A program made the position numbers and the translations under genes. Below, piece after piece: positions 1 to 64,000 of a stretch of DNA of 64,000 nt (positions are counted from its first letter, which is position 1; every line of letters starts with the position of its first letter). Below the pieces are notes generated by a model. That model saw only the letters and a program-made list of their open reading frames with translations, made no database searches and was not told the DNA's origin. Where the stretch lies: the NCBI RefSeq assembly GCF_000819565.1, contig NZ_CP004393.1, forward strand, positions 3,472,001 through 3,536,000, written 5' to 3'. The stretch is from Celeribacter indicus (GTDB taxonomy: Bacteria; Pseudomonadota; Alphaproteobacteria; Rhodobacterales; Rhodobacteraceae).

Positions 1-900
1 CGCGCGCTGCAAAAGGCGGGGGCGAACAGCTTCTTCGTCGCCACCGCCGAGGAAGGCGTCGAACTGCGCCAGGCCGTCGGCCCCTCGCCCTGGATCGGCG
101 TGCTCGGCGGCCACATGGCGGGCGACACCGACATGATGGCCGACATGGCGCTCGTCCCGATGCTCAATTCCCTCGACCAGATCACCCGCCATTTCGAGGC
201 GCTTCCCGGCGCGGGCTTCGGCATCCAGCTCGACAGCGGGATGAACCGGCTCGGGCTCGAGCCCTCCGAATGGGACGCGGTGCGCGACCTGGTGATGAAG
301 GCCAAGCCGGACCTCTTGATGAGCCATCTCGCCTGCGCCGACGAGCCCGACCACCCGATGAACGAACAGCAGCGCACGGCCTTTTGCGCGATGACCGACG
401 GCCTGCCGGTGCGCCGCTCGCTCGCGGCGACGGGGGGCGTGCTGCTCGGCCCGGCCTATCACTTCGACGTGGTCCGCGCCGGGATCGGCATGTATGGCGG
501 CCTGCCCTTCGAGGAGGCGAGGCCCGTCGTGCGCGTGGAATGTCCGGTCATCCAGGCCCGCGACGTGGCCGCCGGCGAAACCGTGGGCTACGGGAACACC
601 TGGACCGCCGAGGCGCCCGCGCGCATCGCCACCGTTTCGGCAGGCTACGGCGACGGCATCACGCGGCATATCTCCGGCAAGGCGATGATGTTCGACGGCA
701 CCACCCCCTGCCCGCTGGTCGGCCGGGTCTCGATGGACCTGATCACGGTGGACATCACCCATCTCGACCATGTCCCGCGCTCGCTCGACCTGCTCTGCGC
801 GCATCAGACGGTGGACGATCTCGCCCAGATCGCGGGCACGATCGGCTACGAGATCCTCACCTCCCTCGGGCGCCGCTACCAGCGGCGGTATCTCGGATGA
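1..900 (+). CDS. alr: Alanine racemase, 5' end cut by the window edge
   Basis: PLP enzyme that interconverts L- and D-alanine for peptidoglycan. The open frame runs from base 1 without a start, so the N-terminal PLP-lysine part of the barrel lies outside. Visible landmarks are the barrel stretch [14 protein letters not shown], the region [17 protein letters not shown], and the C-terminal beta domain with VSAGYGDG and [12 protein letters not shown], which carries the second catalytic tyrosine region of Alr. The stop overlaps the mlaE start as ATGA, so the two are probably co-translated. Identification is firm from these family motifs; only the N-terminus is missing. Confidence 0.93.
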
Positions 901-1682
901 AGCTCCTCGCGCGCCTCCTCGCCGCCCTCGGGCGGGCCGTGCTCTCCGCTCTCGCGTCGATGGGGCGGGTGACGATCTTTGCGCTGGCGACGCTGCGCCA
1001 TATCCTCACCCCGCCGATCTACATGCGCGAGATCCTCCATGCGCTCCTGCATGTGGGCTACCTCTCGCTCCCCGTCGTCGGCCTGACCGCCGTCTTCACC
1101 GGCGGGGCGCTCGCGCTCCAGATCTATGCCGGCGGCTCGCGCTTTTCCGCCGAACAGGTCGTGCCGCAGATCGTGGCCCTCGGCGTGGTGCGCGAACTCG
1201 GGCCGGTGATGGTCGGGCTGATGATGGCCGCGCGCGTCACCTCCTCCATCGCCGCGGAGATCGCGACGATGAAGGTCACCGAACAGATCGACGCGCTCGT
1301 GACCCTCTCCACCCATCCGATGAAATACCTGACCGCCCCGCGCGTCTTCGCCGGCCTCGTGACCGTGCCGCTGCTGGTGGCGGTGGGCGACGTGATCGGG
1401 GTGTTCGGCGGCTGGTTCGTCTCCACCCAGTCGCTCGGCTTCAACTCCGCCACCTACCTCAAGAACACCATCAATTTCCTCGAGAGCTCCGACATCGTCT
1501 CCTCCCTCGTGAAGGGCGCGGCCTTCGGCACGATCGCGACCCTCATGGGCTGCTATTACGGCATGCAGTCGGGCCGCGGGGCGCAGGGTGTCGGGCAGGC
1601 CACGAAAAGCTCGGTGGTCGCCTCCGCCGTGCTGATCCTCGCGGCGAACTTCCTTCTCACACAGGCCTTCTTCGCGACATGA
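897..1682 (+). CDS. mlaE: MlaE-family ABC transporter permease
   Basis: Integral inner-membrane permease of the Mla phospholipid transport system, which moves lipids between the inner and outer membranes to keep outer-membrane asymmetry. The 261-residue product matches the family length and shows several hydrophobic spans plus the conserved core around [20 protein letters not shown] and [14 protein letters not shown]. The start is the ATG overlapping the alr stop (ATGA); longer upstream frames are shadows of alr. It overlaps mlaF by four bases. The periplasmic partner MlaD is not in this window, so it is probably encoded elsewhere. Confidence 0.9.
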
Positions 1683-2428
1683 TCGAACTCCGGGACGTGC
1701 ATAAATCCTTCGGTCCGAAGGACATCCTGCGGGGCGTCAACCTCGGCGTCGCCAAGGGCGAAAGCTGTGTCATCATCGGCGGATCGGGCACCGGGAAATC
1801 GGTGATGCTGAAATGTATCCTCGGCCTGATCACCCCCGACAGCGGCACGATCCTCGTGGATGGCGAGGACGTGACGCGGACCGGCGACCGCGACGCCTTC
1901 CTCGCGCGCTTCGGCATGCTGTTCCAGGGATCGGCGCTGTTCGACAGCCTGCCGGTCTGGCAGAACGTCGCCTTCCGCCTGCTGCGCGGCTCGCTCAAGC
2001 GGCCCAGGGCGGAGGCGCGGGAAATCGCGGTGGAAAAGCTGCGCCGCGTCGGGCTCGGCCCCGACGTGGCCGACCTCTTCCCGGCGGAACTCTCGGGCGG
2101 GATGCAGAAGCGCGTGGGCCTCGCCCGCGCCATCGCCGCCGATCCGGAAATCATCTTCTTCGACGAGCCGACCACCGGGCTCGACCCGATCATGTCGGGC
2201 GTGATCAACGACCTGATCCGCGAGATCGTGACGGAAATGGGCGCCACCGCCCTGACGATCACCCATGACATGACCTCCGTGCGGGCCATCGCCGACAAGG
2301 TGGCGATGCTGCACCGGGGCAAGATCCGCTGGCACGGACCGGTGTCGCAGATGGACACGGCCGAAGATCCCTATCTGCACCAGTTCATCACCGGCTCCGC
2401 GGAAGGGCCGATCGAGACTTTGCGATAG
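1679..2428 (+). CDS. mlaF: MlaF-family ABC transporter ATP-binding protein
   Basis: Cytoplasmic ATPase partner of the MlaE permease. The 249 residues hold a Walker A GGSGTGKS (about residues 34-41), the signature LSGGMQKRVGLARA, Walker B IIFFDEPTTGLDP and the switch histidine in TITHDM. The start ATG overlaps the mlaE stop (ATGA), which indicates translational coupling and a 1:1 complex. Its stop codon TAG lies inside the first unit of a 23-bp tandem repeat, so the last codons and the 3' UTR belong to that repeat. Assignment to Mla rather than another retrograde lipid system rests on the adjacent MlaE. Confidence 0.9.
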   Translation: MIELRDVHKSFGPKDILRGVNLGVAKGESCVIIGGSGTGKSVMLKCILGLITPDSGTILVDGEDVTRTGDRDAFLARFGMLFQGSALFDSLPVWQNVAFRLLRGSLKRPRAEAREIAVEKLRRVGLGPDVADLFPAELSGGMQKRVGLARAIAADPEIIFFDEPTTGLDPIMSGVINDLIREIVTEMGATALTITHDMTSVRAIADKVAMLHRGKIRWHGPVSQMDTAEDPYLHQFITGSAEGPIETLR

Positions 2429-2513
2429 CCGCCTGCGCGGCGGTGCGATAGCCGCCTGCGCGGCGGTGCGCCAGCCGCTTGTGCGGCGGTGCGATAGCCG
2501 CTTGCGCCGCCGC
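2422..2513 (+). repeat. Four tandem copies of a 23-bp hairpin-forming unit
   Basis: Four head-to-tail 23-bp units start at 2422, 2445, 2468 and 2491. Units 1 and 2 are identical; 3 and 4 carry a few substitutions. Each unit contains CCGCC and GGCGG arms around a short TGCG-type loop, so each can fold into a stem-loop. The mlaF stop lies in unit 1, and the array fills the gap to the next gene. It could act as a terminator or stabiliser of the mla mRNA 3' end, or be a VNTR locus. Confidence 0.85.
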
Positions 2514-2536
2514 CTCGCCGGGCCCATCTGTCGGAG

Positions 2537-3001
2537 ATGACCCCGCTGCGCCTCGCCAACCTGTCGCTCCTCCTCCTCTTTCCCGTCGCCTGGGCCGCAC
2601 CGCTCCTCAAGGCGGGGCTGTTGCCGCTGTTCCGCCTGTCGGAGATCTCGGTCCTCTCGGGGATCGCGAGCCTGTGGGAAAAGGACATCCCGCTCGCGCT
2701 GGTGGTGATCCTCTTCGCGATGATCGCCCCGGTCGCGAAGGTGCTCGCGCTCGACGCGCTGCTCGCCGGGCGCCTGCCCGCGGGCGCGAAGCCCTGGCTC
2801 TTCCACCTCGGGCGGCTCGGCATGGCGGATGTGTTCCTCGTCGCGATCTACATCACCGTGGCGAAGGGGCTCGGCGTCGGGCGGCTGGAGGTGGGCTGGG
2901 GGCTCTACCTGTTCACCTTCTGCGTGCTGGCGAGCCTCGGATTGAGTATTTTCAGCAGCAAAAAGCCGCGGGGCTTGCGCGGGACCGGTACGGCGGATTA
3001 G
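2537..3001 (+). CDS. PqiA-like (paraquat-inducible protein A) membrane protein
   Basis: The 154-residue product has about four hydrophobic segments (residues ~6-30, 50-72, 90-112 and 118-140) and matches one PqiA domain, a membrane component linked in other bacteria to MCE-type lipid transport and paraquat response. Lying just downstream of mlaEF fits a role in envelope lipid traffic, but that is inference. GGAG directly precedes the ATG, which is closer than usual spacing. The C-terminal tail (residues ~137-144) is encoded by a copy of the GAGTATTT 3'-end motif found elsewhere in the window, so the motif has become coding here. Confidence 0.7.
   Translation: MTPLRLANLSLLLLFPVAWAAPLLKAGLLPLFRLSEISVLSGIASLWEKDIPLALVVILFAMIAPVAKVLALDALLAGRLPAGAKPWLFHLGRLGMADVFLVAIYITVAKGLGVGRLEVGWGLYLFTFCVLASLGLSIFSSKKPRGLRGTGTAD
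2944..2967 (+). repeat. Copy of the dispersed GAGTATTT...GCAAAAAG motif, in coding frame
   Basis: The sequence begins GAGTATTTTCAGCAGCAAAA and continues AGCC. It differs by one base from the copies near 10.7 and 10.9 kb. It lies inside the last codons of the PqiA-like gene, where it encodes Ser-Ile-Phe-Ser-Ser-Lys-Lys-Pro, unlike the other copies, which lie at or after stop codons. Confidence 0.75.
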
Positions 3002-3031
3002 AACGAAGCAAGAACGAAAAGAGAGGCGGGC

Positions 3032-4402
3032 ATGGCAAGGGCACAGAAGAATTTCGTCTGTTCGACCTGCGGCGCGGTGACGACGAAATGGTCGGGCCGG
3101 TGCGACGGCTGCGGCGAATGGAACACGATCTCCGAGGAGAAGCCGCTGTCGCAGGCGGGTCCGGCGGGCAAGACGCTGGGCGGCCTGCGCGGCCGGGAGA
3201 TCACGCTGTCGAACCTGTCGGCCAGGGACGCGCCGCCGCCGCGCACCTCCTCGGGGCTCGGGGAATTCGACCGGGTGCTGGGCGGCGGGCTGGTGCCGGC
3301 CTCGGCCATCCTCGTGGGCGGCGATCCGGGGATCGGCAAGTCGACGCTGCTGTTGCAGGCGGCGGCGCGGTTCGCGGGCGCGGGGCTCAAGGTGATCTAC
3401 ATCTCCGGCGAGGAGGCGGCGGCGCAGGTGAGGATGCGTGCGCAGCGGCTCGGGCTCGGCGAGGCGGCGGTGAAGCTCGGGGCGGAGACCAACCTGCGCG
3501 ACATCCTCACGACGCTCGAGGCGGAGGCGCCCGATCTCGTCATCATCGATTCCATCCAGACGATGTGGGCGGACAATGTGGAGAGCGCGCCGGGCTCGGT
3601 GAGCCAGGTGCGCGCGGCGGCACACGAGCTTGTGACCTTCGCGAAATCGCGCGGCGTTTCGGTGATGCTCGTCGGCCATGTGACCAAGGAGGGCCAGCTC
3701 GCCGGGCCGCGCGTGGTGGAGCACATGGTCGACACCGTGCTCTATTTCGAGGGCGAGCGCGGGCACCAGTTCCGGCTGTTGCGCGCGGTGAAGAACCGCT
3801 TCGGACCCGCCCATGAGATCGGTGTGTTCGAGATGACGGGCGACGGGCTCAGCGAGGTGACGAACCCTTCGGCGCTGTTCCTGTCGGAGCGCGACACGCC
3901 CGCGCCGGGCTCCGTCGTCTTTGCCGGGATCGAGGGAACGCGGCCGGTTCTCGTGGAATTCCAGGCGCTTGTGGCCCCTTCCCCGCATGCCCAGGCGCGG
4001 CGCACCGTGGTCGGCTGGGACGGATCGCGGCTGGCCATGATCCTCGCCGTGCTCGAGGCGCGCTGCGGCATCCCCTTTGCCGGGCTCGACGTCTATCTCA
4101 ATGTCGCGGGCGGGATGAAGGTCTCCGAACCCGCCGCCGACCTCGCGGTCGCCGCCGCGCTCCTGTCGGCGCGCGAGGATGCGGCACTTCCGAAGGACTG
4201 TGTGGTTTTCGGGGAACTTTCCCTTTCCGGCAGCCTGCGTCCCGTGGGTCAGACCGAAAACAGGTTGAAAGAAGCGAAAAAACTTGGTTTTTCATCGGCC
4301 ATCATGCCGGCGCGCTCGAAGGCGGGCGAAAAGAGCGGCGTGGATATCCGCCAGATGGGCGATCTGATCGGGTTCGTCGGCGAGGTTTTCGGCGCGGGCT
4401 AG
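3032..4402 (+). CDS. radA: DNA repair protein RadA (Sms)
   Basis: RecA-related ATPase that processes branched recombination intermediates. The 456 residues show the expected order: an N-terminal zinc finger (C10, C13, C24, C27), a Walker A GGDPGIGKST near residue 95, the RadA-specific KNRFG motif, and a C-terminal Lon-protease-like domain with a conserved GLDVYLNVAGG region. The length is normal for the family. A good ribosome site (GAGAGGCGGGC) precedes the ATG. It lies between the PqiA-like gene and cvpA-purF, an order common in Rhodobacterales. Confidence 0.96.
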   Translation: MARAQKNFVCSTCGAVTTKWSGRCDGCGEWNTISEEKPLSQAGPAGKTLGGLRGREITLSNLSARDAPPPRTSSGLGEFDRVLGGGLVPASAILVGGDPGIGKSTLLLQAAARFAGAGLKVIYISGEEAAAQVRMRAQRLGLGEAAVKLGAETNLRDILTTLEAEAPDLVIIDSIQTMWADNVESAPGSVSQVRAAAHELVTFAKSRGVSVMLVGHVTKEGQLAGPRVVEHMVDTVLYFEGERGHQFRLLRAVKNRFGPAHEIGVFEMTGDGLSEVTNPSALFLSERDTPAPGSVVFAGIEGTRPVLVEFQALVAPSPHAQARRTVVGWDGSRLAMILAVLEARCGIPFAGLDVYLNVAGGMKVSEPAADLAVAAALLSAREDAALPKDCVVFGELSLSGSLRPVGQTENRLKEAKKLGFSSAIMPARSKAGEKSGVDIRQMGDLIGFVGEVFGAG

Positions 4403-4439
4403 GCCCGGTCCAAGAGGAAAAGAGAGAGGCAGAGGGCCA

Positions 4440-5000
4440 ATGGAAGGTTTCACACTCATCGACGGCATCGTCGCGCTGGTCATCGTGGTCTCGGCCCTTC
4501 TCGCCTATTCCCGCGGCTTCGTGCGCGAGGGGATGGCGATCGCGGGATGGATCGTCGCCGCGATCCTCGGCTATATCTTTGCCCCGCAGGCCGTGCCGCT
4601 GGTCAAGGAAGTGCCCTATCTCGGCGATTACATCTCCGGCTCCTGCGAACTCTCGGTGATCACCGGCTTCTTCGCGGTCTTCGCCCTCGCGCTCATCGTC
4701 GTGTCGCTGTTCACCCCGCTGTTTTCCTCGGCGGTGCAGCGTTCGGCGCTCGGCGGGATCGACCAGGGCCTCGGCTTCCTCTTCGGCGTGCTGCGCGGGA
4801 TCGTCCTCGTCGCCATCGCCCTGGTGATCGTGGACCGCGTGTCCACCGGCGATCCGATCCCGGTGCTGGAGAATTCCCGCACCGCAAAGGTCTTTGCCCG
4901 CTCCTCCGACAAGCTCGACGAGACGCTGCCCGACGACGCGCCCGGCTGGGTTACCCAGCGCTACGAGGCGCTCGTGGCGACCTGCGCGATCGAGCAGTAA
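4440..5000 (+). CDS. cvpA: CvpA family membrane protein
   Basis: Small inner-membrane protein of the CvpA (colicin V production) family, 186 residues with about four membrane spans (residues ~5-22, 27-50, 65-90 and 105-125). Family members are often found beside purF, as here, although the biochemical role is not settled. The typical N-terminal pattern of Asp-Gly-Ile...SALLAYSRGFVRE is clear. GAGAGGCAGAGG lies upstream of the ATG. The soluble C-terminal tail of about 60 residues is hydrophilic. A 167-bp gap with possible promoter elements separates it from purF. Confidence 0.9.
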   Translation: MEGFTLIDGIVALVIVVSALLAYSRGFVREGMAIAGWIVAAILGYIFAPQAVPLVKEVPYLGDYISGSCELSVITGFFAVFALALIVVSLFTPLFSSAVQRSALGGIDQGLGFLFGVLRGIVLVAIALVIVDRVSTGDPIPVLENSRTAKVFARSSDKLDETLPDDAPGWVTQRYEALVATCAIEQ

Positions 5001-5120
5001 CAGACCCGCCGGGGGGACCGGCCCGGCGCCGGCCTGCACCGGAAGCGGGCGAAACCACCTCTGTCCGCCGCCCACACGCGCCGACCGCGCGGTTGTGATC
5101 CCGTCCCCTGTGATCCTTTC

Positions 5121-5148
5121 GTGACACTCGGTCCGATAGCGCTTAAAG
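5121..5148 (+). promoter_or_regulatory. Candidate purF promoter, preceded by an 8-bp direct repeat
   Basis: GTGACA (5121-5126), a 16-bp spacer and TTAAAG (5143-5148) resemble a sigma-70 promoter. Transcription would begin about 13 bases before the first possible purF ATG. Just upstream TGTGATCC occurs twice, at 5094 and 5109, on one face about one and a half turns apart. This could be a regulator site. The call rests only on pattern. Confidence 0.3.
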
Positions 5149-5167
5149 GGGGGGCGAAACATCCTCA

Positions 5168-6661
5168 ATGGATTCGGAGCCCGGCTTGATGCGCACAATG
5201 CCCCCGTCTCACCCTTTCGACGATGACAAGCTCAAGGAGGAATGCGGCGTCTTCGGCGCGATCGGCGTGACCGACGCGGCCTCCTTCGTCGCACTCGGCC
5301 TGCACGCGCTGCAACACCGCGGGCAGGAAGCGGGCGGCATCGTCACCTATGACCCGGAGGCGGGTTTCCACTCCGCCCGCCGCTTCGGCTATGTGCGCGA
5401 CAACTTCACCTCTCAGGAGGTGATGGAAACCCTGCCCGGCTCCATCGGCATCGGCCATGTGCGCTATTCCACCGCCGGATCGAAGGGCAACACCGCGATC
5501 CGCGACGTGCAGCCCTTCTTCGGCGAGTTTTCCATGGGCGGCGCGGCGGTGGCCCATAACGGCAACATCACCAATGCCGACGCGCTGCGCCGCGAGCTGA
5601 TCGACCGCGGCTCGATCTTCCAGTCCTCCTCGGACAGCGAATGTATCATTCACCTGATGGCCCGGTCGCTCCAGCGCAACATCCCCGAACGGATGAAGGA
5701 TGCGCTGCGCCGGGTCGAGGGCGCCTTTTCCGTCGTCGCGATGACCCGCACCAAGCTCATCGGCGTGCGCGACCCGCGCGGGGTGCGGCCGCTCGTGCTC
5801 GGCCGGCTCGGGGACAAGGGCTATGTGCTGTCGTCGGAGACCTGCGCGCTCGACATCATCGGCGCGGAATTCCTGCGCGAGGTCGAACCGGGCGAGATGG
5901 TCGTCATCTCCCAGGACGGCAAGCTGACGAGCTCGAAACCGTTCGAGGCGAAGCCGTCCCGCTTCTGCATCTTCGAACATGTCTATTTCTCCCGCCCCGA
6001 TTCGATCCTCGAGGGCCGCTCGGTCTACGAGACGCGCCGCCAGATCGGCATCGAACTGGCGAAGGAAGCCCCCGTCGAGGCGGATCTCGTCTGTCCCGTG
6101 CCGGATTCGGGCACGCCCGCGGCGATCGGCTATGCCTTTGAAAGCGGAATTCCCTACGGCATGGGCATCATCCGCAATCAATACATGGGCCGCACCTTCA
6201 TCGAGCCGTCGGAGCAGATCCGCAACATGGGCGTGCGTCTCAAGCTCAACGTGAACCGCGCGCTCATCCGCGACAAGCGCATCATCCTCGTGGACGATTC
6301 GGTGGTGCGCGGCACGACCTCGCGCAAGATCAAGGACATGCTGCTCGATGCCGGCGCGGCCGAGGTGCATTTCCGCATCGCCTCCCCGCCGACCATGTGG
6401 CCCTGTTTCTACGGCGTCGACACGCCCGACCGCGCCAAGCTGCTCGCAGCCCAGATGTCGGTCGAGGAAATGCGCGACCATCTCGGCGTCGACAGCCTCA
6501 GGTTCATCTCGCTCGACGGTCTCTATCGTGCCGCCGGGATCGCGCAGGGACGCAACAACGATGCGCCGCAATATTGCGACGCCTGTTTCTCCGGCGACTA
6601 TCCGGTCGTGCCCTCCGACATGGTCGACAAGGGGTTCGAACTGAAGACGGCAGCGGAATAG
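5168..6661 (+). CDS. purF: Amidophosphoribosyltransferase
   Basis: First committed enzyme of purine synthesis: PRPP plus glutamine gives phosphoribosylamine. The 497 residues comprise an N-terminal Ntn glutaminase domain and a type I phosphoribosyltransferase domain with the PRPP loop IILVDDSVVRGTTS. The nucleophile is the cysteine of EECGVFG (C26 here), so a short propeptide must be removed. Three in-frame ATGs (5168, 5189 and 5198) could start the gene; family N-termini resembling PSHPFDDDKL make 5198 plausible too. It follows cvpA and abuts the next gene with no gap. Confidence 0.96.
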   Translation: MDSEPGLMRTMPPSHPFDDDKLKEECGVFGAIGVTDAASFVALGLHALQHRGQEAGGIVTYDPEAGFHSARRFGYVRDNFTSQEVMETLPGSIGIGHVRYSTAGSKGNTAIRDVQPFFGEFSMGGAAVAHNGNITNADALRRELIDRGSIFQSSSDSECIIHLMARSLQRNIPERMKDALRRVEGAFSVVAMTRTKLIGVRDPRGVRPLVLGRLGDKGYVLSSETCALDIIGAEFLREVEPGEMVVISQDGKLTSSKPFEAKPSRFCIFEHVYFSRPDSILEGRSVYETRRQIGIELAKEAPVEADLVCPVPDSGTPAAIGYAFESGIPYGMGIIRNQYMGRTFIEPSEQIRNMGVRLKLNVNRALIRDKRIILVDDSVVRGTTSRKIKDMLLDAGAAEVHFRIASPPTMWPCFYGVDTPDRAKLLAAQMSVEEMRDHLGVDSLRFISLDGLYRAAGIAQGRNNDAPQYCDACFSGDYPVVPSDMVDKGFELKTAAE

Positions 6662-7168
6662 GTGGCCTCCCCGCTCGACCTCGACCCGCGCTGGCGCGCG
6701 CTCACGGAACGGGGCGGCGTGATCGACCTTGGCTTCGACCATCCGTCCGACTGGCCGCACGCCCCGCGTGAGGAGGCCCCCTTCGTGAAGGCGGGGGCGG
6801 ACCAGCTCGCCTCCGAACTGTGCCGCACGGGGGATCGCCGGTTCCTGCGCGCCTCGCTCTCCCTGCCGATCCGCGGCGCGGAGGACGCGCTCGGCGTCGC
6901 ACTCTGGGCCGAGGTGCCGCAGGCGGTGTTCTACGCCTATGTCGACCTGCTCGACGGCGGCCCGGTGCCCGAGGACAGCCTCGCCACGCTCGCAAACGAC
7001 CTCACCCCGGTGGCCATGGCGGGGGCGCCCGTCCACCTCGCCTTCGGCGACGGCTCCGAACGCCCGGCGGCGACGCTCGAAGGCATTGCGGAGATCTCCT
7101 TCGACGCGCTTCTCGACCTCTACGAGGCGAGCGGGACACTCGGGCGCAGCGCGCTCAAACCCTCTTGA
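6662..7168 (+). CDS. DUF2199-like protein lacking the usual zinc-binding cysteines
   Basis: GTG-started 168-residue protein whose start immediately follows the purF TAG. The stretch VIDLGFDHPSDWPHA, then FLRASLSLPIRGAED and VALWAEVPQAVFYAYV, matches the DUF2199 pattern I know from Rhodobacterales. Members usually have a CxxC-type motif in the first 30 residues, but here the sequence goes straight from the start helix to the GFDHP segment and has only one cysteine. Function is unknown. No separate ribosome site is obvious, so it may rely on coupling to purF. Confidence 0.65.
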   Translation: MASPLDLDPRWRALTERGGVIDLGFDHPSDWPHAPREEAPFVKAGADQLASELCRTGDRRFLRASLSLPIRGAEDALGVALWAEVPQAVFYAYVDLLDGGPVPEDSLATLANDLTPVAMAGAPVHLAFGDGSERPAATLEGIAEISFDALLDLYEASGTLGRSALKPS

Positions 7169-7200
7169 CCGCGCGGGGTTTTCCCCGCACTCCTCGCGCC

Positions 7201-7869
7201 ATGACAGAGACCACCAAAATCGCCCTCATCACCGGCGCCTCGCGCGGCCTCGGCTTTGCCCTGGCCGAGGCGCTCGCGCCCCGCTATCACATCGTCGCGG
7301 TGGCGAAGACCACCGGCGCGCTCGAGGAGCTCGACGACCGGATCAAGGCGAAGGGCGGCCAGGCCACGCTCGCGCCGATGGACGTCACCAATACCGACGC
7401 GATGGCGCATCTGTGCCGCGGGATCTACGACCGCTGGGGCCATCTCGACCTCTGGGCGCATACGGCGGTCTACGCACAGCTCCTGTCGCCCGCCGACCAT
7501 ATCGACCCGAAGGATCTCGACCGCACCATCGGCACGAACGTGACCGCGACGGGCAAGCTCATCCCGATGATCGCGCCGCTGCTGAACATGGCGGAGACAC
7601 CGGCCGATGTGCTGTTCTTCGACGATCCGCATGCGGGCGAGAGGTTCTTCGGCGCCTACGGGGCGTCGAAAGCCGCGCAGATCGCCATGGCACGCAGCTG
7701 GCAGGCGGAGACGGAAAACCTCGCCCGCGCCCCGCGCATCCACATCCTCACCCCCGCCCCGATGCCGACCGCGACCCGCGCCCGCTTCTTCCCCGGCGAG
7801 GACAAGGCGAAACTGGCCCCTCCCCGCGACGAGGCGCCGCGGCTCTTGCGGGAGGCGGGCCTGCTGTGA
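7201..7869 (+). CDS. SDR family oxidoreductase
   Basis: Rossmann-fold short-chain dehydrogenase of 222 residues. [15 protein letters not shown] is the N-terminal dinucleotide loop, GTNVTATG corresponds to the conserved asparagine strand, and [12 protein letters not shown] supplies the YxxxK catalytic pair. The substrate cannot be told. No Shine-Dalgarno precedes the ATG; a 6-bp GC hairpin (GCGGGG TTTT CCCCGC, 7173-7188) and a TTGACC at 7165 lie in the short gap, so the gene may have its own promoter. Longer upstream frames are out-of-phase shadows of the DUF2199-like gene. Confidence 0.85.
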
Positions 7870-8014
7870 CCGCCGGCCGCGCGTTTCGCCGCGGCCTGCC
7901 CGCCGACACGGCGTTTTCCGCGGTTTCTTCGCCCCGAACCGGGCGCACCGCTTGCCGCGATTCCATGGCTCGTTTAAGGAGGATGGGAAACAGGCGAAGG
8001 GGCAACGGTGGCAC

Positions 8015-8803
8015 ATGCGCATTCTCATCACAAATGACGATGGCATCAACGCCCCCGGCCTGAAGACGCTCGAGACGATCGCGCATGAGATCGCGGGGCC
8101 CGATGGCGAGGTCTGGACCGTCGCCCCCGCCTTCGAGCAATCCGGCGTCGGCCATTGCATCTCCTACGCCCATCCCACGATGATCTCCGAACTCGGCCCC
8201 CGCCGCTGGGCGGCGGAGGGATCGCCGGCCGATTGCGTCCTCGCGGGGCTCCACGACATCCTCCCGGACCTGCCCGACCTCGTGCTCTCCGGCGTCAACC
8301 GCGGCAACAACGCGGGCGAGAACGCCGCCTATTCCGGCACGGTCGGCGGCGCGATGGAGGGCGCGCTCCAGGGCGTGAGATCCATCGCCCTGTCGCAGTT
8401 CCTCGGCCACGGCACCACCGGCCTCACCGACATGTTCGAAAGCGCGCGCGTCCATGGCGCCGCGGTGGTGCGCCGGCTTCTCGATCACGCACCCTGGGAC
8501 GAGGGCGCGGAATATGCGCTGTTCTACAACGTGAATTTCCCCCCCGTCTCCGCCGCGGAGACGAAAGCCCCGCGCATCGGGCGGCAGGGACGGCGCCCCA
8601 CCTCGGGCTTCGGCATCGAAGGCCAGATCTCCCCGACCGGGCGGCGCTTCCTCTGGGTGCGGGGCGCGCAGCAGGCGGTGGAATGCGGTGCCGGAACCGA
8701 TGTCACCGCAAACCTCGCCGGACATATCTCCATCACGCCGATGCGCGCCGATCTCACCGCCCACGACCGGCTCACAGCCCTCGAGGAGGCCTTCGCCGGA
8801 TGA
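8015..8803 (+). CDS. surE: 5'/3'-nucleotidase SurE
   Basis: Divalent-metal-dependent nucleoside monophosphate phosphatase linked to stationary-phase survival. The 262 residues begin [10 protein letters not shown], whose paired aspartates bind metal, followed by [20 protein letters not shown], the catalytic and substrate loop of the family. The length is typical. The stop overlaps the pcm start (ATGATGA arrangement), so surE and pcm are translationally coupled. With nlpD next, this is the classic surE-pcm-nlpD order. About 145 bp separate it from the SDR gene upstream; no clear promoter was identified there. Confidence 0.96.
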
Positions 8804-9438
8804 TGGACGCCGAAGCGAAGATGCAGTTCCTCTTCACCCTCCGCTCCAAGGGGGTGACGGAGATGCGCACGCTGAACGCGATGGAACGGATCGACCGCGG
8901 CGATTTCGTCCGCGGCATCTTCGCCGGCCGCGCCTATGAGGACATGCCGCTCCCCATCGCCTGCGGGCAGACGATCTCCCAGCCCTCGGTCGTCGGGCTG
9001 ATGACCCAGGCGCTCGACGTGCAGCCGCGCGACAAGGTGCTCGAGGTCGGCACCGGCTCGGGCTATCAGGCCGCCGTGCTGAGCCAGCTCGCGCGGCGGG
9101 TCTACACCGTCGACCGCTATGTCCGCCTCGTGCGCGAGGCGCAGGGCGTGTTCAACCGGCTCGGCATCGTCAACATCACCGCGATGGCCACCGACGGCAG
9201 CTACGGCCTGCCCGATCAGGCGCCCTTCGACCGCATTATCGTGACCGCCGCCGCCGAGGATCCGCCGGGGCCGCTCTTGGCGCAGCTCAAAACAGGCGGT
9301 ATCATGGTCCTGCCGGTGGGGCAGTCGGACGCGGTGCAAAGCCTCATCAAGGTGACGCGGCATGAGACGGGCTTCGACTACGAAGAGCTCAGGGCCGTCA
9401 GGTTCGTGCCCCTCGTCGAGGGGATGGGTCAGGAGTGA
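8800..9438 (+). CDS. pcm: Protein-L-isoaspartate O-methyltransferase
   Basis: SAM-dependent methyltransferase that repairs isoaspartyl residues in aged proteins. The 212 residues show the isoaspartate-methyltransferase motif [18 protein letters not shown] (motif I), PYDRI-like FDRIIVTAA and a C-terminal beta cap ending [10 protein letters not shown]. The first ATG overlaps the surE stop; the ATGs at 8803 and 8821 are alternatives that would shorten the N-terminus by one or seven residues. It is placed between surE and nlpD, as in many proteobacteria. Confidence 0.95.
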
Positions 9439-9518
9439 GACACCCTCCGACAGAGAGGGAGCACGGGTGCCGCGGTCTGACGACGCGCGCGCGCCCCGGA
9501 CGTGAGGACGAGAGAGCA

Positions 9519-10703
9519 ATGCACATGAACCCCCGTAAGACAGCCTGCCTGCGCGCGATGATGATGGGTGGCGCGCTCCTGGCGCTGAGCGCCTGCGACA
9601 AGCCGCTCGATTTCGACCTGCGCGGCGTGACCGACGGGTTCTCCACCGCCCCCGCCGCCACGGAGGCGCGGACCGCGGCGCGGCCGTCGCCCGACGCGAA
9701 CGGCGTGATTTCCTATCCGAATTACCAGGTCGCGGTCGCGCGCCGCGGCGACACCATCTCCACCGTCGCCGCGCGGGTGGGGCTCGCCCCCTCCGAACTG
9801 GCCCGCTACAACGGGATCGAGGAGGGCGTGACCCTGCGCGAAGGCGAGACCATCGCCCTGCCGCGCCGCGTCGGCGAAACCACCTCGACCCCGATCAGCT
9901 CCGGCACGATCGCGAGCGGCGAGCGCATCGACGTGACGACCCTCGCCAACGAGGCGCTGGACGACGCGGCCACCGGCACCGCCTCTGCCGCGCCGCGCAC
10001 CACGATGACCCAGGCGACCCCCTCCGCGCCGATCGACGGCATGGAGCCGGTGCGCCACCAGGTCCAGCGCGGCGAGACCGCCTATTCGATCGCCCGCAGA
10101 TACGGCATCTCCGTGCGCGCGCTCGCCGACTGGAACGGCCTCGGCGCCGATCTGGCGGTGCAGGAAGGCCGCTACCTGCTGATCCCGGTGAAGGCCTCCG
10201 AGGTTCCGGCGTCCGACGAAACCCAGCCGGGACAGGGCACCCTCGCCCCCACCCCGCCCTCGGCCGCCGAGCCCCTGCCCGACCCGGCCGCGGCACAGCC
10301 CGCGCCGCAGCAGAGCGAGCCCGCCGTCGACCTCGGTGCGACCCAGACCACCAGCGCGGAAATGACCAAGCCGGTCTCCGGCGCGATCATCCGCGATTAC
10401 GACAAGGACAAGTCGAAATTCATCCTCTTCGCCGCCCCCGCCGGCACGCCGGTCCACGCCGCGAAGGACGGCACGGTAAAGCTCGTCTCGACCAATGCCG
10501 ACGGGGTGAGGATCATGGTCATCGACCATGGCGGCGGGTTGCAGACCGCCTACAGCTTCATCGACGAGGTCACCGTGGCAAAGGGCGCATCGGTCAAGCG
10601 CGGCCAGCCCATCGCCAAGGTGACGGCGAACGAGTTCAATGCCTTGCAGTTCATGGTCTTCAAGGGCACGCAGACGGTCGACCCGTCGCCCTATCTCAAC
10701 TGA
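9519..10703 (+). CDS. nlpD: NlpD-like lipoprotein with two LysM domains and a degenerate LytM (M23) domain
   Basis: Outer-envelope lipoprotein, 394 residues: a signal peptide with lipobox LSAC (Cys26), LysM domain 1 (about residues 70-120), LysM domain 2 (about 175-225), a Pro/Ala-rich linker, and a C-terminal M23 fold. The zinc ligands of active M23 peptidases are gone; the HxH position reads LQF. This indicates a non-catalytic LytM factor like E. coli NlpD, which activates cell-wall amidases at division. The start at 9519 has GAGGACGAGAG upstream; 9525 is an alternative. Position after surE-pcm supports the name. rpoS, the usual next gene in gammaproteobacteria, is absent. Confidence 0.88.
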   Translation: MHMNPRKTACLRAMMMGGALLALSACDKPLDFDLRGVTDGFSTAPAATEARTAARPSPDANGVISYPNYQVAVARRGDTISTVAARVGLAPSELARYNGIEEGVTLREGETIALPRRVGETTSTPISSGTIASGERIDVTTLANEALDDAATGTASAAPRTTMTQATPSAPIDGMEPVRHQVQRGETAYSIARRYGISVRALADWNGLGADLAVQEGRYLLIPVKASEVPASDETQPGQGTLAPTPPSAAEPLPDPAAAQPAPQQSEPAVDLGATQTTSAEMTKPVSGAIIRDYDKDKSKFILFAAPAGTPVHAAKDGTVKLVSTNADGVRIMVIDHGGGLQTAYSFIDEVTVAKGASVKRGQPIAKVTANEFNALQFMVFKGTQTVDPSPYLN

Positions 10704-10714
10704 CCGGACCATTC

Positions 10715-10738
10715 GAGTATTTGCAGCAGCAAAAAGCC
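10715..10738 (+). repeat. Dispersed 3'-end motif, left arm of a 24-bp perfect inverted repeat
   Basis: It begins GAGTATTTGCAGCAGCAAAA and continues AGCC, 11 bases after the nlpD stop. An identical inverted copy lies at 10934-10957, and the 195 bp between them hold no convincing gene. The two convergent genes nlpD and the DUF815 ATPase therefore each end in one copy. A transcript crossing both could form a 24-bp stem. Confidence 0.85.
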
Positions 10739-10933
10739 CGCGGCTGGCGCCCTGGACAACCGGTCGGAAGCATGACGGGGTGCGCCCCGCCCGCCGGAAG
10801 CGGCGCTGTGACCGTTCCGAAAGACGGCGTCCGTCACGGGACGGGGCGGCTTTTCGCTGCGCGGTCATCGGCTCTCCAGCCTGTACCGCATGCCGAGACT
10901 GTCAGCCTCCGCTTGCCATCCGGTTAACGCCCC

Positions 10934-10957
10934 GGCTTTTTGCTGCTGCAAATACTC
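10934..10957 (-). repeat. Dispersed 3'-end motif, right arm of the inverted repeat
   Basis: Exact reverse complement of the copy at 10715-10738. Read on the minus strand, its first GA is part of the TGA stop of the DUF815 ATPase gene, so the motif starts at the stop codon itself. This placement at a gene terminus matches the other copies and suggests a role in 3'-end formation. Confidence 0.85.
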
Positions 10958-11801
10958 AGCCCAGCCTGACGCCCTTGCGCCCGGCGAGGTCGGTGAAATA
11001 CTGCCAGGCGACCCGGCCCGAGCGCGCGCCGCGCGTGGCCTGCCATTCGATCGCCTCCGCGCGCATCTCCTCCTCCGCGATCTCCACGCCGTATTCCGCG
11101 CAATAGCCGCGGATCATCTCCAGATATTCGTCCTGCGAACAGGGGTGGAAGCCGAGCCAGAGGCCGAAGCGGTCGGAGAGCGACACTTTCTCCTCCGTCG
11201 CCTCGGAGGGGCTGATCGCGGTGCTGCGCTCGTTCTCGATCATGTCGCGCGGCATGAGGTGGCGGCGGTTCGAGGTGGCGTAGAACAGCACGTTCTCGGG
11301 CCGCCCCTCGATCCCGCCGTCGAGCACCGCCTTGAGGGATTTGTAATGCTGGTCGTCATGGCTGAAGGACAGGTCGTCGCAGAACAGCACGAAACGGTGG
11401 CCGGAGGCGCGCAGCAGGTGCAGCAGCCGCCCGACCGAAGGCAGGTCCTCGCGCTGCATCTCCACGATCTTGAGCGGCGTGCCTTCGGCGTTGATCGCCG
11501 CATGGACCGATTTCACGAGGGAGGATTTCCCCATCCCCCGCGCGCCCCAGAGCAGCGCGTTGTTGGCCGAGAGCCCGCGGGCGAACTGCCGGGTGTTCGC
11601 GATCAGCGTGTCCCGCGCCCGGTCGACGCCGACGAGGAGCGAGACGTCGATGCGCGAGACCCGCTCCACCGGCACCAGCGCATCGGGCGCGGTGTGCCAG
11701 ACGAAGGCCTCCGCCGCGTCGAAATCCGGCGCTTCGAAGGGCGCGGGCGCCATGCGTTCGAGCGCCTCCGCGATCCGCTTGAGGGATTTCTTCTCACTCA
11801 T
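10956..11801 (-). CDS. DUF815 family AAA ATPase
   Basis: 281-residue P-loop ATPase of the DUF815 family. Walker A is GARGMGKSSLV near residue 90 and Walker B is FVLFCDDLSF. The C-terminal half carries the conserved ENERSTAISPSEATEEKVSLSDRFGLWLGF-type region (given here only as positions ~190-220) and ends in a small helical lid. The cellular role of the family is unknown. It overlaps tatC by 8 bp and is the last gene of the tatABC string, so it is probably co-expressed with the export machinery. It ends in the 3'-end motif. Confidence 0.85.
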   Translation of the reverse strand: MSEKKSLKRIAEALERMAPAPFEAPDFDAAEAFVWHTAPDALVPVERVSRIDVSLLVGVDRARDTLIANTRQFARGLSANNALLWGARGMGKSSLVKSVHAAINAEGTPLKIVEMQREDLPSVGRLLHLLRASGHRFVLFCDDLSFSHDDQHYKSLKAVLDGGIEGRPENVLFYATSNRRHLMPRDMIENERSTAISPSEATEEKVSLSDRFGLWLGFHPCSQDEYLEMIRGYCAEYGVEIAEEEMRAEAIEWQATRGARSGRVAWQYFTDLAGRKGVRLG

Positions 11802-12678
11802 CGTCCTTGAACTCCGCCGTCACGTCATCGTCATCCATGAGCCCCTGCGCCCGCAGCTCCGCGTCGCGTTTCCTCTCGACCCGCGCGACGAGGAAGATCG
11901 ACACCTCGTAGAGCCCGTAGACCACGGTGAAGAGGATGAGCTGCGTCGTCACGTCGGGCGGCGTCACGAGGGCGGCGACGGTCAGGATCCCGACCACCGC
12001 GTATTTGCGCATGCCGCGCAGGCCCTGCGCGGTGGCGAGCCCTGCCTTCCCCATCAGCGTCAGCAGGACCGGAAGCTGAAAGCAGAGGCCGAAGGCCACG
12101 ATCATCTTGAGCGTGATGTCGAGGCTCTCGTTGACCTTGCCGTTGAAGACGATGTCGATGCCCGTGTCCGTGCTCGCCTCCGCGACGTCGCCGCCGTTCG
12201 TCACCAGCGCGCCGACGAAGGAGGGAAGATCCGCGAAACCGAGGAAGAAGGTCATCGCCAGCGGCACGACCACGTATTGCGCAAAGGCGGCACCGGCGAG
12301 GAACAGCAGCGGCGAGGCGATCAGGAAGGGCAGGAAGGCGTCCTTCTCGTTGCGGTAGAGCCCCGGCGCCACGAAGCGCCACATCTGGTAGCCGATCACC
12401 GGAAAGGCGAGCATGAGCCCGCCCACCATCGAGATGCGGATGAGGGTAAAGAAATATTCCTGCGGCGCGGTGTATTGCATCACCGGGTTCGGATTGCCGA
12501 GCTGGCGCATCGTATGCTCGATGGGCGCCAGCAGGAAATCGAGCACCTGCCCGCCGACGGCGAAGACGAGCACCATCGCGACGATGAAGGCGAGCGCCGA
12601 GCGGATGATCCGGGTGCGCAGCTCCGCGAGATGCTCGATCAGCGGCGCCGTGCTGTCGTCGATATCGCTGTCGCTCAT
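11794..12678 (-). CDS. tatC: Sec-independent protein translocase TatC
   Basis: Polytopic core receptor of the twin-arginine pathway, which binds signal peptides of folded proteins with TatB. 294 residues with six predicted membrane spans; the family signature LIEHLAELRTRII sits at residues 13-25, and the FxxPLIGYQMW-like AFPVIGYQMWRFVAPGLY follows span 2. The region after span 3 contains an acidic periplasmic loop (residues ~165-185) somewhat longer than in E. coli. The C-terminal tail is highly charged (DDDDVTAEFKDDE). Its start overlaps the tatB stop by 4 bp. Confidence 0.96.
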   Translation of the reverse strand: MSDSDIDDSTAPLIEHLAELRTRIIRSALAFIVAMVLVFAVGGQVLDFLLAPIEHTMRQLGNPNPVMQYTAPQEYFFTLIRISMVGGLMLAFPVIGYQMWRFVAPGLYRNEKDAFLPFLIASPLLFLAGAAFAQYVVVPLAMTFFLGFADLPSFVGALVTNGGDVAEASTDTGIDIVFNGKVNESLDITLKMIVAFGLCFQLPVLLTLMGKAGLATAQGLRGMRKYAVVGILTVAALVTPPDVTTQLILFTVVYGLYEVSIFLVARVERKRDAELRAQGLMDDDDVTAEFKDDE

Positions 12679-13397
12679 GCCTCACCTTCCGTCTTCGGCG
12701 CCGGTTTGTCCGCCGTGGCCTTCTTTGCCGCGCCCCTGGCCTGCGCCGTCTTCGCGGGGGTCTTCCTGGCCGGCGCCGTCTTCGCGGTCGCGGCCTTCGC
12801 CGCCGTCTTCGCATCGGATGTTTTCGCATCCGCCGTCTTCGCGGCGGTCTTCTTCTTCGCGGCGGTCTTCTTCGCCGCGGCCTTGCCGGTCGCGGGTGCG
12901 GCGGCGGGCACCTCCGCCCCGGCCGCCGCCTCGGCCTCCGCACGGTTCGTCGCCACCTGCGCTGCGCCCGTGGCCGCATCCGCCGCATCCGCCTCGGCCT
13001 CCGCGGCGGGATCCGCGTGGTCGGGCGCGGCCTCGTCCTTGCCGAGCTGCGTCGTCTTCGGCGCCGGCTTTCCGTCCGCCGCCTTCATCGGGTCCCATTT
13101 CTCGAACTGGTCGGCCGCCTCGTTGAGCTTGTCGAGGCCGAATTTCTTCGGATTGGAGGCGGCCTTCAGCGCGCTCGAGGCTTCGTTGAGGCCGCTCTCG
13201 TCCGCCGCCGCCTCCATCGCGCGGGAAAATTCGCGCGCCATCGCCTTTGCCCGTGCCGTGAAGCGCCCGAGCGTGCGGAACATCGCCGGGAGATCCTTCG
13301 GACCGACCACGATGAGGGCCACCACCCCGATCACCAGCATTTCCGACATGCCGATGTCAAAGAACAGCCTGAGCTGCGGCATCTGAGCGAAGAACAT
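12675..13397 (-). CDS. tatB: Sec-independent protein translocase TatB
   Basis: Single-span membrane partner of TatC. The core FDIGMSEMLVIGVVALIVVGPKDLP (described here by its ends at residues ~13-37) is followed by the amphipathic helix MFRTLGRFTARAKAMAREF. The remaining half, residues ~110-240, is a low-complexity Ala/Lys/Thr tail with repeated AKT and KTA units, longer than usual for TatB. Most TatB proteins start at MFDIG. Here the ATG at 13397 adds about 12 residues, but it is chosen because an AAAGG site lies 7-8 bases upstream and no ATG fits the short form. Confidence 0.92.
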   Translation of the reverse strand: MFFAQMPQLRLFFDIGMSEMLVIGVVALIVVGPKDLPAMFRTLGRFTARAKAMAREFSRAMEAAADESGLNEASSALKAASNPKKFGLDKLNEAADQFEKWDPMKAADGKPAPKTTQLGKDEAAPDHADPAAEAEADAADAATGAAQVATNRAEAEAAAGAEVPAAAPATGKAAAKKTAAKKKTAAKTADAKTSDAKTAAKAATAKTAPARKTPAKTAQARGAAKKATADKPAPKTEGEA

Positions 13398-13485
13398 GCG
13401 CTAAGCCTTTGTCACGACGACCGAAAGAGAAGGGCGCCAGCACGGCGCCCGGACCTGCGGCGGGATCCGCCCCGCCGGGAGGGGA

Positions 13486-13701
13486 TCAGACCTTGTCCTT
13501 TTCCTCTTCGGGCGTGACGTTGCGCGCGTTCTCGAGCTTTTCCTTCTCGATTTCCTCGTTGCCCTCGGAAATGCCTTTCTTGAAGGAGGTGATGCCCTTG
13601 CCGACCTCTCCCATGAGGCTCGAGATCTTGCCGCGTCCGAACAGGACGAGCACCACGATGGCGATGAGCAGAAGGCCGGGAAGGCCGATGTTGTTGAGCA
13701 T
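13486..13701 (-). CDS. tatA: Sec-independent protein translocase TatA
   Basis: 71-residue pore-forming subunit of the twin-arginine translocase: an N-terminal membrane helix ([15 protein letters not shown]), the FGRGKI hinge, an amphipathic helix with [14 protein letters not shown], and an acidic tail. First gene of tatA-tatB-tatC-DUF815 on the minus strand. The 88-bp gap to tatB has no terminator-like structure, so a shared transcript is likely. The promoter should lie in 13702-13973, a 272-bp divergent gap shared with the WYL regulator; I could not pick it out with confidence. Confidence 0.96.
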
Positions 13702-13849
13702 GACAGTCTCCGTCTGAGAGGGGCCGGGGCCCGTCTTCCAAATCTTTCAGGGCCTAGGATTAGGCGCCCGTCCCGCCGAGGAAAAGGGCAAAAACGTCCC
13801 GAGGGGCCGGTTGCACAACATTGGCGCGGCGGGGGCGGGTGGAAAAATG

Positions 13850-13873
13850 CAACTGACAGGTTTATGTCTGTTG
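13850..13873 (+). promoter_or_regulatory. Candidate operator upstream of the WYL regulator
   Basis: TGACAG (13854-13859) and CTGTTG (13868-13873) form an imperfect inverted repeat 100 bp before the regulator start, in the divergent gap with tatA. A related pair, TGACAG at 15784 and CTGTC at 15800, precedes the ABC ATPase gene on the other side. WYL/DeoR-type regulators often bind such dyads near their own genes. Pattern only. Confidence 0.3.
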
Positions 13874-13973
13874 TACGCGCCCTACCCCGGACCGCCGGGG
13901 CCCGAATCGGAGGAAGAGGATGACGCATCTCCGCAAGACCCGCCCCTGCCCCGGCCGGGCGGGAGCCTGACCC

Positions 13974-14684
13974 ATGGCCGGCGGCCGCAAGCAGTCGCAG
14001 GCCCGGCGCAGCGAGCGCCTGTTCGCCCTGATCGGCATCCTGCGCGACGGCCGGCGCCACACCGGGCGCGACCTCGCCCGCCGGCTCCGCGTCTCCGAGC
14101 GCACGATCTGGCGCGACATGGCGACGCTCATGGCCTCGGGCGTTCCGGTCGAGGGGGAGCGCGGCCTCGGCTACAGGGTCACGGCCCCCGTCACCCTGCC
14201 GCCGATGAACCTCTCGATGGAGGAGCTCGAGGCGCTGCACCTCGCCGTCGCGATCCTGGGCGAAGCCTCGGACCCCGAACTCGCGAAAAGCGCGCGGAGC
14301 CTCGCCGCGAAGATCGACGCGGTGCTGCCGGAGAATGCCGGGCCGCCGCACGAGGGCTGGGGGCTGAGCGTCTTTCCCTTTGCCGATGCGCAGGCCGGGT
14401 TCCGGCACATGCCGCTCCTGCGCGAGGCGGTGCGGGAAAGGAAGCGGCTGCGCCTGGCCTATCTCGCCCCTGACGGCACGCGGACGAACCGCATCGTGCG
14501 GCCGCTGCAACTCGACTACTGGGGGCGGGTCTGGACGATGGGCGGCTGGTGCGAGCTGCGCGAGGCCTTCCGCGTCTTCCGCGTCGAACGGATCGAGAGC
14601 CTGATCGACACCGGCGCGCGGTTCCGCGACGAGCCGGGCAGGACGCTCGCGGATTTCGCGAAGGCGCAGGAGCGGATGCGCTAG
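13974..14684 (+). CDS. YafY-type helix-turn-helix regulator with WYL domain
   Basis: 236-residue transcription factor: an N-terminal winged HTH (residues ~12-65, with RRLRVSERTIWRDMATL as the recognition region), a linker, a WYL ligand-sensing domain (about 140-200; here the hallmark reads LAYLAPDGTRTNRIVRPL and YWGRVWTMGGWCE) and a short C-terminal cap. The ligand is unknown. It is transcribed away from tatA and converges on an ABC ATPase gene, with both stop codons sharing one CTAG. The dyads described at 13850 and 15784 are possible binding sites. Confidence 0.88.
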   Translation: MAGGRKQSQARRSERLFALIGILRDGRRHTGRDLARRLRVSERTIWRDMATLMASGVPVEGERGLGYRVTAPVTLPPMNLSMEELEALHLAVAILGEASDPELAKSARSLAAKIDAVLPENAGPPHEGWGLSVFPFADAQAGFRHMPLLREAVRERKRLRLAYLAPDGTRTNRIVRPLQLDYWGRVWTMGGWCELREAFRVFRVERIESLIDTGARFRDEPGRTLADFAKAQERMR

Positions 14685-15775
14685 CTGCCCGGTCCCGGCA
14701 CCGGAAAGACGAAACAGCGGTCGCGGCGCATCATCAGCCACATCGGCCGGCCGGGTTTCGGCAGGAAGACCGAGGGCACCGTCGCCTTCAGCACGCTTCC
14801 GTCATGGTCCATGCGGAATTCGACGAGGCTTTCGCGCCCCATGAAGCGCGCGCGTTCGACCACGGCGCGGGCCGGCGTGCCGTCCTCGGGCGTCGGATCC
14901 GGCCCCCGTCCGGCACGGTCGAAGTCGATGCGCAGATGCTGCGGCCGGATGACAATCTCGACCTCGGACCCGTCCGGGCGCGGCGGGCAGAGGAATTCCC
15001 CGAAGGGCGTCGTCACCGACATGTTGCGCACCGTGCCGCGGAGGACGTTGATGTCGCTGAAGAAGGCGGCGGCCTGCCGGTCCACGGGGGCGTTGTAGAT
15101 ATTGTAGGGCGCGCCCTGCTGCACGATCCGGCCGTCCCGCATCAGCGCGATCTCGTCGGCCATGCGCATCGCCTCATGCGGCTCATGGGTGACCAGCAGA
15201 ACCGCCGCGCCCTCTTCCTTCAGCACGTCGAGCGTGCTGTCGCGGATCTCGTCCTTCAGCCGCTCGTCGAGCCCGGAGAAGGGTTCGTCCATCAGCATGA
15301 TCGAGGGGCGTGGCGCGAGCGCACGGGCGAGCGCGACGCGCTGCTGTTCGCCGCCTGACAATTCGTGCGGGTATTTCGCGAGGGCGGACAGGAGCCCCAC
15401 CCTGTCGAGCAGTTCCTCGACCCGCCGCCGCCTGGCCGCCTTGTCGCCACGCAGGCCGAAGGCGACGTTGTCACGCACGGAAAGATGCGGGAAGAGCGCG
15501 AAATCCTGGAACATCAGCCCGATGGACCGCCGCTCGGGCGGCACGCGGTAGACCGTGTCGCAGACCAGCCGGCCGTCCACATGGATCTCTCCGCGGTCCT
15601 GCATGTCGACGCCCGCGATGATGCGCAGCGTCGTCGACTTGCCGCAGCCCGAGGGGCCGAGCAGGCAGGTCACCTGTCCCGGCATCACCTTCAGCGACAC
15701 GTCGGACACCACCGGCCGTCCCGCAAAGACACGGGTGATGTTGCGGATTTCGAGGCGGGGATCGGTCACGGGCAC
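14681..15775 (-). CDS. ABC transporter ATP-binding protein (PotA/FbpC-like), orphan
   Basis: 364-residue importer-type ATPase: Walker A GPSGCGKST, the Q-loop FQDFALFPH, signature LSGGEQQRVALARAL, Walker B IMLMDEPFSGLD, switch histidine in LLVTHEPHEA, and a C-terminal TOBE-like regulatory domain from about residue 240. The architecture resembles ferric-iron or polyamine uptake ATPases. No permease or binding protein gene is nearby, so the partners must be encoded elsewhere or the gene is a stand-alone component. The start is a GTG at 15775 without a clear ribosome site; GTG 15769 is possible. It converges on the WYL gene with a 4-bp overlap. Confidence 0.88.
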   Translation of the reverse strand: MPVTDPRLEIRNITRVFAGRPVVSDVSLKVMPGQVTCLLGPSGCGKSTTLRIIAGVDMQDRGEIHVDGRLVCDTVYRVPPERRSIGLMFQDFALFPHLSVRDNVAFGLRGDKAARRRRVEELLDRVGLLSALAKYPHELSGGEQQRVALARALAPRPSIMLMDEPFSGLDERLKDEIRDSTLDVLKEEGAAVLLVTHEPHEAMRMADEIALMRDGRIVQQGAPYNIYNAPVDRQAAAFFSDINVLRGTVRNMSVTTPFGEFLCPPRPDGSEVEIVIRPQHLRIDFDRAGRGPDPTPEDGTPARAVVERARFMGRESLVEFRMDHDGSVLKATVPSVFLPKPGRPMWLMMRRDRCFVFPVPGPGS

Positions 15776-15848
15776 GCCCAGTCTGACAGGAATTCCACGC
15801 TGTCCTAGCAGCCGCCCCCGGCCTTAGCAACAGCCGCCGCCCGCCCGC

Positions 15849-16628
15849 TCACATCGTCGAATTGAACGCGCCGCCGTCGAGCAGGATGTTCTGCCCGACC
15901 ATGAATCCCGCGTATTGCGAGCACATGAAGGCACAGGTGGCGCCGAAGTCCTCAGGCGTGCCGTAGCGGCCGACCGGGATATTCGCCTCCTTGCCCGCCC
16001 GGATCTCGGCGACGGACCGGCCGCTCTGCGCCGCGCGCGCCTCGTCGAGAAAGGCGGTGCGGTCGGTCGCGTGCATCCCCGGAAGCAGGTTGTTCATGAT
16101 CACGCCCTGCCCCGCGACCTGGCGCGACGTGCCGGCGACATAGCCGGTCAGCCCCGCGCGCGCCGAATTCGACAGGCCCAGCGCGGCGATCGGTTCCTTC
16201 ACCGACACGGAGGTGATGTTCACCACCCGGCCCCAGCCGCGTTCGATCATGCCGGGGACCAGCGCCTTGATGAGCGCGATGGGGGCGAGCATGTTGGCGT
16301 CGAGCGCGCGGATGAAATCCTCCCGCTCCCAGTCGGTCCACATCCCCGGCGGCGGGCCGCCGGCATTGTTGACGAGGATGTCCACGGGGCCGGCCGCCTC
16401 GATCAGGGCCGCGCGCCCCTCCTCCGTGCTCACATCCGCGGCGACCGTCTCCACGGAGACGCCGAATTCCGCCGCGATCTCCTTCGCCGCCGCCTCGAGC
16501 GCGTCGGCCCCGCGGGCGTTCATCACCAGATCGACGCCCGCCTCCGCAAGCGCCCGCGCGCAGCCGCGTCCGAGCCCTTTCGACGAGGCGCAGACCAGCG
16601 CGCGCTTTCCCCTGATCCCGAGATCCAT
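15849..16628 (-). CDS. SDR family oxidoreductase without the YxxxK pair
   Basis: 259-residue Rossmann-fold protein with cofactor loop ASSKGLGRGCARALA, NNAG (in LVNNAGGPPPGMW), catalytic-strand serine in NITSVSV, and C-terminal LDGGAFNSTM. At the position of the catalytic Tyr-xxx-Lys it reads SNSAR, so both tyrosine and lysine are replaced. A recognisable SDR subgroup has NSxR here; it may work by a different mechanism or not be an oxidoreductase. AAGGGAGA precedes the ATG. It is separated from the ABC ATPase by 73 bp. Confidence 0.82.
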   Translation of the reverse strand: MDLGIRGKRALVCASSKGLGRGCARALAEAGVDLVMNARGADALEAAAKEIAAEFGVSVETVAADVSTEEGRAALIEAAGPVDILVNNAGGPPPGMWTDWEREDFIRALDANMLAPIALIKALVPGMIERGWGRVVNITSVSVKEPIAALGLSNSARAGLTGYVAGTSRQVAGQGVIMNNLLPGMHATDRTAFLDEARAAQSGRSVAEIRAGKEANIPVGRYGTPEDFGATCAFMCSQYAGFMVGQNILLDGGAFNSTM

Positions 16629-16988
16629 GCCTGTTCTCCCTTTGCGGCTTTCCCCGCGGTTCTAGCCCGCGCCCGCGCGCCTGTCACCTCCCCCCGCGAC
16701 TGCCCCCCGCGACTGCGGCATCGCGCGAGGCGCGCCGGAGGGGCCAAAGGGGCGCTCCCTCTCGCGCAAATGTGAGGAAAAGGAAACGGAATGTTTCCGC
16801 TCTGCCCTGTATACAGTAGATTTGTTTCACGCCATAATGGATGCTGCTTTGCAGCAGGCGGCAGGACGCGCGCGGAACGAGGGCAGGACAAGCTCCGGGA
16901 GCGTGGACCCCGCCGCGGCCATGGCGACGTGCCGAACGGCGGACAGGGGGTCCGCGAAGACCACATGCAGGACAGTCCGGGGGGACGG
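16629..16988. promoter_or_regulatory. 360-bp divergent gap with two palindromes
   Basis: This gap lies between the divergent SDR and Hint-protein genes. It is more AT-rich around 16770-16850 than its surroundings. It holds GGAAA/TTTCC arms (16782-16786 and 16794-16798), a perfect palindrome CTGTATACAG (16807-16816) and CCATAATGG (16831-16839). TGTATACA-type dyads are typical of GntR/FadR-like regulators. CATAAT could be a -10 element, but no good -35 is placed 17 bp upstream. An open frame continues leftwards from the Hint gene to 16791, but its codon use looks non-coding. Confidence 0.4.
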
Positions 16989-18059
16989 ATGGCAGACAGG
17001 ATGCGCAACGCCGGCGGTTCCGGCCCCGAAGACCTCTCCGCGCCGGGCTGGCGCGCGGAGCGGGACGCCGGGTTGCCGGTGCAGACGGTACCGGTCTACC
17101 GGGCGGAGGATTTCCGGGTGACAGGCGGCGTCAACCTCGGCGACGCGCTCAGCCATGCCGGCGAGATGGAGCTTGCCGATGTCTACCGCCTGCGCCGGCA
17201 GGCCCCGCGCCTGCGCCTCGCGCTCCGGGTCGGCGCCGAAGCCGTGCTCCGCATCGCCGCGGACAGCGAGGCCGGCACAGCGGGTGCGCCCCTGCATCTC
17301 GACTGCGTGGCGATCTTCATGGCCGGGTCCGGCGTCACCGTCGAAGTGCTCGTCCTCGTGGAGACCGATCCCGAGGGGCTGATCGAGGCCACCTATCTGC
17401 TGCCCTTCGCGCCGCTCCGGCCAGACACGGATTACGCGCTCGTCACCCTCGACCGCGAGACCGCCCGCACCCGGCTGGCGGAGATCGCCTCCGTCGCCTT
17501 CACCCGCGGCACGCGCATCACGCTGGCGAACGGGGCGCAGAAGCCGATCGAGGAGATCCGGGTCGGCGACCGCGTCCTCACCCGCGACCACGGCGCGCAG
17601 GAGGTGCGCTGGATCGGCCAGCAGACAATCCGCGCCACCGGCGCCTTCGCCCCGATCGTCATCCGCAAGGGTGCGCTCAACAACGAGCACGACCTGACCG
17701 TGTCGCCCAATCACCGCATCTTCATCTACCAGCGCCGGGACCATGTCCGCGCGGGCCGGGCCGAGGTGCTGGTCAAGGCGAAGCTGCTGGTCAACGGCAG
17801 TTCGGTGATCCAGTCCGAAGGCGGTTTCGTCGATTACTTCCAGATCCTCTTCGACAGCCACGAGATCATCTATGCCGAGGGCATCGCGGCCGAGAGCATG
17901 TTCGTGGACGGCCGGCTGACGCCCCATCTTCCGGCCGAGATCCGCGCCCGCCTCGACACCGGGCGGAGTGCGGAGATGCCGCGCGCCTTCGAGCTGCGCG
18001 ACGGGATGCTGGAGCCTTCGGTGGCGGCGGACCTGCTGCGGGCGGCCTCGGGCAGCTGA
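16989..18059 (+). CDS. Hint-domain protein
   Basis: 356-residue protein of unknown role. Residues ~1-165 form an N-terminal domain of beta-rich character without a family I recognise. From about residue 168 a Hedgehog/intein-type Hint domain follows: FTRGTRITLANGAQKPIEEI, GDRVLTRDHGAQEVRWIG, SPNHRIF and LVNGSSVIQ. The residue before FTRGT, where self-splicing Hints have the nucleophilic cysteine, is alanine, so autoprocessing is doubtful. ATG 16989 is preceded by GGGGGAC; 16965 is possible. Such proteins are common in Rhodobacterales, often as C-terminal modules of secreted proteins. Confidence 0.8.
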   Translation: MADRMRNAGGSGPEDLSAPGWRAERDAGLPVQTVPVYRAEDFRVTGGVNLGDALSHAGEMELADVYRLRRQAPRLRLALRVGAEAVLRIAADSEAGTAGAPLHLDCVAIFMAGSGVTVEVLVLVETDPEGLIEATYLLPFAPLRPDTDYALVTLDRETARTRLAEIASVAFTRGTRITLANGAQKPIEEIRVGDRVLTRDHGAQEVRWIGQQTIRATGAFAPIVIRKGALNNEHDLTVSPNHRIFIYQRRDHVRAGRAEVLVKAKLLVNGSSVIQSEGGFVDYFQILFDSHEIIYAEGIAAESMFVDGRLTPHLPAEIRARLDTGRSAEMPRAFELRDGMLEPSVAADLLRAASGS

Positions 18060-18077
18060 GTTTTTTTGCAGCAAAGG
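18058..18077 (+). repeat. Divergent copy of the 3'-end motif
   Basis: GAGTTTTTTTGCAGCAAAGG begins within the TGA stop of the Hint gene. It keeps the GAGT, the T-run, GCAGCAAA and the position at the stop codon, but lacks one CAG unit. Less certain than the other copies. Confidence 0.5.
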
Positions 18078-18104
18078 AAACAGGCGCGCGCGCGACGGCG
18101 CCGC

Positions 18105-18133
18105 TTGCCGTGCCCCCCGCCCGCGCGTATATG
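18105..18133 (+). promoter_or_regulatory. Promoter of prfC placed for a leaderless mRNA
   Basis: TTGCCG (18105-18110), a 17-bp spacer and TATATG (18128-18133) form a good sigma-70-like promoter. Seven bases separate the -10 from the prfC ATG at 18141, so transcription should start at or next to that A. No Shine-Dalgarno lies before the ATG. Confidence 0.6.
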
Positions 18134-18140
18134 AGCGCGC

Positions 18141-19748
18141 ATGTTGGATCGCTTGCATAACGCCCCCGAATTGCCGCCGGAGATCGCCCGTCGCCGGACC
18201 TTCGCCATCATCTCGCACCCGGACGCCGGGAAGACGACGCTGACGGAGAAGTTCCTGCTTCACGGCGGCGCGATCCAGATGGCCGGGCAGGTGCGCGCCA
18301 AGGGCGAGGCGCGGCGGACGCGGTCGGACTTCATGCAGATGGAGAAGGATCGCGGGATCTCCGTGTCGGCCTCGGCCATGTCCTTCGATTTCTCGGGCTA
18401 TCGTTTCAACCTCGTGGACACGCCCGGCCACTCGGATTTCTCCGAGGACACCTATCGCACGCTCACCGCGGTGGACGCGGCGATCATGGTGATCGACGGG
18501 GCGAAGGGGGTGGAGAGCCAGACGCGCAAGCTCTTCGAGGTCTGCCGCCTGCGCGACCTGCCGATCCTGACGTTTTGCAACAAGATGGACCGGGAGAGCC
18601 GCGACACGCTCGAGATCATCGACGAGATCCAGGAGAACCTTGCCATCGACGTGACGCCCGCGAGCTGGCCGATCGGGGTCGGGCGCGATTTCCTCGGGTG
18701 CTACGACGTGCTCAACGACCGGCTCGAGCTGATGGACCGCGCCGACCGCAACAAGGTCGCGGAGAGCATCAAGATCGAGGGGCTGGACGATCCGAAGCTT
18801 GCCGAGCATGTGCCCGCGCATCTGCTGGAACAGCTCAGGGAAGAGCTGGAAATGGCGCGCGAGCTGTTGCCGCCCTTCGACCGCCAGGCCTTCCTCGACG
18901 GCACGCTCACGCCGATCTGGTTCGGCTCCGCGATCAATTCCTTCGGGGTGAAGGAGCTGATGGACGGCATCGGCAAATACGGACCCGTGCCGCAGCCGCA
19001 GGCCGCCTCCCCGCGCCCGATCTCCGCCGACGAGACCAAGGTGATGGGCTTCGTCTTCAAGGTGCAGGCGAACATGGACCCGAAGCACCGCGACCGCGTC
19101 GCCTTCGTCCGCCTCGCGTCGGGGCATTTCAGGCGCGGCATGAAGCTTACCCATGTGCGCTCGAAAAAGCCGATGGCGATTTCGAACCCCGTCCTGTTTC
19201 TGGCCTCGGACCGGGAGCTTGCCGAGGAGGCCTGGGCCGGCGACATCATCGGCATTCCGAACCACGGGCAATTGCGCATCGGCGACACGCTCACCGAAGG
19301 CGAGGAGATCCGCGTGACCGGGATCCCGAGCTTTGCCCCCGAGCTTTTGCAGGGCGTGCGCGCGGGCGATCCGATGAAGGCCAAGCACCTCGAGAAGGCG
19401 CTGATGCAATTCGCCGAGGAAGGCGCCGCGAAGGTGTTCAAGCCGGCCATCGGCTCCGGCTTCATCGTCGGCGTGGTGGGGGCGCTCCAGTTCGAGGTGC
19501 TCGCCTCGCGCATCGAGCTCGAATACGGGCTTCCCGTGCGCTTCGACGCCTCGCAGTTCACCTCCGCGCGCTGGGTGACGGGACCGAAGGCGGAGATGGA
19601 CAAGTTCATCAACGCCAACAAGCAGCATATCTCCTACGACCATGACGGCGACCCGGTGTTCCTGACGCGCCTGCAATGGGACATCGACCGGATCGAACGC
19701 GACTATCCGGCGCTGAAACTGTCGGCGACGAAGGAAATGATGGTCTGA
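18141..19748 (+). CDS. prfC: Peptide chain release factor 3
   Basis: Translational GTPase RF3, which recycles RF1 and RF2 from the ribosome after termination. 535 residues with G1 SHPDAGKTT (residues 25-33), G2/switch region around DRGISVSASA, G3 DTPGH, G4 NKMD, then domains II and III including GVVGALQFEVLASRIELEYG. The length matches the family. It stands alone between the Hint gene and the exoD-like gene. The promoter sits so close to the ATG that a leaderless mRNA is expected (see the promoter entry). Confidence 0.97.
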   Translation: MLDRLHNAPELPPEIARRRTFAIISHPDAGKTTLTEKFLLHGGAIQMAGQVRAKGEARRTRSDFMQMEKDRGISVSASAMSFDFSGYRFNLVDTPGHSDFSEDTYRTLTAVDAAIMVIDGAKGVESQTRKLFEVCRLRDLPILTFCNKMDRESRDTLEIIDEIQENLAIDVTPASWPIGVGRDFLGCYDVLNDRLELMDRADRNKVAESIKIEGLDDPKLAEHVPAHLLEQLREELEMARELLPPFDRQAFLDGTLTPIWFGSAINSFGVKELMDGIGKYGPVPQPQAASPRPISADETKVMGFVFKVQANMDPKHRDRVAFVRLASGHFRRGMKLTHVRSKKPMAISNPVLFLASDRELAEEAWAGDIIGIPNHGQLRIGDTLTEGEEIRVTGIPSFAPELLQGVRAGDPMKAKHLEKALMQFAEEGAAKVFKPAIGSGFIVGVVGALQFEVLASRIELEYGLPVRFDASQFTSARWVTGPKAEMDKFINANKQHISYDHDGDPVFLTRLQWDIDRIERDYPALKLSATKEMMV

Positions 19749-19807
19749 GCTCCGAAAGATCGGAACCTTTTCCCGCCCGGCGTGTCTGGTCTGGGAAAGG
19801 AGGGCTC

Positions 19808-20395
19808 ATGCCACAGGATGACGACAATCTCACCGGCGTCTTCGCCGATCTCGAGGAGATCAGCGAGGATCGCGACAAAGTCTCTCTCGGCCATGTCCTC
19901 GAGACCATCGAATCGCGCGGCGTCGGGCCGCTCTATGTGCTCACGGGGGCGGTGGTCCTGCTGATCGGCTCCATCCCCGGACTGCCGGCGGTGGCGGGCA
20001 TATTGCTCGTCCTCGTCTCGGTCCAGATGGTGCGCAGTTCGCGCGGGATCTGGCTGCCGCGGCCGATCGCCCGGCTGAAATTGCCAGCTGACAATCTCGA
20101 CCTCGTGAGCGACCGGGCGCGCAGGGCGGCGGTGCGCATCGCCCCCTTCGTGCGCGAGCGGCTGACCTTCATGATCGAGGGGGTGTTCCAGCGATCGCTC
20201 ATCGCGCTCATCACCGCCATCTTCGGCGTCGCGCTCGTCGTCATCGGCTTCATACCGGGGCTGCCCCCCGCCCTTTCCGTGCCGCTCATCGTGCTCGGCA
20301 TCGGCATGAGCGGCAATGACGGGGCGTGGATCCTCGCCGCGGTCGTGCTGCTGGCGCCGGTGGCCTATATCCTGGTCACGCGCTTCGTGCTCTGA
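19808..20395 (+). CDS. ExoD family membrane protein
   Basis: 195-residue membrane protein of the exopolysaccharide synthesis ExoD family. A soluble N-terminus of about 40 residues is followed by IGSIPGLPAVAGILLVLVSVQM and a second, related half with IGFIPGLPPALSVPLIVLG; the twin IPGLP motifs indicate an internal duplication. Three to four membrane spans. ExoD affects exopolysaccharide and nodulation in rhizobia, but the activity is not known. AAGGAGGG precedes the ATG at 19808, which decides the start over longer upstream frames. Confidence 0.85.
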   Translation: MPQDDDNLTGVFADLEEISEDRDKVSLGHVLETIESRGVGPLYVLTGAVVLLIGSIPGLPAVAGILLVLVSVQMVRSSRGIWLPRPIARLKLPADNLDLVSDRARRAAVRIAPFVRERLTFMIEGVFQRSLIALITAIFGVALVVIGFIPGLPPALSVPLIVLGIGMSGNDGAWILAAVVLLAPVAYILVTRFVL

Positions 20396-20497
20396 CCCGG
20401 CGGCGCGCCGGCGGTCCGCAATTTTCCGCCTTGCGGCGAGAAAAGGGATATTCAGCGCGTGCAGGATGGGTAAGATGGCGCCGAACCAAACACCACC

Positions 20498-20947
20498 ATG
20501 GGTTATGCAATGTCGCTCGTCAGCCGCACCGCGCTCGCCGCAGGTCTCTGCACCACCGCCACCGCCACCTTCGCGGAGGCGCCGGGCTGGGAGTTGCTCA
20601 AGGGGATCTCCATCGAGGAGATCGTCACCGAGACGAGCTATGAGGTGCGCAAGGGCTTTCCCGACCGCCTGAAGAACGGTGTGGAGGGGATGGAGCTGAC
20701 GGGCTATGCCGTCCCGCTCACCCCCGGCGCGGAGGTGCGCGAGCTGATCCTCGTCTCCGACATGGGCCTTTGCCCCTTCTGCGGCAGCGCCGATCACGGC
20801 GCCTCGGTGCAGGTCAACCTCGACCAGCCGATCGTCGGGCTCGAGGAGGGGGCGCGCGTGACGCTGCGCGGCGACATGAAACCGGTGCTCGACCCGGAGA
20901 CCTGGCAGGCCGCCGTGCTCGAGAACGCGGTGCTCGTCGCCTCCTGA
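20498..20947 (+). CDS. Small exported protein with a CPFCG motif, unknown function
   Basis: 149 residues with a signal peptide (cleavage likely after ATATFA, about residue 26) and a mature domain predicted to be mostly beta strand, with LTGYAVPLTPGAEVRELILVSD followed by MGLCPFCG and LRGDMKPVLDPETW. The pattern recalls DUF3299-like small periplasmic proteins, in which a short strand domain precedes a cysteine loop; CPFCG could bind metal or be redox active. I do not assign a function. Neither ATG 20498 nor 20510 has a clear ribosome site. It converges on osmC with a strong hairpin between. Confidence 0.7.
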   Translation: MGYAMSLVSRTALAAGLCTTATATFAEAPGWELLKGISIEEIVTETSYEVRKGFPDRLKNGVEGMELTGYAVPLTPGAEVRELILVSDMGLCPFCGSADHGASVQVNLDQPIVGLEEGARVTLRGDMKPVLDPETWQAAVLENAVLVAS

Positions 20948-20967
20948 ACCTGCCTTTTTCGAACGAA

Positions 20968-20997
20968 AACGCCGGCTTCCATGCAGAAACCGGCGTT
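20968..20997. terminator. Bidirectional terminator between convergent genes
   Basis: AACGCCGG (20968-20975) and CCGGCGTT (20990-20997) form a perfect 8-bp stem around a 14-base loop. T-rich DNA flanks both sides (ATTCTTTCC to the right; CTTTTTCG, upstream on the left), as expected for a terminator serving the small exported protein gene and osmC. Confidence 0.7.
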
Positions 20998-21018
20998 ATT
21001 CTTTCCCTTTTCGAACCT

Positions 21019-21438
21019 TCAGGCGATCTGGAGGTCCATCGTGATCTCGCAATTGAGGAGCTGGGACACCGGGCATCCCGTCTCTGCCTTCTTCGCGGCG
21101 GCCTCGATCGTCCCGCGGTCGCCCTCCGCGCGGATCGTCACGTCGAGATGGGCTTTCACGATCTTCGGCCCGCCCTCCGTCGACAGGTGGATGGTGGAGC
21201 GCGTCTCGACGCTCTCCGGCACGATGCCGTCCTGGCCGAGGATGTTGGACAGCGCCATGGAGAAACATCCGGCATGGGCGGCCCCGATCAGCTCCTCGGG
21301 ATTGCTGCCCCGGCCCTCCTCGAAACGGGTGTTGAATCCGTAGGGCTGATCCTCCAGCGCACCGCTCTGTGTCGAGAGCGTGCCGCGGCCGTCCTTCAGC
21401 CCGCCGCTCCATTTCGCGGATCCGTATTTCCTGATCAT
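21019..21438 (-). CDS. osmC: OsmC family peroxiredoxin-like protein
   Basis: 139-residue OsmC/Ohr-fold protein that reduces organic hydroperoxides using two cysteines. The peroxidatic cysteine lies in AAHAGCFSMAL and the resolving cysteine in ETGCPVSQLL; the conserved GSNPEELIGAAHA helix start is also present. The N-terminal SAKWSGGLKDGRG favours the OsmC rather than the Ohr branch. AAAGGAGA precedes the start ATG at 21438; an extended frame to 21699 is not supported. It is transcribed divergently from the DEAD-box helicase gene. Confidence 0.9.
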   Translation of the reverse strand: MIRKYGSAKWSGGLKDGRGTLSTQSGALEDQPYGFNTRFEEGRGSNPEELIGAAHAGCFSMALSNILGQDGIVPESVETRSTIHLSTEGGPKIVKAHLDVTIRAEGDRGTIEAAAKKAETGCPVSQLLNCEITMDLQIA

Positions 21439-21527
21439 CGCATGTCTCCTTTCGCTGCAAAAGCCCGTCGAACGGACAACGCACGGCGCCCTCGCGACGT
21501 TCCACGGCAGCCGGCGGGCAGCTATTC

Positions 21528-21556
21528 TTGACCTTTTCGCGATTGCGGCGTATGAC
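21528..21556 (+). promoter_or_regulatory. Promoter of the DEAD-box helicase gene
   Basis: TTGACC (21528-21533), a 17-bp spacer and TATGAC (21551-21556) make one of the best sigma-70 matches in the window. Transcription would start near 21563, leaving a leader of about 84 bases before the TTG start codon, long enough to hold regulatory structure. Confidence 0.6.
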
Positions 21557-21646
21557 GCGGGGCAACAAGCGTTCCGGCAATATGGCCGGACGGGCCGCAC
21601 GGGATTTCGCGGCCGTTTCACCGCCGCACATCTCGAAAGGCACAGT

Positions 21647-23077
21647 TTGACCAAGTTCACCGATCTCAATCTCGATCCCAAGGTTCTCAAGGCCGTCACC
21701 GACGCGGGCTATGAGACCCCCACCCCCATCCAGGCGGGGGCCATTCCGCCCGCCCTCCAGGGCCGCGACGTGCTGGGCATCGCCCAGACCGGCACCGGCA
21801 AGACCGCCTCCTTCGTCCTGCCGATGATCACGCTGCTGGGCCGGGGCCGCGCGCGGGCGCGGATGCCGCGCTCGCTCGTGCTCGCGCCGACGCGGGAACT
21901 CGCGGCGCAGGTGGCCGAGAATTTCGACCAATACACCAAATACATGAAGCTGACGAAGGCGCTGCTGATCGGCGGCGTGTCGTTCAAGGAGCAGGAACAG
22001 CTCATCGACCGGGGCGTGGACGTGCTGATCGCGACGCCCGGCCGGCTGCTCGACCATTTCGAGCGCGGCAAGCTCCTGCTCACCGGCGTGCAGATCATGG
22101 TGGTGGACGAGGCGGACCGGATGCTCGACATGGGCTTCATCCCCGATATCGAACGCATCTTCTCGCTCACGCCCTTCACCCGCCAGACCCTGTTCTTCTC
22201 GGCCACGATGGCGCCGGAGATCGAGCGGATCACCAACACCTTCCTCTCGGCCCCCGAGAAGGTGGAGGTGGCGCGCCAGGCGACCGCCTCCGAACGGATC
22301 GAACAGCATGTGGTGATGTTCAAGGGCTCGCGCCGCGACCGCGCCGCCTCCGAGAAGCGCGCGCTCCTGCGGGCGCTGATCGACGCGGAGGGCGACAAGC
22401 TCCGCAACGGGATCATCTTTTGCAACCGCAAGACGGATGTGGATATCGTCGCGAAATCGCTCGCGAAATACGGCTATGACGCGGCGCCCATCCATGGCGA
22501 CCTCGACCAGAGCAAGCGCAATGCGACGCTCGAGGACTTCCGCGAGGGCCGGCTGAAGATCCTCGTGGCCTCCGATGTGGCGGCGCGCGGGCTCGACGTG
22601 CCCTCCGTGACCCATGTGTTCAACTTCGACGTGCCGAGCCATGCCGAGGATTACGTGCACCGGATCGGCCGCACCGGGCGCGCGGGCCGCGATGGCAAGG
22701 CGATCATGATCTGCGAGCCGCGCGACGAAAAGAATTTCGTCGATGTCGAAAGGCTGATCGACAAGGAAATCCCGCGCCTCGAGAACCCGCTCGGGACCGC
22801 GCCCTCGGACGCGCCCGCCGCCGAGGAGGAGAGCGCCGAGAAGCCCAAGCGCAGCCGGACGCGCAAGCGCAAGACCGACAGGCCGGAGGCGGAGGCCGAG
22901 GCCCCTGCCCCGCGCGCCGAGGCGAAGGACGAGCCGAAAGCCGCGCCGAAATCGTCGGAGAGCAGGTCGCGCAGCGGCGGGCGCGGACGCCGCGACGACG
23001 ACGGCAAGGTCGTGGGCCTCGGCGATCACCTGCCGAGCTTCATCGCGCTGAGCTTTGCCGAGCGCATGACGGGCTGA
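21647..23077 (+). CDS. DEAD-box ATP-dependent RNA helicase (RhlE-like)
   Basis: RNA helicase of 476 residues if started at TTG 21647, which has AAAGG seven bases upstream and gives the standard N-terminus TKFTDLNLDPKVLKAV. Motifs are all present: Q motif TPIQ, AQTGTGKT, PTRELA, TPGR, VDEADRMLDMGF (DEAD box), SATM, and HRIGRTGRAGR. The C-terminal 110 residues are a basic, Arg/Lys/Glu-rich tail for RNA binding or degradosome contacts. The frame remains open upstream to 21380 but without coding character. RhlE is the nearest well-known relative; CsdA-like function is possible. Confidence 0.9.
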   Translation: MTKFTDLNLDPKVLKAVTDAGYETPTPIQAGAIPPALQGRDVLGIAQTGTGKTASFVLPMITLLGRGRARARMPRSLVLAPTRELAAQVAENFDQYTKYMKLTKALLIGGVSFKEQEQLIDRGVDVLIATPGRLLDHFERGKLLLTGVQIMVVDEADRMLDMGFIPDIERIFSLTPFTRQTLFFSATMAPEIERITNTFLSAPEKVEVARQATASERIEQHVVMFKGSRRDRAASEKRALLRALIDAEGDKLRNGIIFCNRKTDVDIVAKSLAKYGYDAAPIHGDLDQSKRNATLEDFREGRLKILVASDVAARGLDVPSVTHVFNFDVPSHAEDYVHRIGRTGRAGRDGKAIMICEPRDEKNFVDVERLIDKEIPRLENPLGTAPSDAPAAEEESAEKPKRSRTRKRKTDRPEAEAEAPAPRAEAKDEPKAAPKSSESRSRSGGRGRRDDDGKVVGLGDHLPSFIALSFAERMTG

Positions 23078-23132
23078 TCCCCGGCGCGGCTGCCGGGACA
23101 GGCGGCCGGATATACAGTCAGGCAGACAGACG

Positions 23133-23156
23133 AAACCCGCGCTCCCGCGCGGGTTT
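23133..23156 (+). terminator. Rho-independent terminator after the helicase gene
   Basis: AAACCCGCGC (23133-23142) pairs perfectly with GCGCGGGTTT (23147-23156) across a TCCC loop, followed by TTCCTTT. It also faces rnj, whose coding region ends at 23211 on the other strand, and may serve both. Confidence 0.8.
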
Positions 23157-23210
23157 TCCTTTGGTGCCGGTCTTCGGTTTCGGCCGGGGGGCGGCGCGCC
23201 GCCCCTCGCC

Positions 23211-24872
23211 TCAGCTCGACAGGCGCGAGATCACGATCTGCACCTCGGGCTTCTTGCCCACCTCGTCCTGCACCGTCTTGCGGATGATGCGGCGCATCTC
23301 CTCCTCGAGCCTGTCCTCGTCGGAGAGCGTCTTTTTCCCCGCCCGCATCAGGAACTGGTTCACATCCTCCTCGAGCACATCGACCAGCGGCGCGCGCGAC
23401 AGGCCCGCCTCGGGAAGCCCGCGCAGCTCGCACCAGCAATCGCCCAGCGGCTCGTCGTCCTCGATGATCACGGTCGCGACCACGAGCCCGTTCATCGACA
23501 TCCGCACCCGGTCGCGCACGATCCCGTCGAGCGCGCCGATCTGCACCGAACCGTCGAGATAGGTGCGTCCGGTCTCGACATATTCGCTGACGCGCGGCGC
23601 CTCTCCCGCCAGGTCGACGCCCACGCCGTTGGGCGCCACGATGGCGCGGAACCCGCCCTCCGCGGCGAGCTTGGCATGTTCGCGCAGGTGGCGGTGCTCG
23701 CCGTGCATCGGCACCACGACATCCGGCCTGACGATCTCGTGCAGCAGCGCGAGGTCGGGCCGGTTCGCATGGCCGGAGACATGGTATTCGTCGCGGCCGG
23801 TGATCGTGTCGACGCCCATCTCCGAGAAATTGTTGAGGATGCGGGCGACGGAGATCTCGTTGCCGGGGATCGTCTTCGAGGAGAAGATCACCGTGTCTCC
23901 CTCCGCGAGCTTCAGCCCGAGATACTTGCCGCGCGAGAGCTGCGCCGTGGCGGCGCGGTGTTCGCCCTGCGATCCGGTGGTGAGCAGCATGAGGTTCTCA
24001 TGCGGGATGTCCGCGGCGTTCTCGGGCGCCACCGTCTTCGGGAAATCGTTGATGATGCCCGTCTCGATCGCCGCCGTGATCATGCGCCGCATCGCCCGGC
24101 CGAGCAGGACGACGGAGCGCCCGGCCTTCGTCCCCGCTTCCGCGAGCGTGCGCACCCGCGCGATATTGGAGGCGAAGGTCGTGGCCGCCACCAGCCCGTC
24201 GAGCGAGGCGACGAGTTCGGTGATCGGGCCGACCACCTCGGATTCCGAGCGGCCGGGATGGGGCGAGAAGACATTGGTGGAGTCGCAGACCAGGGCCTTC
24301 ACGCCCTGCGCGGAGACGCTTTCCCACAGCTCGCGGTCGAACGGCTCGCCCACCACGGGGTTTTCGTCGAGCTTGAAGTCGCCGGTGTGGATCACCCGCC
24401 CCGCCGGGCTGTCGATCACCAGCGCGGAGCTTTCGGGGATCGAATGCGACACCGGCAGGAACCCGACGGTGAAGGGCCCCGCCGCGACCGTCTCCGGCCA
24501 GGCGGCGACGGTCCTGATCTGCAACTCGTCATGGCCGTGCTCCTCGAACTTCAGCCGCGCGATATGGGCGGTGAAGGCGCGCGCATAGATCGGCGCGTCG
24601 AGCCGGGGCCAGAGATGGCCGACGGCCCCCACATGGTCCTCGTGGGCATGGGTGATGAAGATCGCGTCGATCCGGTCCTTCCGCTCCTCGAGCCACTGGA
24701 CGTCGGCGAAGATCAGGTCGACCCCCGGCGTGCCGTCCATGGAGGGGAAGGTCACGCCGAGATCGACGACGACGAACCGCTCCTGGCCAACCGGGCCGTA
24801 GCCGTAGGCGTAGCAGTTCATGCCGATCTCGCCGGCGCCCCCGAGAGGCAGGTAGAGAAGACGATCGCTCAT
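23211..24872 (-). CDS. rnj: Ribonuclease J
   Basis: Metallo-beta-lactamase/beta-CASP nuclease with 5'-3' exonuclease and endonuclease activity in RNA turnover; alphaproteobacteria use it beside RNase E. 553 residues: metal motif THAHEDHVGA, the second-site HTGDFKLDENP, beta-CASP part with TTGSQGEHRAA, and GHANRPDL, followed by the RNase J C-terminal domain. The length is normal. It is the last gene of the long nuo-birA-coaX string; its ATG overlaps the coaX stop by 4 bp. The C-terminus faces a terminator. Confidence 0.96.
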   Translation of the reverse strand: MSDRLLYLPLGGAGEIGMNCYAYGYGPVGQERFVVVDLGVTFPSMDGTPGVDLIFADVQWLEERKDRIDAIFITHAHEDHVGAVGHLWPRLDAPIYARAFTAHIARLKFEEHGHDELQIRTVAAWPETVAAGPFTVGFLPVSHSIPESSALVIDSPAGRVIHTGDFKLDENPVVGEPFDRELWESVSAQGVKALVCDSTNVFSPHPGRSESEVVGPITELVASLDGLVAATTFASNIARVRTLAEAGTKAGRSVVLLGRAMRRMITAAIETGIINDFPKTVAPENAADIPHENLMLLTTGSQGEHRAATAQLSRGKYLGLKLAEGDTVIFSSKTIPGNEISVARILNNFSEMGVDTITGRDEYHVSGHANRPDLALLHEIVRPDVVVPMHGEHRHLREHAKLAAEGGFRAIVAPNGVGVDLAGEAPRVSEYVETGRTYLDGSVQIGALDGIVRDRVRMSMNGLVVATVIIEDDEPLGDCWCELRGLPEAGLSRAPLVDVLEEDVNQFLMRAGKKTLSDEDRLEEEMRRIIRKTVQDEVGKKPEVQIVISRLSS

Positions 24873-25648
24873 AGGTTACCCTGTTCCTTGTTATACTGGT
24901 GGATGACCACGAGGCCATGAATGGTCAGAAACTCGTCGAAGGCATCAAAGAGTTTGTGACCCTGATTGAAGAGAGGGGCAAGCCCCCCGGTCGCGATCAC
25001 CCGCATCGGGCGGCCGTATTCCGCCTTGATCCGGTTGCAGGTTTCGCGCACGAGGCCGACATAGCCCCAGAAGACGCCGGATTGCATGCAGGCGACCGTA
25101 TTCGTCCCGATCACCTTCTCGGGCATGGTCACGTCGACATGCGGCAGGGCGGCGGCGGCGTGGTGCAGCCCCTCGAGCGAGGTGTTGACCCCCGGCGAGA
25201 TCACCCCCCCTACATAGGCCCCGTCCCCGGCCACCACGTCGAAGGTCGTCGCGGTGCCGAAATCGACGACGATGAGGTCGCCGCCATAGCGGTCGAAGGC
25301 GCCCGCGGAATTGACGAGGCGGTCGGGGCCGACCGTCGTGCCGACATCCACCCGCGGCACATGGGGCAGCAGGCATTCGGGCTTGCCGACGACGAGCGGG
25401 CGGCAGTCGAAATAGCGGTTGGCGAGGACGCGCAGGTTGAACACCACGCGCGGCACGGTCGAGGAGACGATGACCTCGGTGATCTCCGCCTCGATCCGGC
25501 GCACGTTCATGAGGGTGGAGAGCCAGACGTAATACTGGTCCGCCGTGCGCTGGTGTTCGGTCGAGGTGCGCCAGGTGGCGACGATCTCGGACCCGTTCCA
25601 GATGGAGAAGACGGTGTTGGTGTTCCCGGTGTCGATACAGAGCAGCAT
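24869..25648 (-). CDS. coaX: Type III pantothenate kinase
   Basis: Phosphorylates pantothenate in the first step of coenzyme A synthesis. 259 residues with the ASKHA phosphate motif LLCIDTGNTNTVFSIW (residues 3-18), GPDRLVNS, VVDFGTATTFDVV and GGVISPG. The family needs a monovalent cation and is not feedback-inhibited by CoA. The ATG at 25648 shares a base with the birA stop, and its own stop overlaps the rnj start. The birA-coaX-rnj order downstream of nuoN is known from related genomes. Confidence 0.95.
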   Translation of the reverse strand: MLLCIDTGNTNTVFSIWNGSEIVATWRTSTEHQRTADQYYVWLSTLMNVRRIEAEITEVIVSSTVPRVVFNLRVLANRYFDCRPLVVGKPECLLPHVPRVDVGTTVGPDRLVNSAGAFDRYGGDLIVVDFGTATTFDVVAGDGAYVGGVISPGVNTSLEGLHHAAAALPHVDVTMPEKVIGTNTVACMQSGVFWGYVGLVRETCNRIKAEYGRPMRVIATGGLAPLFNQGHKLFDAFDEFLTIHGLVVIHQYNKEQGNL

Positions 25649-26400
25649 CAGAAATAGACCTCCGCGGCGGGAATGGTAAGCCTGCCCGACGGCGCGGCAA
25701 GGACGAGATTTCCGGCGCTGTCGATCCCCTCGAACGTGCCGTGATGCTCCTCGCGCAGGGTGCGCGCGCGGATCGGTTCGCCGAGCCGCGCCGCCCGCGC
25801 GAGCCAGGCCTCCCGGATCGGAGCAAAGCCGTAGGCGGTGAACTGCGCCTCCCAATGGGCGAAGGCGGGGGCGAGGATGTCGAGGAAGTCCTCGGGCGCG
25901 ACCCGCGCGCCGGTCTCGTGGACGAGCGACACGGGCGGCACCGCCCCCGGCTCGACATCCGCGGCACCGGGCGCGACGGCGAGGTTGATGCCGATGCCGA
26001 TGGCGAGATGCGCCGGCCCCCGTTCGAGCAGGATCCCCGCCACCTTGCCGCCGTTCAGCAGCACGTCGTTGGGCCATTTCAGCGCGAAGGGCGCGCTGCG
26101 CCCGGTCACGGTCACGAAGGCGTCGTAGAGCGCGAGGGAGGCGACGAAGCTGCGCAGGGCGACGCCCGCGGGCGCCTCTTTGGGGAACATGAGGAGGGTG
26201 GCGGCGAAATTGCCGGCGGGCATCGACCAGGGGCGGCCGCGCCGGCCATGCGCGGCGCTTTGCGACAGGGCGAGGATCCATTGCGGCAATGCGGAAGAGG
26301 CCGCGACGCGCGCGGCCTCCGACATCGTGCTGTCCACCGTGGGCAGGACGCGCCGCCCGACGCCGTCGGGCCAGCGCAGCGCGTCAGTTGACAAGTGCAT
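25648..26400 (-). CDS. birA: Biotin--[acetyl-CoA-carboxylase] ligase
   Basis: Joins biotin to the carrier protein of carboxylases via biotinoyl-AMP. 250 residues of catalytic and C-terminal domains only: the short form without a DNA-binding HTH, so it cannot be a repressor of the BirA type. The substrate loop [24 protein letters not shown] and GIGINLAV are present. It overlaps the 3' end of nuoN by 17 bp, which ties cofactor genes to the nuo transcript. Confidence 0.93.
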
Positions 26401-27820
26401 CGGCCGCGATCGCCGCCATGGTTTCGACGCCGAACATGTTCACGATCCCCACGAGCATGATGAGCGCGCTCACCGTGAGCATTGCGAAGGCGACCGGATT
26501 GGACCCGGTGTCGAGCGGTTCGGTCTCCGCCCCGAAATACATGTAGTAGACGATGCGCAGGTAGTAGAAGGCGCCGATCACCGAGGCGATCACGCCCAGG
26601 ACCGCGAGCCAGCCGAGCCCCGCGCCCCAGGCCGCCTGGAGCACGGCGAGCTTGCCGAAGAAGCCGAGCATCGGCGGCACGCCGGCGAGCGAGAACATGA
26701 GGATGAGGAGCGCCAGCGCCTTCACCGGCGAGCTGCGCCAGTAGAGGTTGAGCGCGGAGAGATCCGTCACCGGCTGCCCGTCCCGTTCCATCGTGAGGAT
26801 GAAGGCGAAGGTGCCGATGTTCATCGCGATGTAGATCGCCATGTAGATCAGCGCCGATTGCACGCCCGCGGCATTCGCGGCAGCGAGCCCCATGAGCGCG
26901 AAGCCCATGTGGGTGATCGAGGAATAGGCCATCAGGCGCTTGATGTTCGTCTGCCCGATGCCGGCGAAGGCGCCCCAGAACATCGTCGCGACCGCGATCA
27001 CCGTGAGCACCTGCTGCCAGTCACCCGGAATGCCACCGAAGGCGTCGTGGAGCACGCGGGCGAAGAGGCCCATGGCCGCGAGTTTCGGCGCGGTGGCGAA
27101 GAAGGCGGTGGTGGGGGTCGGCGCGCCCTCGTAGACGTCCGGGGTCCACATGTGGAAGGGCACGGCGGAGACCTTGAACGCGAGCCCCGTCATGATGAAG
27201 ACGAGGCCGAAGAGCACGCCCAGCGGCACGTCGTCGCGCACCACGGTCAGGATGCCCTCGAAGGAGGTCGTGCCGGCGAACCCGTAGGTGAGCGAGGCGC
27301 CATAGAGCAGCAGGCCCGAGGAGAGCGAACCGAGCACGAAATACTTGAGGCCGGATTCGGTGGATTTCACGCTGTCGCGGCGGAAGGAGGCGATGACGTA
27401 GAGCGAGAGCGACATGAGCTCGAGCCCGAGATAGAGCGCCATGAGGTCTCCGGCGGAGACCATGACCATCATCCCGACCGTCGAGAACAGCACGAGGATC
27501 GGGTATTCGAATTTCGCGATGCCGCGCTTCACCATGAAGTCGAAGGACATCACCAGCACCGCCGCCCCCGCGAGCAGCACGCCGACCTTGGCGAAGCGCG
27601 AGAAGGCGTCGTCGATGAACATGCCGTCGAAGGCGCGATGGGTGCCGCCCGCGCCGAGCCCGATGATCAGCGCGATGAGGACGAAGACGGCCGCGGTGAG
27701 CCAGGTGACGGCGCCCGCGACCTTGTCCTTGCCGGTGTAGACGGCGACGAGCAGCGCCACCATGCCATAGGTGACCAGAAGGAACTCCGGCAGGACGATG
27801 GAGAAATCGGAAGAGGTCAT
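26384..27820 (-). CDS. nuoN: NADH-quinone oxidoreductase subunit N
   Basis: Antiporter-like membrane subunit of complex I, 478 residues with about 14 spans. The conserved proton-channel lysine/glutamate regions are visible around [16 protein letters not shown] (key glutamate after GL), and in [10 protein letters not shown] and [17 protein letters not shown]. It is the last nuo gene; its 3' end runs into birA. It starts 12 bp after nuoM. Proton transfer in the distal arm is the family role; nothing here departs from the usual length. Confidence 0.97.
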
Positions 27821-27832
27821 ATCCCTTGTCCC

Positions 27833-29371
27833 TCAGTGGCTTGCGACGTCTGCGGCCATCTCGGTCGGCAGCGCGGCGTTGTAATTGTCGATGAGCAGCT
27901 CGACGGACGGGCCGATGATGTCGGTCACCAGCGACGGGTAGACCCCGAGCAGGATCGTCATCGCGACGAGCGGGGCGAAGATCCATTTCTCCCGCGCGCT
28001 CATGTCGGAGATCGACTTCAGGCTTTCCTTGATGAGATCGCCGAGGACGACGCGGCGGTAGAGCCAGAGCGCATAGCCCGCCGAGAGGATCACGCCGGTC
28101 GCGGCGACCAGGGCGATCCAGGTGTTCGCCTGGAACATGCCCATGAGCGTCAGGAATTCCCCGATGAAGCCGGAGGTGCCCGGAAGGCCGACATTCGCCA
28201 TGGTGAAGAACAGGAAGACCGCCGCATAGGCCGGCATCCGGTTCACGAGCCCGCCGAAGGCGTCGATCTCGCGCGTGTGCATCCGGTCGTAGATCACGCC
28301 GACGCAGAGGAAGAGCGCGCCGGAGACGAAGCCGTGCGAGAGCATCTGGAAGATCGCACCCTCGACGCCCTGCTGGTTCATCACGAAGATCCCCGCCGTC
28401 ACGTAGCCCATGTGGGCGACGGAGGAATAGGCGATGAGCTTCTTCATGTCGCTCTGGACCAGCGCGACGAGCGAGGCATAGACGATGGCGATCACCGAGA
28501 GCCAGAGCACGAAGGTCGAGAGGTATTCGGAGGCGACCGGGAACATCGGAATGGAGAAGCGCAGGAAGCCGTAGCCGCCCATCTTCAGCAGGATCGCCGC
28601 CAGCACGACCGAGCCCGCCGTCGGCGCCTGGACGTGCGCGTCGGGAAGCCAGGTGTGCACCGGCCACATCGGCATCTTCACCGCGAAGCTGGCGAAGAAG
28701 GCGAGGAAGGCGAGCGTCTGGAACCCGCCGAAGACCGAGAAGCCGAGCACCTGGATCGTGTCGGAGGAGAAGTCGTGTTGCAGCAGTTGCACGATGTCGG
28801 TGGTGCCCGCGTCGATATACATCGCGATCATCGCCACCAGCATCAGCACCGAGCCGAGGAAGGTGTAGAGGAAGAACTTGAACGCCGCGTAGATGCGGTT
28901 CACCCCGCCCCAGATCCCGATGATGAGGAACATCGGAATGAGCCCGCCCTCGAAGAAGAGGTAGAAGAGGAACAGGTCGAGCGCCGCGAAGACGCCGAGC
29001 ATGAGCGTTTCCAGGAGCAGGAAGGCGATCATGTATTCCTTGACGCGCGTCGTCACGTCCCAGGCGGACCAGATCACCAGCGGCATGAGCGCGGTGGTGA
29101 GCATGATGAACAGGACGGAAATGCCGTCCACGCCCATCTTGTATTGCAGGCCCATGATCCAGTCGGCCTCCTCGACCATCTGGAAGCCCGTGTCGGAGGG
29201 ATCGAAGCCGAAGAGGATGAAGAGCGACACCAGGAAGGTGATGATCGTCGCGAAGAGGGCGAGGCGCTTGGCGTTGAGTTGGGCGGTCTCGTCGTCGCCG
29301 CGCAGGAAGAGCGCGAGGACGAGCGCGGCCACCGTCGGAAGGAAGGTGACGAAGGAGAGGACGTTATCCAT
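27833..29371 (-). CDS. nuoM: NADH-quinone oxidoreductase subunit M
   Basis: Antiporter-like subunit of the complex I membrane arm, 512 residues and about 14 membrane helices. The catalytic glutamate lies in [14 protein letters not shown], and the lysine-bearing helix in [26 protein letters not shown] marks the other channel half. The ATG at 29371 shares its last base with the nuoL stop, so longer upstream frames inside nuoL are discarded. It is followed closely by nuoN. Confidence 0.97.
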
Positions 29372-31476
29372 CAGTTCGTCCCTCCCGCGATCGACATCCA
29401 GGTAATCAAGATCACAATCCCCAGAACCATGCTGAACGCATAAGTGAAGATGAAGCCCGACTGCGCACGGCCCGCGAGCCGCGTGAAGAAGGGCACGATG
29501 CCCATGGCGACGCCGTTGATCACGCCGTCGATGGTGCGCTCGTCGCCGCGTTTCCACAGGACGCGGCCGAGGCCGAGCGCCGGACGCACGAAGATCACGT
29601 CATAGACCTCGTCGAAATACCACTTGTTGAGCAGGAAGCGGTAGGCGACCGGCTGGCTCGCGGCGAGGCGTCGCGGCGTCGCGGGGCTCCAGATGTAGAA
29701 CCACAGCGCCGTGATCAGGCCGATCAGCATGGCGATGAAGGGCGAGACCTTGACCCAGGTCGGGACATGGTGCGCATCGTCGAGCACGGTGTTCTCCGGC
29801 CCGATGAAGATGGCGCCCGTGACCGCCGCCTCCGCGGAATGGTCCGCCTCGACGCCTTCGGCGACGATCGTGTCCTCGTCCTGCGTTTGCAGAAGCTCGA
29901 GATCGCCTTCGCCGGCGCCCTCGCCTTCCGCGACGGTCTCCTCGGCGTGGTGCGGCAGGCCGAAGAATTCGGTGAACCGGTCATGGTCGCCGAAGAAGGC
30001 GTTGTACCAGATCATCCCGCCGAAGATCGCGCCGAGCGAGAGCGCGCCGATCGGGATCAGCATCACGAGCGGGCTTTCATGGGCGTGTTCATGGGCATGG
30101 TGGTCGCCGCGTTCCTTGCCGAAGAAGGTGAGGAAGATCAGGCGCCAGGAGTAGAAGGAGGTGAAGAGCGCCGCGATCACCAGCATCCAGAAGGCATAGC
30201 CGACGCCGGAGGCATAGGCGCTCTCGACGATCGCGTCCTTGGACAGGTAGCCGGCAAAGCCGATATGGGTGAGCGGGATGCCGACGCCGGTGATGGCGAG
30301 CGTGCCGATCACCATCATCCAGAAGGTGAAGGGGATCTTCTTGCGCAGCGCGCCGTAGTTGCGCATGTCCTGTTCGTGGTGCATCGCGGTGATGACCGAG
30401 CCCGCGCCGAGGAAGAGCATCGCCTTGAAGAAGGCGTGGGTCAGCAGGTGGAACATCGCCGGGCCGTAGGCGCCGGCGCCCGCGGCAACGAACATGTAGC
30501 CGAGCTGCGAACAGGTCGAATAGGCGATGACGCGCTTGATGTCGTTCTGCACGAGGCCGACGGTGGCCGCGAAGAAGGCGGTCGAGGCGCCGATATAGAT
30601 CACGAAGGTCTGCGCGGCCGGCGCATATTCAAAGATCGGCGACATGCGGCAGACGAGGAAGACGCCCGCGGTCACCATGGTGGCGGCGTGGATGAGCGCG
30701 GAGACCGGGGTCGGGCCTTCCATCGCGTCGGGAAGCCAGGTGTGCAGGAAGAGCTGCGCCGATTTTCCCATCGCGCCGACGAAGAGCAGGAAGGCGATCA
30801 GGTTCGCCGCGTTCCATTCGGTCCAGAGGAAGTGCAGCTGCGTGTCCGCGAGCGCCGCCCCCTGGGCGAAGATTTCGTCGAAGCGCACGCTGTCCGTGAG
30901 GAAGAACAGCGCCGCGATGCCGAGGATGAAGCCGAAATCGCCCACCCGGTTGACGATGAACGCCTTCATCGAGGCCGCGCCCGCCGAGGGTTTCCTGAAA
31001 TAGAATCCGATCAGCAGGTAGGAGGCGAGGCCGACGCCCTCCCAGCCGAAGAACATCTGGATGAGGTTGTCGGCGGTCACCAGCATCAGCATGGCGAAGG
31101 TGAAGAGCGACAGGTAGGCGAAGAAGCGCGCCCGGTAGGGCTCGTCATGGCCGAAGTTCTCGTCATGGGCCATGTAGCCCAGCGAATACATGTGCACGAG
31201 GGCGGAGACCGTGTTCACCACGATCAGCATGATCGCGGTCAGCCGGTCGAGGCGGATGCCCCAGTCCGCGGTGAGCGAACCGCTGTCGAGCCAGCGCAGC
31301 ACGGTGACGTGTTCGGTCGTCCCGTCGAAGGTCAGGAAGACGATCCAGCTCAGGATCGCGGCGAGGAACAGAAGGCCGGTCGTCAGATATTGCGCCGCCT
31401 TCTCTCCGATCAGCCGCCAGCCGAAGCCCGCGATGACGGCGCCGACGAGCGGCGCGAAGAGGATGATCGTTTCCAT
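29371..31476 (-). CDS. nuoL: NADH-quinone oxidoreductase subunit L with an acidic, His-rich loop insert
   Basis: Largest antiporter-like subunit; its long lateral helix couples the membrane arm. 701 residues, longer than the E. coli protein (about 610). The core shows [38 protein letters not shown], and [11 protein letters not shown]. The extra length lies in residues ~460-580: a histidine-rich stretch (HHAHEHAHE) then a loop dense in Glu and Asp. Related Rhodobacterales NuoL proteins are also long. The loop could bind metal, but this is inference. Confidence 0.96.
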
Positions 31477-31481
31477 GCCTG

Positions 31482-31787
31482 TTACCCTTTCATCACGTTG
31501 ACGTCCTGGACGTCGATCGTGCCGCGGTTGCGGAAGAAGCTCACGAGGATCGCGAGGCCGATGGCCGCCTCGGCGGCCGCGACGGTGAGCACGAGCATCG
31601 TGAAGATCTGTCCCGTCAGATCCCCCAGGAAGGAGGAGAAGGCGACCAGGTTGATATTGACCGACAGCAGGATCATCTCGATGGACATCAGGATGATGAT
31701 GACGTTCTTGCGGTTCAGGAAAAGACCGAAGATGCCGATGACAAACAGCGCGCCCGCGACTGTCAGGTAATGTTCAAGTCCGACCAT
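31482..31787 (-). CDS. nuoK: NADH-quinone oxidoreductase subunit K
   Basis: 101-residue, three-span membrane subunit of complex I. The two buried glutamates needed for coupling lie in [13 protein letters not shown] and [13 protein letters not shown]. Length and spans match the family exactly. It lies between nuoJ (97-bp gap with a hairpin) and nuoL (5-bp gap). Confidence 0.97.
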
Positions 31788-31836
31788 GTCGTCCCTCAGT
31801 TCTTGTTCTCTCGCCGCACTCTGGCGGCCTTCGTCG

Positions 31837-31860
31837 CGGGGCGGCCCGGCTGTCGCCCCG
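31837..31860. other. Intercistronic hairpin between nuoJ and nuoK
   Basis: CGGGGCG (31837-31843) pairs with CGCCCCG (31854-31860) around a 10-base loop, in the only sizeable gap (97 bp) in the middle of the nuo string. It has no T-run, so it is more likely an mRNA-processing or stabilising element than a terminator. Confidence 0.5.
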
Positions 31861-31884
31861 TGAAATCTTGGCTGCGGGCGGGGC

Positions 31885-32499
31885 TCAGAGCCCCTGCCCC
31901 GGCTTCACGTCCTTGATCTGCATCGCCTCGCCCGGATCGCGATACATCTGCGCGAGCACGTTCTGGCGCTTCACGTCGGAGCGGTGGCGCAGCGTGAGCA
32001 CGATCGCCCCGATCATCGAGACCAGGAGCACGAGACCCGCGAGCTGGAAGAGCATCAGGTATTTGTCGTACATCAGCAGCCCGAGCGCGGCGGTGTTGTG
32101 CACCTCCGCGGTATCCGGCGTCACCGAGCGGCGCAGCCCCTCCGCGCCCTCCGCGACGGTCCAGTCCCCGAAGGCCAGCCCCAGCTGCATCAGCAGGACC
32201 GCCCCGATCAGCAGCGCGAAGGGCAGGTATTTCGCCATCCCCGCCTTCAGCTCCGCGAAATCGACGTCGAGCATCATCACGACGAAGAGGAACAGCACCA
32301 TGACCGCGCCGACATAGACGATGATCAGGAGCATGGCGACGAATTCCGCGCCCAGCAGCACGAAGAGCCCGGCCGCCGACAGGAAGGTCAGGATGAGCCA
32401 GAGCACCGAATGCACCGGGTTCTTCGCGACCACCGTGAAGGTGCCGGCCGCCAGTATCAGGATGGCGAAACAATAGAATGCGAAATCCGCGACAGTCAT
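31885..32499 (-). CDS. nuoJ: NADH-quinone oxidoreductase subunit J
   Basis: 204-residue membrane subunit with five spans. The third helix with [17 protein letters not shown], which contains the glycine/pi-bulge region that twists during turnover, is clear, as is the N-terminal [11 protein letters not shown]. Its ATG overlaps the stop of the inserted carboxymuconolactone decarboxylase-like gene (ATGA), so that foreign-looking gene is coupled to nuoJ translation. Confidence 0.96.
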
Positions 32500-32903
32500 T
32501 CACTGTCCTCCTGCGTCTCGGAGAAGACGCCCTGCGCCAACTCCAGTGCCTTTGACATCGCCGGGACGCCGCCCAGCATTGACATTTGATAGATCACTTC
32601 CGCGATCTCTTTTTTCGTCGCCCCCGCCTCGAGCGCGTGGCGGACCGTCATCTTGAACGGGATCTCCGCCTGCGCCCCCTGGGCGGTGAGCCCCGCGAGG
32701 ATCACCAGGAGCCGCGTCTTGCTGTCGAGCCCGTCGGGGTTGAAGGCATTGCCCCAGAGCATGTCCATCTGCGCCTTGGTCATGGTCGGGAAGAGCTTGT
32801 CGAACGCGGGCACCTGAAAATTCTGGAGCGCCGGGTTGAAGGCAGCGGCCATCTTCTGGCTCTGCTCCATCATCTCTCCGAACATCTTGGCGAAATCGGT
32901 CAT
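32496..32903 (-). CDS. Carboxymuconolactone decarboxylase (AhpD-fold) family protein inside the nuo cluster
   Basis: 135-residue all-helical protein of the CMD/AhpD superfamily. [18 protein letters not shown] and [21 protein letters not shown] are the superfamily core. The CxxC pair used by AhpD-type peroxidases is absent, so it is not a thiol peroxidase; any lactone decarboxylase role is unproven. It lies between nuoI and nuoJ and overlaps nuoJ by 4 bp. Co-expression with complex I is almost certain; a stabilising or assembly role is speculation. Confidence 0.82.
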
Positions 32904-32918
32904 GCGCGGGTCACATCC

Positions 32919-33410
32919 TCAGCGATAGGGAGCGTCGAGCTCGAGATTGCGCGCGATCTCCGCCTCCCAGCGGGCACCGTTGTCGAGAAGCTTCTGCTTG
33001 TCGTAGAACAGCTCCTCCCGCGTCTCGGTCGAGAATTCGAAATTCGGTCCTTCGACGATCGCATCCACCGGGCAGGCCTCCTGGCAGAAGCCGCAGTAGA
33101 TACATTTCGTCATGTCGATGTCGTAGCGCGTGGTGCGGCGCGAGCCGTCCTCGCGCGGTTCGGCGTCGATGGTGATCGCCTGCGCCGGACAGATCGCCTC
33201 GCAGAGCTTGCAGGCGATGCAGCGTTCCTCTCCGTTGGGATAGCGGCGCAGCGCGTGCTCGCCGCGGAAGCGCGGCGAGAGCGGGCCCTTTTCATGCGGG
33301 TAGTTGATCGTCGCCTTGGGGGCGAAGAAATAGCGCAGCCCGATTTTGAAACCGGTCCAGATGTCGGTCATCAGGAAGTATTTGGCTGCGCGGGTGTAAT
33401 CGAGCGCCAT
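32919..33410 (-). CDS. nuoI: NADH-quinone oxidoreductase subunit I
   Basis: Peripheral-arm subunit carrying clusters N6a and N6b, 163 residues. Two ferredoxin motifs are intact: [12 protein letters not shown] and [12 protein letters not shown]. The N-terminal amphipathic helix that rests on NuoH is present, as is the [10 protein letters not shown] context. It starts 3 bp after nuoH and is followed by the CMD-like gene. Confidence 0.97.
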
Positions 33411-33413
33411 GGA

Positions 33414-34454
33414 TCAGCCTCCAATCGCCCAGCGGGCATAGGCCCCGCCGAAGACTTCGAATTTTGCAAGGAACGCGACCAGGACGACCCAGAAGAGCGA
33501 GAGCGGGAGGAAGACCTTCCAGCCGATGCGCATCAGCTGGTCGTAGCGGTAGCGCGGCACGATGGCTTTCACCATCGCGAAGATGAAGAAGGCCACGAGC
33601 ATCTTGAGAACGAACCACAGGATGCCGTCGGGCAGGCCCGGAATGGGCGACAGCCAGCCGCCGAAGAACAGGAGCGAGACGAGCGCGCACATCAGCACCA
33701 CCGCCATCAGCTCGCCGATCATGAACAGCAGGAAGGGCGTCGAGGAATATTCGACCTGGTAGCCCGCGACGAGTTCGGATTCCGCCTCCGGCAGGTCGAA
33801 GGGCGGGCGGTTGGTCTCCGCAAGGGCGGAGACGAAGAACAGCACGACCATCGGCAGATGCGGCAGCCAGTACCAGGAGAAGAGGCCATAGCTCCCCTTC
33901 TGCGCCATGACGATGTCGCCGAGGTTGAGCGACCCGGTGGAGATGATCACGCCGATGATGATGAGGCCGATGGAGACCTCGTAGGAGATCATCTGCGCCG
34001 CCGAGCGCAGCGAGCCCAGGAACGGGTATTTCGAGTTCGACGCCCAGCCGCCCATGATCACGCCGTAGACCTCGAGCGAGGAGATCGCGAAGATGTAGAG
34101 GATCGCGACGTTGATGTCGGAGACCACCCAGCCGTCGTTCCAGGGAATCACGACCCAGGCGATGCAGGCGGTGACGAAGGTGATCATCGGCGCGAGGTAG
34201 AAGACGAACTTGTCCGCCCCGGCCGGCACCACCACCTCCTTGACGAGGTACTTGATGAAGTCCGCGAAGGACTGCAACAGGCCGAAGATACCGACGATAT
34301 TCGGCCCCTTGCGCATCTGGACCGCGGCCCAGATCTTGCGGTCGCCGTACATCAGAAAGGCGAGGGCCACGAAGAGCGGCACGAGGACCAGCAAGATCTG
34401 CCCGAGCGTGAGCAGAAAGATCCCCAGATTTGTTGTCGTGAAAAATTCGACCAT
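33414..34454 (-). CDS. nuoH: NADH-quinone oxidoreductase subunit H
   Basis: 346-residue, eight-span subunit that forms the quinone chamber at the arm junction. Conserved loops include [32 protein letters not shown] and [23 protein letters not shown]. Length and spans are normal. It follows the small lipoprotein gene that separates it from nuoG (14-bp gap). Confidence 0.97.
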
Positions 34455-34468
34455 GTCGTCCTAGCCTT

Positions 34469-34894
34469 TCACACCGTCGGTATTCCGTTGTCCCGGCAGT
34501 TCGCGACGACGACTTCGGCGTCGAGCTGGCGCAAACCGTCGGGGAGCGCTGGCGAGATGGTGTAAACAGCATCCGCGCGCCAAATTCCACCCTCTTGTGC
34601 GACATTCGTGCGCACATGACGCGCAAACCCGTATCCCCGGATCAGCGCATATTGCGCGGCGGCGCAATCCGCATAGGCCACCACGTTTTCCCTGGCGCCC
34701 TCGCCCCGTGCCGCGACGAAGAAATTCACCAGATCGCCGTCCAGAAGACGTGTCTCCACGCCCAGATAGTCGCTCTGCGCCCGCACGCCGGGATCGGCCG
34801 CACCCTCCGGCGCGGCGCAGGCGGAGACCTGTGCCAGCGCCGTCAGGGCGAGCGCGGCCGTCGCCGCGGGATATGCGGGCGCCGCGGCCATCAT
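34469..34894 (-). CDS. Small lipoprotein gene between nuoG and nuoH
   Basis: 141-residue predicted lipoprotein: signal peptide of about 25 residues, lipobox VSAC (Cys26), then a compact domain with [36 protein letters not shown] (residues ~55-90) and a second short strand region. It has four or so cysteines in the mature part counting C26. I do not recognise the family, but small exported proteins at this place in nuo clusters occur in Rhodobacterales. It overlaps the nuoG stop by 4 bp. A periplasmic lipoprotein is an odd product for complex I, a cytoplasmic-side enzyme. Confidence 0.75.
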
Positions 34895-36912
34895 TCGGCG
34901 GCCACCGGCGCCGCGTCGCGCGCCTTCGCCATGGCCGAGAGTTCGGCCATCAGCACCGAGGCGCGCGCGATCGGGTTGGTGAGGTAGAAATCCTTCACCG
35001 CGTTGCGGAAGCTCGCCTTGCCGAGCGGCGCGGCCGGAAGCGGCAGCCATTCGTTCTCCGCCACCGTGTCGATCTGCGACAGGTGCGGCACCTCCGCGAT
35101 CAGCGCGTTGCGCAGCTGCGCGAGCGAATCGTAGGGCAGTTGCGCCCCCGCCTCGGCCGAGAGCGCCCGCAGGATCGCCCAGTTCTCCTTTGCCTCTCCC
35201 GGCGGGAAGGCGGCGCGCAGCGCGAGCTGCGGACGGCCCTCGAGGTTCACGAAGAGCCCGTTCTCCTCGGTATAGGCCGCGCCCGGCAGGATCACGTCGG
35301 CGCGGTGTGCGCCGCGGTCGCCATGCGAGCCCTGGTAGATCACGAAGGCGCCGTCCCCGATCTCGACCTCGTCCGCGCCGAGGTTGTAGATCACCTCGGC
35401 CCCGTCGAGCGCCGCGCTCAGCCCGCCCTCGGTCGTCGCATCCACATCCATCGCCCCCACGCGGGAGGCGGCGGTGTGCAGGATCATCAGGCGCGAATTG
35501 GTGGCCTCTGCGATCTGCATCGCGGTGGAGAGAACGGCCTCGCCATCGGCCTCGCCGATCGCGCCCGCGCCGACGATGATCAGCGATTGCGTCGCCTTCG
35601 TCTCCTCGGAGATCTCCTCGTCCAGAAGCGATTGCAGCGCCGCGCGGTCGGTGCCGATATGGTCGTAGCCATAGGTCAGGTCGACCGCCTCGCCCACCAG
35701 CCCGACCTGCGCGCCCTTCGCCCAGGCCTTGCGGATCCGCGCGTTGAGCACCGGCGCCTCGTCGCGCGGGTTGCTGCCGATCATCAGGATCATCTGCGCG
35801 TCGTCGATATCCTCGATCCGGGCGGTGCCGGCATAGGCCGCACGGTTGCCCGCCGGAAGGCGCGCACCGTCGGTGCGGCATTCGACCGAGCCGCCGAGCC
35901 CCTCGACCAGCCCCTTGAGCGCATAGACCGCCTCGACGGGGGCGAGATCGCCGACGAGCCCCGCGACCTTCTTGCCCTTCATCGCGGCCGCGGCCGCCCC
36001 GAGCGCCTCCGCCCAGGTGGCGGGCTTCAGCTTCCCGTCGCGGCGCACATAGGGCCGGTCGAGGCGCTGGCGGCGCAGGCCGTCCCAGACGAAGCGCGTC
36101 TTGTCGGAGATCCACTCCTCGTTCACCGCGTCATGGTTGCGCGGCAGGATGCGCATGACCTCGCGCCCCTTCGTGTCCACGCGGATATTCGCCCCCATCG
36201 CGTCCATGACGTCGATCGTCTCCGTCTTCGTCAGCTCCCAGGGACGCGCGGTGAAGGCATAGGGCTTCGAGGTCAGCGCGCCGACCGGACAGAGGTCGAT
36301 GATGTTGCCCTGAAGGTTCGAATGCAGCGTCTCGTTGAGATAGCTCGTGATCTCGCTGTCCTCGCCCCGGCCCGTCTGGCCCATCTGGGTGATCCCCGCG
36401 ACCTCGGTCGTGAAGCGCACGCAGCGGGTGCAGGAGATGCAGCGCGTCATCGTCGTCGCGACGAGCGGCCCGAGGTTCAGGTCCTCGGTCGCGCGCTTCG
36501 GCTCGCGGTAGCGCGAGAAATCGACGCCATAGGCCATCGCCTGGTCCTGGAGGTCGCATTCGCCGCCCTGGTCGCAGATCGGGCAGTCGAGCGGGTGGTT
36601 GATGAGCAGGAATTCCATCACCCCCTCGCGCGCCTTCTTCACCATCGGCGAATTGGTCTTCACCACCGGCGGCTGGCCTTCCGGTCCCGGACGCAGGTCC
36701 TTGATCTGCATCGCACAGGAGGCGGCGGGCTTCGGCGGTCCGCCCACGACCTCGACGAGGCACATGCGGCAGTTGCCCGCGATGGACAGCCGTTCGTGAT
36801 AGCAGAACCGCGGCACCTCGATCCCGGCCACTTCGCAGGCCTGGAGGATCGTCATGGCCGGATCGACCTCGATCTCGTTCCCGTCAATGATGATTTTGCG
36901 CGTATCTGCCAT
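34891..36912 (-). CDS. nuoG: NADH-quinone oxidoreductase subunit G
   Basis: 673-residue iron-sulfur subunit. N-terminal 2Fe-2S ligands are in [19 protein letters not shown], then the His-Cys3 cluster near [15 protein letters not shown], then 4Fe-4S ligands in [16 protein letters not shown]; the rest is a molybdopterin-oxidoreductase-like fold without cofactor. It is shorter than the E. coli subunit (about 900) but normal for alphaproteobacteria. The start at 36912 follows the DUF5333 genes; the stop overlaps the lipoprotein start. Confidence 0.97.
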
Positions 36913-36918
36913 AGGAGA

Positions 36919-37314
36919 TCACCTGTTCTTCATGAGTTTGCCGAGCGGGGAGCGCGCGGCAATCTGCGCTTTGCCGAAGGCGCACATCGCCTCCGTGTTC
37001 CGTTTCTCGACGCCGTTGGCGGCGAAGAATGCGTCCGACTCGCGCGACAGCTCGGCCAGATAGGCCGGGTCCTGGAGCGCCTGCACCTCGTCGGCGCCAT
37101 ATCCCTTTTCGGTGATGCGGGCCAACATGGACTTCGCCTGTGCGTTCACCTGCCGGGTGCGCGGCGCGAGGCCCGGACAGAGGGAGGTCAGTTCGGTAAC
37201 GATCATGTTCTCGATCATCACGGACTTGATTTCGGGATCTTCGGTGATCGGCGCGGCGGAGGCCGGTGCGGCCATCAACGCGATCAGCGCGGGATATGCA
37301 AGGTGCCGGATCAT
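36919..37314 (-). CDS. DUF5333 family exported protein, second of two tandem paralogues
   Basis: 131 residues: signal peptide (cleavage likely at ASA-AP, about residue 20), then a helical domain. LTSLCPGLAPRTRQVNAQ, KGYGADEVQAL and the C-terminal MCAFGKAQIAARSPLGKLMKNR correspond position by position to the upstream neighbour. DUF5333 proteins are known mainly from Rhodobacterales nuo clusters and have no assigned role. The ATG overlaps the neighbour's stop (ATGA). Two conserved cysteines (in SLCP and MCAF) could form a disulfide. Confidence 0.8.
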   Translation of the reverse strand: MIRHLAYPALIALMAAPASAAPITEDPEIKSVMIENMIVTELTSLCPGLAPRTRQVNAQAKSMLARITEKGYGADEVQALQDPAYLAELSRESDAFFAANGVEKRNTEAMCAFGKAQIAARSPLGKLMKNR

Positions 37315-37724
37315 CGCGTGCTCCTCAGGAAGGACCCGATCAGCGAGCCGCGCGCGATCTCCGCCCGGCCGAAGGCGCAGAGCCCCGCCTCCGTCTTCGG
37401 ATCGAAGCCCGCCCGGCGCACATAGCTCTCGCCGAGCCGCCGGATGCGCGCCTCCTCGGCGTCGCTTTCGACGTAGGAGCGGATCTGCGCGTCGCTGTAG
37501 CCCATGGACGACGCCTGCCGCTTCAGCCCCCAGAGGAAATTCAGCCCCTTGAGCTTGCGCGCCTCGAGCGTCGGGCATTCGTCGGACACCTCGATCGCGA
37601 TCGCCGCCCAGAGCATGTTCCGGTCGATCTCCTCGACCTCCCTGAGCGGCGGCAGTTCGGCCGCCGCCGCCGAGGCGCCGGCGCCGAGGCCCATCGCGAA
37701 AAGGAGGGGTTTCAGGGTCGTCAT
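37311..37724 (-). CDS. DUF5333 family exported protein, first of two tandem paralogues
   Basis: 137 residues with a signal peptide (cleavage near AAAA-EL, about residue 21). The body shares with its neighbour the pattern DECPTLEARKLKGLN, MGYSDAQIRSYVESDAEEARI and GLCAFGRAEIARGSLIGSFLR. The copy keeps the classic DUF5333 lead LPPLREVEEIDRNM, so it is closer to the family consensus than the downstream copy. The tandem pair is best explained by gene duplication in this lineage. Confidence 0.82.
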   Translation of the reverse strand: MTTLKPLLFAMGLGAGASAAAAELPPLREVEEIDRNMLWAAIAIEVSDECPTLEARKLKGLNFLWGLKRQASSMGYSDAQIRSYVESDAEEARIRRLGESYVRRAGFDPKTEAGLCAFGRAEIARGSLIGSFLRSTR

Positions 37725-37996
37725 GGGGTCACTCCGCTGCCATGGGGCGACGGCATTCCTCCCGGAAAAGCCGCGCCTGCCTCAGATCCGGCCCGCCGAA
37801 GGCGCGGTCGCTGTCCCCATGGTTCCCGTGTGACGGCGAGACGTTCGTGCGCCTCGTCCAGGCCGGGCCTGTGCCCTTTTTCGACATGCCGCATCGCCGG
37901 ATGCGGCAGGGCCACGCGCGGATCGCCGCCCGGTGCGACAGGTCGCCCGACGTTCAGATCCGCGAGATATGGCGTGGCCCGTGGCATGATCTCCGT

Positions 37997-39295
37997 TTAC
38001 TCCGCCGCATAGGCCGCGGTGACGCGGCCGGTCTGCTTCGCCTTGATGCGGTCCTCGATCTCGTCGCGGAAGTGACGGATCAGGCCCTGGATCGGCCAGG
38101 CCGCGGCATCGCCCAGGGCGCAGATCGTGTGGCCCTCGACCTGTTTGGTCACGTCGAGCAGCATGTCGATCTCCTCGATCTCCGCATCGCCCGTCACGAG
38201 CCGCTCCATCACGCGCATCATCCAGCCCGTGCCTTCGCGGCAGGGGGTGCACTGGCCGCAGCTCTCGTGCTTGAAGAAGGAGGAGAGGCGCCAGATCGCC
38301 TTCACCACGTCCACCGAATTGTCCATGACGATCATGCAGCCGGTGCCGAAGGAGCTCTTGTTCTCCCGCATCCAGTCGAAGTCGAAGATCGCATCCTCGA
38401 GCGCGGATTTCGGCAGCACCGGGCAGGAGGCCCCGCCGGGGATGATCGCCTTGAGATTGTCCCAGCCGCCGCGGATGCCGCCGCCGTGCTTCTCGATGAT
38501 CTCGCGCACGGAGAGCGACATCTCCTCCTCGAAGACGCAGGGCGTGTTGACATGGCCGGTCAGCGCCATGAGCTTCGTCCCGGCGTTGTTCGGACGCCCG
38601 AAGGAGGCGAACCATTCGGGTCCGCGCCGCAGGATCGTCGGCACGACGGCAATGCTTTCCACGTTGTTCACCGTGGTCGGGCAGCCGTAGAGCCCCGCAC
38701 CCGCGGGAAACGGCGGCTTCATCCGCGGCATGCCCTTCTTGCCCTCGAGGCTCTCGATCAGCGCGGTTTCCTCGCCGCAGATATAGGCGCCGGCCCCGTG
38801 GTGCAGGTAGATGTCGAAATCATAGCCGGACTTGCAGGCGTTGCGCCCGATCAGGCCGGCCTCATAGGCTTCGTCGATCGCGGCCTGAAGCGCCTCCTTC
38901 TCCCGGATGTATTCGCCCCGGATGTAGATATAGGCGGCCACCGCCCCCATGGCGAAGCCGGCGATCAGCGCCCCTTCGACCAGCGTGTGCGGGTCGTGGC
39001 GCATGATCTCCCGGTCCTTGCAGGTCGCGGGCTCGGATTCGTCGGCATTGATCACCAGATAGGCCGGGCGCCCGTCGCTTTCCTTGGGCATGAAGGACCA
39101 TTTCAGACCCGTCGGAAAGCCCGCGCCGCCGCGCCCGCGCAGGCCGGAGGCCTTCACCTGCTCGATGATCCAGTCGCGCCCGTTGGCGAGAATGCCCGCG
39201 GTGCCGTCCCAATGGCCGCGTTTCTGCGCACCTGCGAGGCTACGGTCGTTCATCCCGTAGAGGTTGGTAAAGATCCGATCCTGATCCTTGAGCAT
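37997..39295 (-). CDS. nuoF: NADH-quinone oxidoreductase subunit F
   Basis: NADH-binding subunit of complex I, 432 residues. The NADH/FMN loop [19 protein letters not shown] (about residues 51-69), FMN contacts in [17 protein letters not shown], and cluster N3 ligands in [12 protein letters not shown] plus a distal cysteine in HTICALGD are all present. It is separated from the DUF5333 pair by 272 bp, the largest gap in the cluster, in which I found no convincing gene or promoter. Confidence 0.97.
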
Positions 39296-39308
39296 CGCTC
39301 TTGTCCCT

Positions 39309-39527
39309 TCAGTCCTGCTGGCGCGCGCGCCAGATCTGATAAATCACCACGAACGCCCACACGAATGCGGCGAGCGCCGAGAGGTCGATGAGAAACGCGT
39401 AGCGCTCAGGCCATCCGAGTTTCGCCCCGACCCACTGGGCCCCCAGCCAGACCACCATCGTCGCGGCGATGACGAGCGCGACCATCCGCGCCTTCTTCGC
39501 CTGCTGGAGGTCCTTGTCGGGAACCAT
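39309..39527 (-). CDS. DUF5337 family small membrane protein
   Basis: 72-residue protein with a charged N-terminus ([14 protein letters not shown]) and two membrane spans ([20 protein letters not shown] and [20 protein letters not shown]). DUF5337 proteins occur in the nuo clusters of Rhodobacterales; the role is unknown but small two-span proteins can be complex I accessory subunits. The ATG at 39527 is chosen with GGGGTGA about 8 bases upstream; a GTG at 39536 would add three residues. Confidence 0.78.
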
Positions 39528-39539
39528 CGTCTTCACCCC

Positions 39540-40298
39540 TCAGTCGGCGCCGCCCTCTTCGGCGCGGTCCTGACCTTCCGTCCCCCCGCCCTGCGCGAGG
39601 AGCGTCGCCTGGCCGACCCAGTCGTCGCGGGTCACCCGGCCTTTGAAGCCTTTCAGGTTCTCGTCCATATACGCCACATCCGCCGGCCCCCAGGCCGCGA
39701 TCTGGTCGTAATGGTAAACGCCCATCTCGTGCAGCACCGCCTCGAGCTTCGGCCCGACGCCGCGGATCACGCGCAGATCGTCCGGCCCGCCCTCGCGCGG
39801 CGCATCCCTGAGGTTGTCGGGCTTGCCCTCGACCGGCAGCGGCGTCGGCACCGGCGCGACCGGAACGGGTGCCGCGGGAACGATCGGCTCGGCGGCGATA
39901 TCCGCGATCGGCTCCGCGATCTCGTCCTCTTCCGCGACCTCTTCGGCCTCCACCGCCGCGCTGCCCTGCACCGGCTCCTCGCGGATGTCCGCCGGGTGCG
40001 GGTCCGTCGCGATCTCCGTGGCGGCGGAGGCAGGCTGGTCGCCGATCCCGCTCGTCTCCATCACCCCTTCGGTGCGCGCCGCCGCGGCCGGACGGCCCTC
40101 CGCCGGCGTGGCCTCCCCCGCGTCGTGCCAGCCGATCCAGAGCAGGATCGCGACCAGAAGCGCCACGAGCACCCCGACGATCAGCGAGGCCGCGGTCGTG
40201 TAATCCGCGATCCACAGAAGCGCCATGAAGGCCAGCACGCCGCAAATCGCCGCGATCAGCCAGATCTTCGCCGTCTTTCCCGTAGTGCCGTCAGTCAT
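39540..40298 (-). CDS. Membrane-anchored protein with a helix-hairpin-helix domain like the NuoE tail
   Basis: 252 residues. Two N-terminal membrane spans (residues ~12-28 and 34-56), a long Pro/Ala/Glu-rich linker (~60-165), and a C-terminal helix-hairpin-helix domain: [53 protein letters not shown]. The last domain closely resembles the tail of NuoE encoded next door. HhH folds of this sort bind DNA or RNA or act as protein contacts; no catalytic residues are seen. AGGAG precedes the ATG. A role as a complex I anchor is inference. Confidence 0.72.
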   Translation of the reverse strand: MTDGTTGKTAKIWLIAAICGVLAFMALLWIADYTTAASLIVGVLVALLVAILLWIGWHDAGEATPAEGRPAAAARTEGVMETSGIGDQPASAATEIATDPHPADIREEPVQGSAAVEAEEVAEEDEIAEPIADIAAEPIVPAAPVPVAPVPTPLPVEGKPDNLRDAPREGGPDDLRVIRGVGPKLEAVLHEMGVYHYDQIAAWGPADVAYMDENLKGFKGRVTRDDWVGQATLLAQGGGTEGQDRAEEGGAD

Positions 40299-40381
40299 CG
40301 CGTCGCTCCTCTGTCCATCCCTGCCGGATGTCGTCGCCTTCTTTCGGTCGCGGGCATCCGCCCTCTCGTCTCAGCCAGTCC

Positions 40382-41644
40382 TCAGTATTTCGCGCGTTTC
40401 GAGAAGTCGGTTTCGCCGCCTTCCGCGAGGATCTTCGCCTGTTCGGTCCAGCCGTCGCGTTCGATCCGGCCCTTGAAGCGCAGACGCTCGTCGACCCAGG
40501 CGATCTCCTCCGGCGTCCATTTCGCGATCTGGTCGTAATGCCAGAAGCCGAGCTGGTTGAGCGTCGCCTCGAGCTTCGGACCCACGCCCTTGAGCTTCTT
40601 GAGATCGTCCGCCCCGGCCTTGCGCGGCGCCTTCATCGTGCGCGGCTTCTTCTGCGCGACGAGGGTCGGTCCCGCCTCCGCGCCGGTGCGGGGCACGATC
40701 TCCTCGCCGTGCACGGGCTCCGTCGGGCCGCTGCTTTCGGCCACCTCGCCCGCCGGATCGCTCTTCGAATCCGGCTTGGCCTTCGATTCCGCCTCGGCCT
40801 CCTGCTCGGTCACGCCGAGTTTCGTCGCCGGATGCCCCTTCGCGGGTTTCGGCTCCCGCGCCGCGCTTTCCGCCGCCTGCTGCACCGCGGATTTCTCCAT
40901 CGGCTCGGGCTTCGGCGTCGCGCCATGGCCCGCGCCCCTGTGGATCCACGGGGTCAGGAGCGGCACCTCGGTGCCGTCGATGCGCTTGAGCGTGTCGCCG
41001 ATATCGACCGCGCGCTGCACCGATCCGTTATGGTCCGCACCCGTGCCCCGGTAATCCGCGAGGACCACGGGACCGCCCGCCGGCTCGGAGGAATAGCGGC
41101 CCTGCTGCGATCCCGGCAGCGGCACCTCGCCCGCCTCCATCCGGTCGAGCAGACGCTCGAAATTCTCCGCCGTCAGGTCCTCGTAGTAATCCTTGCCGAT
41201 CTGCGCCATCGGCGCATTGGCGCAGGCGCCGAGGCATTCCACCTCTTCCCAGGAAAACCGCCCGTCCGCCGACAGCGTGTGCGGCGTCGGCGCGATCCGG
41301 CGCTTGCAGACCTCGATGATGTCGCCCGAGCCGCAGATCATGCAGGTCGTGGTGCCGCAGACCTGGATATGCGCGACCGTCCCCACCGGCTGAAGCTGGA
41401 ACATGAAGTAGAAGGTCGCCACCTCGAGCGCCCGGATATAGGGCAGGCCCAGCATGTCCGCGACATGTTCGATCGCCGGCTTGGTCAGCCAGCCTTCCTG
41501 CTCCTGCGCGCGCCACAGCAGCGGGATGATCGCCGATTGCTGGCGCCCTTCCGGGTATTTCGCGATCTGGCCCTCGGCCCAGGCGCGGTTCGCCTCGGTA
41601 AAGGCGAAGGCGGCGGGCTGTTCATGATAAAGACGGCGGAGCAT
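40382..41644 (-). CDS. nuoE: NADH-quinone oxidoreductase subunit E with a C-terminal HhH extension
   Basis: The first ~240 residues are a standard NuoE thioredoxin-fold subunit with 2Fe-2S (N1a) ligands in [18 protein letters not shown] and [10 protein letters not shown]. Residues ~240-350 are a charged, low-complexity linker. The last ~60 form a helix-hairpin-helix domain ([49 protein letters not shown]). At 420 residues it is nearly twice the usual length. Long NuoE proteins of this kind are known in Rhodobacterales. ATG 41644 overlaps the nuoD stop by one base. Confidence 0.93.
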
Positions 41645-42888
41645 TAGCGGTCGACCTCCCCGAAAACGATGTCCATGGTAGCGATGAGGGCGGAGACATC
41701 CGCGAGCAGATGGCCCTTGGCCATGTGATCCATCGCCTGCAAATGCAGGAAGCCCGGCGCGCGCAGCTTGGCGCGGTAGGGCTTGTTGGTGCCGTCGGAG
41801 ACGAGATAGACGCCGAACTCGCCCTTCGGCGCCTCGACGGCGGCATAGACCTCGCCCGCCGGCAGCTTGAAGCCCTCGGTATAGAGCTTGAAATGGTGGA
41901 TGAGCGCTTCCATCGACGTCTTCATGTCGCCGCGCTTCGGCGGGGTGAGCTTGCCGCGGGCGAGGATGTCGCCCTGGTTCGCGGGCTCGCGCAGCTTGGC
42001 GACCGCCTGCCGGATGATCTTTGTCGACTCGTACATCTCCTGCATCCGGCAGAGATAGCGGTCGTAGCAGTCTCCCCTCGTGCCGACGGGGATCCCGAAC
42101 TCGAACTCGTCGTAGCATTCGTAGGGCTGCGCGCGGCGCAGGTCCCAGGCGAGGCCGGAGCCGCGGGCCATCACGCCCGAGAAGCTCCAGTCGAGCACCT
42201 CCTGCTCGGAGACCACGCCGATATCCACGGTGCGCTGCTTGAAGATGCGGTTCTCCGTCAGCAGCTCGTGCACATCGTCGAGCACCTTCGGGAAATGATC
42301 GGCCCAGGCGTCGATATCGTCGAGCAGCGCGGGCGGAAGATCCTGGTGCACGCCGCCGGGACGGAAATAGGCCGAGTGCAGGCGCGCGCCGCAGGCCCGT
42401 TCGTAGAAGATCATGAGCTTCTCGCGTTCCTCGAAGCCCCAGAGCGGCGGGGTGAGCGCGCCCACGTCCATCGCCCCCGTCGTCACGTTCAGCAGGTGGT
42501 TGAGAACGCGGCCGATCTCCGAATAGAGCACGCGGATGAGCGAGGCGCGGCGGGGCACGGTGACACCCGCGAGCTTCTCGATCGCGAGGCACCAGGAATG
42601 TTCCTGGTTCATCGGCGCCACGTAGTCGAGCCGGTCGAGATAGGGCAGGTTCTGGAGATAGGTGCGGCTCTCCATCAGCTTTTCGGTGCCGCGGTGCAGC
42701 AGCCCGATATGCGGGTCGGCGCGTTCCACCACCTCGCCGTCGAGCTCGAGCACCATGCGCAGCACGCCGTGGGCGGCGGGGTGCTGCGGGCCGAAGTTGA
42801 TGTTGAAGTTGCGGATCTGCTGTTCGCCCGTCCGGGCGTCCCGCGAGCCGTCGTCATAGGTGTTTTGCCGGATGTCGCCGTCCATCAT
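41644..42888 (-). CDS. nuoD: NADH-quinone oxidoreductase subunit D
   Basis: 49-kDa-type subunit lining the quinone site, 414 residues. [25 protein letters not shown] contains the conserved histidine-proline pair at the quinone site, [17 protein letters not shown] and the C-terminal FGEVDR end are typical. It begins with ATGATG directly after the sulfotransferase stop; AAGGA upstream favours the first ATG. So translation of nuoD probably depends on the inserted gene. Confidence 0.97.
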
Positions 42889-43788
42889 TCAGATCCTTGC
42901 CATATTCGCCTGCCACCGCTCGGGCAGCCGGCCAAATGTCTTTTCCACATAGGCGTATTGCGGGGCGAGAAATGCCGCCGCCTCCCGCCGTTGTCTGTCG
43001 CTGAGCGTGAGCCGGATCCCCTCGTGGGCGCGCGGCTCCGCCTCGACGCGCCTGCCTGGGGAGATCCCGAGGAAAGCGCAGAGGCGCGAAAGCCCTTCCC
43101 CCGTCAGCAATTCTTCGGTGAAGCCGATCATCAGCTTCTCGTCCGGCACCGCGCGGTTCAGCTTCTCGATGATCGCGGCATAGTCGCCGCGCGGCGGAAT
43201 ATGCGTCTCCAGATCGCGGTTCACGACCCGGTTCAGGATCCGCCTCGCCTTCACCGCCACCTCCTCGCCCTCCCGGCGCTGGCGCGTCGCCTGCATCCGC
43301 ACATGGGACCAGAGCCGGTCCACCGGATCGCGCATCAGGAAGACGAAGCGCACGTCGGGCGCCATCGCCGCCATCTCGCGCAGCCGCGTCTCGGACAGAA
43401 GGGCATAGCCCGGCGTGATGTCGCCCGCGAGCTTCTTCTCCCCGATCCCGTCCAGGAGATAGAACAGGTAGTCCGGCACCCCCGCCTCGCCCAGTTCGAG
43501 GATGCGCACGATCTCGTCCACATCCATGATCTGACGTTCGAGATTGGCAAGTTTCCACAGGTTGCCATTGTTGCGGGCGATATTCTGGCGACCGACAAGA
43601 TCGGCGCGCAGACGGGCATAGACATCGAACTGATGTGTGTAATCGTCGAAATCCACCGTGTCGAAATAGTGGATCTCCTTGACCGAGCGCATGTGGCACT
43701 CCGGATGATCGTGCAGATAGCGGTAGAGCGAGCTGGTGCCCGCCTTCGTCGCTCCCACGCAGATCATGATGGCCGGATGCCCGCTCAT
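42889..43788 (-). CDS. Sulfotransferase family protein inserted between nuoC and nuoD
   Basis: 299 residues. The 5'-phosphosulfate loop GATKAGTSSLYRYL (K15, T18, S19) and the 3'-phosphate strand RFVFLMRDPVDRLWSH are both intact, as in PAPS-dependent sulfotransferases; the closest look is to heparan-sulfate-type (Sulfotransfer_1/3) enzymes. The acceptor is unknown. It begins 7 bases after the nuoC stop and ends with no gap to nuoD. It has no relation to complex I, so this is a passenger or a recruited gene. The start at 43788 is preferred; 43836 lies inside nuoC. Confidence 0.85.
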   Translation of the reverse strand: MSGHPAIMICVGATKAGTSSLYRYLHDHPECHMRSVKEIHYFDTVDFDDYTHQFDVYARLRADLVGRQNIARNNGNLWKLANLERQIMDVDEIVRILELGEAGVPDYLFYLLDGIGEKKLAGDITPGYALLSETRLREMAAMAPDVRFVFLMRDPVDRLWSHVRMQATRQRREGEEVAVKARRILNRVVNRDLETHIPPRGDYAAIIEKLNRAVPDEKLMIGFTEELLTGEGLSRLCAFLGISPGRRVEAEPRAHEGIRLTLSDRQRREAAAFLAPQYAYVEKTFGRLPERWQANMARI

Positions 43789-43795
43789 CTCTGGA

Positions 43796-44395
43796 TCACG
43801 CCCCCTTTTCGTCGCCGGGAAGGATGTATTTCGCACCCTCCCAGGGCGAGAGGCTGTCGAACTGCCGGTATTCCTGGGTCAGCCGCACGGGTTCGTAGAC
43901 GACGCGCTTGAGCTCCTCGTCATAGCGCACCTCGGTATAGCCGGTGGTCGGGAAATCCTTGCGCAGCGGGAAGCCGCGGAAGCCGTAATCCGTCAGCAGG
44001 CGCCGCAGGTCCGGGTGACCGGAGAAGATGATCCCGAACATGTCGAAGATCTCCCGCTCGAACCAGCCGGCGGAGGGGTGCACGGAGAGGATCGAGGGGA
44101 TCGTCTCCTCCTCGCGCACCGCCGCGATCACGCGGATGCGCTGGTTCTGGTACATCGACAGGAGGTGATAGACGACGTCGAACCTCTGCTCGCGCGCCGG
44201 ATAGTCCACCGCGGTGATGTCGGTGAGCGAGGAGAACTTGCAGCTCCCGTCGGTCTTCAGGAAGTCGATGAACTCGACGATCCCCGCCGCCGCGACGGTG
44301 ACCGTCAGCTCGTCATAGGCGATCGCCGTGGCGAGCACGTCGCCGGGACGCTTGAACTCGATATGGGCGGCGAGTTCGATGAGGGCTTCGCTCAT
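43796..44395 (-). CDS. nuoC: NADH-quinone oxidoreductase subunit C
   Basis: 30-kDa-type peripheral subunit, 199 residues. The family signature is clear: [37 protein letters not shown] (residues ~125-160) and the C-terminal [15 protein letters not shown]. It starts 11 bp after nuoB and ends 7 bp before the inserted sulfotransferase gene. Not fused to NuoD, unlike some enterobacteria. Confidence 0.96.
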
Positions 44396-44406
44396 TGCTC
44401 CACTCC

Positions 44407-45296
<890 letters not shown>

Positions 45297-45602
45297 GAGC
45301 GGCTCCTTGATCCGCGCACTCACGGGGGAACTCAGATGTCGAGCAACCTCGGGCGCGCTGCTTTGCTAGCTTTGCGTGGTTTAGCCCCACCGGCCAGCGC
45401 GGTCAACCGAAGCGCGCGGCGCAAAGCCCTTGTTTTCAAGGGGCTCTCAAAAGTTTTTTCGCTGGCGCCGCAAGATTTTGCACCGCGCGGTCCAAAAACC
45501 GCCGAAAGCGCGATTCGAGCCTCTATCCTTATGCTTTTTGTCGGATTTTCACCCCTGTATGCCTTCGCATACCGCCCGCCGCGCCCCGAGTCCGGGTCAG
45601 GA
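45297..45602. other. Gap before nuoA: 306 bp, AT-richer, several dyads
   Basis: No convincing gene. Frames opening here on the plus strand lack coding character. Visible elements on the minus strand (nuo sense): TTGACC (45406-45401), 17-bp spacer and TAAACC (45383-45378) as a possible promoter; an AGCCCTTG/CAAGGGGCT dyad around TTTT (45425-45445); and a perfect GTATGC-CTTC-GCATAC hairpin (45557-45572), which could end the upstream aminotransferase transcript, although it lacks a clear T-run. Confidence 0.5.
45378..45406 (-). promoter_or_regulatory. Candidate nuo operon promoter
   Basis: On the minus strand TTGACC (45406-45401), a 17-bp spacer and TAAACC (45383-45378). The -35 is good and the -10 fair. 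Transcription would start about 75 bases before the nuoA GTG. Confidence 0.35.
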
Positions 45603-46796
45603 TCATGCTGCGCGCGCACGGACCTCCTCGCCGATGATCCGCGCGATCAGCGCGCAATCCTCGAGGCTGAAGGTGAGCGGCAGGCGCATGTCCACGATCG
45701 CGCACAGCACCCGGTCGCTGCCGGGCAGGCTCTGCGGCGCGACATAGCGCCAGCTGTCGTAGCGGGAGGTGAAGCCCACGGGCTCCTTCGCCCCGAACCA
45801 TTTCAGCTCGACGCCGCGCGCGAGGCAGGCCTCCACCAGCGCCGCGATCCGCTCCCCCGGCCAGTCGAGCAGGAGAAACTGGAGGGAGGAGCCGACGAAC
45901 TGCTCCTGAGGCGGCCGCTCGACCAGCGTCAGTCCCGGCGTGCCGCGCAGCCCCGCCTCGACCACGCGATAGCGCGCGGTCCAGTTTTCCGCCTGGCGCG
46001 GCAGGTCCGCGAGCTGCACCCGCAGGATCGCCGCCCGAAGCTGATCCATGCGGCCGGAGACGTTCGGCGTGTCGTACTTGACCTTTTCGAACACTTCAGG
46101 CCCCGGCGCGGCGGTGTGCTTTGTGTAAAGCATGTAGGATCCCGACAACATCACCGCCCGCGCCGCGATCTCCGGGTCATCGGTGACGAGCAGGCCGCCC
46201 TCCCCCGAATTGATATGCTTGTAGGTCTGCGTCGAATAGCAGCCGACCGCCCCGTGCCGCCCCGAAGGCACACCGTTCCAGCTCGCGCCCATCGTATGCG
46301 CGCAGTCCTCGATCACCAGCACACCCGCGCCGGTACAGACCCGCATGAGCGCGTCCATGTCGACGATATGGCCGCGCATGTGGCTGAGCATCAGCACCCG
46401 CGCGCCGCTCTCCGCGATGCGGAGCCGCAGATCGTCGAGGTCGATCACCAGCCCCTCGGTCACGCCGACGAAGACCGGCTCGGCCCCGACGGAGGCGATG
46501 GCCCCCGGCACCGGCGCCAGCGTGAAGGCGTTGGTCAGCACCCGCTCGCCCGGCCTCACCCCCACCGCCCGCAGCGCACAGCCGAGCGCATAGCCGCCCG
46601 AGGCCACGGCGAGACAGTATGCCGCACCGGTGAAGGCCGCGAATTCCTCCTCGAGGCGCGCGACCTCCCCCACCTCGCCGGGCAGGAGGTTGTAGCGATG
46701 CAGCCGCCCGCTGCGCATCACCGCCACCGCCGCCTCGATCGCAGCTTCGGGGATCGGCTCCTGCTGGGTGAAATTCCCGGTGAAGACCTCTTTCAT
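45603..46796 (-). CDS. DegT/DnrJ/EryC1/StrS family aminotransferase
   Basis: 397-residue PLP enzyme of the sugar aminotransferase fold. The PLP lysine is in STQTYKHINSGEGGLLV, with the phosphate-binding region ASGGYALGCALRAVG and the DCAHTMGASW aspartate. Family members add amino groups to nucleotide-sugar ketones or act as sensors. No other sugar-modification gene is adjacent, so the substrate is open. It overlaps the stop of the phosphatase gene (ATGA). The short frame to the left of the stop is not coding. Confidence 0.85.
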   Translation of the reverse strand: MKEVFTGNFTQQEPIPEAAIEAAVAVMRSGRLHRYNLLPGEVGEVARLEEEFAAFTGAAYCLAVASGGYALGCALRAVGVRPGERVLTNAFTLAPVPGAIASVGAEPVFVGVTEGLVIDLDDLRLRIAESGARVLMLSHMRGHIVDMDALMRVCTGAGVLVIEDCAHTMGASWNGVPSGRHGAVGCYSTQTYKHINSGEGGLLVTDDPEIAARAVMLSGSYMLYTKHTAAPGPEVFEKVKYDTPNVSGRMDQLRAAILRVQLADLPRQAENWTARYRVVEAGLRGTPGLTLVERPPQEQFVGSSLQFLLLDWPGERIAALVEACLARGVELKWFGAKEPVGFTSRYDSWRYVAPQSLPGSDRVLCAIVDMRLPLTFSLEDCALIARIIGEEVRARAA

Positions 46797-47455
46797 CCGA
46801 TCAACTCCCGCGTGACATCCGCCAGATCGCCGTAATGGCCGAGCAGCGCCTCCGGTTCGAGCGCGGCGACGCGGTCGCCGTCGGGCCCGAAGGTCACGAG
46901 CGCGCAGGGCACCCCCGCCGCCCGCGCGGTGGCGCGGTCGGTTTCCGTGTCGCCCACGAGGAAACTGCGCGCCACGGTGCCGCCCGCCCCCTCCACCGCC
47001 GCCACATAGGGCTTCGGATCGGGTTTCGAGACGCCGACCGTCCGCGCGCCGATCATCGCGCCGAAGAGATCGCGCACGCCCAGCCGCATGAGCAGCCGGT
47101 CGGCCAGATCCTCCGGCTTGTTGGTGCAGATGCCCAGCGCATAGCCCGCCGCGCGCAGCGCCTCCACCGCCTCCGCCGCGCCGTCGTAGAGCCGCGTGTG
47201 CACGTCGATATGCTCGCCGTAATAGTCGAGGAGCACCGGATATTGCTCCGCGATCTCCGCCTCCCCGCCGTGGCCCAGCCGCTCGAACCCGAGCCGCAGC
47301 ATCGCCCGCCCGCCGCGGAAGGCGGTATGCGCATCGGCGACCGGGCTCAGCAGGTCGCCATGGCCGAGCCCGCGAAAACAGGCATTCGCCGCCGCGATGA
47401 GATCGGCGGACGTGTCCGCGAGCGTCCCGTCGAGATCGAAAATCACCGTCCGCAT
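46793..47455 (-). CDS. gph: Phosphoglycolate phosphatase-like HAD hydrolase
   Basis: 220-residue haloacid dehalogenase-type phosphatase: motif I VIFDLDGTLADTS (residues 4-16), motif II/III in ICTNKPEDLADRLL and VSKPDPKPYV, motif IV VGDTETDRATARAAG. The cap is the helical C1 type of Gph. Gph removes 2-phosphoglycolate, but other small phosphosugars are possible. ATG 47455 has GAGGAAGGCG upstream; the frame to 47527 has no support. Coupling to the DegT gene suggests a shared pathway. Confidence 0.85.
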   Translation of the reverse strand: MRTVIFDLDGTLADTSADLIAAANACFRGLGHGDLLSPVADAHTAFRGGRAMLRLGFERLGHGGEAEIAEQYPVLLDYYGEHIDVHTRLYDGAAEAVEALRAAGYALGICTNKPEDLADRLLMRLGVRDLFGAMIGARTVGVSKPDPKPYVAAVEGAGGTVARSFLVGDTETDRATARAAGVPCALVTFGPDGDRVAALEPEALLGHYGDLADVTRELIG

Positions 47456-47611
47456 CGCCTTCCTCTCCGGCCCGGCCCTCGCCCCAGAGGCAAATCGCCG
47501 CCCATTCGCTGTAACCTGACGTCGCAATTAGTGAAGCCCGCGGCACTTGCGACCCCGCGCGACATGGGTAAAACGGCAGGCGAACAAAGAAAAGAGCAGA
47601 TCGGGACAGAC

Positions 47612-48964
47612 ATGGCCAACGCCCTCATTCTCCTCGCCGCCGGACAGGGAACGCGGATGAATTCCGACCTGCCGAAGGTGCTGCACCAGATCGGCAATGC
47701 GCCGCTCTTCGCCCATGCGCTCGCCTCCGGCGCGGCGCTCGACCCCGTCCGCACGGTGCTCGTGGTCGGCCATGGCGGCGACCGGGTGGCCGCCGAGGCG
47801 GCGAAGATCGACGAGGGGATCGTCGTCGCGCGGCAGGAGGAGCAGCTCGGCACCGCCCATGCCGTGCTCCAGGCCCGTGAGACGCTTGGCGATTTCGAGG
47901 GCGACGTCTTCGTGCTCTACGGCGACACACCCTTCATCTCCGGGGAGACGGTGCTGCGCATGGCCGAGGCGCGCAGGACGGCCGATGTCGTCGTCCTGGG
48001 CTTCGACGCCGCCGATCCCGCACGCTACGGACGGCTCGTGACCGAGGGCGACAGGCTCACCCGCATCGTGGAATACAAGGACGCGAGCCCGGCCGAACGC
48101 GCGATCACGCTCTGCAATTCCGGCCTCGTCGCCGCCGATGCCGGCGTGCTGTTCGATCTTCTGGAACAGGTCGGCAACGACAATGCGGCGGGGGAATACT
48201 ACCTGCCGGACATCGTGGACATTGCGTGGAAGACCGGGCGCAGCGCCACCGCCGTCTCCTGCGACGAGGCGGAGACGCTGGGCGTCAACACCCGCGCGGA
48301 ACTCGCCCGTGCCGAGGCGATCTTTCAGACCGCGAAACGGGCCGAGGCGCTCGAGACCGGCGTCACCCTGACCGCGCCGGAGACCGTGTTCTTCTCCCTC
48401 GACACCTATGTGGGGCGCGACGCGGTGGTGGAACCGCATGTCGTCTTCGGCCCCGGTGTCACGGTGGAATCGGAGGCACACATCCGCGCCTTCTCCCATC
48501 TCGAGGGCTGTCACGTCTCCATGGGCGCGACGGTCGGCCCCTTTGCCCGGCTGCGCCCCGGCGCGGAACTCGCCAACAACGCGCATGTCGGCAATTTCGT
48601 CGAGGTGAAGAACGCCCAGATCGGCGAGGGCACGAAGGTCAACCACCTCACCTATATCGGCGATGCGGAAATCGGCGACGGCACCAATGTCGGCGCGGGC
48701 ACGATCACCTGCAATTACGACGGCGTCTTCAAGCACCGCACCGTGGTCGGGCGCAACGCCTTCATCGGGTCGAACACGATGCTCGTGGCGCCCGTCACGG
48801 TGGGCGACGAGGCGATGACCGCCTCGGGCTCCGTCATCACCTCCGACGTCGAGGCGGGCGCGCTCGCGATCGGGCGCGCCAGGCAGGTCAACAAGCCCAT
48901 GCTGGCGGTGCGGATGTTCGAAAAGTTGAAGTCTTTGAAAGCAAAGAAGCAAAAAGGGCAGTAA
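47612..48964 (+). CDS. glmU: Bifunctional N-acetylglucosamine-1-phosphate uridyltransferase/glucosamine-1-phosphate acetyltransferase
   Basis: Makes UDP-GlcNAc for peptidoglycan and lipopolysaccharide. 450 residues: N-terminal pyrophosphorylase with LAAGQGTRMNSDLPKVLH and YGDTPF; C-terminal left-handed beta helix of hexapeptide repeats with NAHVGNFVEVKNAQIG and GTITCNYDG. The ATG at 47612 gives the standard N-terminus; ATG 47563 would add a non-homologous 16-residue leader. One base separates its stop from glmS, so the pair is an operon for amino-sugar supply. Confidence 0.97.
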   Translation: MANALILLAAGQGTRMNSDLPKVLHQIGNAPLFAHALASGAALDPVRTVLVVGHGGDRVAAEAAKIDEGIVVARQEEQLGTAHAVLQARETLGDFEGDVFVLYGDTPFISGETVLRMAEARRTADVVVLGFDAADPARYGRLVTEGDRLTRIVEYKDASPAERAITLCNSGLVAADAGVLFDLLEQVGNDNAAGEYYLPDIVDIAWKTGRSATAVSCDEAETLGVNTRAELARAEAIFQTAKRAEALETGVTLTAPETVFFSLDTYVGRDAVVEPHVVFGPGVTVESEAHIRAFSHLEGCHVSMGATVGPFARLRPGAELANNAHVGNFVEVKNAQIGEGTKVNHLTYIGDAEIGDGTNVGAGTITCNYDGVFKHRTVVGRNAFIGSNTMLVAPVTVGDEAMTASGSVITSDVEAGALAIGRARQVNKPMLAVRMFEKLKSLKAKKQKGQ

Positions 48965-48965
48965 A

Positions 48966-50789
48966 ATGTGCGGTATTGTTGGGGTTCTCGGTAACCACGA
49001 AGTCGCGCCGATCCTCGTGGAGGCGCTGAAACGGCTCGAATATCGCGGCTATGACAGCGCCGGTATCGCCACCGTGTCGAACGGAAAGCTCGACCGCCGC
49101 CGCGCGGTCGGCAAGCTCGTGAACCTCTCCGACCTGCTCGTGCACGAACCGCTCGCGGGCAAGGCCGGGATCGGCCACACCCGCTGGGCCACCCATGGCG
49201 CGCCGACCGTCACCAATGCCCACCCGCACCGCGCGGGGCCGGTCGCGGTCGTCCACAACGGGATCATCGAGAATTTCCGCGAATTGCGCGAGGCGCTCGG
49301 CGCGAAGGGCTACGATTTCGTCACCCAGACCGACACGGAGACCGTGGCGCTGCTGTGCCAGAGCTTCATGGACGCCGGCAAACCGCCGGTCGAGGCGGCC
49401 ATGGCCACGATCGACGCGCTCGACGGCGCCTTCGCGCTCTGCTTCCTGTTCGACGGCCAGGACGACCTGCTCGTCGCCGCGCGCAAGGGCTCGCCGCTGG
49501 CCATCGGCCATGGCGACGGGGAGATGTTCGTCGGCTCCGACGCCATCGCCCTCGCGCCCATGACCGACCAGATCACCTATCTCGACGAAGGCGACCGCGC
49601 AGTGATCACCCGCACGAGCCTCGCGATCTTCGACGCCACCGGCGCGCAGGTCCAGCGCGAGCGCCGCACCATCGCGATGGATGCCGCCCGCATCGAGAAG
49701 GCCGGGCACAAGCACTTCATGGCCAAGGAGATCGCCGAACAGCCCACCGTCATCGCCGAGGCGCTGAGCTACTATCTCTCCGCCGACGGCAACGGCATCG
49801 TGCTGCCCGATCCGGGACTCGACTTCACCGCCTACGACCGCATCGTCATGGTCGCCTGCGGCACGGCCTTCTACGCCTGCTACACGGCGAAATACTGGTT
49901 CGAACAGGTTGCGCGCATCCCGGTCGAGATCGACGTGGCCTCCGAATTCCGCTACCGCGAACCGCCGGTCGCGCCGAACACGCTCGCGATCTTCGTCTCC
50001 CAGTCCGGGGAGACCGCCGACACGCTCGCCGCGTTGCGCTACATGGCCGGGAAGGCCGCGACGATCCTCTCCGTCGTCAACGTGGCCGAATCCTCCATCG
50101 CGCGCGAAAGCGATCTCGCCCTGCCGATCCGCGCGGGCGTGGAGGTCGGCGTGGCCTCGACCAAGGCCTTCTCCTGCCAGCTCACCGTGCTCGCCCTGCT
50201 CGCGCTCGAGGCGGCGCTCCAGCGCGGCGAAATGACGGCGGACAGCCATGCCGTCCGCCTCGCCGAACTGCGCAGCCTGCCGGGGCTCCTGACCCGTGCG
50301 CTCGACCTCGACGAATGGCTCAACGCCGTGTCGAACGATCTCGCGGAAAGCCGCGACGTGCTCTTCCTCGGGCGCGGCATGATGTATCCCCTCGCTCTCG
50401 AGGGCGCGCTGAAGCTCAAGGAAATCAGCTATATCCACGCCGAGGGCTATGCCTCCGGCGAGCTGAAGCACGGCCCCATCGCCCTGATCGACAGCCACAC
50501 GCCGGTGATCGTCTTCGCCCCCCATGACACGCTGTTCGACAAGACCGTCTCGAACATGCAGGAGGTGATGGCCCGCGGCGGCCGGGTGCTGCTGGTCTCC
50601 GACCGCAAGGGGCTGGCCCTGGCCTCCGACGGCGTCTGGCAGACCGTCACCATGCCGGAGGTGCCCGATCTCTTCGCGCCGATCCTCTACGCCATCCCCG
50701 CCCAGCTCATCGCCTATCACACGGCGGTCGCCAAGGGCACGGATGTCGACCAGCCGCGCAACCTCGCCAAATCCGTCACGGTGGAATGA
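48966..50789 (+). CDS. glmS: Glutamine--fructose-6-phosphate aminotransferase (isomerizing)
   Basis: Makes glucosamine-6-phosphate from fructose-6-phosphate and glutamine. 607 residues: Ntn glutaminase domain with the nucleophile Cys2 in MCGIVGVLG, HTRWATHG and HNGIIENF, and two SIS isomerase domains with CGTAFYACY, SQSGETADT and ELKHGPIALID; ends PRNLAKSVTVE as in the family. One base after glmU. No glmS ribozyme structure was seen in the short leader, which fits alphaproteobacteria. Confidence 0.98.
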   Translation: MCGIVGVLGNHEVAPILVEALKRLEYRGYDSAGIATVSNGKLDRRRAVGKLVNLSDLLVHEPLAGKAGIGHTRWATHGAPTVTNAHPHRAGPVAVVHNGIIENFRELREALGAKGYDFVTQTDTETVALLCQSFMDAGKPPVEAAMATIDALDGAFALCFLFDGQDDLLVAARKGSPLAIGHGDGEMFVGSDAIALAPMTDQITYLDEGDRAVITRTSLAIFDATGAQVQRERRTIAMDAARIEKAGHKHFMAKEIAEQPTVIAEALSYYLSADGNGIVLPDPGLDFTAYDRIVMVACGTAFYACYTAKYWFEQVARIPVEIDVASEFRYREPPVAPNTLAIFVSQSGETADTLAALRYMAGKAATILSVVNVAESSIARESDLALPIRAGVEVGVASTKAFSCQLTVLALLALEAALQRGEMTADSHAVRLAELRSLPGLLTRALDLDEWLNAVSNDLAESRDVLFLGRGMMYPLALEGALKLKEISYIHAEGYASGELKHGPIALIDSHTPVIVFAPHDTLFDKTVSNMQEVMARGGRVLLVSDRKGLALASDGVWQTVTMPEVPDLFAPILYAIPAQLIAYHTAVAKGTDVDQPRNLAKSVTVE

Positions 50790-50812
50790 CCGGCGGCGAT
50801 ACGCCGTGCCGG

Positions 50813-50842
50813 GCGGGGCGGGAAACCGTTTCCCCGCCCCGC
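50813..50842. terminator. Long GC hairpin between glmS and the AlkD-like gene
   Basis: GCGGGGCGGGAAAC (50813-50826) pairs with GTTTCCCCGCCCCGC (50828-50842) with one bulged C and a minimal loop: the arms are almost contiguous and make a 14-bp stem. It lies 23 bases after the glmS stop. There is no T-run, so it may attenuate rather than end transcription. Confidence 0.55.
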
Positions 50843-50877
50843 GCGTTCCCCGACAGCCCCCGCAGGAAGGACAGCAC

Positions 50878-51537
50878 ATGACGCTCGACGATGCGCTCAG
50901 GACCCTCGAAGGCGAAGGCGACGCCGCGCGCGTGCGCGATCTCGAAAGTCGCTTCGGCACCCGCCGCTTCTGGGGCGTCGCGCCCGACCGGCTCGAAAGC
51001 CTCGCACGCGAATGGCGGCGCTCCGTGCCCTTCCCCGAACGGCTCGAACTCGCCCGCCACCTCTGGACGAGCGGCGTCTTCGAGGGCCGCCTCATGGCCG
51101 CTAAGCTGCTGACCCAGGCCCGGATCGCAGAGGACGGGGAGGTCTGGACCCAGATCTGCGACTGGCTCTCCGAGGCCTCGAGCTGGGCCGAGCTCGACGC
51201 GCTCGCCGCCGCCGGCGCCCGCCGGGTCGGCGCGGAGCTGTCGCGCATGGAGCAGGTGCACGCCCTCGCCGCCTCCGGCCGCGCGCTCGACCGGCGCGCC
51301 GCGATCCTGCTCGCCGCCCCGCTCGCAAAGGCCGAACATCCCTCGGAGGCCGAAACCGCGGCGCGCGAGGCGGTCACCGGCTGGCTGCCCGACCTGCTCG
51401 ATGATCCGGACAAGGACGTGGCCCGCCCCGCCGAACGCTGGCTGCGCACCCTGGCAAAACACGACCCCGCAAGCGCGAAGGCGATCCGCCGCGCACGGGA
51501 GGCCGCCGCTCAAAACCCGGAGAGCGACGAGGCATAA
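50878..51537 (+). CDS. AlkD-like DNA alkylation repair protein (HEAT repeats)
   Basis: 219 residues, almost all helical, matching the AlkD/DNA alkylation repair HEAT-repeat family: FGTRRFWGVAPDRLESLAREW, LARHLWTSGVFEGRLMAAKLL, ICDWLSEASSWAELDAL. Glycosylases of this family remove alkylated bases by DNA contacts from the repeat surface. The tryptophan of CDWLSEASSW is where the family has its active-site aromatic. AGGAAGG precedes ATG 50878; the longer frame overlapping glmS is rejected. Confidence 0.75.
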   Translation: MTLDDALRTLEGEGDAARVRDLESRFGTRRFWGVAPDRLESLAREWRRSVPFPERLELARHLWTSGVFEGRLMAAKLLTQARIAEDGEVWTQICDWLSEASSWAELDALAAAGARRVGAELSRMEQVHALAASGRALDRRAAILLAAPLAKAEHPSEAETAAREAVTGWLPDLLDDPDKDVARPAERWLRTLAKHDPASAKAIRRAREAAAQNPESDEA

Positions 51538-51540
51538 CCT

Positions 51541-51569
51541 TTGCATCCGCGCCGCCGCGGCCCTATGTT
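51541..51569 (+). promoter_or_regulatory. Promoter of moaA placed for a leaderless mRNA
   Basis: TTGCAT (51541-51546), a 17-bp spacer and TATGTT (51564-51569), then seven bases and the moaA ATG at 51577. The geometry is the same as at prfC. No Shine-Dalgarno is present. Upstream in-frame ATG 51565 lies inside the -10 element and TTG 51541 inside the -35, so they are not starts of this transcript. Confidence 0.55.
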
Positions 51570-51576
51570 GTCCCTC

Positions 51577-52590
51577 ATGTCCAACGCACCGCGCCTCATC
51601 GACCCGTTCGCCCGCCCGATCACCTATCTGCGGGTCTCGGTCACCGACCGCTGCGATTTCCGCTGCGTCTACTGCATGTCGGAAAACATGACCTTCCTGC
51701 CGAAGAAGGAACTGCTGAGCCTCGAGGAACTCGACCGCATGTGCTCCGCCTTCATCGGCCGCGGCATCCGCAAGCTGCGCATCACCGGCGGCGAGCCCCT
51801 GGTGCGGCGCGGGATCATGACCTTCTTCGACGGCATGACGCGCCATCTCGACAGCGGCGCGCTGGAGGAACTGACTGTCACCACCAACGGCTCGCAGCTC
51901 GACCGTTTCGCCACCGACCTCTACGCCGCCGGCGTGCGGCGCATCAACGTCTCCCTCGACACGCTCGACGCGGCGAAATTCCAGAAGGTGACGCGCTGGG
52001 GCCACCTCGCCAAGGTGCTCTCCGGCATCGAGGCCGCGCGCAACGCCGGCCTCAGGGTCAAGGTCAACACCGTCGCGCTCAAGGGCTTCAACGAGGACGA
52101 GCTTTTCCCCCTCGCGGCCTGGTGCGCGCGCGAGGACATGGACCTCACCTTCATCGAGGTGATGCCGATGGGCGATCTCGGCAACGAGGACCGGATCGGG
52201 CAATACTGGCCGATCACCGACCTGCGCGCCCGCCTCGCCACCCGCTTCACCCTCACCGACCTGCCGGAAAGCACCGGCGGCCCGGCGCGCTACGTGCGGC
52301 TCGAGGAGACCGGGCAGAAGATCGGCTTCATCACCCCGCTCACGCATAATTTCTGCGAAAGCTGCAATCGCGTGCGCATGACCTGCACCGGCGATCTCTT
52401 CATGTGCCTCGGACAGGAGGACAAGGCGAGCCTGCGCGACATCCTGCGCGCCCATCCCGAAGACGACGGCCCGCTGCTCCGCGCCATCGAGGCCGCCATC
52501 GCGCGCAAGCCCGAAGGCCATGACTTCGATTATTCGCGGCAGAAACCGGACGGCCAAGTCTCCCGCCACATGTCCCACACCGGCGGCTAG
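51577..52590 (+). CDS. moaA: GTP 3',8-cyclase MoaA (molybdenum cofactor synthesis)
   Basis: Radical SAM enzyme that starts molybdopterin synthesis from GTP. 337 residues: N-terminal 4Fe-4S motif [19 protein letters not shown] for SAM, and a second C-terminal cluster with [18 protein letters not shown]. The chain ends in the two glycines (HTGG) needed for activity in this family. ATG 51577 is preferred because of the promoter geometry. It is followed by a convergent M20 gene and the 3'-end motif. Confidence 0.95.
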
Positions 52591-52648
52591 GCTCCGGCCA
52601 ACCGCTTTCCAGGCGGACAGACGTCCCGGTACCGCAAGCCGCCCTGCG

Positions 52649-52670
52649 CTTTTTGCTGCCTCAAATACTC
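52649..52670 (-). repeat. Dispersed 3'-end motif between moaA and an amidohydrolase gene
   Basis: Minus-strand reading GAGTATTTGAGGCAGCAAAA then AG, a two-base variant of the 10.7-kb copies. It sits in the 98-bp gap between convergent genes, the same context as the pair between nlpD and the DUF815 gene. Confidence 0.75.
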
Positions 52671-52688
52671 ACCGGCCCGCCCTCGACG

Positions 52689-53852
52689 TCATCCCGCGGG
52701 CAGGCGGCTTTCCACCATCTCGGCATACCACGAACACCCGGCGGGCAGCGCCTCGTCGTTGAACATGTATTTCGGATGGTGCACCGGCGCGCCCGGCCCG
52801 TTGCCGAGGATGATATAGGCGCCGGGACGTTCTTCGAGCATATAGGCGAAATCCTCCCCGCCCATCACCAGCGGATACTCCCCGCACGCCCCCGTCACCC
52901 GGCGCGCCGCCTCGCGCGCATAGTCGGTCTCGCGGTCGTGGTTCACCATCACCGGATAGCCGCGATGGAAGTCCACCACGATCTCCGCGCCATGGGTCGC
53001 ACCGACGCCCGCGCAGATCTCCCTGAGCCGCGCCTCCGCCTGGTCGCGCACGCCGGCATCGAGCGTGCGCACCGTGCCCTTGAGCACCACCTGGGCGGGC
53101 AGCACGTTATGGGCCTTCGAGGAGCTCTCCATGGAACAGACCGACACCACCACCTGTTCCGTCGGATCGACGTTGCGCGAGGCGATGGTCTGGAGCGCGA
53201 GCACGAGATGCGCCGCCGTCACCGTGCTGTCGACGGTCTCATGCGGCTTCGCGGCATGGCCGCCCCTGCCCTTCACATAGATCTCGAACTCGTCGGCCGC
53301 GGCAAAGAACGGGCCCGAGCGGATCGCGAATGTGCCCGTCGGCAGGTTCGGCCAGTTGTGCATGCCATAGACCTCGTCGATGCCGAAACGCTCCATGAGC
53401 CCCTCCTCGCACATCACCCGGCCGCCGCCGCCGCCCTCCTCGGCGGGCTGGAAGATCACCACCGCCGTGCCGTCGAAGTTGCGCGTCTCGCAGAGGTATT
53501 TCGCCGCCCCGAGCAGCATGGAGGTATGCCCGTCATGGCCGCAGGCATGCATCACGCCGGGCGTCTTCGAGGCGTAGTCCGCCCCCGTCTCCTCGAGGAT
53601 CGGCAGCGCGTCCATGTCCGCGCGCAGCCCCACCGTGCGGCCCCTCGTATCCGTCCGGCCGCGGATCACGCCGACGACACCGGTCTTCGCCATGCCCTCC
53701 ACGACCTCGTCGCAGCCGAAGTCGCGCAGCAGCTCCGCGACCTTCCGCGAGGTGCGCGGCAGGTCGAACATCAGTTCGGGATTCTCATGGATGTCCCGCC
53801 GCCATGCGGTGATTTCGGGCAGCAGTTCGGCGAGGCGGTTCTTGATCGGCAT
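52689..53852 (-). CDS. M20 family amidohydrolase (hippurate/aminoacylase type)
   Basis: 387-residue metallohydrolase of the M20D group. Zinc ligands and catalytic residues appear in HENPELMFD, GLRADMDALPI, MHACGHDGHTSMLLG, FQPAEEGGGG and GGEDFAYML; a lid dimerisation domain lies in the middle. It probably splits N-acyl or N-aryl amino acids; the substrate is open. Start 53852 has GGAGCCC six bases away; ATG 53855 is next to it. A paralogue lies 1.7 kb further on with DUF3422 between them. Confidence 0.88.
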   Translation of the reverse strand: MPIKNRLAELLPEITAWRRDIHENPELMFDLPRTSRKVAELLRDFGCDEVVEGMAKTGVVGVIRGRTDTRGRTVGLRADMDALPILEETGADYASKTPGVMHACGHDGHTSMLLGAAKYLCETRNFDGTAVVIFQPAEEGGGGGRVMCEEGLMERFGIDEVYGMHNWPNLPTGTFAIRSGPFFAAADEFEIYVKGRGGHAAKPHETVDSTVTAAHLVLALQTIASRNVDPTEQVVVSVCSMESSSKAHNVLPAQVVLKGTVRTLDAGVRDQAEARLREICAGVGATHGAEIVVDFHRGYPVMVNHDRETDYAREAARRVTGACGEYPLVMGGEDFAYMLEERPGAYIILGNGPGAPVHHPKYMFNDEALPAGCSWYAEMVESRLPAG

Positions 53853-54217
53853 CATGGGCTCCGAGACGGTTTCCTGCGCCCGTCCCGCACGGCCGGGCGG
53901 GCGTCGGTCCCAGAGGACGCCCGCCCGCGGCCGGGGGCAAGGGCGACGCGCCGTGGCACGCGCCCGCAAGGGTCGCTTCTGCCAAGGTGATGGCGGATTG
54001 GGCGCAGGTCAAGCCGGACTGCCGCCGGATCTATCAGCCGGTAAAAAAATGCACCGCCGGACCCGAGGCAAACCCCGGCCGGAGGTTTTCCGGCACCGTT
54101 TCCCGAACACCCCCCCCCCCCGCGGCGCCCCTCGGGCCCGCTGCGACGCGCGCGCGCCCTCGGGAAACCCAAGACGCGTCCGATCCGCGCCTCCACGGGA
54201 GGCCCCGCCGCGCTTCC
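53853..54217. other. 365-bp gap without a gene, with a 12-base C run
   Basis: Nothing coding was recognised; frames across it have irregular codon use. Twelve consecutive Cs (54110-54121) stand out. They lie in a stretch whose flanks are unusually rich in ACCC and CGGG. Homopolymers of this length are prone to slippage and to sequencing error. The gap contains whatever promoter serves the amidohydrolase gene, but I could not place it. Confidence 0.6.
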
Positions 54218-55504
54218 TTACCCCAGGTGACGCCGCCGGATCCGCCGCAGGCCGAGCCACACCGCGAGCACGACCGGCGGCGTGAGACAGGCGAGCGCAA
54301 GCCCCTTCGACAGGCCGAGCGGCCCGAGCACGGGATGGACGAGATAGCCCGCAAGCCCCAGCGCGTAATAGCTGATCGCCACGACCGACAGGCCCTCCAC
54401 CGTCTCCTGGAGGCGCAGTTGCAGGTCCGCGCGCCGGTCCATGCTCTCCAGGAGCTTCTGGTTCTGCGCCTGCCGCGCCACGTCCACCTTCGTCCTGAGC
54501 AGGTTCGCCGCCCGCGCCGCCCGCGTCGCGAGGCTTTCGAGCTGCCGTTCAGCCGCCCTCACCGTGCGCATCGCCGGATCGAAGCGGCGCATCATGAATT
54601 CCCCGAAAAGCTGCCGCCCGGCAAGGCGCGTCTCCCGCAGCGCCTCGATCCGCTGGGTCACGATCGCCTCATAGGCCCCCGTCGCGCCAAAGCGGAAATT
54701 CGACCGCGTCACGATCTTCTCGATCCGCGTCGAGAGGTGCAGGATCTCGCCCAGCACCTCCTCCGCGCCGGTGCCGTCGCCCCCGGTCAGCCGCCCCATG
54801 AGATGCCCGAGCTCCTGTTCGATCTCCGCCAGCTCCGCGACGACCTTCCGCGCCTGGAGCAGCCCCAGCATCGACATCGCCTTGTAGGTCTCGATCTCGC
54901 ACAGCCGCTGCACCACCCGCCCGATCCGCCGCCGGCCGCAGCCCTGCGCCGGGAAGAGCGCAAAGCGCATATGGCCCGCCTCGTCGATGCGGAAATCCGC
55001 CGCCACGACCAGCGCCCCGTCGAGCACCCGCGCCACGGCAAGGCTCTCGCGGTCGAACCATTGCTCCACCCGCCCGAGGATCTCGGCCTCCTCGCCCACG
55101 CTCTCCACCCGGATCAGCGCCGAGGTGATCCGCTGCCCCGGCGCCGCCGCCAGCCAGTCCTCCGGGAAGAGATCGAACGTCCCCCTGTCGAAGGCCCGGT
55201 CGGCCACGCCCTCGGCAAAGATCGTGTAGGTCACGAATTCCGTGTGGCTTTCCCATTTCAGCCGGTATTTCCCCAGCGCGCCAGTGTAATGCGTCGCCCC
55301 CGGTGCCGGATGCGCAGCGCCGTGGCGGTCGAGCAGCGCCAGAAGATGCGCGCGGTCGAGATCGCGGTCGCGTCGCGCGGCATCGCCCGCCGCGCGCACC
55401 GCGAGATAGGCCGCCCGCGCCTGGGAGGGCACCTCCGGGAAGGGCCGGGCATGGAGTTCGTTCGCCAGGTCGTATCGGCGCGGATGGTCTTCGAGCAGGG
55501 GCAT
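54218..55504 (-). CDS. DUF3422 family membrane-anchored protein
   Basis: 428 residues. The N-terminus LLEDHPRRYDLANELHARPFP is the hallmark of DUF3422; a large soluble alpha/beta domain follows, then a coiled-coil-like helix (about residues 300-370) and two C-terminal membrane spans (LSVVAISYYALGLAGYL and CLTPPVVLAVWLGLR) with an Arg-rich end (RRIRRRHLG). The function is unknown. ATG 55504 gives the family N-terminus; the frame to 55567 is rejected. It lies between two amidohydrolase paralogues but points the same way. Confidence 0.85.
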   Translation of the reverse strand: MPLLEDHPRRYDLANELHARPFPEVPSQARAAYLAVRAAGDAARRDRDLDRAHLLALLDRHGAAHPAPGATHYTGALGKYRLKWESHTEFVTYTIFAEGVADRAFDRGTFDLFPEDWLAAAPGQRITSALIRVESVGEEAEILGRVEQWFDRESLAVARVLDGALVVAADFRIDEAGHMRFALFPAQGCGRRRIGRVVQRLCEIETYKAMSMLGLLQARKVVAELAEIEQELGHLMGRLTGGDGTGAEEVLGEILHLSTRIEKIVTRSNFRFGATGAYEAIVTQRIEALRETRLAGRQLFGEFMMRRFDPAMRTVRAAERQLESLATRAARAANLLRTKVDVARQAQNQKLLESMDRRADLQLRLQETVEGLSVVAISYYALGLAGYLVHPVLGPLGLSKGLALACLTPPVVLAVWLGLRRIRRRHLG

Positions 55505-55593
55505 GTCCTCTCCGGGCGGCACGTAATTCCGCCCCCGGCTATAGCCTGCCGGACGCCCGCGAGGCAAATATATTCTTATGCGTTATCAGCGCC

Positions 55594-56814
55594 TTATCTG
55601 GATACCACGGTATACGGAACCTCGGCGCCGCCAAGCTCCTCCGCGACGACGTTCATCCAGTAGGCGACCCCGATCGGGATCAGCGCGTCGTTGAAGTCGA
55701 ACTTCGGCGTGTGCACGAAGGCCGCGCCGGGCCCGTCGCCATTGCCGATGGAGACATAGGCGCCGGGAAGCCGTTCGAGGTAATAGGCGAAATCCTCGCT
55801 CGCGCCGATGGCCGGGGCGGCGGTGCGGGTCAGCTCCGCCCCCGTGCCCGCCGCATGCGCGCGGCCGGCCACGCCGACCTCGGCCGCGGTGTTGATCAGG
55901 GCGGGATAGCCGCGCCGGTAGTCGACCTCCGCCACCACATCCGCCGCCAGCGCGACGCCCCCGGCAAGGCGGGATATCTCCCGCTCGAGCCTGTCGCGCA
56001 CCTCCGGCAGATAGCTGCGCGCGGTGCCCGCCACGAGAACCGTGGCCGGGATGATGTTCGGACTGTCGCGCTCCCCGCCCGCCACATGGCCGACCGAGAC
56101 CACGGCCCAGTCGGTGAGCGCGACCTTGCGGGCGACGATATTGCCGAGCTGCGCCATGAACTGCCCCGCCGCGACGGTCGGATCCGTGCCCTTGTGCGGC
56201 GCCGCCCCGTGCCCGCCGGTGCCCCTGAACACCACCTCCCAGTCGTCGGAGGCGGCGGTATAGGGCCCGACCCGTGTCGTCAGCAGGCCCAGCGGGTCCA
56301 TCGGCCCGGTGTGCAGGCCGTAGATCGCATCCATCGGGAAGCGCTCGAGCAGCCCGTCGCGGATCATCGCGGCCGCGCCGCCACCCGCCTCCTCCGCCGG
56401 CTGGAAGACGAAGCGCACCTGCCCCGCGAAATCCGGCGCCCGGCTCAGCCGCTCCGCCGCGCCCAGGAGCATCGCCGTATGCCCGTCATGGCCGCAGGCG
56501 TGCATCTTTCCCGGCACGGTCGAGGCATGGGGCAGTCCGGTCTCCTCCGCGATATGCAGCGCATCCATGTCGGCGCGCAGGCCGATCGCCCGCTGGCCGG
56601 GGCGGCGGCCCTCCAGCGTCGCCACCACGCCGGTCCCGCCGAGCCCGCGATGCACCTCGAGCCCCAGATCCTCGAGAAACGCCGCGACGATGTCGCTGGT
56701 GCGAAGCTCCTCATAGGCGGTTTCGGGATGGGCATGGAGGTCGCGGCGGATCGCGGTGATCCGTCCGACGAAGTCATGGTCGGCGGCGATGTCATCGGCT
56801 CGGATATGCGGCAT
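55594..56814 (-). CDS. M20 family amidohydrolase, second paralogue
   Basis: 406-residue M20D metallohydrolase, related to the gene at 52689: AHPETAYEE, GLRADMDALHI, MHACGHDGHTAMLLG, FQPAEEAGGGAAAMI and IGASEDFAYYLERLPGAYVSIG. The two proteins share the whole domain order, so they came from a duplication, but they differ in the substrate loop (HTGPMDPLG against HNWPNLPTG). ATG 56814 gives the usual N-terminus; the upstream open frame into the pntB 3' region is not coding. Confidence 0.88.
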   Translation of the reverse strand: MPHIRADDIAADHDFVGRITAIRRDLHAHPETAYEELRTSDIVAAFLEDLGLEVHRGLGGTGVVATLEGRRPGQRAIGLRADMDALHIAEETGLPHASTVPGKMHACGHDGHTAMLLGAAERLSRAPDFAGQVRFVFQPAEEAGGGAAAMIRDGLLERFPMDAIYGLHTGPMDPLGLLTTRVGPYTAASDDWEVVFRGTGGHGAAPHKGTDPTVAAGQFMAQLGNIVARKVALTDWAVVSVGHVAGGERDSPNIIPATVLVAGTARSYLPEVRDRLEREISRLAGGVALAADVVAEVDYRRGYPALINTAAEVGVAGRAHAAGTGAELTRTAAPAIGASEDFAYYLERLPGAYVSIGNGDGPGAAFVHTPKFDFNDALIPIGVAYWMNVVAEELGGAEVPYTVVSR

Positions 56815-56906
56815 GGTCTCTCCCGTTTTGCGGCAGAATGCCCTGCCCGCGCGGCGAAGGAAACCCACCGCGGAAGATCCGCACCGGGTCCCTGCACCGG
56901 AGCACG

Positions 56907-56931
56907 AAAAAGGGCGGCCCGAAAGCCGCCC
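56907..56931 (-). terminator. Rho-independent terminator of pntAB
   Basis: Read on the minus strand: GGGCGGC (56931-56925), loop TTTCGG (56924-56919), GCCGCCC (56918-56912), then TTTTT (56911-56907). It lies 27 bases after the pntB stop and is a textbook terminator, so the downstream amidohydrolase needs its own promoter. Confidence 0.85.
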
Positions 56932-56957
56932 CTCCGTCTCCCGATGCCGGACGCTTA

Positions 56958-58388
56958 TCAGATCCGGGTGAGCAACTCCCCGACGGACTGCTTCGCGTCG
57001 CCGTAATACATGCGCGTGTTGTCCTTGTAGAACAGCGGGTTCTCGATGCCGGAATAGCCCGTGCCCTGGCCGCGCTTGCTGACGAAGACCTGTTTCGCCT
57101 TCCACACCTCGAGCACCGGCATCCCCGCGATCGGGGAATTCGGGTCGTCCTGTGCCGCCGGGTTCACGATGTCGTTCGAGCCGATCACGATCACCACATC
57201 CGTCTCCGGGAAGTCCTCGTTGATCTCGTCCATCTCCAGCACGATGTCATAGGGCACCTTCGCCTCCGCCAGCAGCACGTTCATGTGCCCCGGAAGGCGG
57301 CCGGCGACCGGGTGGATCGCGAAGCGCACCTGCTTGCCCTTCGCCCGCAGCTTGCGCGTCAGCTCGGCCACGTTCTGCTGCGCCTGCGCCACCGCCATGC
57401 CGTAGCCCGGCACGATCACCACGCTGTCGGCCTCCTCCAGCGCCGCCGCCACGCCGTCGGCGTCGATCGCCACCTGTTCGCCCTCCACCGCCATCGCCGG
57501 ACCCGCGGTGCCGCCGAAGCCGCCGAGGATCACCGAGACGAAGCTGCGGTTCATCGCCTTGCACATGATGTAGCTCAGGATCGCCCCCGAGGAGCCCACC
57601 AGCGCCCCCACCACGATCAGCAGGTCGTTGGACAGCGAGAACCCGATCGCCGCCGCCGCCCAGCCCGAATAGCTGTTCAGCATCGACACCACCACCGGCA
57701 TGTCCGCCCCGCCGATCCCCATGATCAGGTGATAGCCGATGAACAGCGCGCAGAGCGTCATCAGCAGCAGCGGCACCACCCCGCCGGTGTTGACGTACCA
57801 CACCAGGCACAGCACCGAGAGGACCGCCGCCGCCGCGTTCAGCAGGTGCCCGCCCGGCAGCTTCTCCGCCTTCGAGCTCACCTTGCCCGCGAGCTTGCCG
57901 AAGGCCACCACCGAGCCGGTGAAGGTCACCGCCCCGATGAAGATCCCGAGGAACAGCTCCACCTTCAGGATCGTCAGCTCGACCGGCGCCTTGTGCGCCA
58001 CCAGCGCCGCGAACGTGCCGAGATCGGCCAGCCCCGCCGCATCCATCCCGGCCACGCGCCCCATCACCAGATGCGCGTTATAGCCCACGAACACCGCCGC
58101 GAGCCCCACCAGCGAATGCATCGCCGCCACGAGCTGCGGCATCCCGGTCATCTCGACCTTCCCGGCCACATACCAGCCGATCACCCCGCCGCCCGCGATC
58201 AGGAGCGCGGAGAGCAGCCACAGGCCCGAGCCCGGCCCGATCAGCGTCGCGAACACCGCCAGCGCCATGCCCGCGATCCCGTACCACACCGCGCGTTTCG
58301 CGCTCTCCTGCCCCGACAGGCCGCCGAGCGAGAGGATGAAGAGAACTGCCGCGACCACATAGGCCGCCGTCGTGAATCCGAAGTCCAT
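56958..58388 (-). CDS. pntB: NAD(P) transhydrogenase subunit beta
   Basis: Membrane and NADP(H)-binding part of proton-translocating transhydrogenase, which makes NADPH from NADH using proton motive force. 476 residues: about nine membrane spans, then the NADP domain with [56 protein letters not shown] and the C-terminal [20 protein letters not shown]. It follows pntA after 15 bp. A strong terminator lies directly downstream. Confidence 0.96.
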
Positions 58389-58403
58389 TGTCTCTCTCCC
58401 GCC

Positions 58404-59975
58404 TCAGGATTTCTGGAACATGGCGAGCATGCGCCGGGTGACGAGGAAGCCGCCGAAGATGTTGATCCCGGCCATGAACACCGACAGCGCCGCCAGCACC
58501 ACCACGAGCCAGCTCCCCGAGCCGATCTGCATCAGCGCCCCCAGGATGATGATCGAGCTGATCGCGTTCGTCACCGCCATCAGCGGCGTGTGCAGCGCGT
58601 GGCTCACGTTCCAGATCACCTGGAAGCCGACGAAGACCGCCAGCACGAAGACGATGAAATGCTGCATGAAGGAGGCCGGCGCCACCAGCCCCACACCCAG
58701 CAGCAGCACCGCCCCCGCCGCGAGCAGCCCGACCTGCGTCCGCGTCTCCCGCCGGAAGGCCGCGGCCTCCTGCGCGCGTTTCTCCTCCGCCGTCGGCTCC
58801 TTCGGCTTCTCGCGCCTCTGCGCCGCGATCGCCTGCACCTTCGGCGGCGGCGGCGGGAAGGTGATCTCCCCCGCATGGGTCACCGTCGCCCCCCGGATCA
58901 CGTCGTCCTCCATGTCCTGCACCACCTGGCCGTCCTTGCCGGGCGTCAGGTCGGTCATCATGTGGCGGATGTTCGTCGCATAGAGCGTCGAGGCCTGGGT
59001 CGCCATCCGGCTCGGGAAATCGGTGTAGCCGATGATCGTCACGCCGTTGGGCGTCACGATCTTCTCGTCCGGCACCGTCAGCTTGCAGTTGCCGCCGCGC
59101 TCCGCGGCGAGGTCCACGATCACCGAACCCGGCTTCATCGCCGCCACCATCTCCTCGGTCCAGAGCTCCGGCGCCTCCCGGTTCGGGATCAGCGCCGTGG
59201 TGATCACGATGTCCATCTCCGGCGCGAGCTCGCGGAACTTCCTCAGCTGCGCCTCGCGGAATTCCGGCGAGGACACAGAGGCATAGCCCCCCGTCGCCGC
59301 CCCGTCGCCCTGCTCCTCCTCGAAGTCGAGATAGACGAATTCCGCCCCCATGCTCTCCACCTGCTCGGCCACCTCCGGCCGCACGTCGAACGCACGGGTC
59401 ACCGCCCCCAGCGAGGTCGAGGTGCCGATCGCCGCAAGCCCCGCGACGCCCGCGCCCACCACCAGCACCTTCGCCGGCGGCACCTTGCCCGCCGCCGTCA
59501 CCTGCCCGGTGAAGAACCGACCGAAATTGCTCCCCGCCTCGATCACCGCCCGGTAGCCCGCGATATTGGCCATGGAACTCAGCGCGTCCATCTTCTGCGC
59601 CCGGCTGATCCGCGGCACCATCTCCATCGCGATCACCGTCGCGCCCGCCGCCTTCGCCGCCTCCAGACCCGCCGCATTGCCGCCGGGGTTGAAGAAGGAG
59701 ATCAGCGTCTGCCCCGCGCGCAGCAGCCCCAGCTCCGCCTCCGTCGGCACCCGCACCTTCGCGACGACGTCGCTCCGCGCCCAGAGGTCCGAGGCGCTCT
59801 CCACCACCTCAACACCCGCAGCCGCATACTCCGCATCCGCAAACCCCGCACGCACACCCGCGCCGCTCTCGACAAGGCATTCATAGCCCAGCTTCTGAAC
59901 CTGCGCCGCGCTCGCAGGCGTCAGCGCAACACGCGCCTCGCCCTCAATCACTTCCCTCGGAACACCGAATCTCAC
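58404..59975 (-). CDS. pntA: NAD(P) transhydrogenase subunit alpha
   Basis: NAD(H)-binding subunit with C-terminal membrane helices, 523 residues. Begins [20 protein letters not shown]; the NAD fold shows [21 protein letters not shown] and later [13 protein letters not shown]. The last ~140 residues are four membrane spans (single-chain alpha, not split into A1/A2). About 100 bases of its 5' coding end are found again, decayed, at 61.85-61.98 kb. The 341-bp gap before the GNAT gene holds its promoter and a dyad at 60008-60023. Confidence 0.96.
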
Positions 59976-60315
59976 CTGGATTTCCTTCTCTTCCCCAGTC
60001 CAAAATCACTGGCTGGCACCAGTCCTATTCAATACCCCTGTCGAAACGCAACATTATTGCGCATAAAAATCGACCTCCGGCCTGCCAGCCCCGTCACGGA
60101 TGCGGTTGTCGCGCTCCTCCGAGCGGTTCCCCCCGCATCGCATGTCTCCCCGCCGGACGCGCCGCCAGATTGGCCGCACAGTAAAGAAAAGCCTGAAGGA
60201 GTAAAGACATCGCCCCGTTTGAATCGGCGCTCCCGTAAATCTGTAAATCCCGGCCCGCGCCATGACCGCCCCCTCCTGTCTGGCGCCCGCCCGCCGCGCG
60301 CGCTACATCGGAGGA
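59976..60315. promoter_or_regulatory. Divergent gap between pntA and the GNAT gene
   Basis: 340 bp, more AT-rich than usual, with no convincing gene. An inverted repeat ACTGG/CCAGT with a six-base loop (60008-60023) stands 33 bp before pntA. Nearer the GNAT gene a direct repeat GTAAATC-T-GTAAATC lies at 60235-60249. Both are possible regulator sites. Small minus-strand frames (60054-60263) were judged non-coding. Confidence 0.4.
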
Positions 60316-60861
60316 ATGAACCTGCGCCCGCTGACACCTGCCGACGCCGCGGCCTGCTACGCGCTCTTCCACCGCACCGTCCATGGCGGAACGGGGGCCT
60401 TCTATTCCGCCGAACAGCGCGCCGCCTGGGCGCCTGCACGCGACCGGGCCCCCGAAACCTGGCCGGAACGCCTCACCAGCGGCTTTGCGATCTGCGCCAC
60501 GCGCCGGGGGCGGATCGTCGGCTTCTTCACCATGGGCCACGACGGGCATATCGACTTTGCCTATGTCGCGCTCGAGGAAATGGGCCGGGGCACGGCCGGG
60601 CGGCTCTACGACGCCTGCGAGGCGGAGGCGCGCCGCCTGGGACTGCCGCAGATGGACACCGCCGCCTCCCACCTCGCCCGCCGCTTCTTCGAAAAGCGCG
60701 GCTGGCGCGTCACGGCGCGCCAGACCGTGATCCGCGCCTCCGTCGGGATCGAGAATTTCCGGATGGAGAAGAGCTTGCCCCCCGGCGGGGACGCATGTCA
60801 TCCTGACGGGGAGACACGGGAGACGCGCGAAACGGGGATCGCGCGGAGGAGAGGACGCAGG
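60316..60861 (+). CDS. GNAT acetyltransferase, no stop before the next gene
   Basis: N-acetyltransferase of the GNAT fold, about 155 residues of domain: the N-terminal MNLRPLTPADAAACYALF, GFAICATRRGRIVGFFTMG, then the acetyl-CoA region MGRGTAGRLYDACEAEARRLG, and RRFFEKRGWRVTARQTV. The family normally stops soon after a motif like FRMEK, here at about 60770. Instead the frame stays open for 30 further low-complexity codons and enters the M23 gene. The start is supported by a full-length pseudogene copy at 63209, which aligns from the same ATG. ATG 60262 is an alternative. GGAGGA directly precedes the ATG. Confidence 0.75.
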
Positions 60862-61848
60862 ATGACACGCTGGAGCATCCGCATTGCGGCGCTCGCCCTG
60901 CTCGGCCTTGCCGGCGCCGCCGGGGCCGATCCGCTCGCCACCGCCCGGCGCATGGCGGAGGCCTTCCTGCGCGGCGACGTGGAGACGGTCTGGCAGGCCG
61001 CGACCCCGCAGATGCGGGAGGCCTTCGGTTCGGTCGACGATCTCGCGGGGCTGCGGGAGGGGCTGCGCCGCGATCTGGGAACAGAGGACACGATCCTCTC
61101 CGAAAGCGTGGAGACGCAGTCCGGCCACGAGGTCTTCACCCGGCTGTCGCGCTGGTCCGGTTCTGCGGTCCCCGTGGAACTCGTCGTCGCGCTCGACGGG
61201 ACCGGGCGGATCGCCGGGTTCCTCGTCCGGCCGCAGCCAGTCGCCGCGCCGAGCCCGCATCTGGAATACGAGACGAAGGCACGGCTGCGCCTGCCGGTCG
61301 AGGGGGACTGGCATGTCTACTGGGGCGGGCGGGAGATCGGGGAGAATTACCACGCCGCCGATCCGGGACAGCGGTTCGCGCTGGACATTCTGGTGCTCGA
61401 GGAGGGGCAAAGCCATTCCGGCGATCCGGCCGAACCGGCAAGCTACCAGTGCTGGGGCCGTCCGATCCTCGCCCCGGCGGAAGGTGTCGTCGTCCGTGCC
61501 GTCGACGGTCTCCCGGACCAGCCGATCGGCCGCCTCGATCCGGCCCATCCCGCGGGAAACCATGTCGTGATCGACTTCGGCCAGGGCGAATACGGGTTCC
61601 TCGCCCATCTGCAAGAGGGCAGCCTCCGCGTCGCGCAGGGGGACCGGGTGACGGCGGGACAGGACATCGGCCTCTGCGGCAACAGCGGCAACAGTTCGGA
61701 GCCGCATCTGCATTTCCATCTTCAGACGACGCCGGATCTCGGCCGGGGCGAGGGCCTTCCCGCGCAATTCACGCACTATCTCGCGGACGGCCAGCGGGTC
61801 GAGCGGGGCGAACCGGTGAAAGGGCAGACGATCCGCGCGCTCCCGTGA
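60862..61848 (+). CDS. Secreted M23 family metallopeptidase with N-terminal DUF3887-like domain
   Basis: 328 residues: signal peptide (IRIAALALLGLAGAAGA, cleavage near residue 22), a DUF3887-like helical domain (about 25-110) with TARRMAEAFLRGDVETVWQAA, and a C-terminal M23 peptidase. Zinc ligands are complete: NYH, ALD and the HLHFHL motif in SEPHLHFHLQ. So unlike NlpD in this window it should be an active peptidoglycan endopeptidase. AGGAGAGG lies upstream of ATG 60862, supporting separate initiation, yet the GNAT frame runs straight through this start. Confidence 0.85.
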   Translation: MTRWSIRIAALALLGLAGAAGADPLATARRMAEAFLRGDVETVWQAATPQMREAFGSVDDLAGLREGLRRDLGTEDTILSESVETQSGHEVFTRLSRWSGSAVPVELVVALDGTGRIAGFLVRPQPVAAPSPHLEYETKARLRLPVEGDWHVYWGGREIGENYHAADPGQRFALDILVLEEGQSHSGDPAEPASYQCWGRPILAPAEGVVVRAVDGLPDQPIGRLDPAHPAGNHVVIDFGQGEYGFLAHLQEGSLRVAQGDRVTAGQDIGLCGNSGNSSEPHLHFHLQTTPDLGRGEGLPAQFTHYLADGQRVERGEPVKGQTIRALP

Positions 61849-62466
61849 CCGCCGCGGCGTCATCCGCACCGCGCGCCGCGAGGCCCCCATGCCCCGGCTT
61901 CCGAACCTGCACCGCGCGCGCCGGCGCCAGCGCAACACGCGCCCCGCCCTTGATCACGTTCCTGGCGGCTCGGACACTCCCGTTCCATTCCGCCCGGTCC
62001 GCACCCTCTTGCCGCCCCCTTGCCGAACCGCGGACGGCCCCCCGTTTCCTCGTCCCGGATGAACAGATGCGCGACCGCGGCCATGCTGCCGGGCAGGAGC
62101 AGGACGCTCCCGCGACGAGCGCCCGGCACGCCAGCGCAGCCAGAGCGGCGGCGCGACGAAGGGCGAGCGACGCCAGAGCCTTCGCCAGACGCCGGACCGG
62201 GGGGATGAACAGAATGTTGTCATCTCTGAGCCTGACGCGTGTCGATCGTCAGGGCATTTGCCCTTTCGGGTCACGAAATGCCCTTTGGGTGCCGCTGCGC
62301 GCCTCGGCTCGGTTTGCCCCCGCCGCTAGAGGGCAAACACCTTATCTGCACCCGCCGCGCGGGTGCGCCGCTTCATGAAAACCTGAAGGTCGGCTGGGAG
62401 CCCAACTTGCGTTTTTCTGCGGCTGCATACTAGACAGTGGGAAACAGAAACGACTGCTGAACCGTC
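61849..62466. other. 618-bp degenerate region without intact genes
   Basis: The first ~130 bp hold a decayed copy of the pntA 5' end (separate entry). Beyond it I see no gene with normal codon use. Two hairpins can form: GGGCATTT/AAATGCCC (62252-62259 and 62276-62283) and GTTTGCCC/GGGCAAAC (62312-62319 and 62331-62338). From about 62380 the base composition becomes less GC-rich, continuing into the kinase-like gene. Confidence 0.7.
61850..61981 (-). pseudogene. Decayed duplicate of the pntA 5' end
   Basis: Clearest over 61895-61960: compared with 59889-59954 of pntA about 85% of bases agree by eye, in the same orientation, with an offset of 2,006 bp. In the pntA reading frame it encodes VIKGGARVALAPARAVQVRK against pnt[21 protein letters not shown]. 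No start codon and no continuation of the gene: a remnant, not a gene. It lies right after the M23 stop. Confidence 0.85.
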
Positions 62467-63021
62467 ATGCCTGAGCCTTCCCGACATCGTGTATATATCT
62501 TCGGCGCGTCCGGTACTGGGACAACGACTCTTGGTGAGAATATTGCGGCTGAATTGTCGTTGGTTCATGTCGATTGCGATGACCACTACTGGGCTCCCGT
62601 CGAGCCTCCATTCTCTGTCAAAAGAGAGCCCCATGAACGGGTTGCGTCAATGTCTGGTGCTCTCGGGAATGCAGGCTGGGTGCTTACCGGGGCATGCAAT
62701 GGATGGGGCCATGGGCTGATTGAGCAGGCTGACTTAATTGTGTTCGTCACTCTGCCGACGCCGATGCGGATAGAGCGGTTGAGAATGCGAGAAAAAGCTC
62801 GCTTTGGAAATCGGATCGAGGAAGGTGGAGACATGTGTGAAATCCACAAAGACTTCATCCGATGGGCGCAAGGTTATGACGACCCCGGTTTTCGGGGCCG
62901 TAATCTGGCGGCACACGAAGAATGGCTTGCACGACAGTCAAAACCTGTTTGTCGGGTTAACAGCAGTCAGTCCCGTGAAACCATTAAGAGCGCTGTCATC
63001 TCTGCACTCCGCTCGCTCTGA
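62467..63021 (+). CDS. P-loop NTPase, adenylate-kinase-like, without the Walker A lysine
   Basis: 184 residues. The P-loop reads GASGTGTTTLG (residues 13-23), so the usual GK[ST] is GTT. DCDDHYWAPVEPPFSVKR, ADLIVFVTLPTPMRIERLRMREKARFG and GGDMCEIHKDFIRWAQGYDDP identify a known small-kinase-like family that has this altered loop. The substrate is not known. The gene is less GC-rich than its surroundings, uses codons with A/T at the third position freely, and has no good ribosome site, all suggesting horizontal origin. It sits between decayed copies of pntA and the GNAT gene. Confidence 0.75.
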   Translation: MPEPSRHRVYIFGASGTGTTTLGENIAAELSLVHVDCDDHYWAPVEPPFSVKREPHERVASMSGALGNAGWVLTGACNGWGHGLIEQADLIVFVTLPTPMRIERLRMREKARFGNRIEEGGDMCEIHKDFIRWAQGYDDPGFRGRNLAAHEEWLARQSKPVCRVNSSQSRETIKSAVISALRSL

Positions 63022-63055
63022 CCAACGGCAACTTCGTCCCGCATAGTTGCCCCTC

Positions 63056-63082
63056 GGGCCGTGTCCGTCCCGGACACGGCCC
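63056..63082. terminator. Perfect 12-bp hairpin after the kinase-like gene
   Basis: GGGCCGTGTCCG (63056-63067) and CGGACACGGCCC (63071-63082) pair without mismatch around a TCC loop. It lies 35 bases after the gene's stop and is the most stable short dyad in the window. There is no T-run. Terminator or transcript-end stabiliser is likely; a remnant of a palindromic element is the alternative. Confidence 0.55.
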
Positions 63083-63208
63083 GTGAAGAAAAGGGCAGTT
63101 TCGTTGCCGATCCGAAATCGGTCCGCGTGTTTTCAAGGCGTTGGCACGGGCCAAAAGGACAAATCCGGTGTCTCTCGACAACGCGAACGGCAGTCCCGAA
63201 GGGCGGGC

Positions 63209-63658
63209 ATGAGGTTGCGCTCCCTGAAACCGGCCGGCGCGATGGTCTGCCATGCGCCCTTCCTCCGCACGATCCGCGGCGGATCGGCGGCGTTTCACAG
63301 GGGCCGGAAAGCGCGCGCCTGGGCGCCTGCACGCAGCCGGGCCCGAAACCTCGTGGAAACGCCTCGCCAGCGGCTTTGCGATCTGCGCCACCCGCCGGGG
63401 GCGGATCGTGGGCGTCTTCACCATGGGCCATCACGGGCACATCGCCCTTGCCTGTGCCGCGCTCGGGGATATGGGCCGGGGCGCCCGCGTTCAGGCTCCG
63501 TGAGGCCTGCAAAACGGACGCCCGGAGACCGCCCATCCACACACCGCCGCCTCGCATCTCGCCCGGCGCGTCTTCGAGCGAGGGGTTGGCCCGTCACCGC
63601 CCGTCAGACGGTGTTCCGCCACGGCCTGAAGACCGGGCATTCCGCATGAAAATGGAAT
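63209..63658 (+). pseudogene. Frameshifted pseudogene copy of the GNAT gene
   Basis: Full-length degenerate copy of 60316-60770. It begins MRLRSLKPAGAMVCHAPFLRT against MNLRPLTPADAAACYALFHRT. A one-base deletion near 63323 and a two-base deletion near 63345 shift the frame into GFAICATRRGRIVGVFTMGHHG, almost identical to the intact gene; then TGA at 63501-63503 ends that frame. A further shift restores WPVTARQTVFR. The closest stretch is more than 90% identical by eye. It ends nine bases before the stop of the glutamine amidotransferase gene. Confidence 0.9.
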
Positions 63659-63666
63659 GCAACGGC

Positions 63667-64000
63667 TCACGCCGCCTCGACCGTCTTCCCGCGCGATCTG
63701 GCGAAACGGCGCACGGCCTCGCCGAAGGCCTCGAACAGCGGGCGCGACACCGGGTCCTCGCCCGCGCGATATTCCGGATGCCATTGCACCGCGAGGGTGA
63801 AGCCCGGCGCGTCCTTCACATAGAGCGCTTCCGGCGTGCCGTCGGGCGCGCGGCCGTCGATCACCACGCGGGCGCCGGGCGCCTTGATCCCCTGCCCGTG
63901 CAGCGTGTTGGTCATCACCTCGGGCGCGCCGAACAGCGCGTGGAATACGCCGCCCTCGCAAAGCGTCACCGGATGGCGCAGCGCGAATTTCTCCTCGAGC
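63667..64000 (-). CDS. Class I glutamine amidotransferase-like (PuuD type), N-terminus outside the window
   Basis: C-terminal ~110 residues of a gamma-glutamyl-gamma-aminobutyrate hydrolase-type protein. TNTLHGQGIKAPGARV, APDGTPEALYVKDAPGFTLAVQWHPEYR and the following PVSRPLFEAFGEAVRRFA are the family's C-terminal region, with the catalytic histidine and glutamate in QWHPE. The nucleophilic cysteine lies beyond the right edge. It is related to enzymes that free GABA from gamma-glutamyl-GABA in putrescine use. The frame is open to base 63999. Confidence 0.85.
   Translation of the reverse strand, partial: LEEKFALRHPVTLCEGGVFHALFGAPEVMTNTLHGQGIKAPGARVVIDGRAPDGTPEALYVKDAPGFTLAVQWHPEYRAGEDPVSRPLFEAFGEAVRRFARSRGKTVEAA

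Follow-up and report, generated by a model that had tools for sequence, protein, structure and literature searches.

A decayed tandem duplication and a probable mobile gene cassette at the pntA–GNAT locus of Celeribacter indicus

In a stretch of Celeribacter indicus DNA (NZ_CP004393.1, positions 3,472,001–3,536,000, forward strand; 64,000 nt, referred to below as the window, with all coordinates given as window positions), the 5' end of pntA and a GNAT gene occur twice, with an M23 peptidase gene at the joint and a 941-bp cassette inside the second copy. We consider it likely that two stacked events produced this layout, namely a tandem duplication around the M23 gene and then insertion of the cassette through Tn7-type machinery acting in trans. 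The duplication by itself is ordinary. The sister cassettes point to what looks like an undescribed mode of transfer for single genes, where 'undescribed' means only that such cassettes were found in none of the titles and abstracts of the open PMC literature searched. The features are listed in Table 1.

Table 1. Features of the pntA–GNAT–GATase locus, with the basis of each assignment
Feature	Position	Strand	Basis
pntA, intact, GTG start at 59975	58407..59975	-	ORF, translation; 81–85% to relatives
pntA 5' segment also present, decayed, in copy 2	59855..59957	-	BLASTN, 78% over 103 bp
GNAT copy 1, coding, own stop codon lost at end	60316..60780	+	Pfam Acetyltransf_10, 2e-10, within fused ORF
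M23 peptidase gene at novel joint	60862..61848	+	Pfam Peptidase_M23, 1.1e-16
pntA 5' remnant (copy 2, pntA')	61861..61963	-	BLASTN, E 7e-19
Target-site duplication, left copy, ACGCG	62235..62239	.	Sequence, 5/5 match
Transposable cassette, 941 bp, TGTCGA...TCGACA ends	62240..63180	+	TIR, TSD, sister copies
Left end (LE), conserved noncoding	62240..62406	+	19-sequence alignment A1; profile
Cargo: P-loop kinase-like gene, 184 aa	62467..63021	+	NCBIfam NF004861 (PRK06217)
Right end (RE), conserved noncoding, 3 bp after cargo stop	63024..63180	+	15-sequence alignment A2; profile
Target-site duplication, right copy, ACGCG	63181..63185	.	Sequence
GNAT pseudogene (copy 2, GNAT')	63209..63650	+	BLASTN, E 7e-82; sister of copy 1
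Glutamine amidotransferase-like gene (GATase, called by eye), 3' part	63667..64000	-	ORF runs on past window

When the regions 59700–61850 and 61850–63900 were compared by BLASTN, two blocks aligned significantly, both plus/plus and collinear with the first copies: (i) the GNAT block (60323–60735 versus 63216–63619), with 318 matches in 415 columns (77%, 13 gaps, E = 7e-82), and (ii) the pntA block, with 80 matches in 103 positions and no gaps (E = 7e-19). The GNAT pseudogene that the initial annotation had placed at an offset of about 2,893 bp was thus recovered. The pntA remnant was also found at its claimed offset of 2,006 bp, but its extent had been given as about 65 bp at about 85% identity, whereas the alignment covers 103 bp at 78%. 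The two offsets differ by 887 bp, the sum of the 941-bp insertion and its 5-bp duplication less a net 59 bp. The pntA–GNAT spacer showed no significant likeness between the copies, since 128 of 500 mononucleotide shuffles gave a local alignment score at least as high, and GNAT' is frameshifted relative to GNAT, with the conserved stretches split between reading frames.

Each of the 18 congeners fetched has one GNAT, in every case with GATase as its right neighbour. In a tree built with these congeners, GNAT copies 1 and 2 were sisters (UFBoot 99), with branches of 0.04 and 0.51. The copies are therefore collinear on the same strand, mutually sister and single in relatives, as in a tandem duplication, and comparison at the sequence level supports a lineage-specific duplication after which copy 2 would have decayed.

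GNAT and M23 are read in frame as one fused ORF (60262–61848, 528 aa). The GNAT stop codon is absent where the M23 segment starts; a stop codon occupies the position of the GNAT copy 1 end in the 8 relatives read. M23 was found at the pntA–GNAT–GATase locus in none of the 18 relatives. The gene was probably acquired, because only one full-length close relative (58%) was detected in 248 family genomes, the remaining matches being to the M23 domain. This would be in keeping with a near relative having supplied copy 1, together with M23, through homologous recombination, the displaced resident copy then decaying. The presence of pntAB also on the 155-kb contig C2, at 99.87% over 3,019 bp, indicates in addition that the region has moved. 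However, the sister grouping of the GNAT copies excludes the 18 relatives, so that any donor would have to be closer than those congeners, and we regard the import as improbable.

The initial annotation had instead proposed a tandem duplication of about 2 kb comprising the pntA 5' end, GNAT and M23, after which the second copy decayed and lost its M23, and the kinase gene was gained, the route being left unspecified. Gene order and offsets agree with this history, and its tandem duplication and the decay of copy 2 are supported. The loss of a second M23 is unnecessary: since M23 lies at the new joint and GNAT' lies about 20–50 bp from the GATase stop, no such event is required. Moreover, such a loss must also have re-created the tight GNAT'–GATase junction, and all 18 relatives are devoid of M23 at this locus. 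The matched ends of GNAT and GATase are at most 67 bp apart in 11 of these relatives, comparable to the GNAT'–GATase distance; in the other seven, 388–2,733 bp of other DNA separates the two genes, and M23 may therefore once have been located there. The 'gain' of the kinase, in turn, corresponds to a defined transposition. Taken as a whole, the proposed history seems unlikely to us, and we return to a duplication around M23 followed by cassette insertion.

The cassette is inserted in the spacer between pntA' and GNAT'. Its imperfect inverted ends are identical at 22 of 30 positions as inverted repeats, and it is flanked by a perfect 5-bp target duplication. Its ORFs are the kinase-like gene and overlapping shorter ones, with no transposase gene among them. 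The cargo product scored 219.4 bits against NF004861 (cut-off 203), and its match to Pfam AAA_18 was below the family cut-off. The suspicion that this lower-GC gene is foreign was correct. Its gain can now be put more specifically: the gene travels as cargo in a transposable cassette whose ends are defined and whose target-site duplication is perfect. None of the 19 other kinase loci, out of 20 fetched, displayed cassette ends (the best stray match, in L193, covered 28 bp of RE at E = 0.0083), which makes it probable that a free gene was captured by the cassette. No tRNA gene adjoins the cassette, no sigma-70-type promoter or T-run terminator was matched in 62200–63220, and Rfam gave no match at E ≤ 1 in 59800–64000. 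The 3' end is hairpin-rich, and each of the two window ends, folded singly, outperforms shuffled sequence (z = −2.26 and −4.28).

The same ends were found with other cargo in several Rhodobacteraceae genera. A second cassette in the C. indicus genome, likewise with other cargo, lies behind tRNA-Pro(CGG) and has a TSD of TCAAT (5/5). In all, 22 loci possessing the LE terminus were counted, of which L096 and L059 are divergent; those with RE only or a partial LE (L008, L061, L064, L065, L066, L095, L172–L174) were left out. Sixteen of the 22 loci lie 9–12 bp 3' of a tRNA gene, 14 behind tRNA-Pro (gap 9–10 bp) and 2 behind tRNA-Arg (12 bp), L167 being read by eye, and in all 16 the tRNA reads toward LE, a single orientation. 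In the 11 two-ended elements (nine plus L163 and L165), the TSD was perfect in four, 4/5 in four, 3/5 in two and 2/5 in one, after one boundary in L006 and L058 had been shifted by one base on viewing the flanks. The two-ended copies span 0.4–2.4 kb. One of them, L058 (410 bp), has both ends but is empty, and nearly all the others carry a gene. The cargo consists of unrelated genes, including one aminoglycoside-nucleotidyltransferase-like gene of the ANT(9)/AadA kind, and of gene–regulator pairs; no tnsB, tnsC, tniQ or cas was recognised among the ORFs of the 11 elements or in Pfam scans of the main cargo.

LE was detected in 15 of 394 family genomes (E ≤ 0.001) and in nine after removal of those with matches of 33 bp or less only (G111, G147, G150, G314, G383, G399). 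The corresponding numbers for RE were 11 and seven (removed: G061, G206, G232, G293). LE had no match in the PLSDB plasmids, and the terminal pattern had none in IMG/VR. In GTDB contigs this pattern occurred in 18 stretches, 15 of which had further LE/RE profile matches; L154 and L162 gave no profile match, and L166 had the pattern alone.

The conserved noncoding ends are about 160 bp long. The match between the terminal 24-mers of the LE and RE consensus sequences beat 300 of 300 shuffles, and an internal repeat in the RE consensus was equalled in 2 of 300. Tn7-like transposons have several transposase-binding repeats at each end; of the further repeats that such sites would produce, neither one inside the LE consensus (61/300) nor one common to the LE terminus and inner RE (163/300) was significant. 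In the 19-sequence alignment, LE starts with TAT in five sequences, TTT in one and AGT in one. Compensatory changes were seen in 2 of 27 pairs of the LE consensus folding, and the RE consensus folding had 4 common pairs. The tRNA-Pro of L006 has no 9-mer in common with the consensus ends. The ends are presumably not of the Tn3 type. It is very improbable that the units are integron-type gene cassettes, which they resemble in that compact genes with unrelated functions, lacking a promoter match, share one framework, and in having a hairpin-rich 3' end and one ANT(9)/AadA-like gene. Unlike integron cassettes, they have inverted ends and direct target duplications instead of attC sites; the core motif of attC is GTTRRRY, which is absent from RE on both strands and has its single LE instance at the inner edge of LE.

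TniQ (PF06527) was found in 10 of 10 genomes searched, that of the window included, at 27 places. An LE/RE profile scan of 19 fetched stretches, holding 21 of these 27 places, and of contig L151 gave strong matches only to known cassette loci and to the known LE fragment of L151, and no LE or RE terminus in the 19 stretches. Weak matches that stopped short of the terminus were obtained in L142 (53 bp of inner LE, 13.2 bits) and L140 (gapped, inner RE, 10.9 bits), and short profile matches in L135/L136 fell inside a tnsB-like gene. Pairs of TGT...ACA ends with a 5-bp duplication were present in 2 of the 19 stretches (L137, L148), with sequences that differ from the cassette ends. LE and RE were absent from L132, where a TniQ ORF of the window's genome lies beside tRNA-Arg(TCT). 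A tRNA-Pro-to-TRTC pattern had eight matches in the 394 family genomes, of which six were known cassettes and two lacked ends of this kind. Neither the 21 TniQ places nor the tRNA-Pro pattern in the 394 genomes yielded an element with LE/RE ends and its own transposase, so the Tn7-type step in trans is inferred.

The possibility exists that an ordinary insertion sequence moves the cassettes in trans, as in classical mobile insertion cassettes, and that tRNA proximity reflects its target preference. In the excerpted text of PMC3913671, such cassettes are defined by their inverted ends, by a target duplication and by cargo that includes no transposase, and TGT/ACA ends also occur in IS481-family elements according to an excerpt of PMC11406308. 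On the other hand, TGT...ACA termini combined with a target duplication of 5 bp and a constant, one-way distance behind tRNA genes make up the Tn7-type pattern in the excerpts consulted, which is not decisive but leads us to view the insertion-sequence explanation as unlikely.

In the Tn7-type explanation that we prefer, the pntA 5' end and GNAT would have been duplicated in tandem around the incoming M23 gene, most simply by a crossover inserting a piece with pntA 5'–GNAT–M23. Copy 1 would have stayed open, with its GNAT becoming fused in frame to M23; copy 2 decayed, and the cassette (LE, one gene, RE) would then have jumped into the pntA'–GNAT' spacer, this order of events being the one we favour. 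A Tn7-type DDE transposase acting in trans would bind LE and RE, a TniQ/TnsD-like selector would normally steer the cassette behind tRNA-Pro or tRNA-Arg, and the window copy may be an untargeted insertion. More tentatively, Rhodobacteraceae may possess an undescribed family of transposase-less cassettes that take up one or two chromosomal genes between conserved noncoding ends, home 9–12 bp behind tRNA-Pro or tRNA-Arg through a Tn7-type selector in trans, and occasionally jump off-site, as in the window; this would be integron-like capture by transposition rather than by site-specific recombination. Such a family would show single genes packaged without a transposase and stored behind tRNA genes across a bacterial family. 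The LE and RE ends with their known target provide a concrete substrate for seeking the missing transposase, whose target rule can be read directly from the copies near tRNA genes.

Among known systems, the mobile insertion cassettes MIC231A1, mic-qnrD and mic-qnrS2 share inverted ends, one passenger, lack of a transposase and target-site duplication, as described in excerpts of PMC3913671, where MIC231A1 of Bacillus cereus is moved in trans by IS231A and the ends of mic-qnrD measure 24 bp, with a duplication of 2 bp. The present cassettes differ in their conserved noncoding ends of about 160 bp, their 5-bp duplication and, in 16 of 22 cases, a fixed position behind a tRNA gene. The empty L058 resembles MITEs/TIMEs (PMC4133298) in having both ends and no gene. 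Nearly all other two-ended copies are gene-bearing and thus unlike them. Casposons encode Cas1. They share the tRNA-Pro target but, in the excerpted text of PMC6563490, insert into the tRNA gene, whereas the cassettes lie 9–10 bp behind it. Tn7-like elements end in TGT/ACA, duplicate 5 bp of target and attach at tRNA sites (excerpts of PMC11406308 and PMC10293859), and the tRNA-homing I-B2 and I-D CASTs and CyCAST agree with the cassettes in these termini and duplication and in their one-way placement downstream of tRNA genes. CyCAST lies 30–33 nt behind tRNA-Leu, compared with 9–12 bp for the cassettes. The cassettes differ from Tn7-like transposons in being without recognised tns, tniQ or cas and in the small size of their two-ended copies (0.4–2.4 kb). 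The window copy, in which tRNA attachment is absent, displays the TGT...ACA ends and the 5/5 duplication of Tn7-like elements.

BLASTN of 59700-61850 against 61850-63900 showed two collinear same-strand blocks, one in GNAT (318/415 columns, E 7e-82) and one at the pntA 5' end (80/103, E 7e-19), with the offsets given in the initial annotation. The reading frame of GNAT copy 1 is open; copy 2 is a pseudogene, as proposed, since its conserved stretches are spread over different frames. Decay was not accompanied by a GC drop (0.710 and 0.713). In the GNAT DNA tree the copies were sisters (UFBoot 99), with branch lengths of 0.51 for copy 2 and 0.04 for copy 1. The genus search comprised 20 genomes, our own one counted, and the locus was obtained from 18 of the 19 congeners (G006 being the missing one). 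GNAT was present as a single copy, adjoining GATase, in all 18 loci, and neither M23 nor the kinase gene occurred at any of these 18 GNAT loci. On the other side of GNAT, pntA was found in 17 of the 18; the exception was G008, where the closest match to pntA was ~11 kb off. By these comparisons of sequence, the GNAT duplication is lineage-specific, and one copy has decayed.

The GNAT-GATase distance between matched ends was ≤67 bp in 11 of the 18 loci and 388-2,733 bp in seven (L039, L040, L042, L043, L044, L050, and L051), where 0.4-2.7 kb of other DNA separates the genes; insertions may be tolerated at this position. The pntAB pair has a second copy on the 155-kb contig C2 of this 4.97-Mb, six-contig genome, in which the window lies at G000:C1:3472001-3536000. 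Identity extends to 14 bp ahead of the pntA start on one side and ends just within the pntB 3' end on the other, and the ORFs beside these edges appeared transporter-like by eye.

The M23 gene lies between GNAT copy 1 and the decayed pntA. In the eight relatives whose GNAT end was read, the protein stops soon after FRM(E/Q)K. In the window, loss of this stop codon at the joint lets the GNAT frame continue into M23 as a single 528-aa ORF (Acetyltransf_10 and Peptidase_M23), which an annotation may list as a fusion protein. Some match to the M23 protein was found in 205 of 248 family genomes, and a full-length match only in G269 (58%), as a free-standing 331-aa gene. Matches in the 19 congeners were partial, mostly to the M23 domain; that in G002 covers residues 10-146 and contains a stop. 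The single full-length match and the partial ones in congeners suggest that M23 was probably acquired. According to the initial annotation, M23 was duplicated along with pntA 5'-GNAT and its second copy later lost. This may have happened, but it is less simple than an M23 gene placed at the new joint, because GNAT copy 2 lies near GATase, as does GNAT in 11 of the 18 relatives.

When the locus was searched against its own genome, repeated stretches were found to flank the kinase gene. Both recur at C1:74.0-75.0 kb, enclosing another gene (229 aa), and part of the left one also at C1:4433.5 kb. Imperfect inverted repeats (TGTCGA...TCGACA) form the outer edges, and ACGCG borders the window's own copy on each side. 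This 941-bp cassette has a GC content of 0.567 vs 0.674 for the window, and the gene inside it is a member of NCBIfam NF004861 (score 219.4 bits, cut-off 203). Judged from its ends and borders, the low-GC "foreign gene" noticed inside copy 2 is the cargo of a transposable cassette. It most likely arrived after decay had begun, since the cassette ends and gene are intact in decayed surroundings. Kinase homologues occur in 62 of 248 family genomes; cassette ends were present at only one of the 20 kinase loci fetched, the window's own. Another kinase locus (L193) had a stray 28-bp match to the right end (RE).

End profiles, together with searches of 61 genomes (60 relatives plus our own), of 394 genomes from the family, and of GTDB (84,980 genomes), yielded 22 loci with a left-end (LE) terminus, two of them divergent. 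A cassette is present in G014, of the same genus, and also on a contig titled Celeribacter ethanolicus NH195.

Coordinates and cargo of the cassettes and related features
Feature	Position	Cargo or remark
pntAB, two copies	window 56971-59989; G000:C2:17301-20319 (L007 9302-12320)	99.87% identity over 3,019 bp
GNAT-M23 ORF	60262-61848	
Window cassette	62240-63180	kinase-like gene (62467-63021)
L006, second own-genome cassette	L006 3987-5072 = C1:73986-75071	behind tRNA-Pro(CGG); 229-aa protein, only sub-threshold C92 match
L057		ANT(9)/AadA-like nucleotidyltransferase
L058		410 bp, no evident cargo
L059		GFA
L060		141-aa protein without assignment
L091		EamA + AsnC
L092		LysR + 361-aa protein without Pfam match
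L093		glyoxalase-like protein, sub-threshold
L095		degraded ends; 326-aa ORF without assignment
L163		two-ended, no clear gene
L165		LysR + sulfotransferase
L164 (Marinovum algicola NZ_FNYY01000004.1)	L164 297-2969	LE behind tRNA-Pro, then 890-aa subtilase
L148 (G004:C17)	L148 9336-12929	TniQ locus
L132	G000:C1:3636000-3655900	TniQ-domain ORF

In 16 of the 22 loci, LE lies 9-12 bp past a tRNA 3' end in the same reading direction. The targets were tRNA-Pro(CGG) in 13 (including L167, in which only the tRNA tail is inside the locus, read by eye), tRNA-Pro(TGG) in one, and tRNA-Arg(TCT) in two, with gaps of 9-10 bp for Pro and 12 bp for Arg. The remaining six loci are the window copy, L163, L165, L168, L096, and L059. 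Target-site duplications in the 11 two-ended elements were 5/5 in four (L163 among them), 4/5 in four, 3/5 in two, and 2/5 in one. Cassettes may stack, because 4 bp separate LE of L168 from the RE of a preceding cassette and a weak LE-like stretch (E 0.11) lies downstream of the L006 cassette.

The L164 subtilase matches the defence protein IetS (PADLOC, 9.9e-218); no RE was found within that locus, and the subtilase is thus a candidate cargo only. The JAFKDC01 contigs (L156, L159, and L160), titled Enemella evansiae TN21-6, seem discordant in name and sequence; their counterpart, G021, falls in the window's family by genome search.

The cassettes have inverted ends, a target duplication, a one-way fixed place behind tRNA genes, and unrelated cargo. 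No transposase was recognised inside them; a DDE transposase would act on them in trans. Our best guess is that Tn7-type machinery moves them, because, as described in parts of PMC11406308, Tn7 and related elements make 5-bp duplications, Tn7-related ends are typically TGT/ACA (likewise those of IS481-type elements), and tRNA genes are attachment sites for diverse Tn7-like elements; a section of PMC10293859 places the CyCAST homing point 30-33 nt behind tRNA-Leu. The main weakness of this mechanism is that Tn7-type machinery matching the cassettes was not found in the 21 of 27 TniQ places examined. At L132, in our own genome, a 653-aa TniQ-domain ORF adjoins tRNA-Arg(TCT), and its neighbours (a 520-aa cytosine methyltransferase-like ORF and a 943-aa ORF) resemble a restriction/defence island by eye. 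L148 has a different TGT...ACA end pair (20/22 alike) with the 5-bp duplication GACCG, and is apparently another Tn7/Tn5053-type element.

On a bolder reading, the cassette family would be a tRNA-homing gene-capture system. Mobile insertion cassettes, outlined in PMC3913671, are a known type of passenger-gene cassette that has no transposase, and the Rhodobacteraceae cassettes likewise carry a passenger gene and lack a transposase, but differ from them in their long conserved ends, tRNA homing, and spread of cargo.
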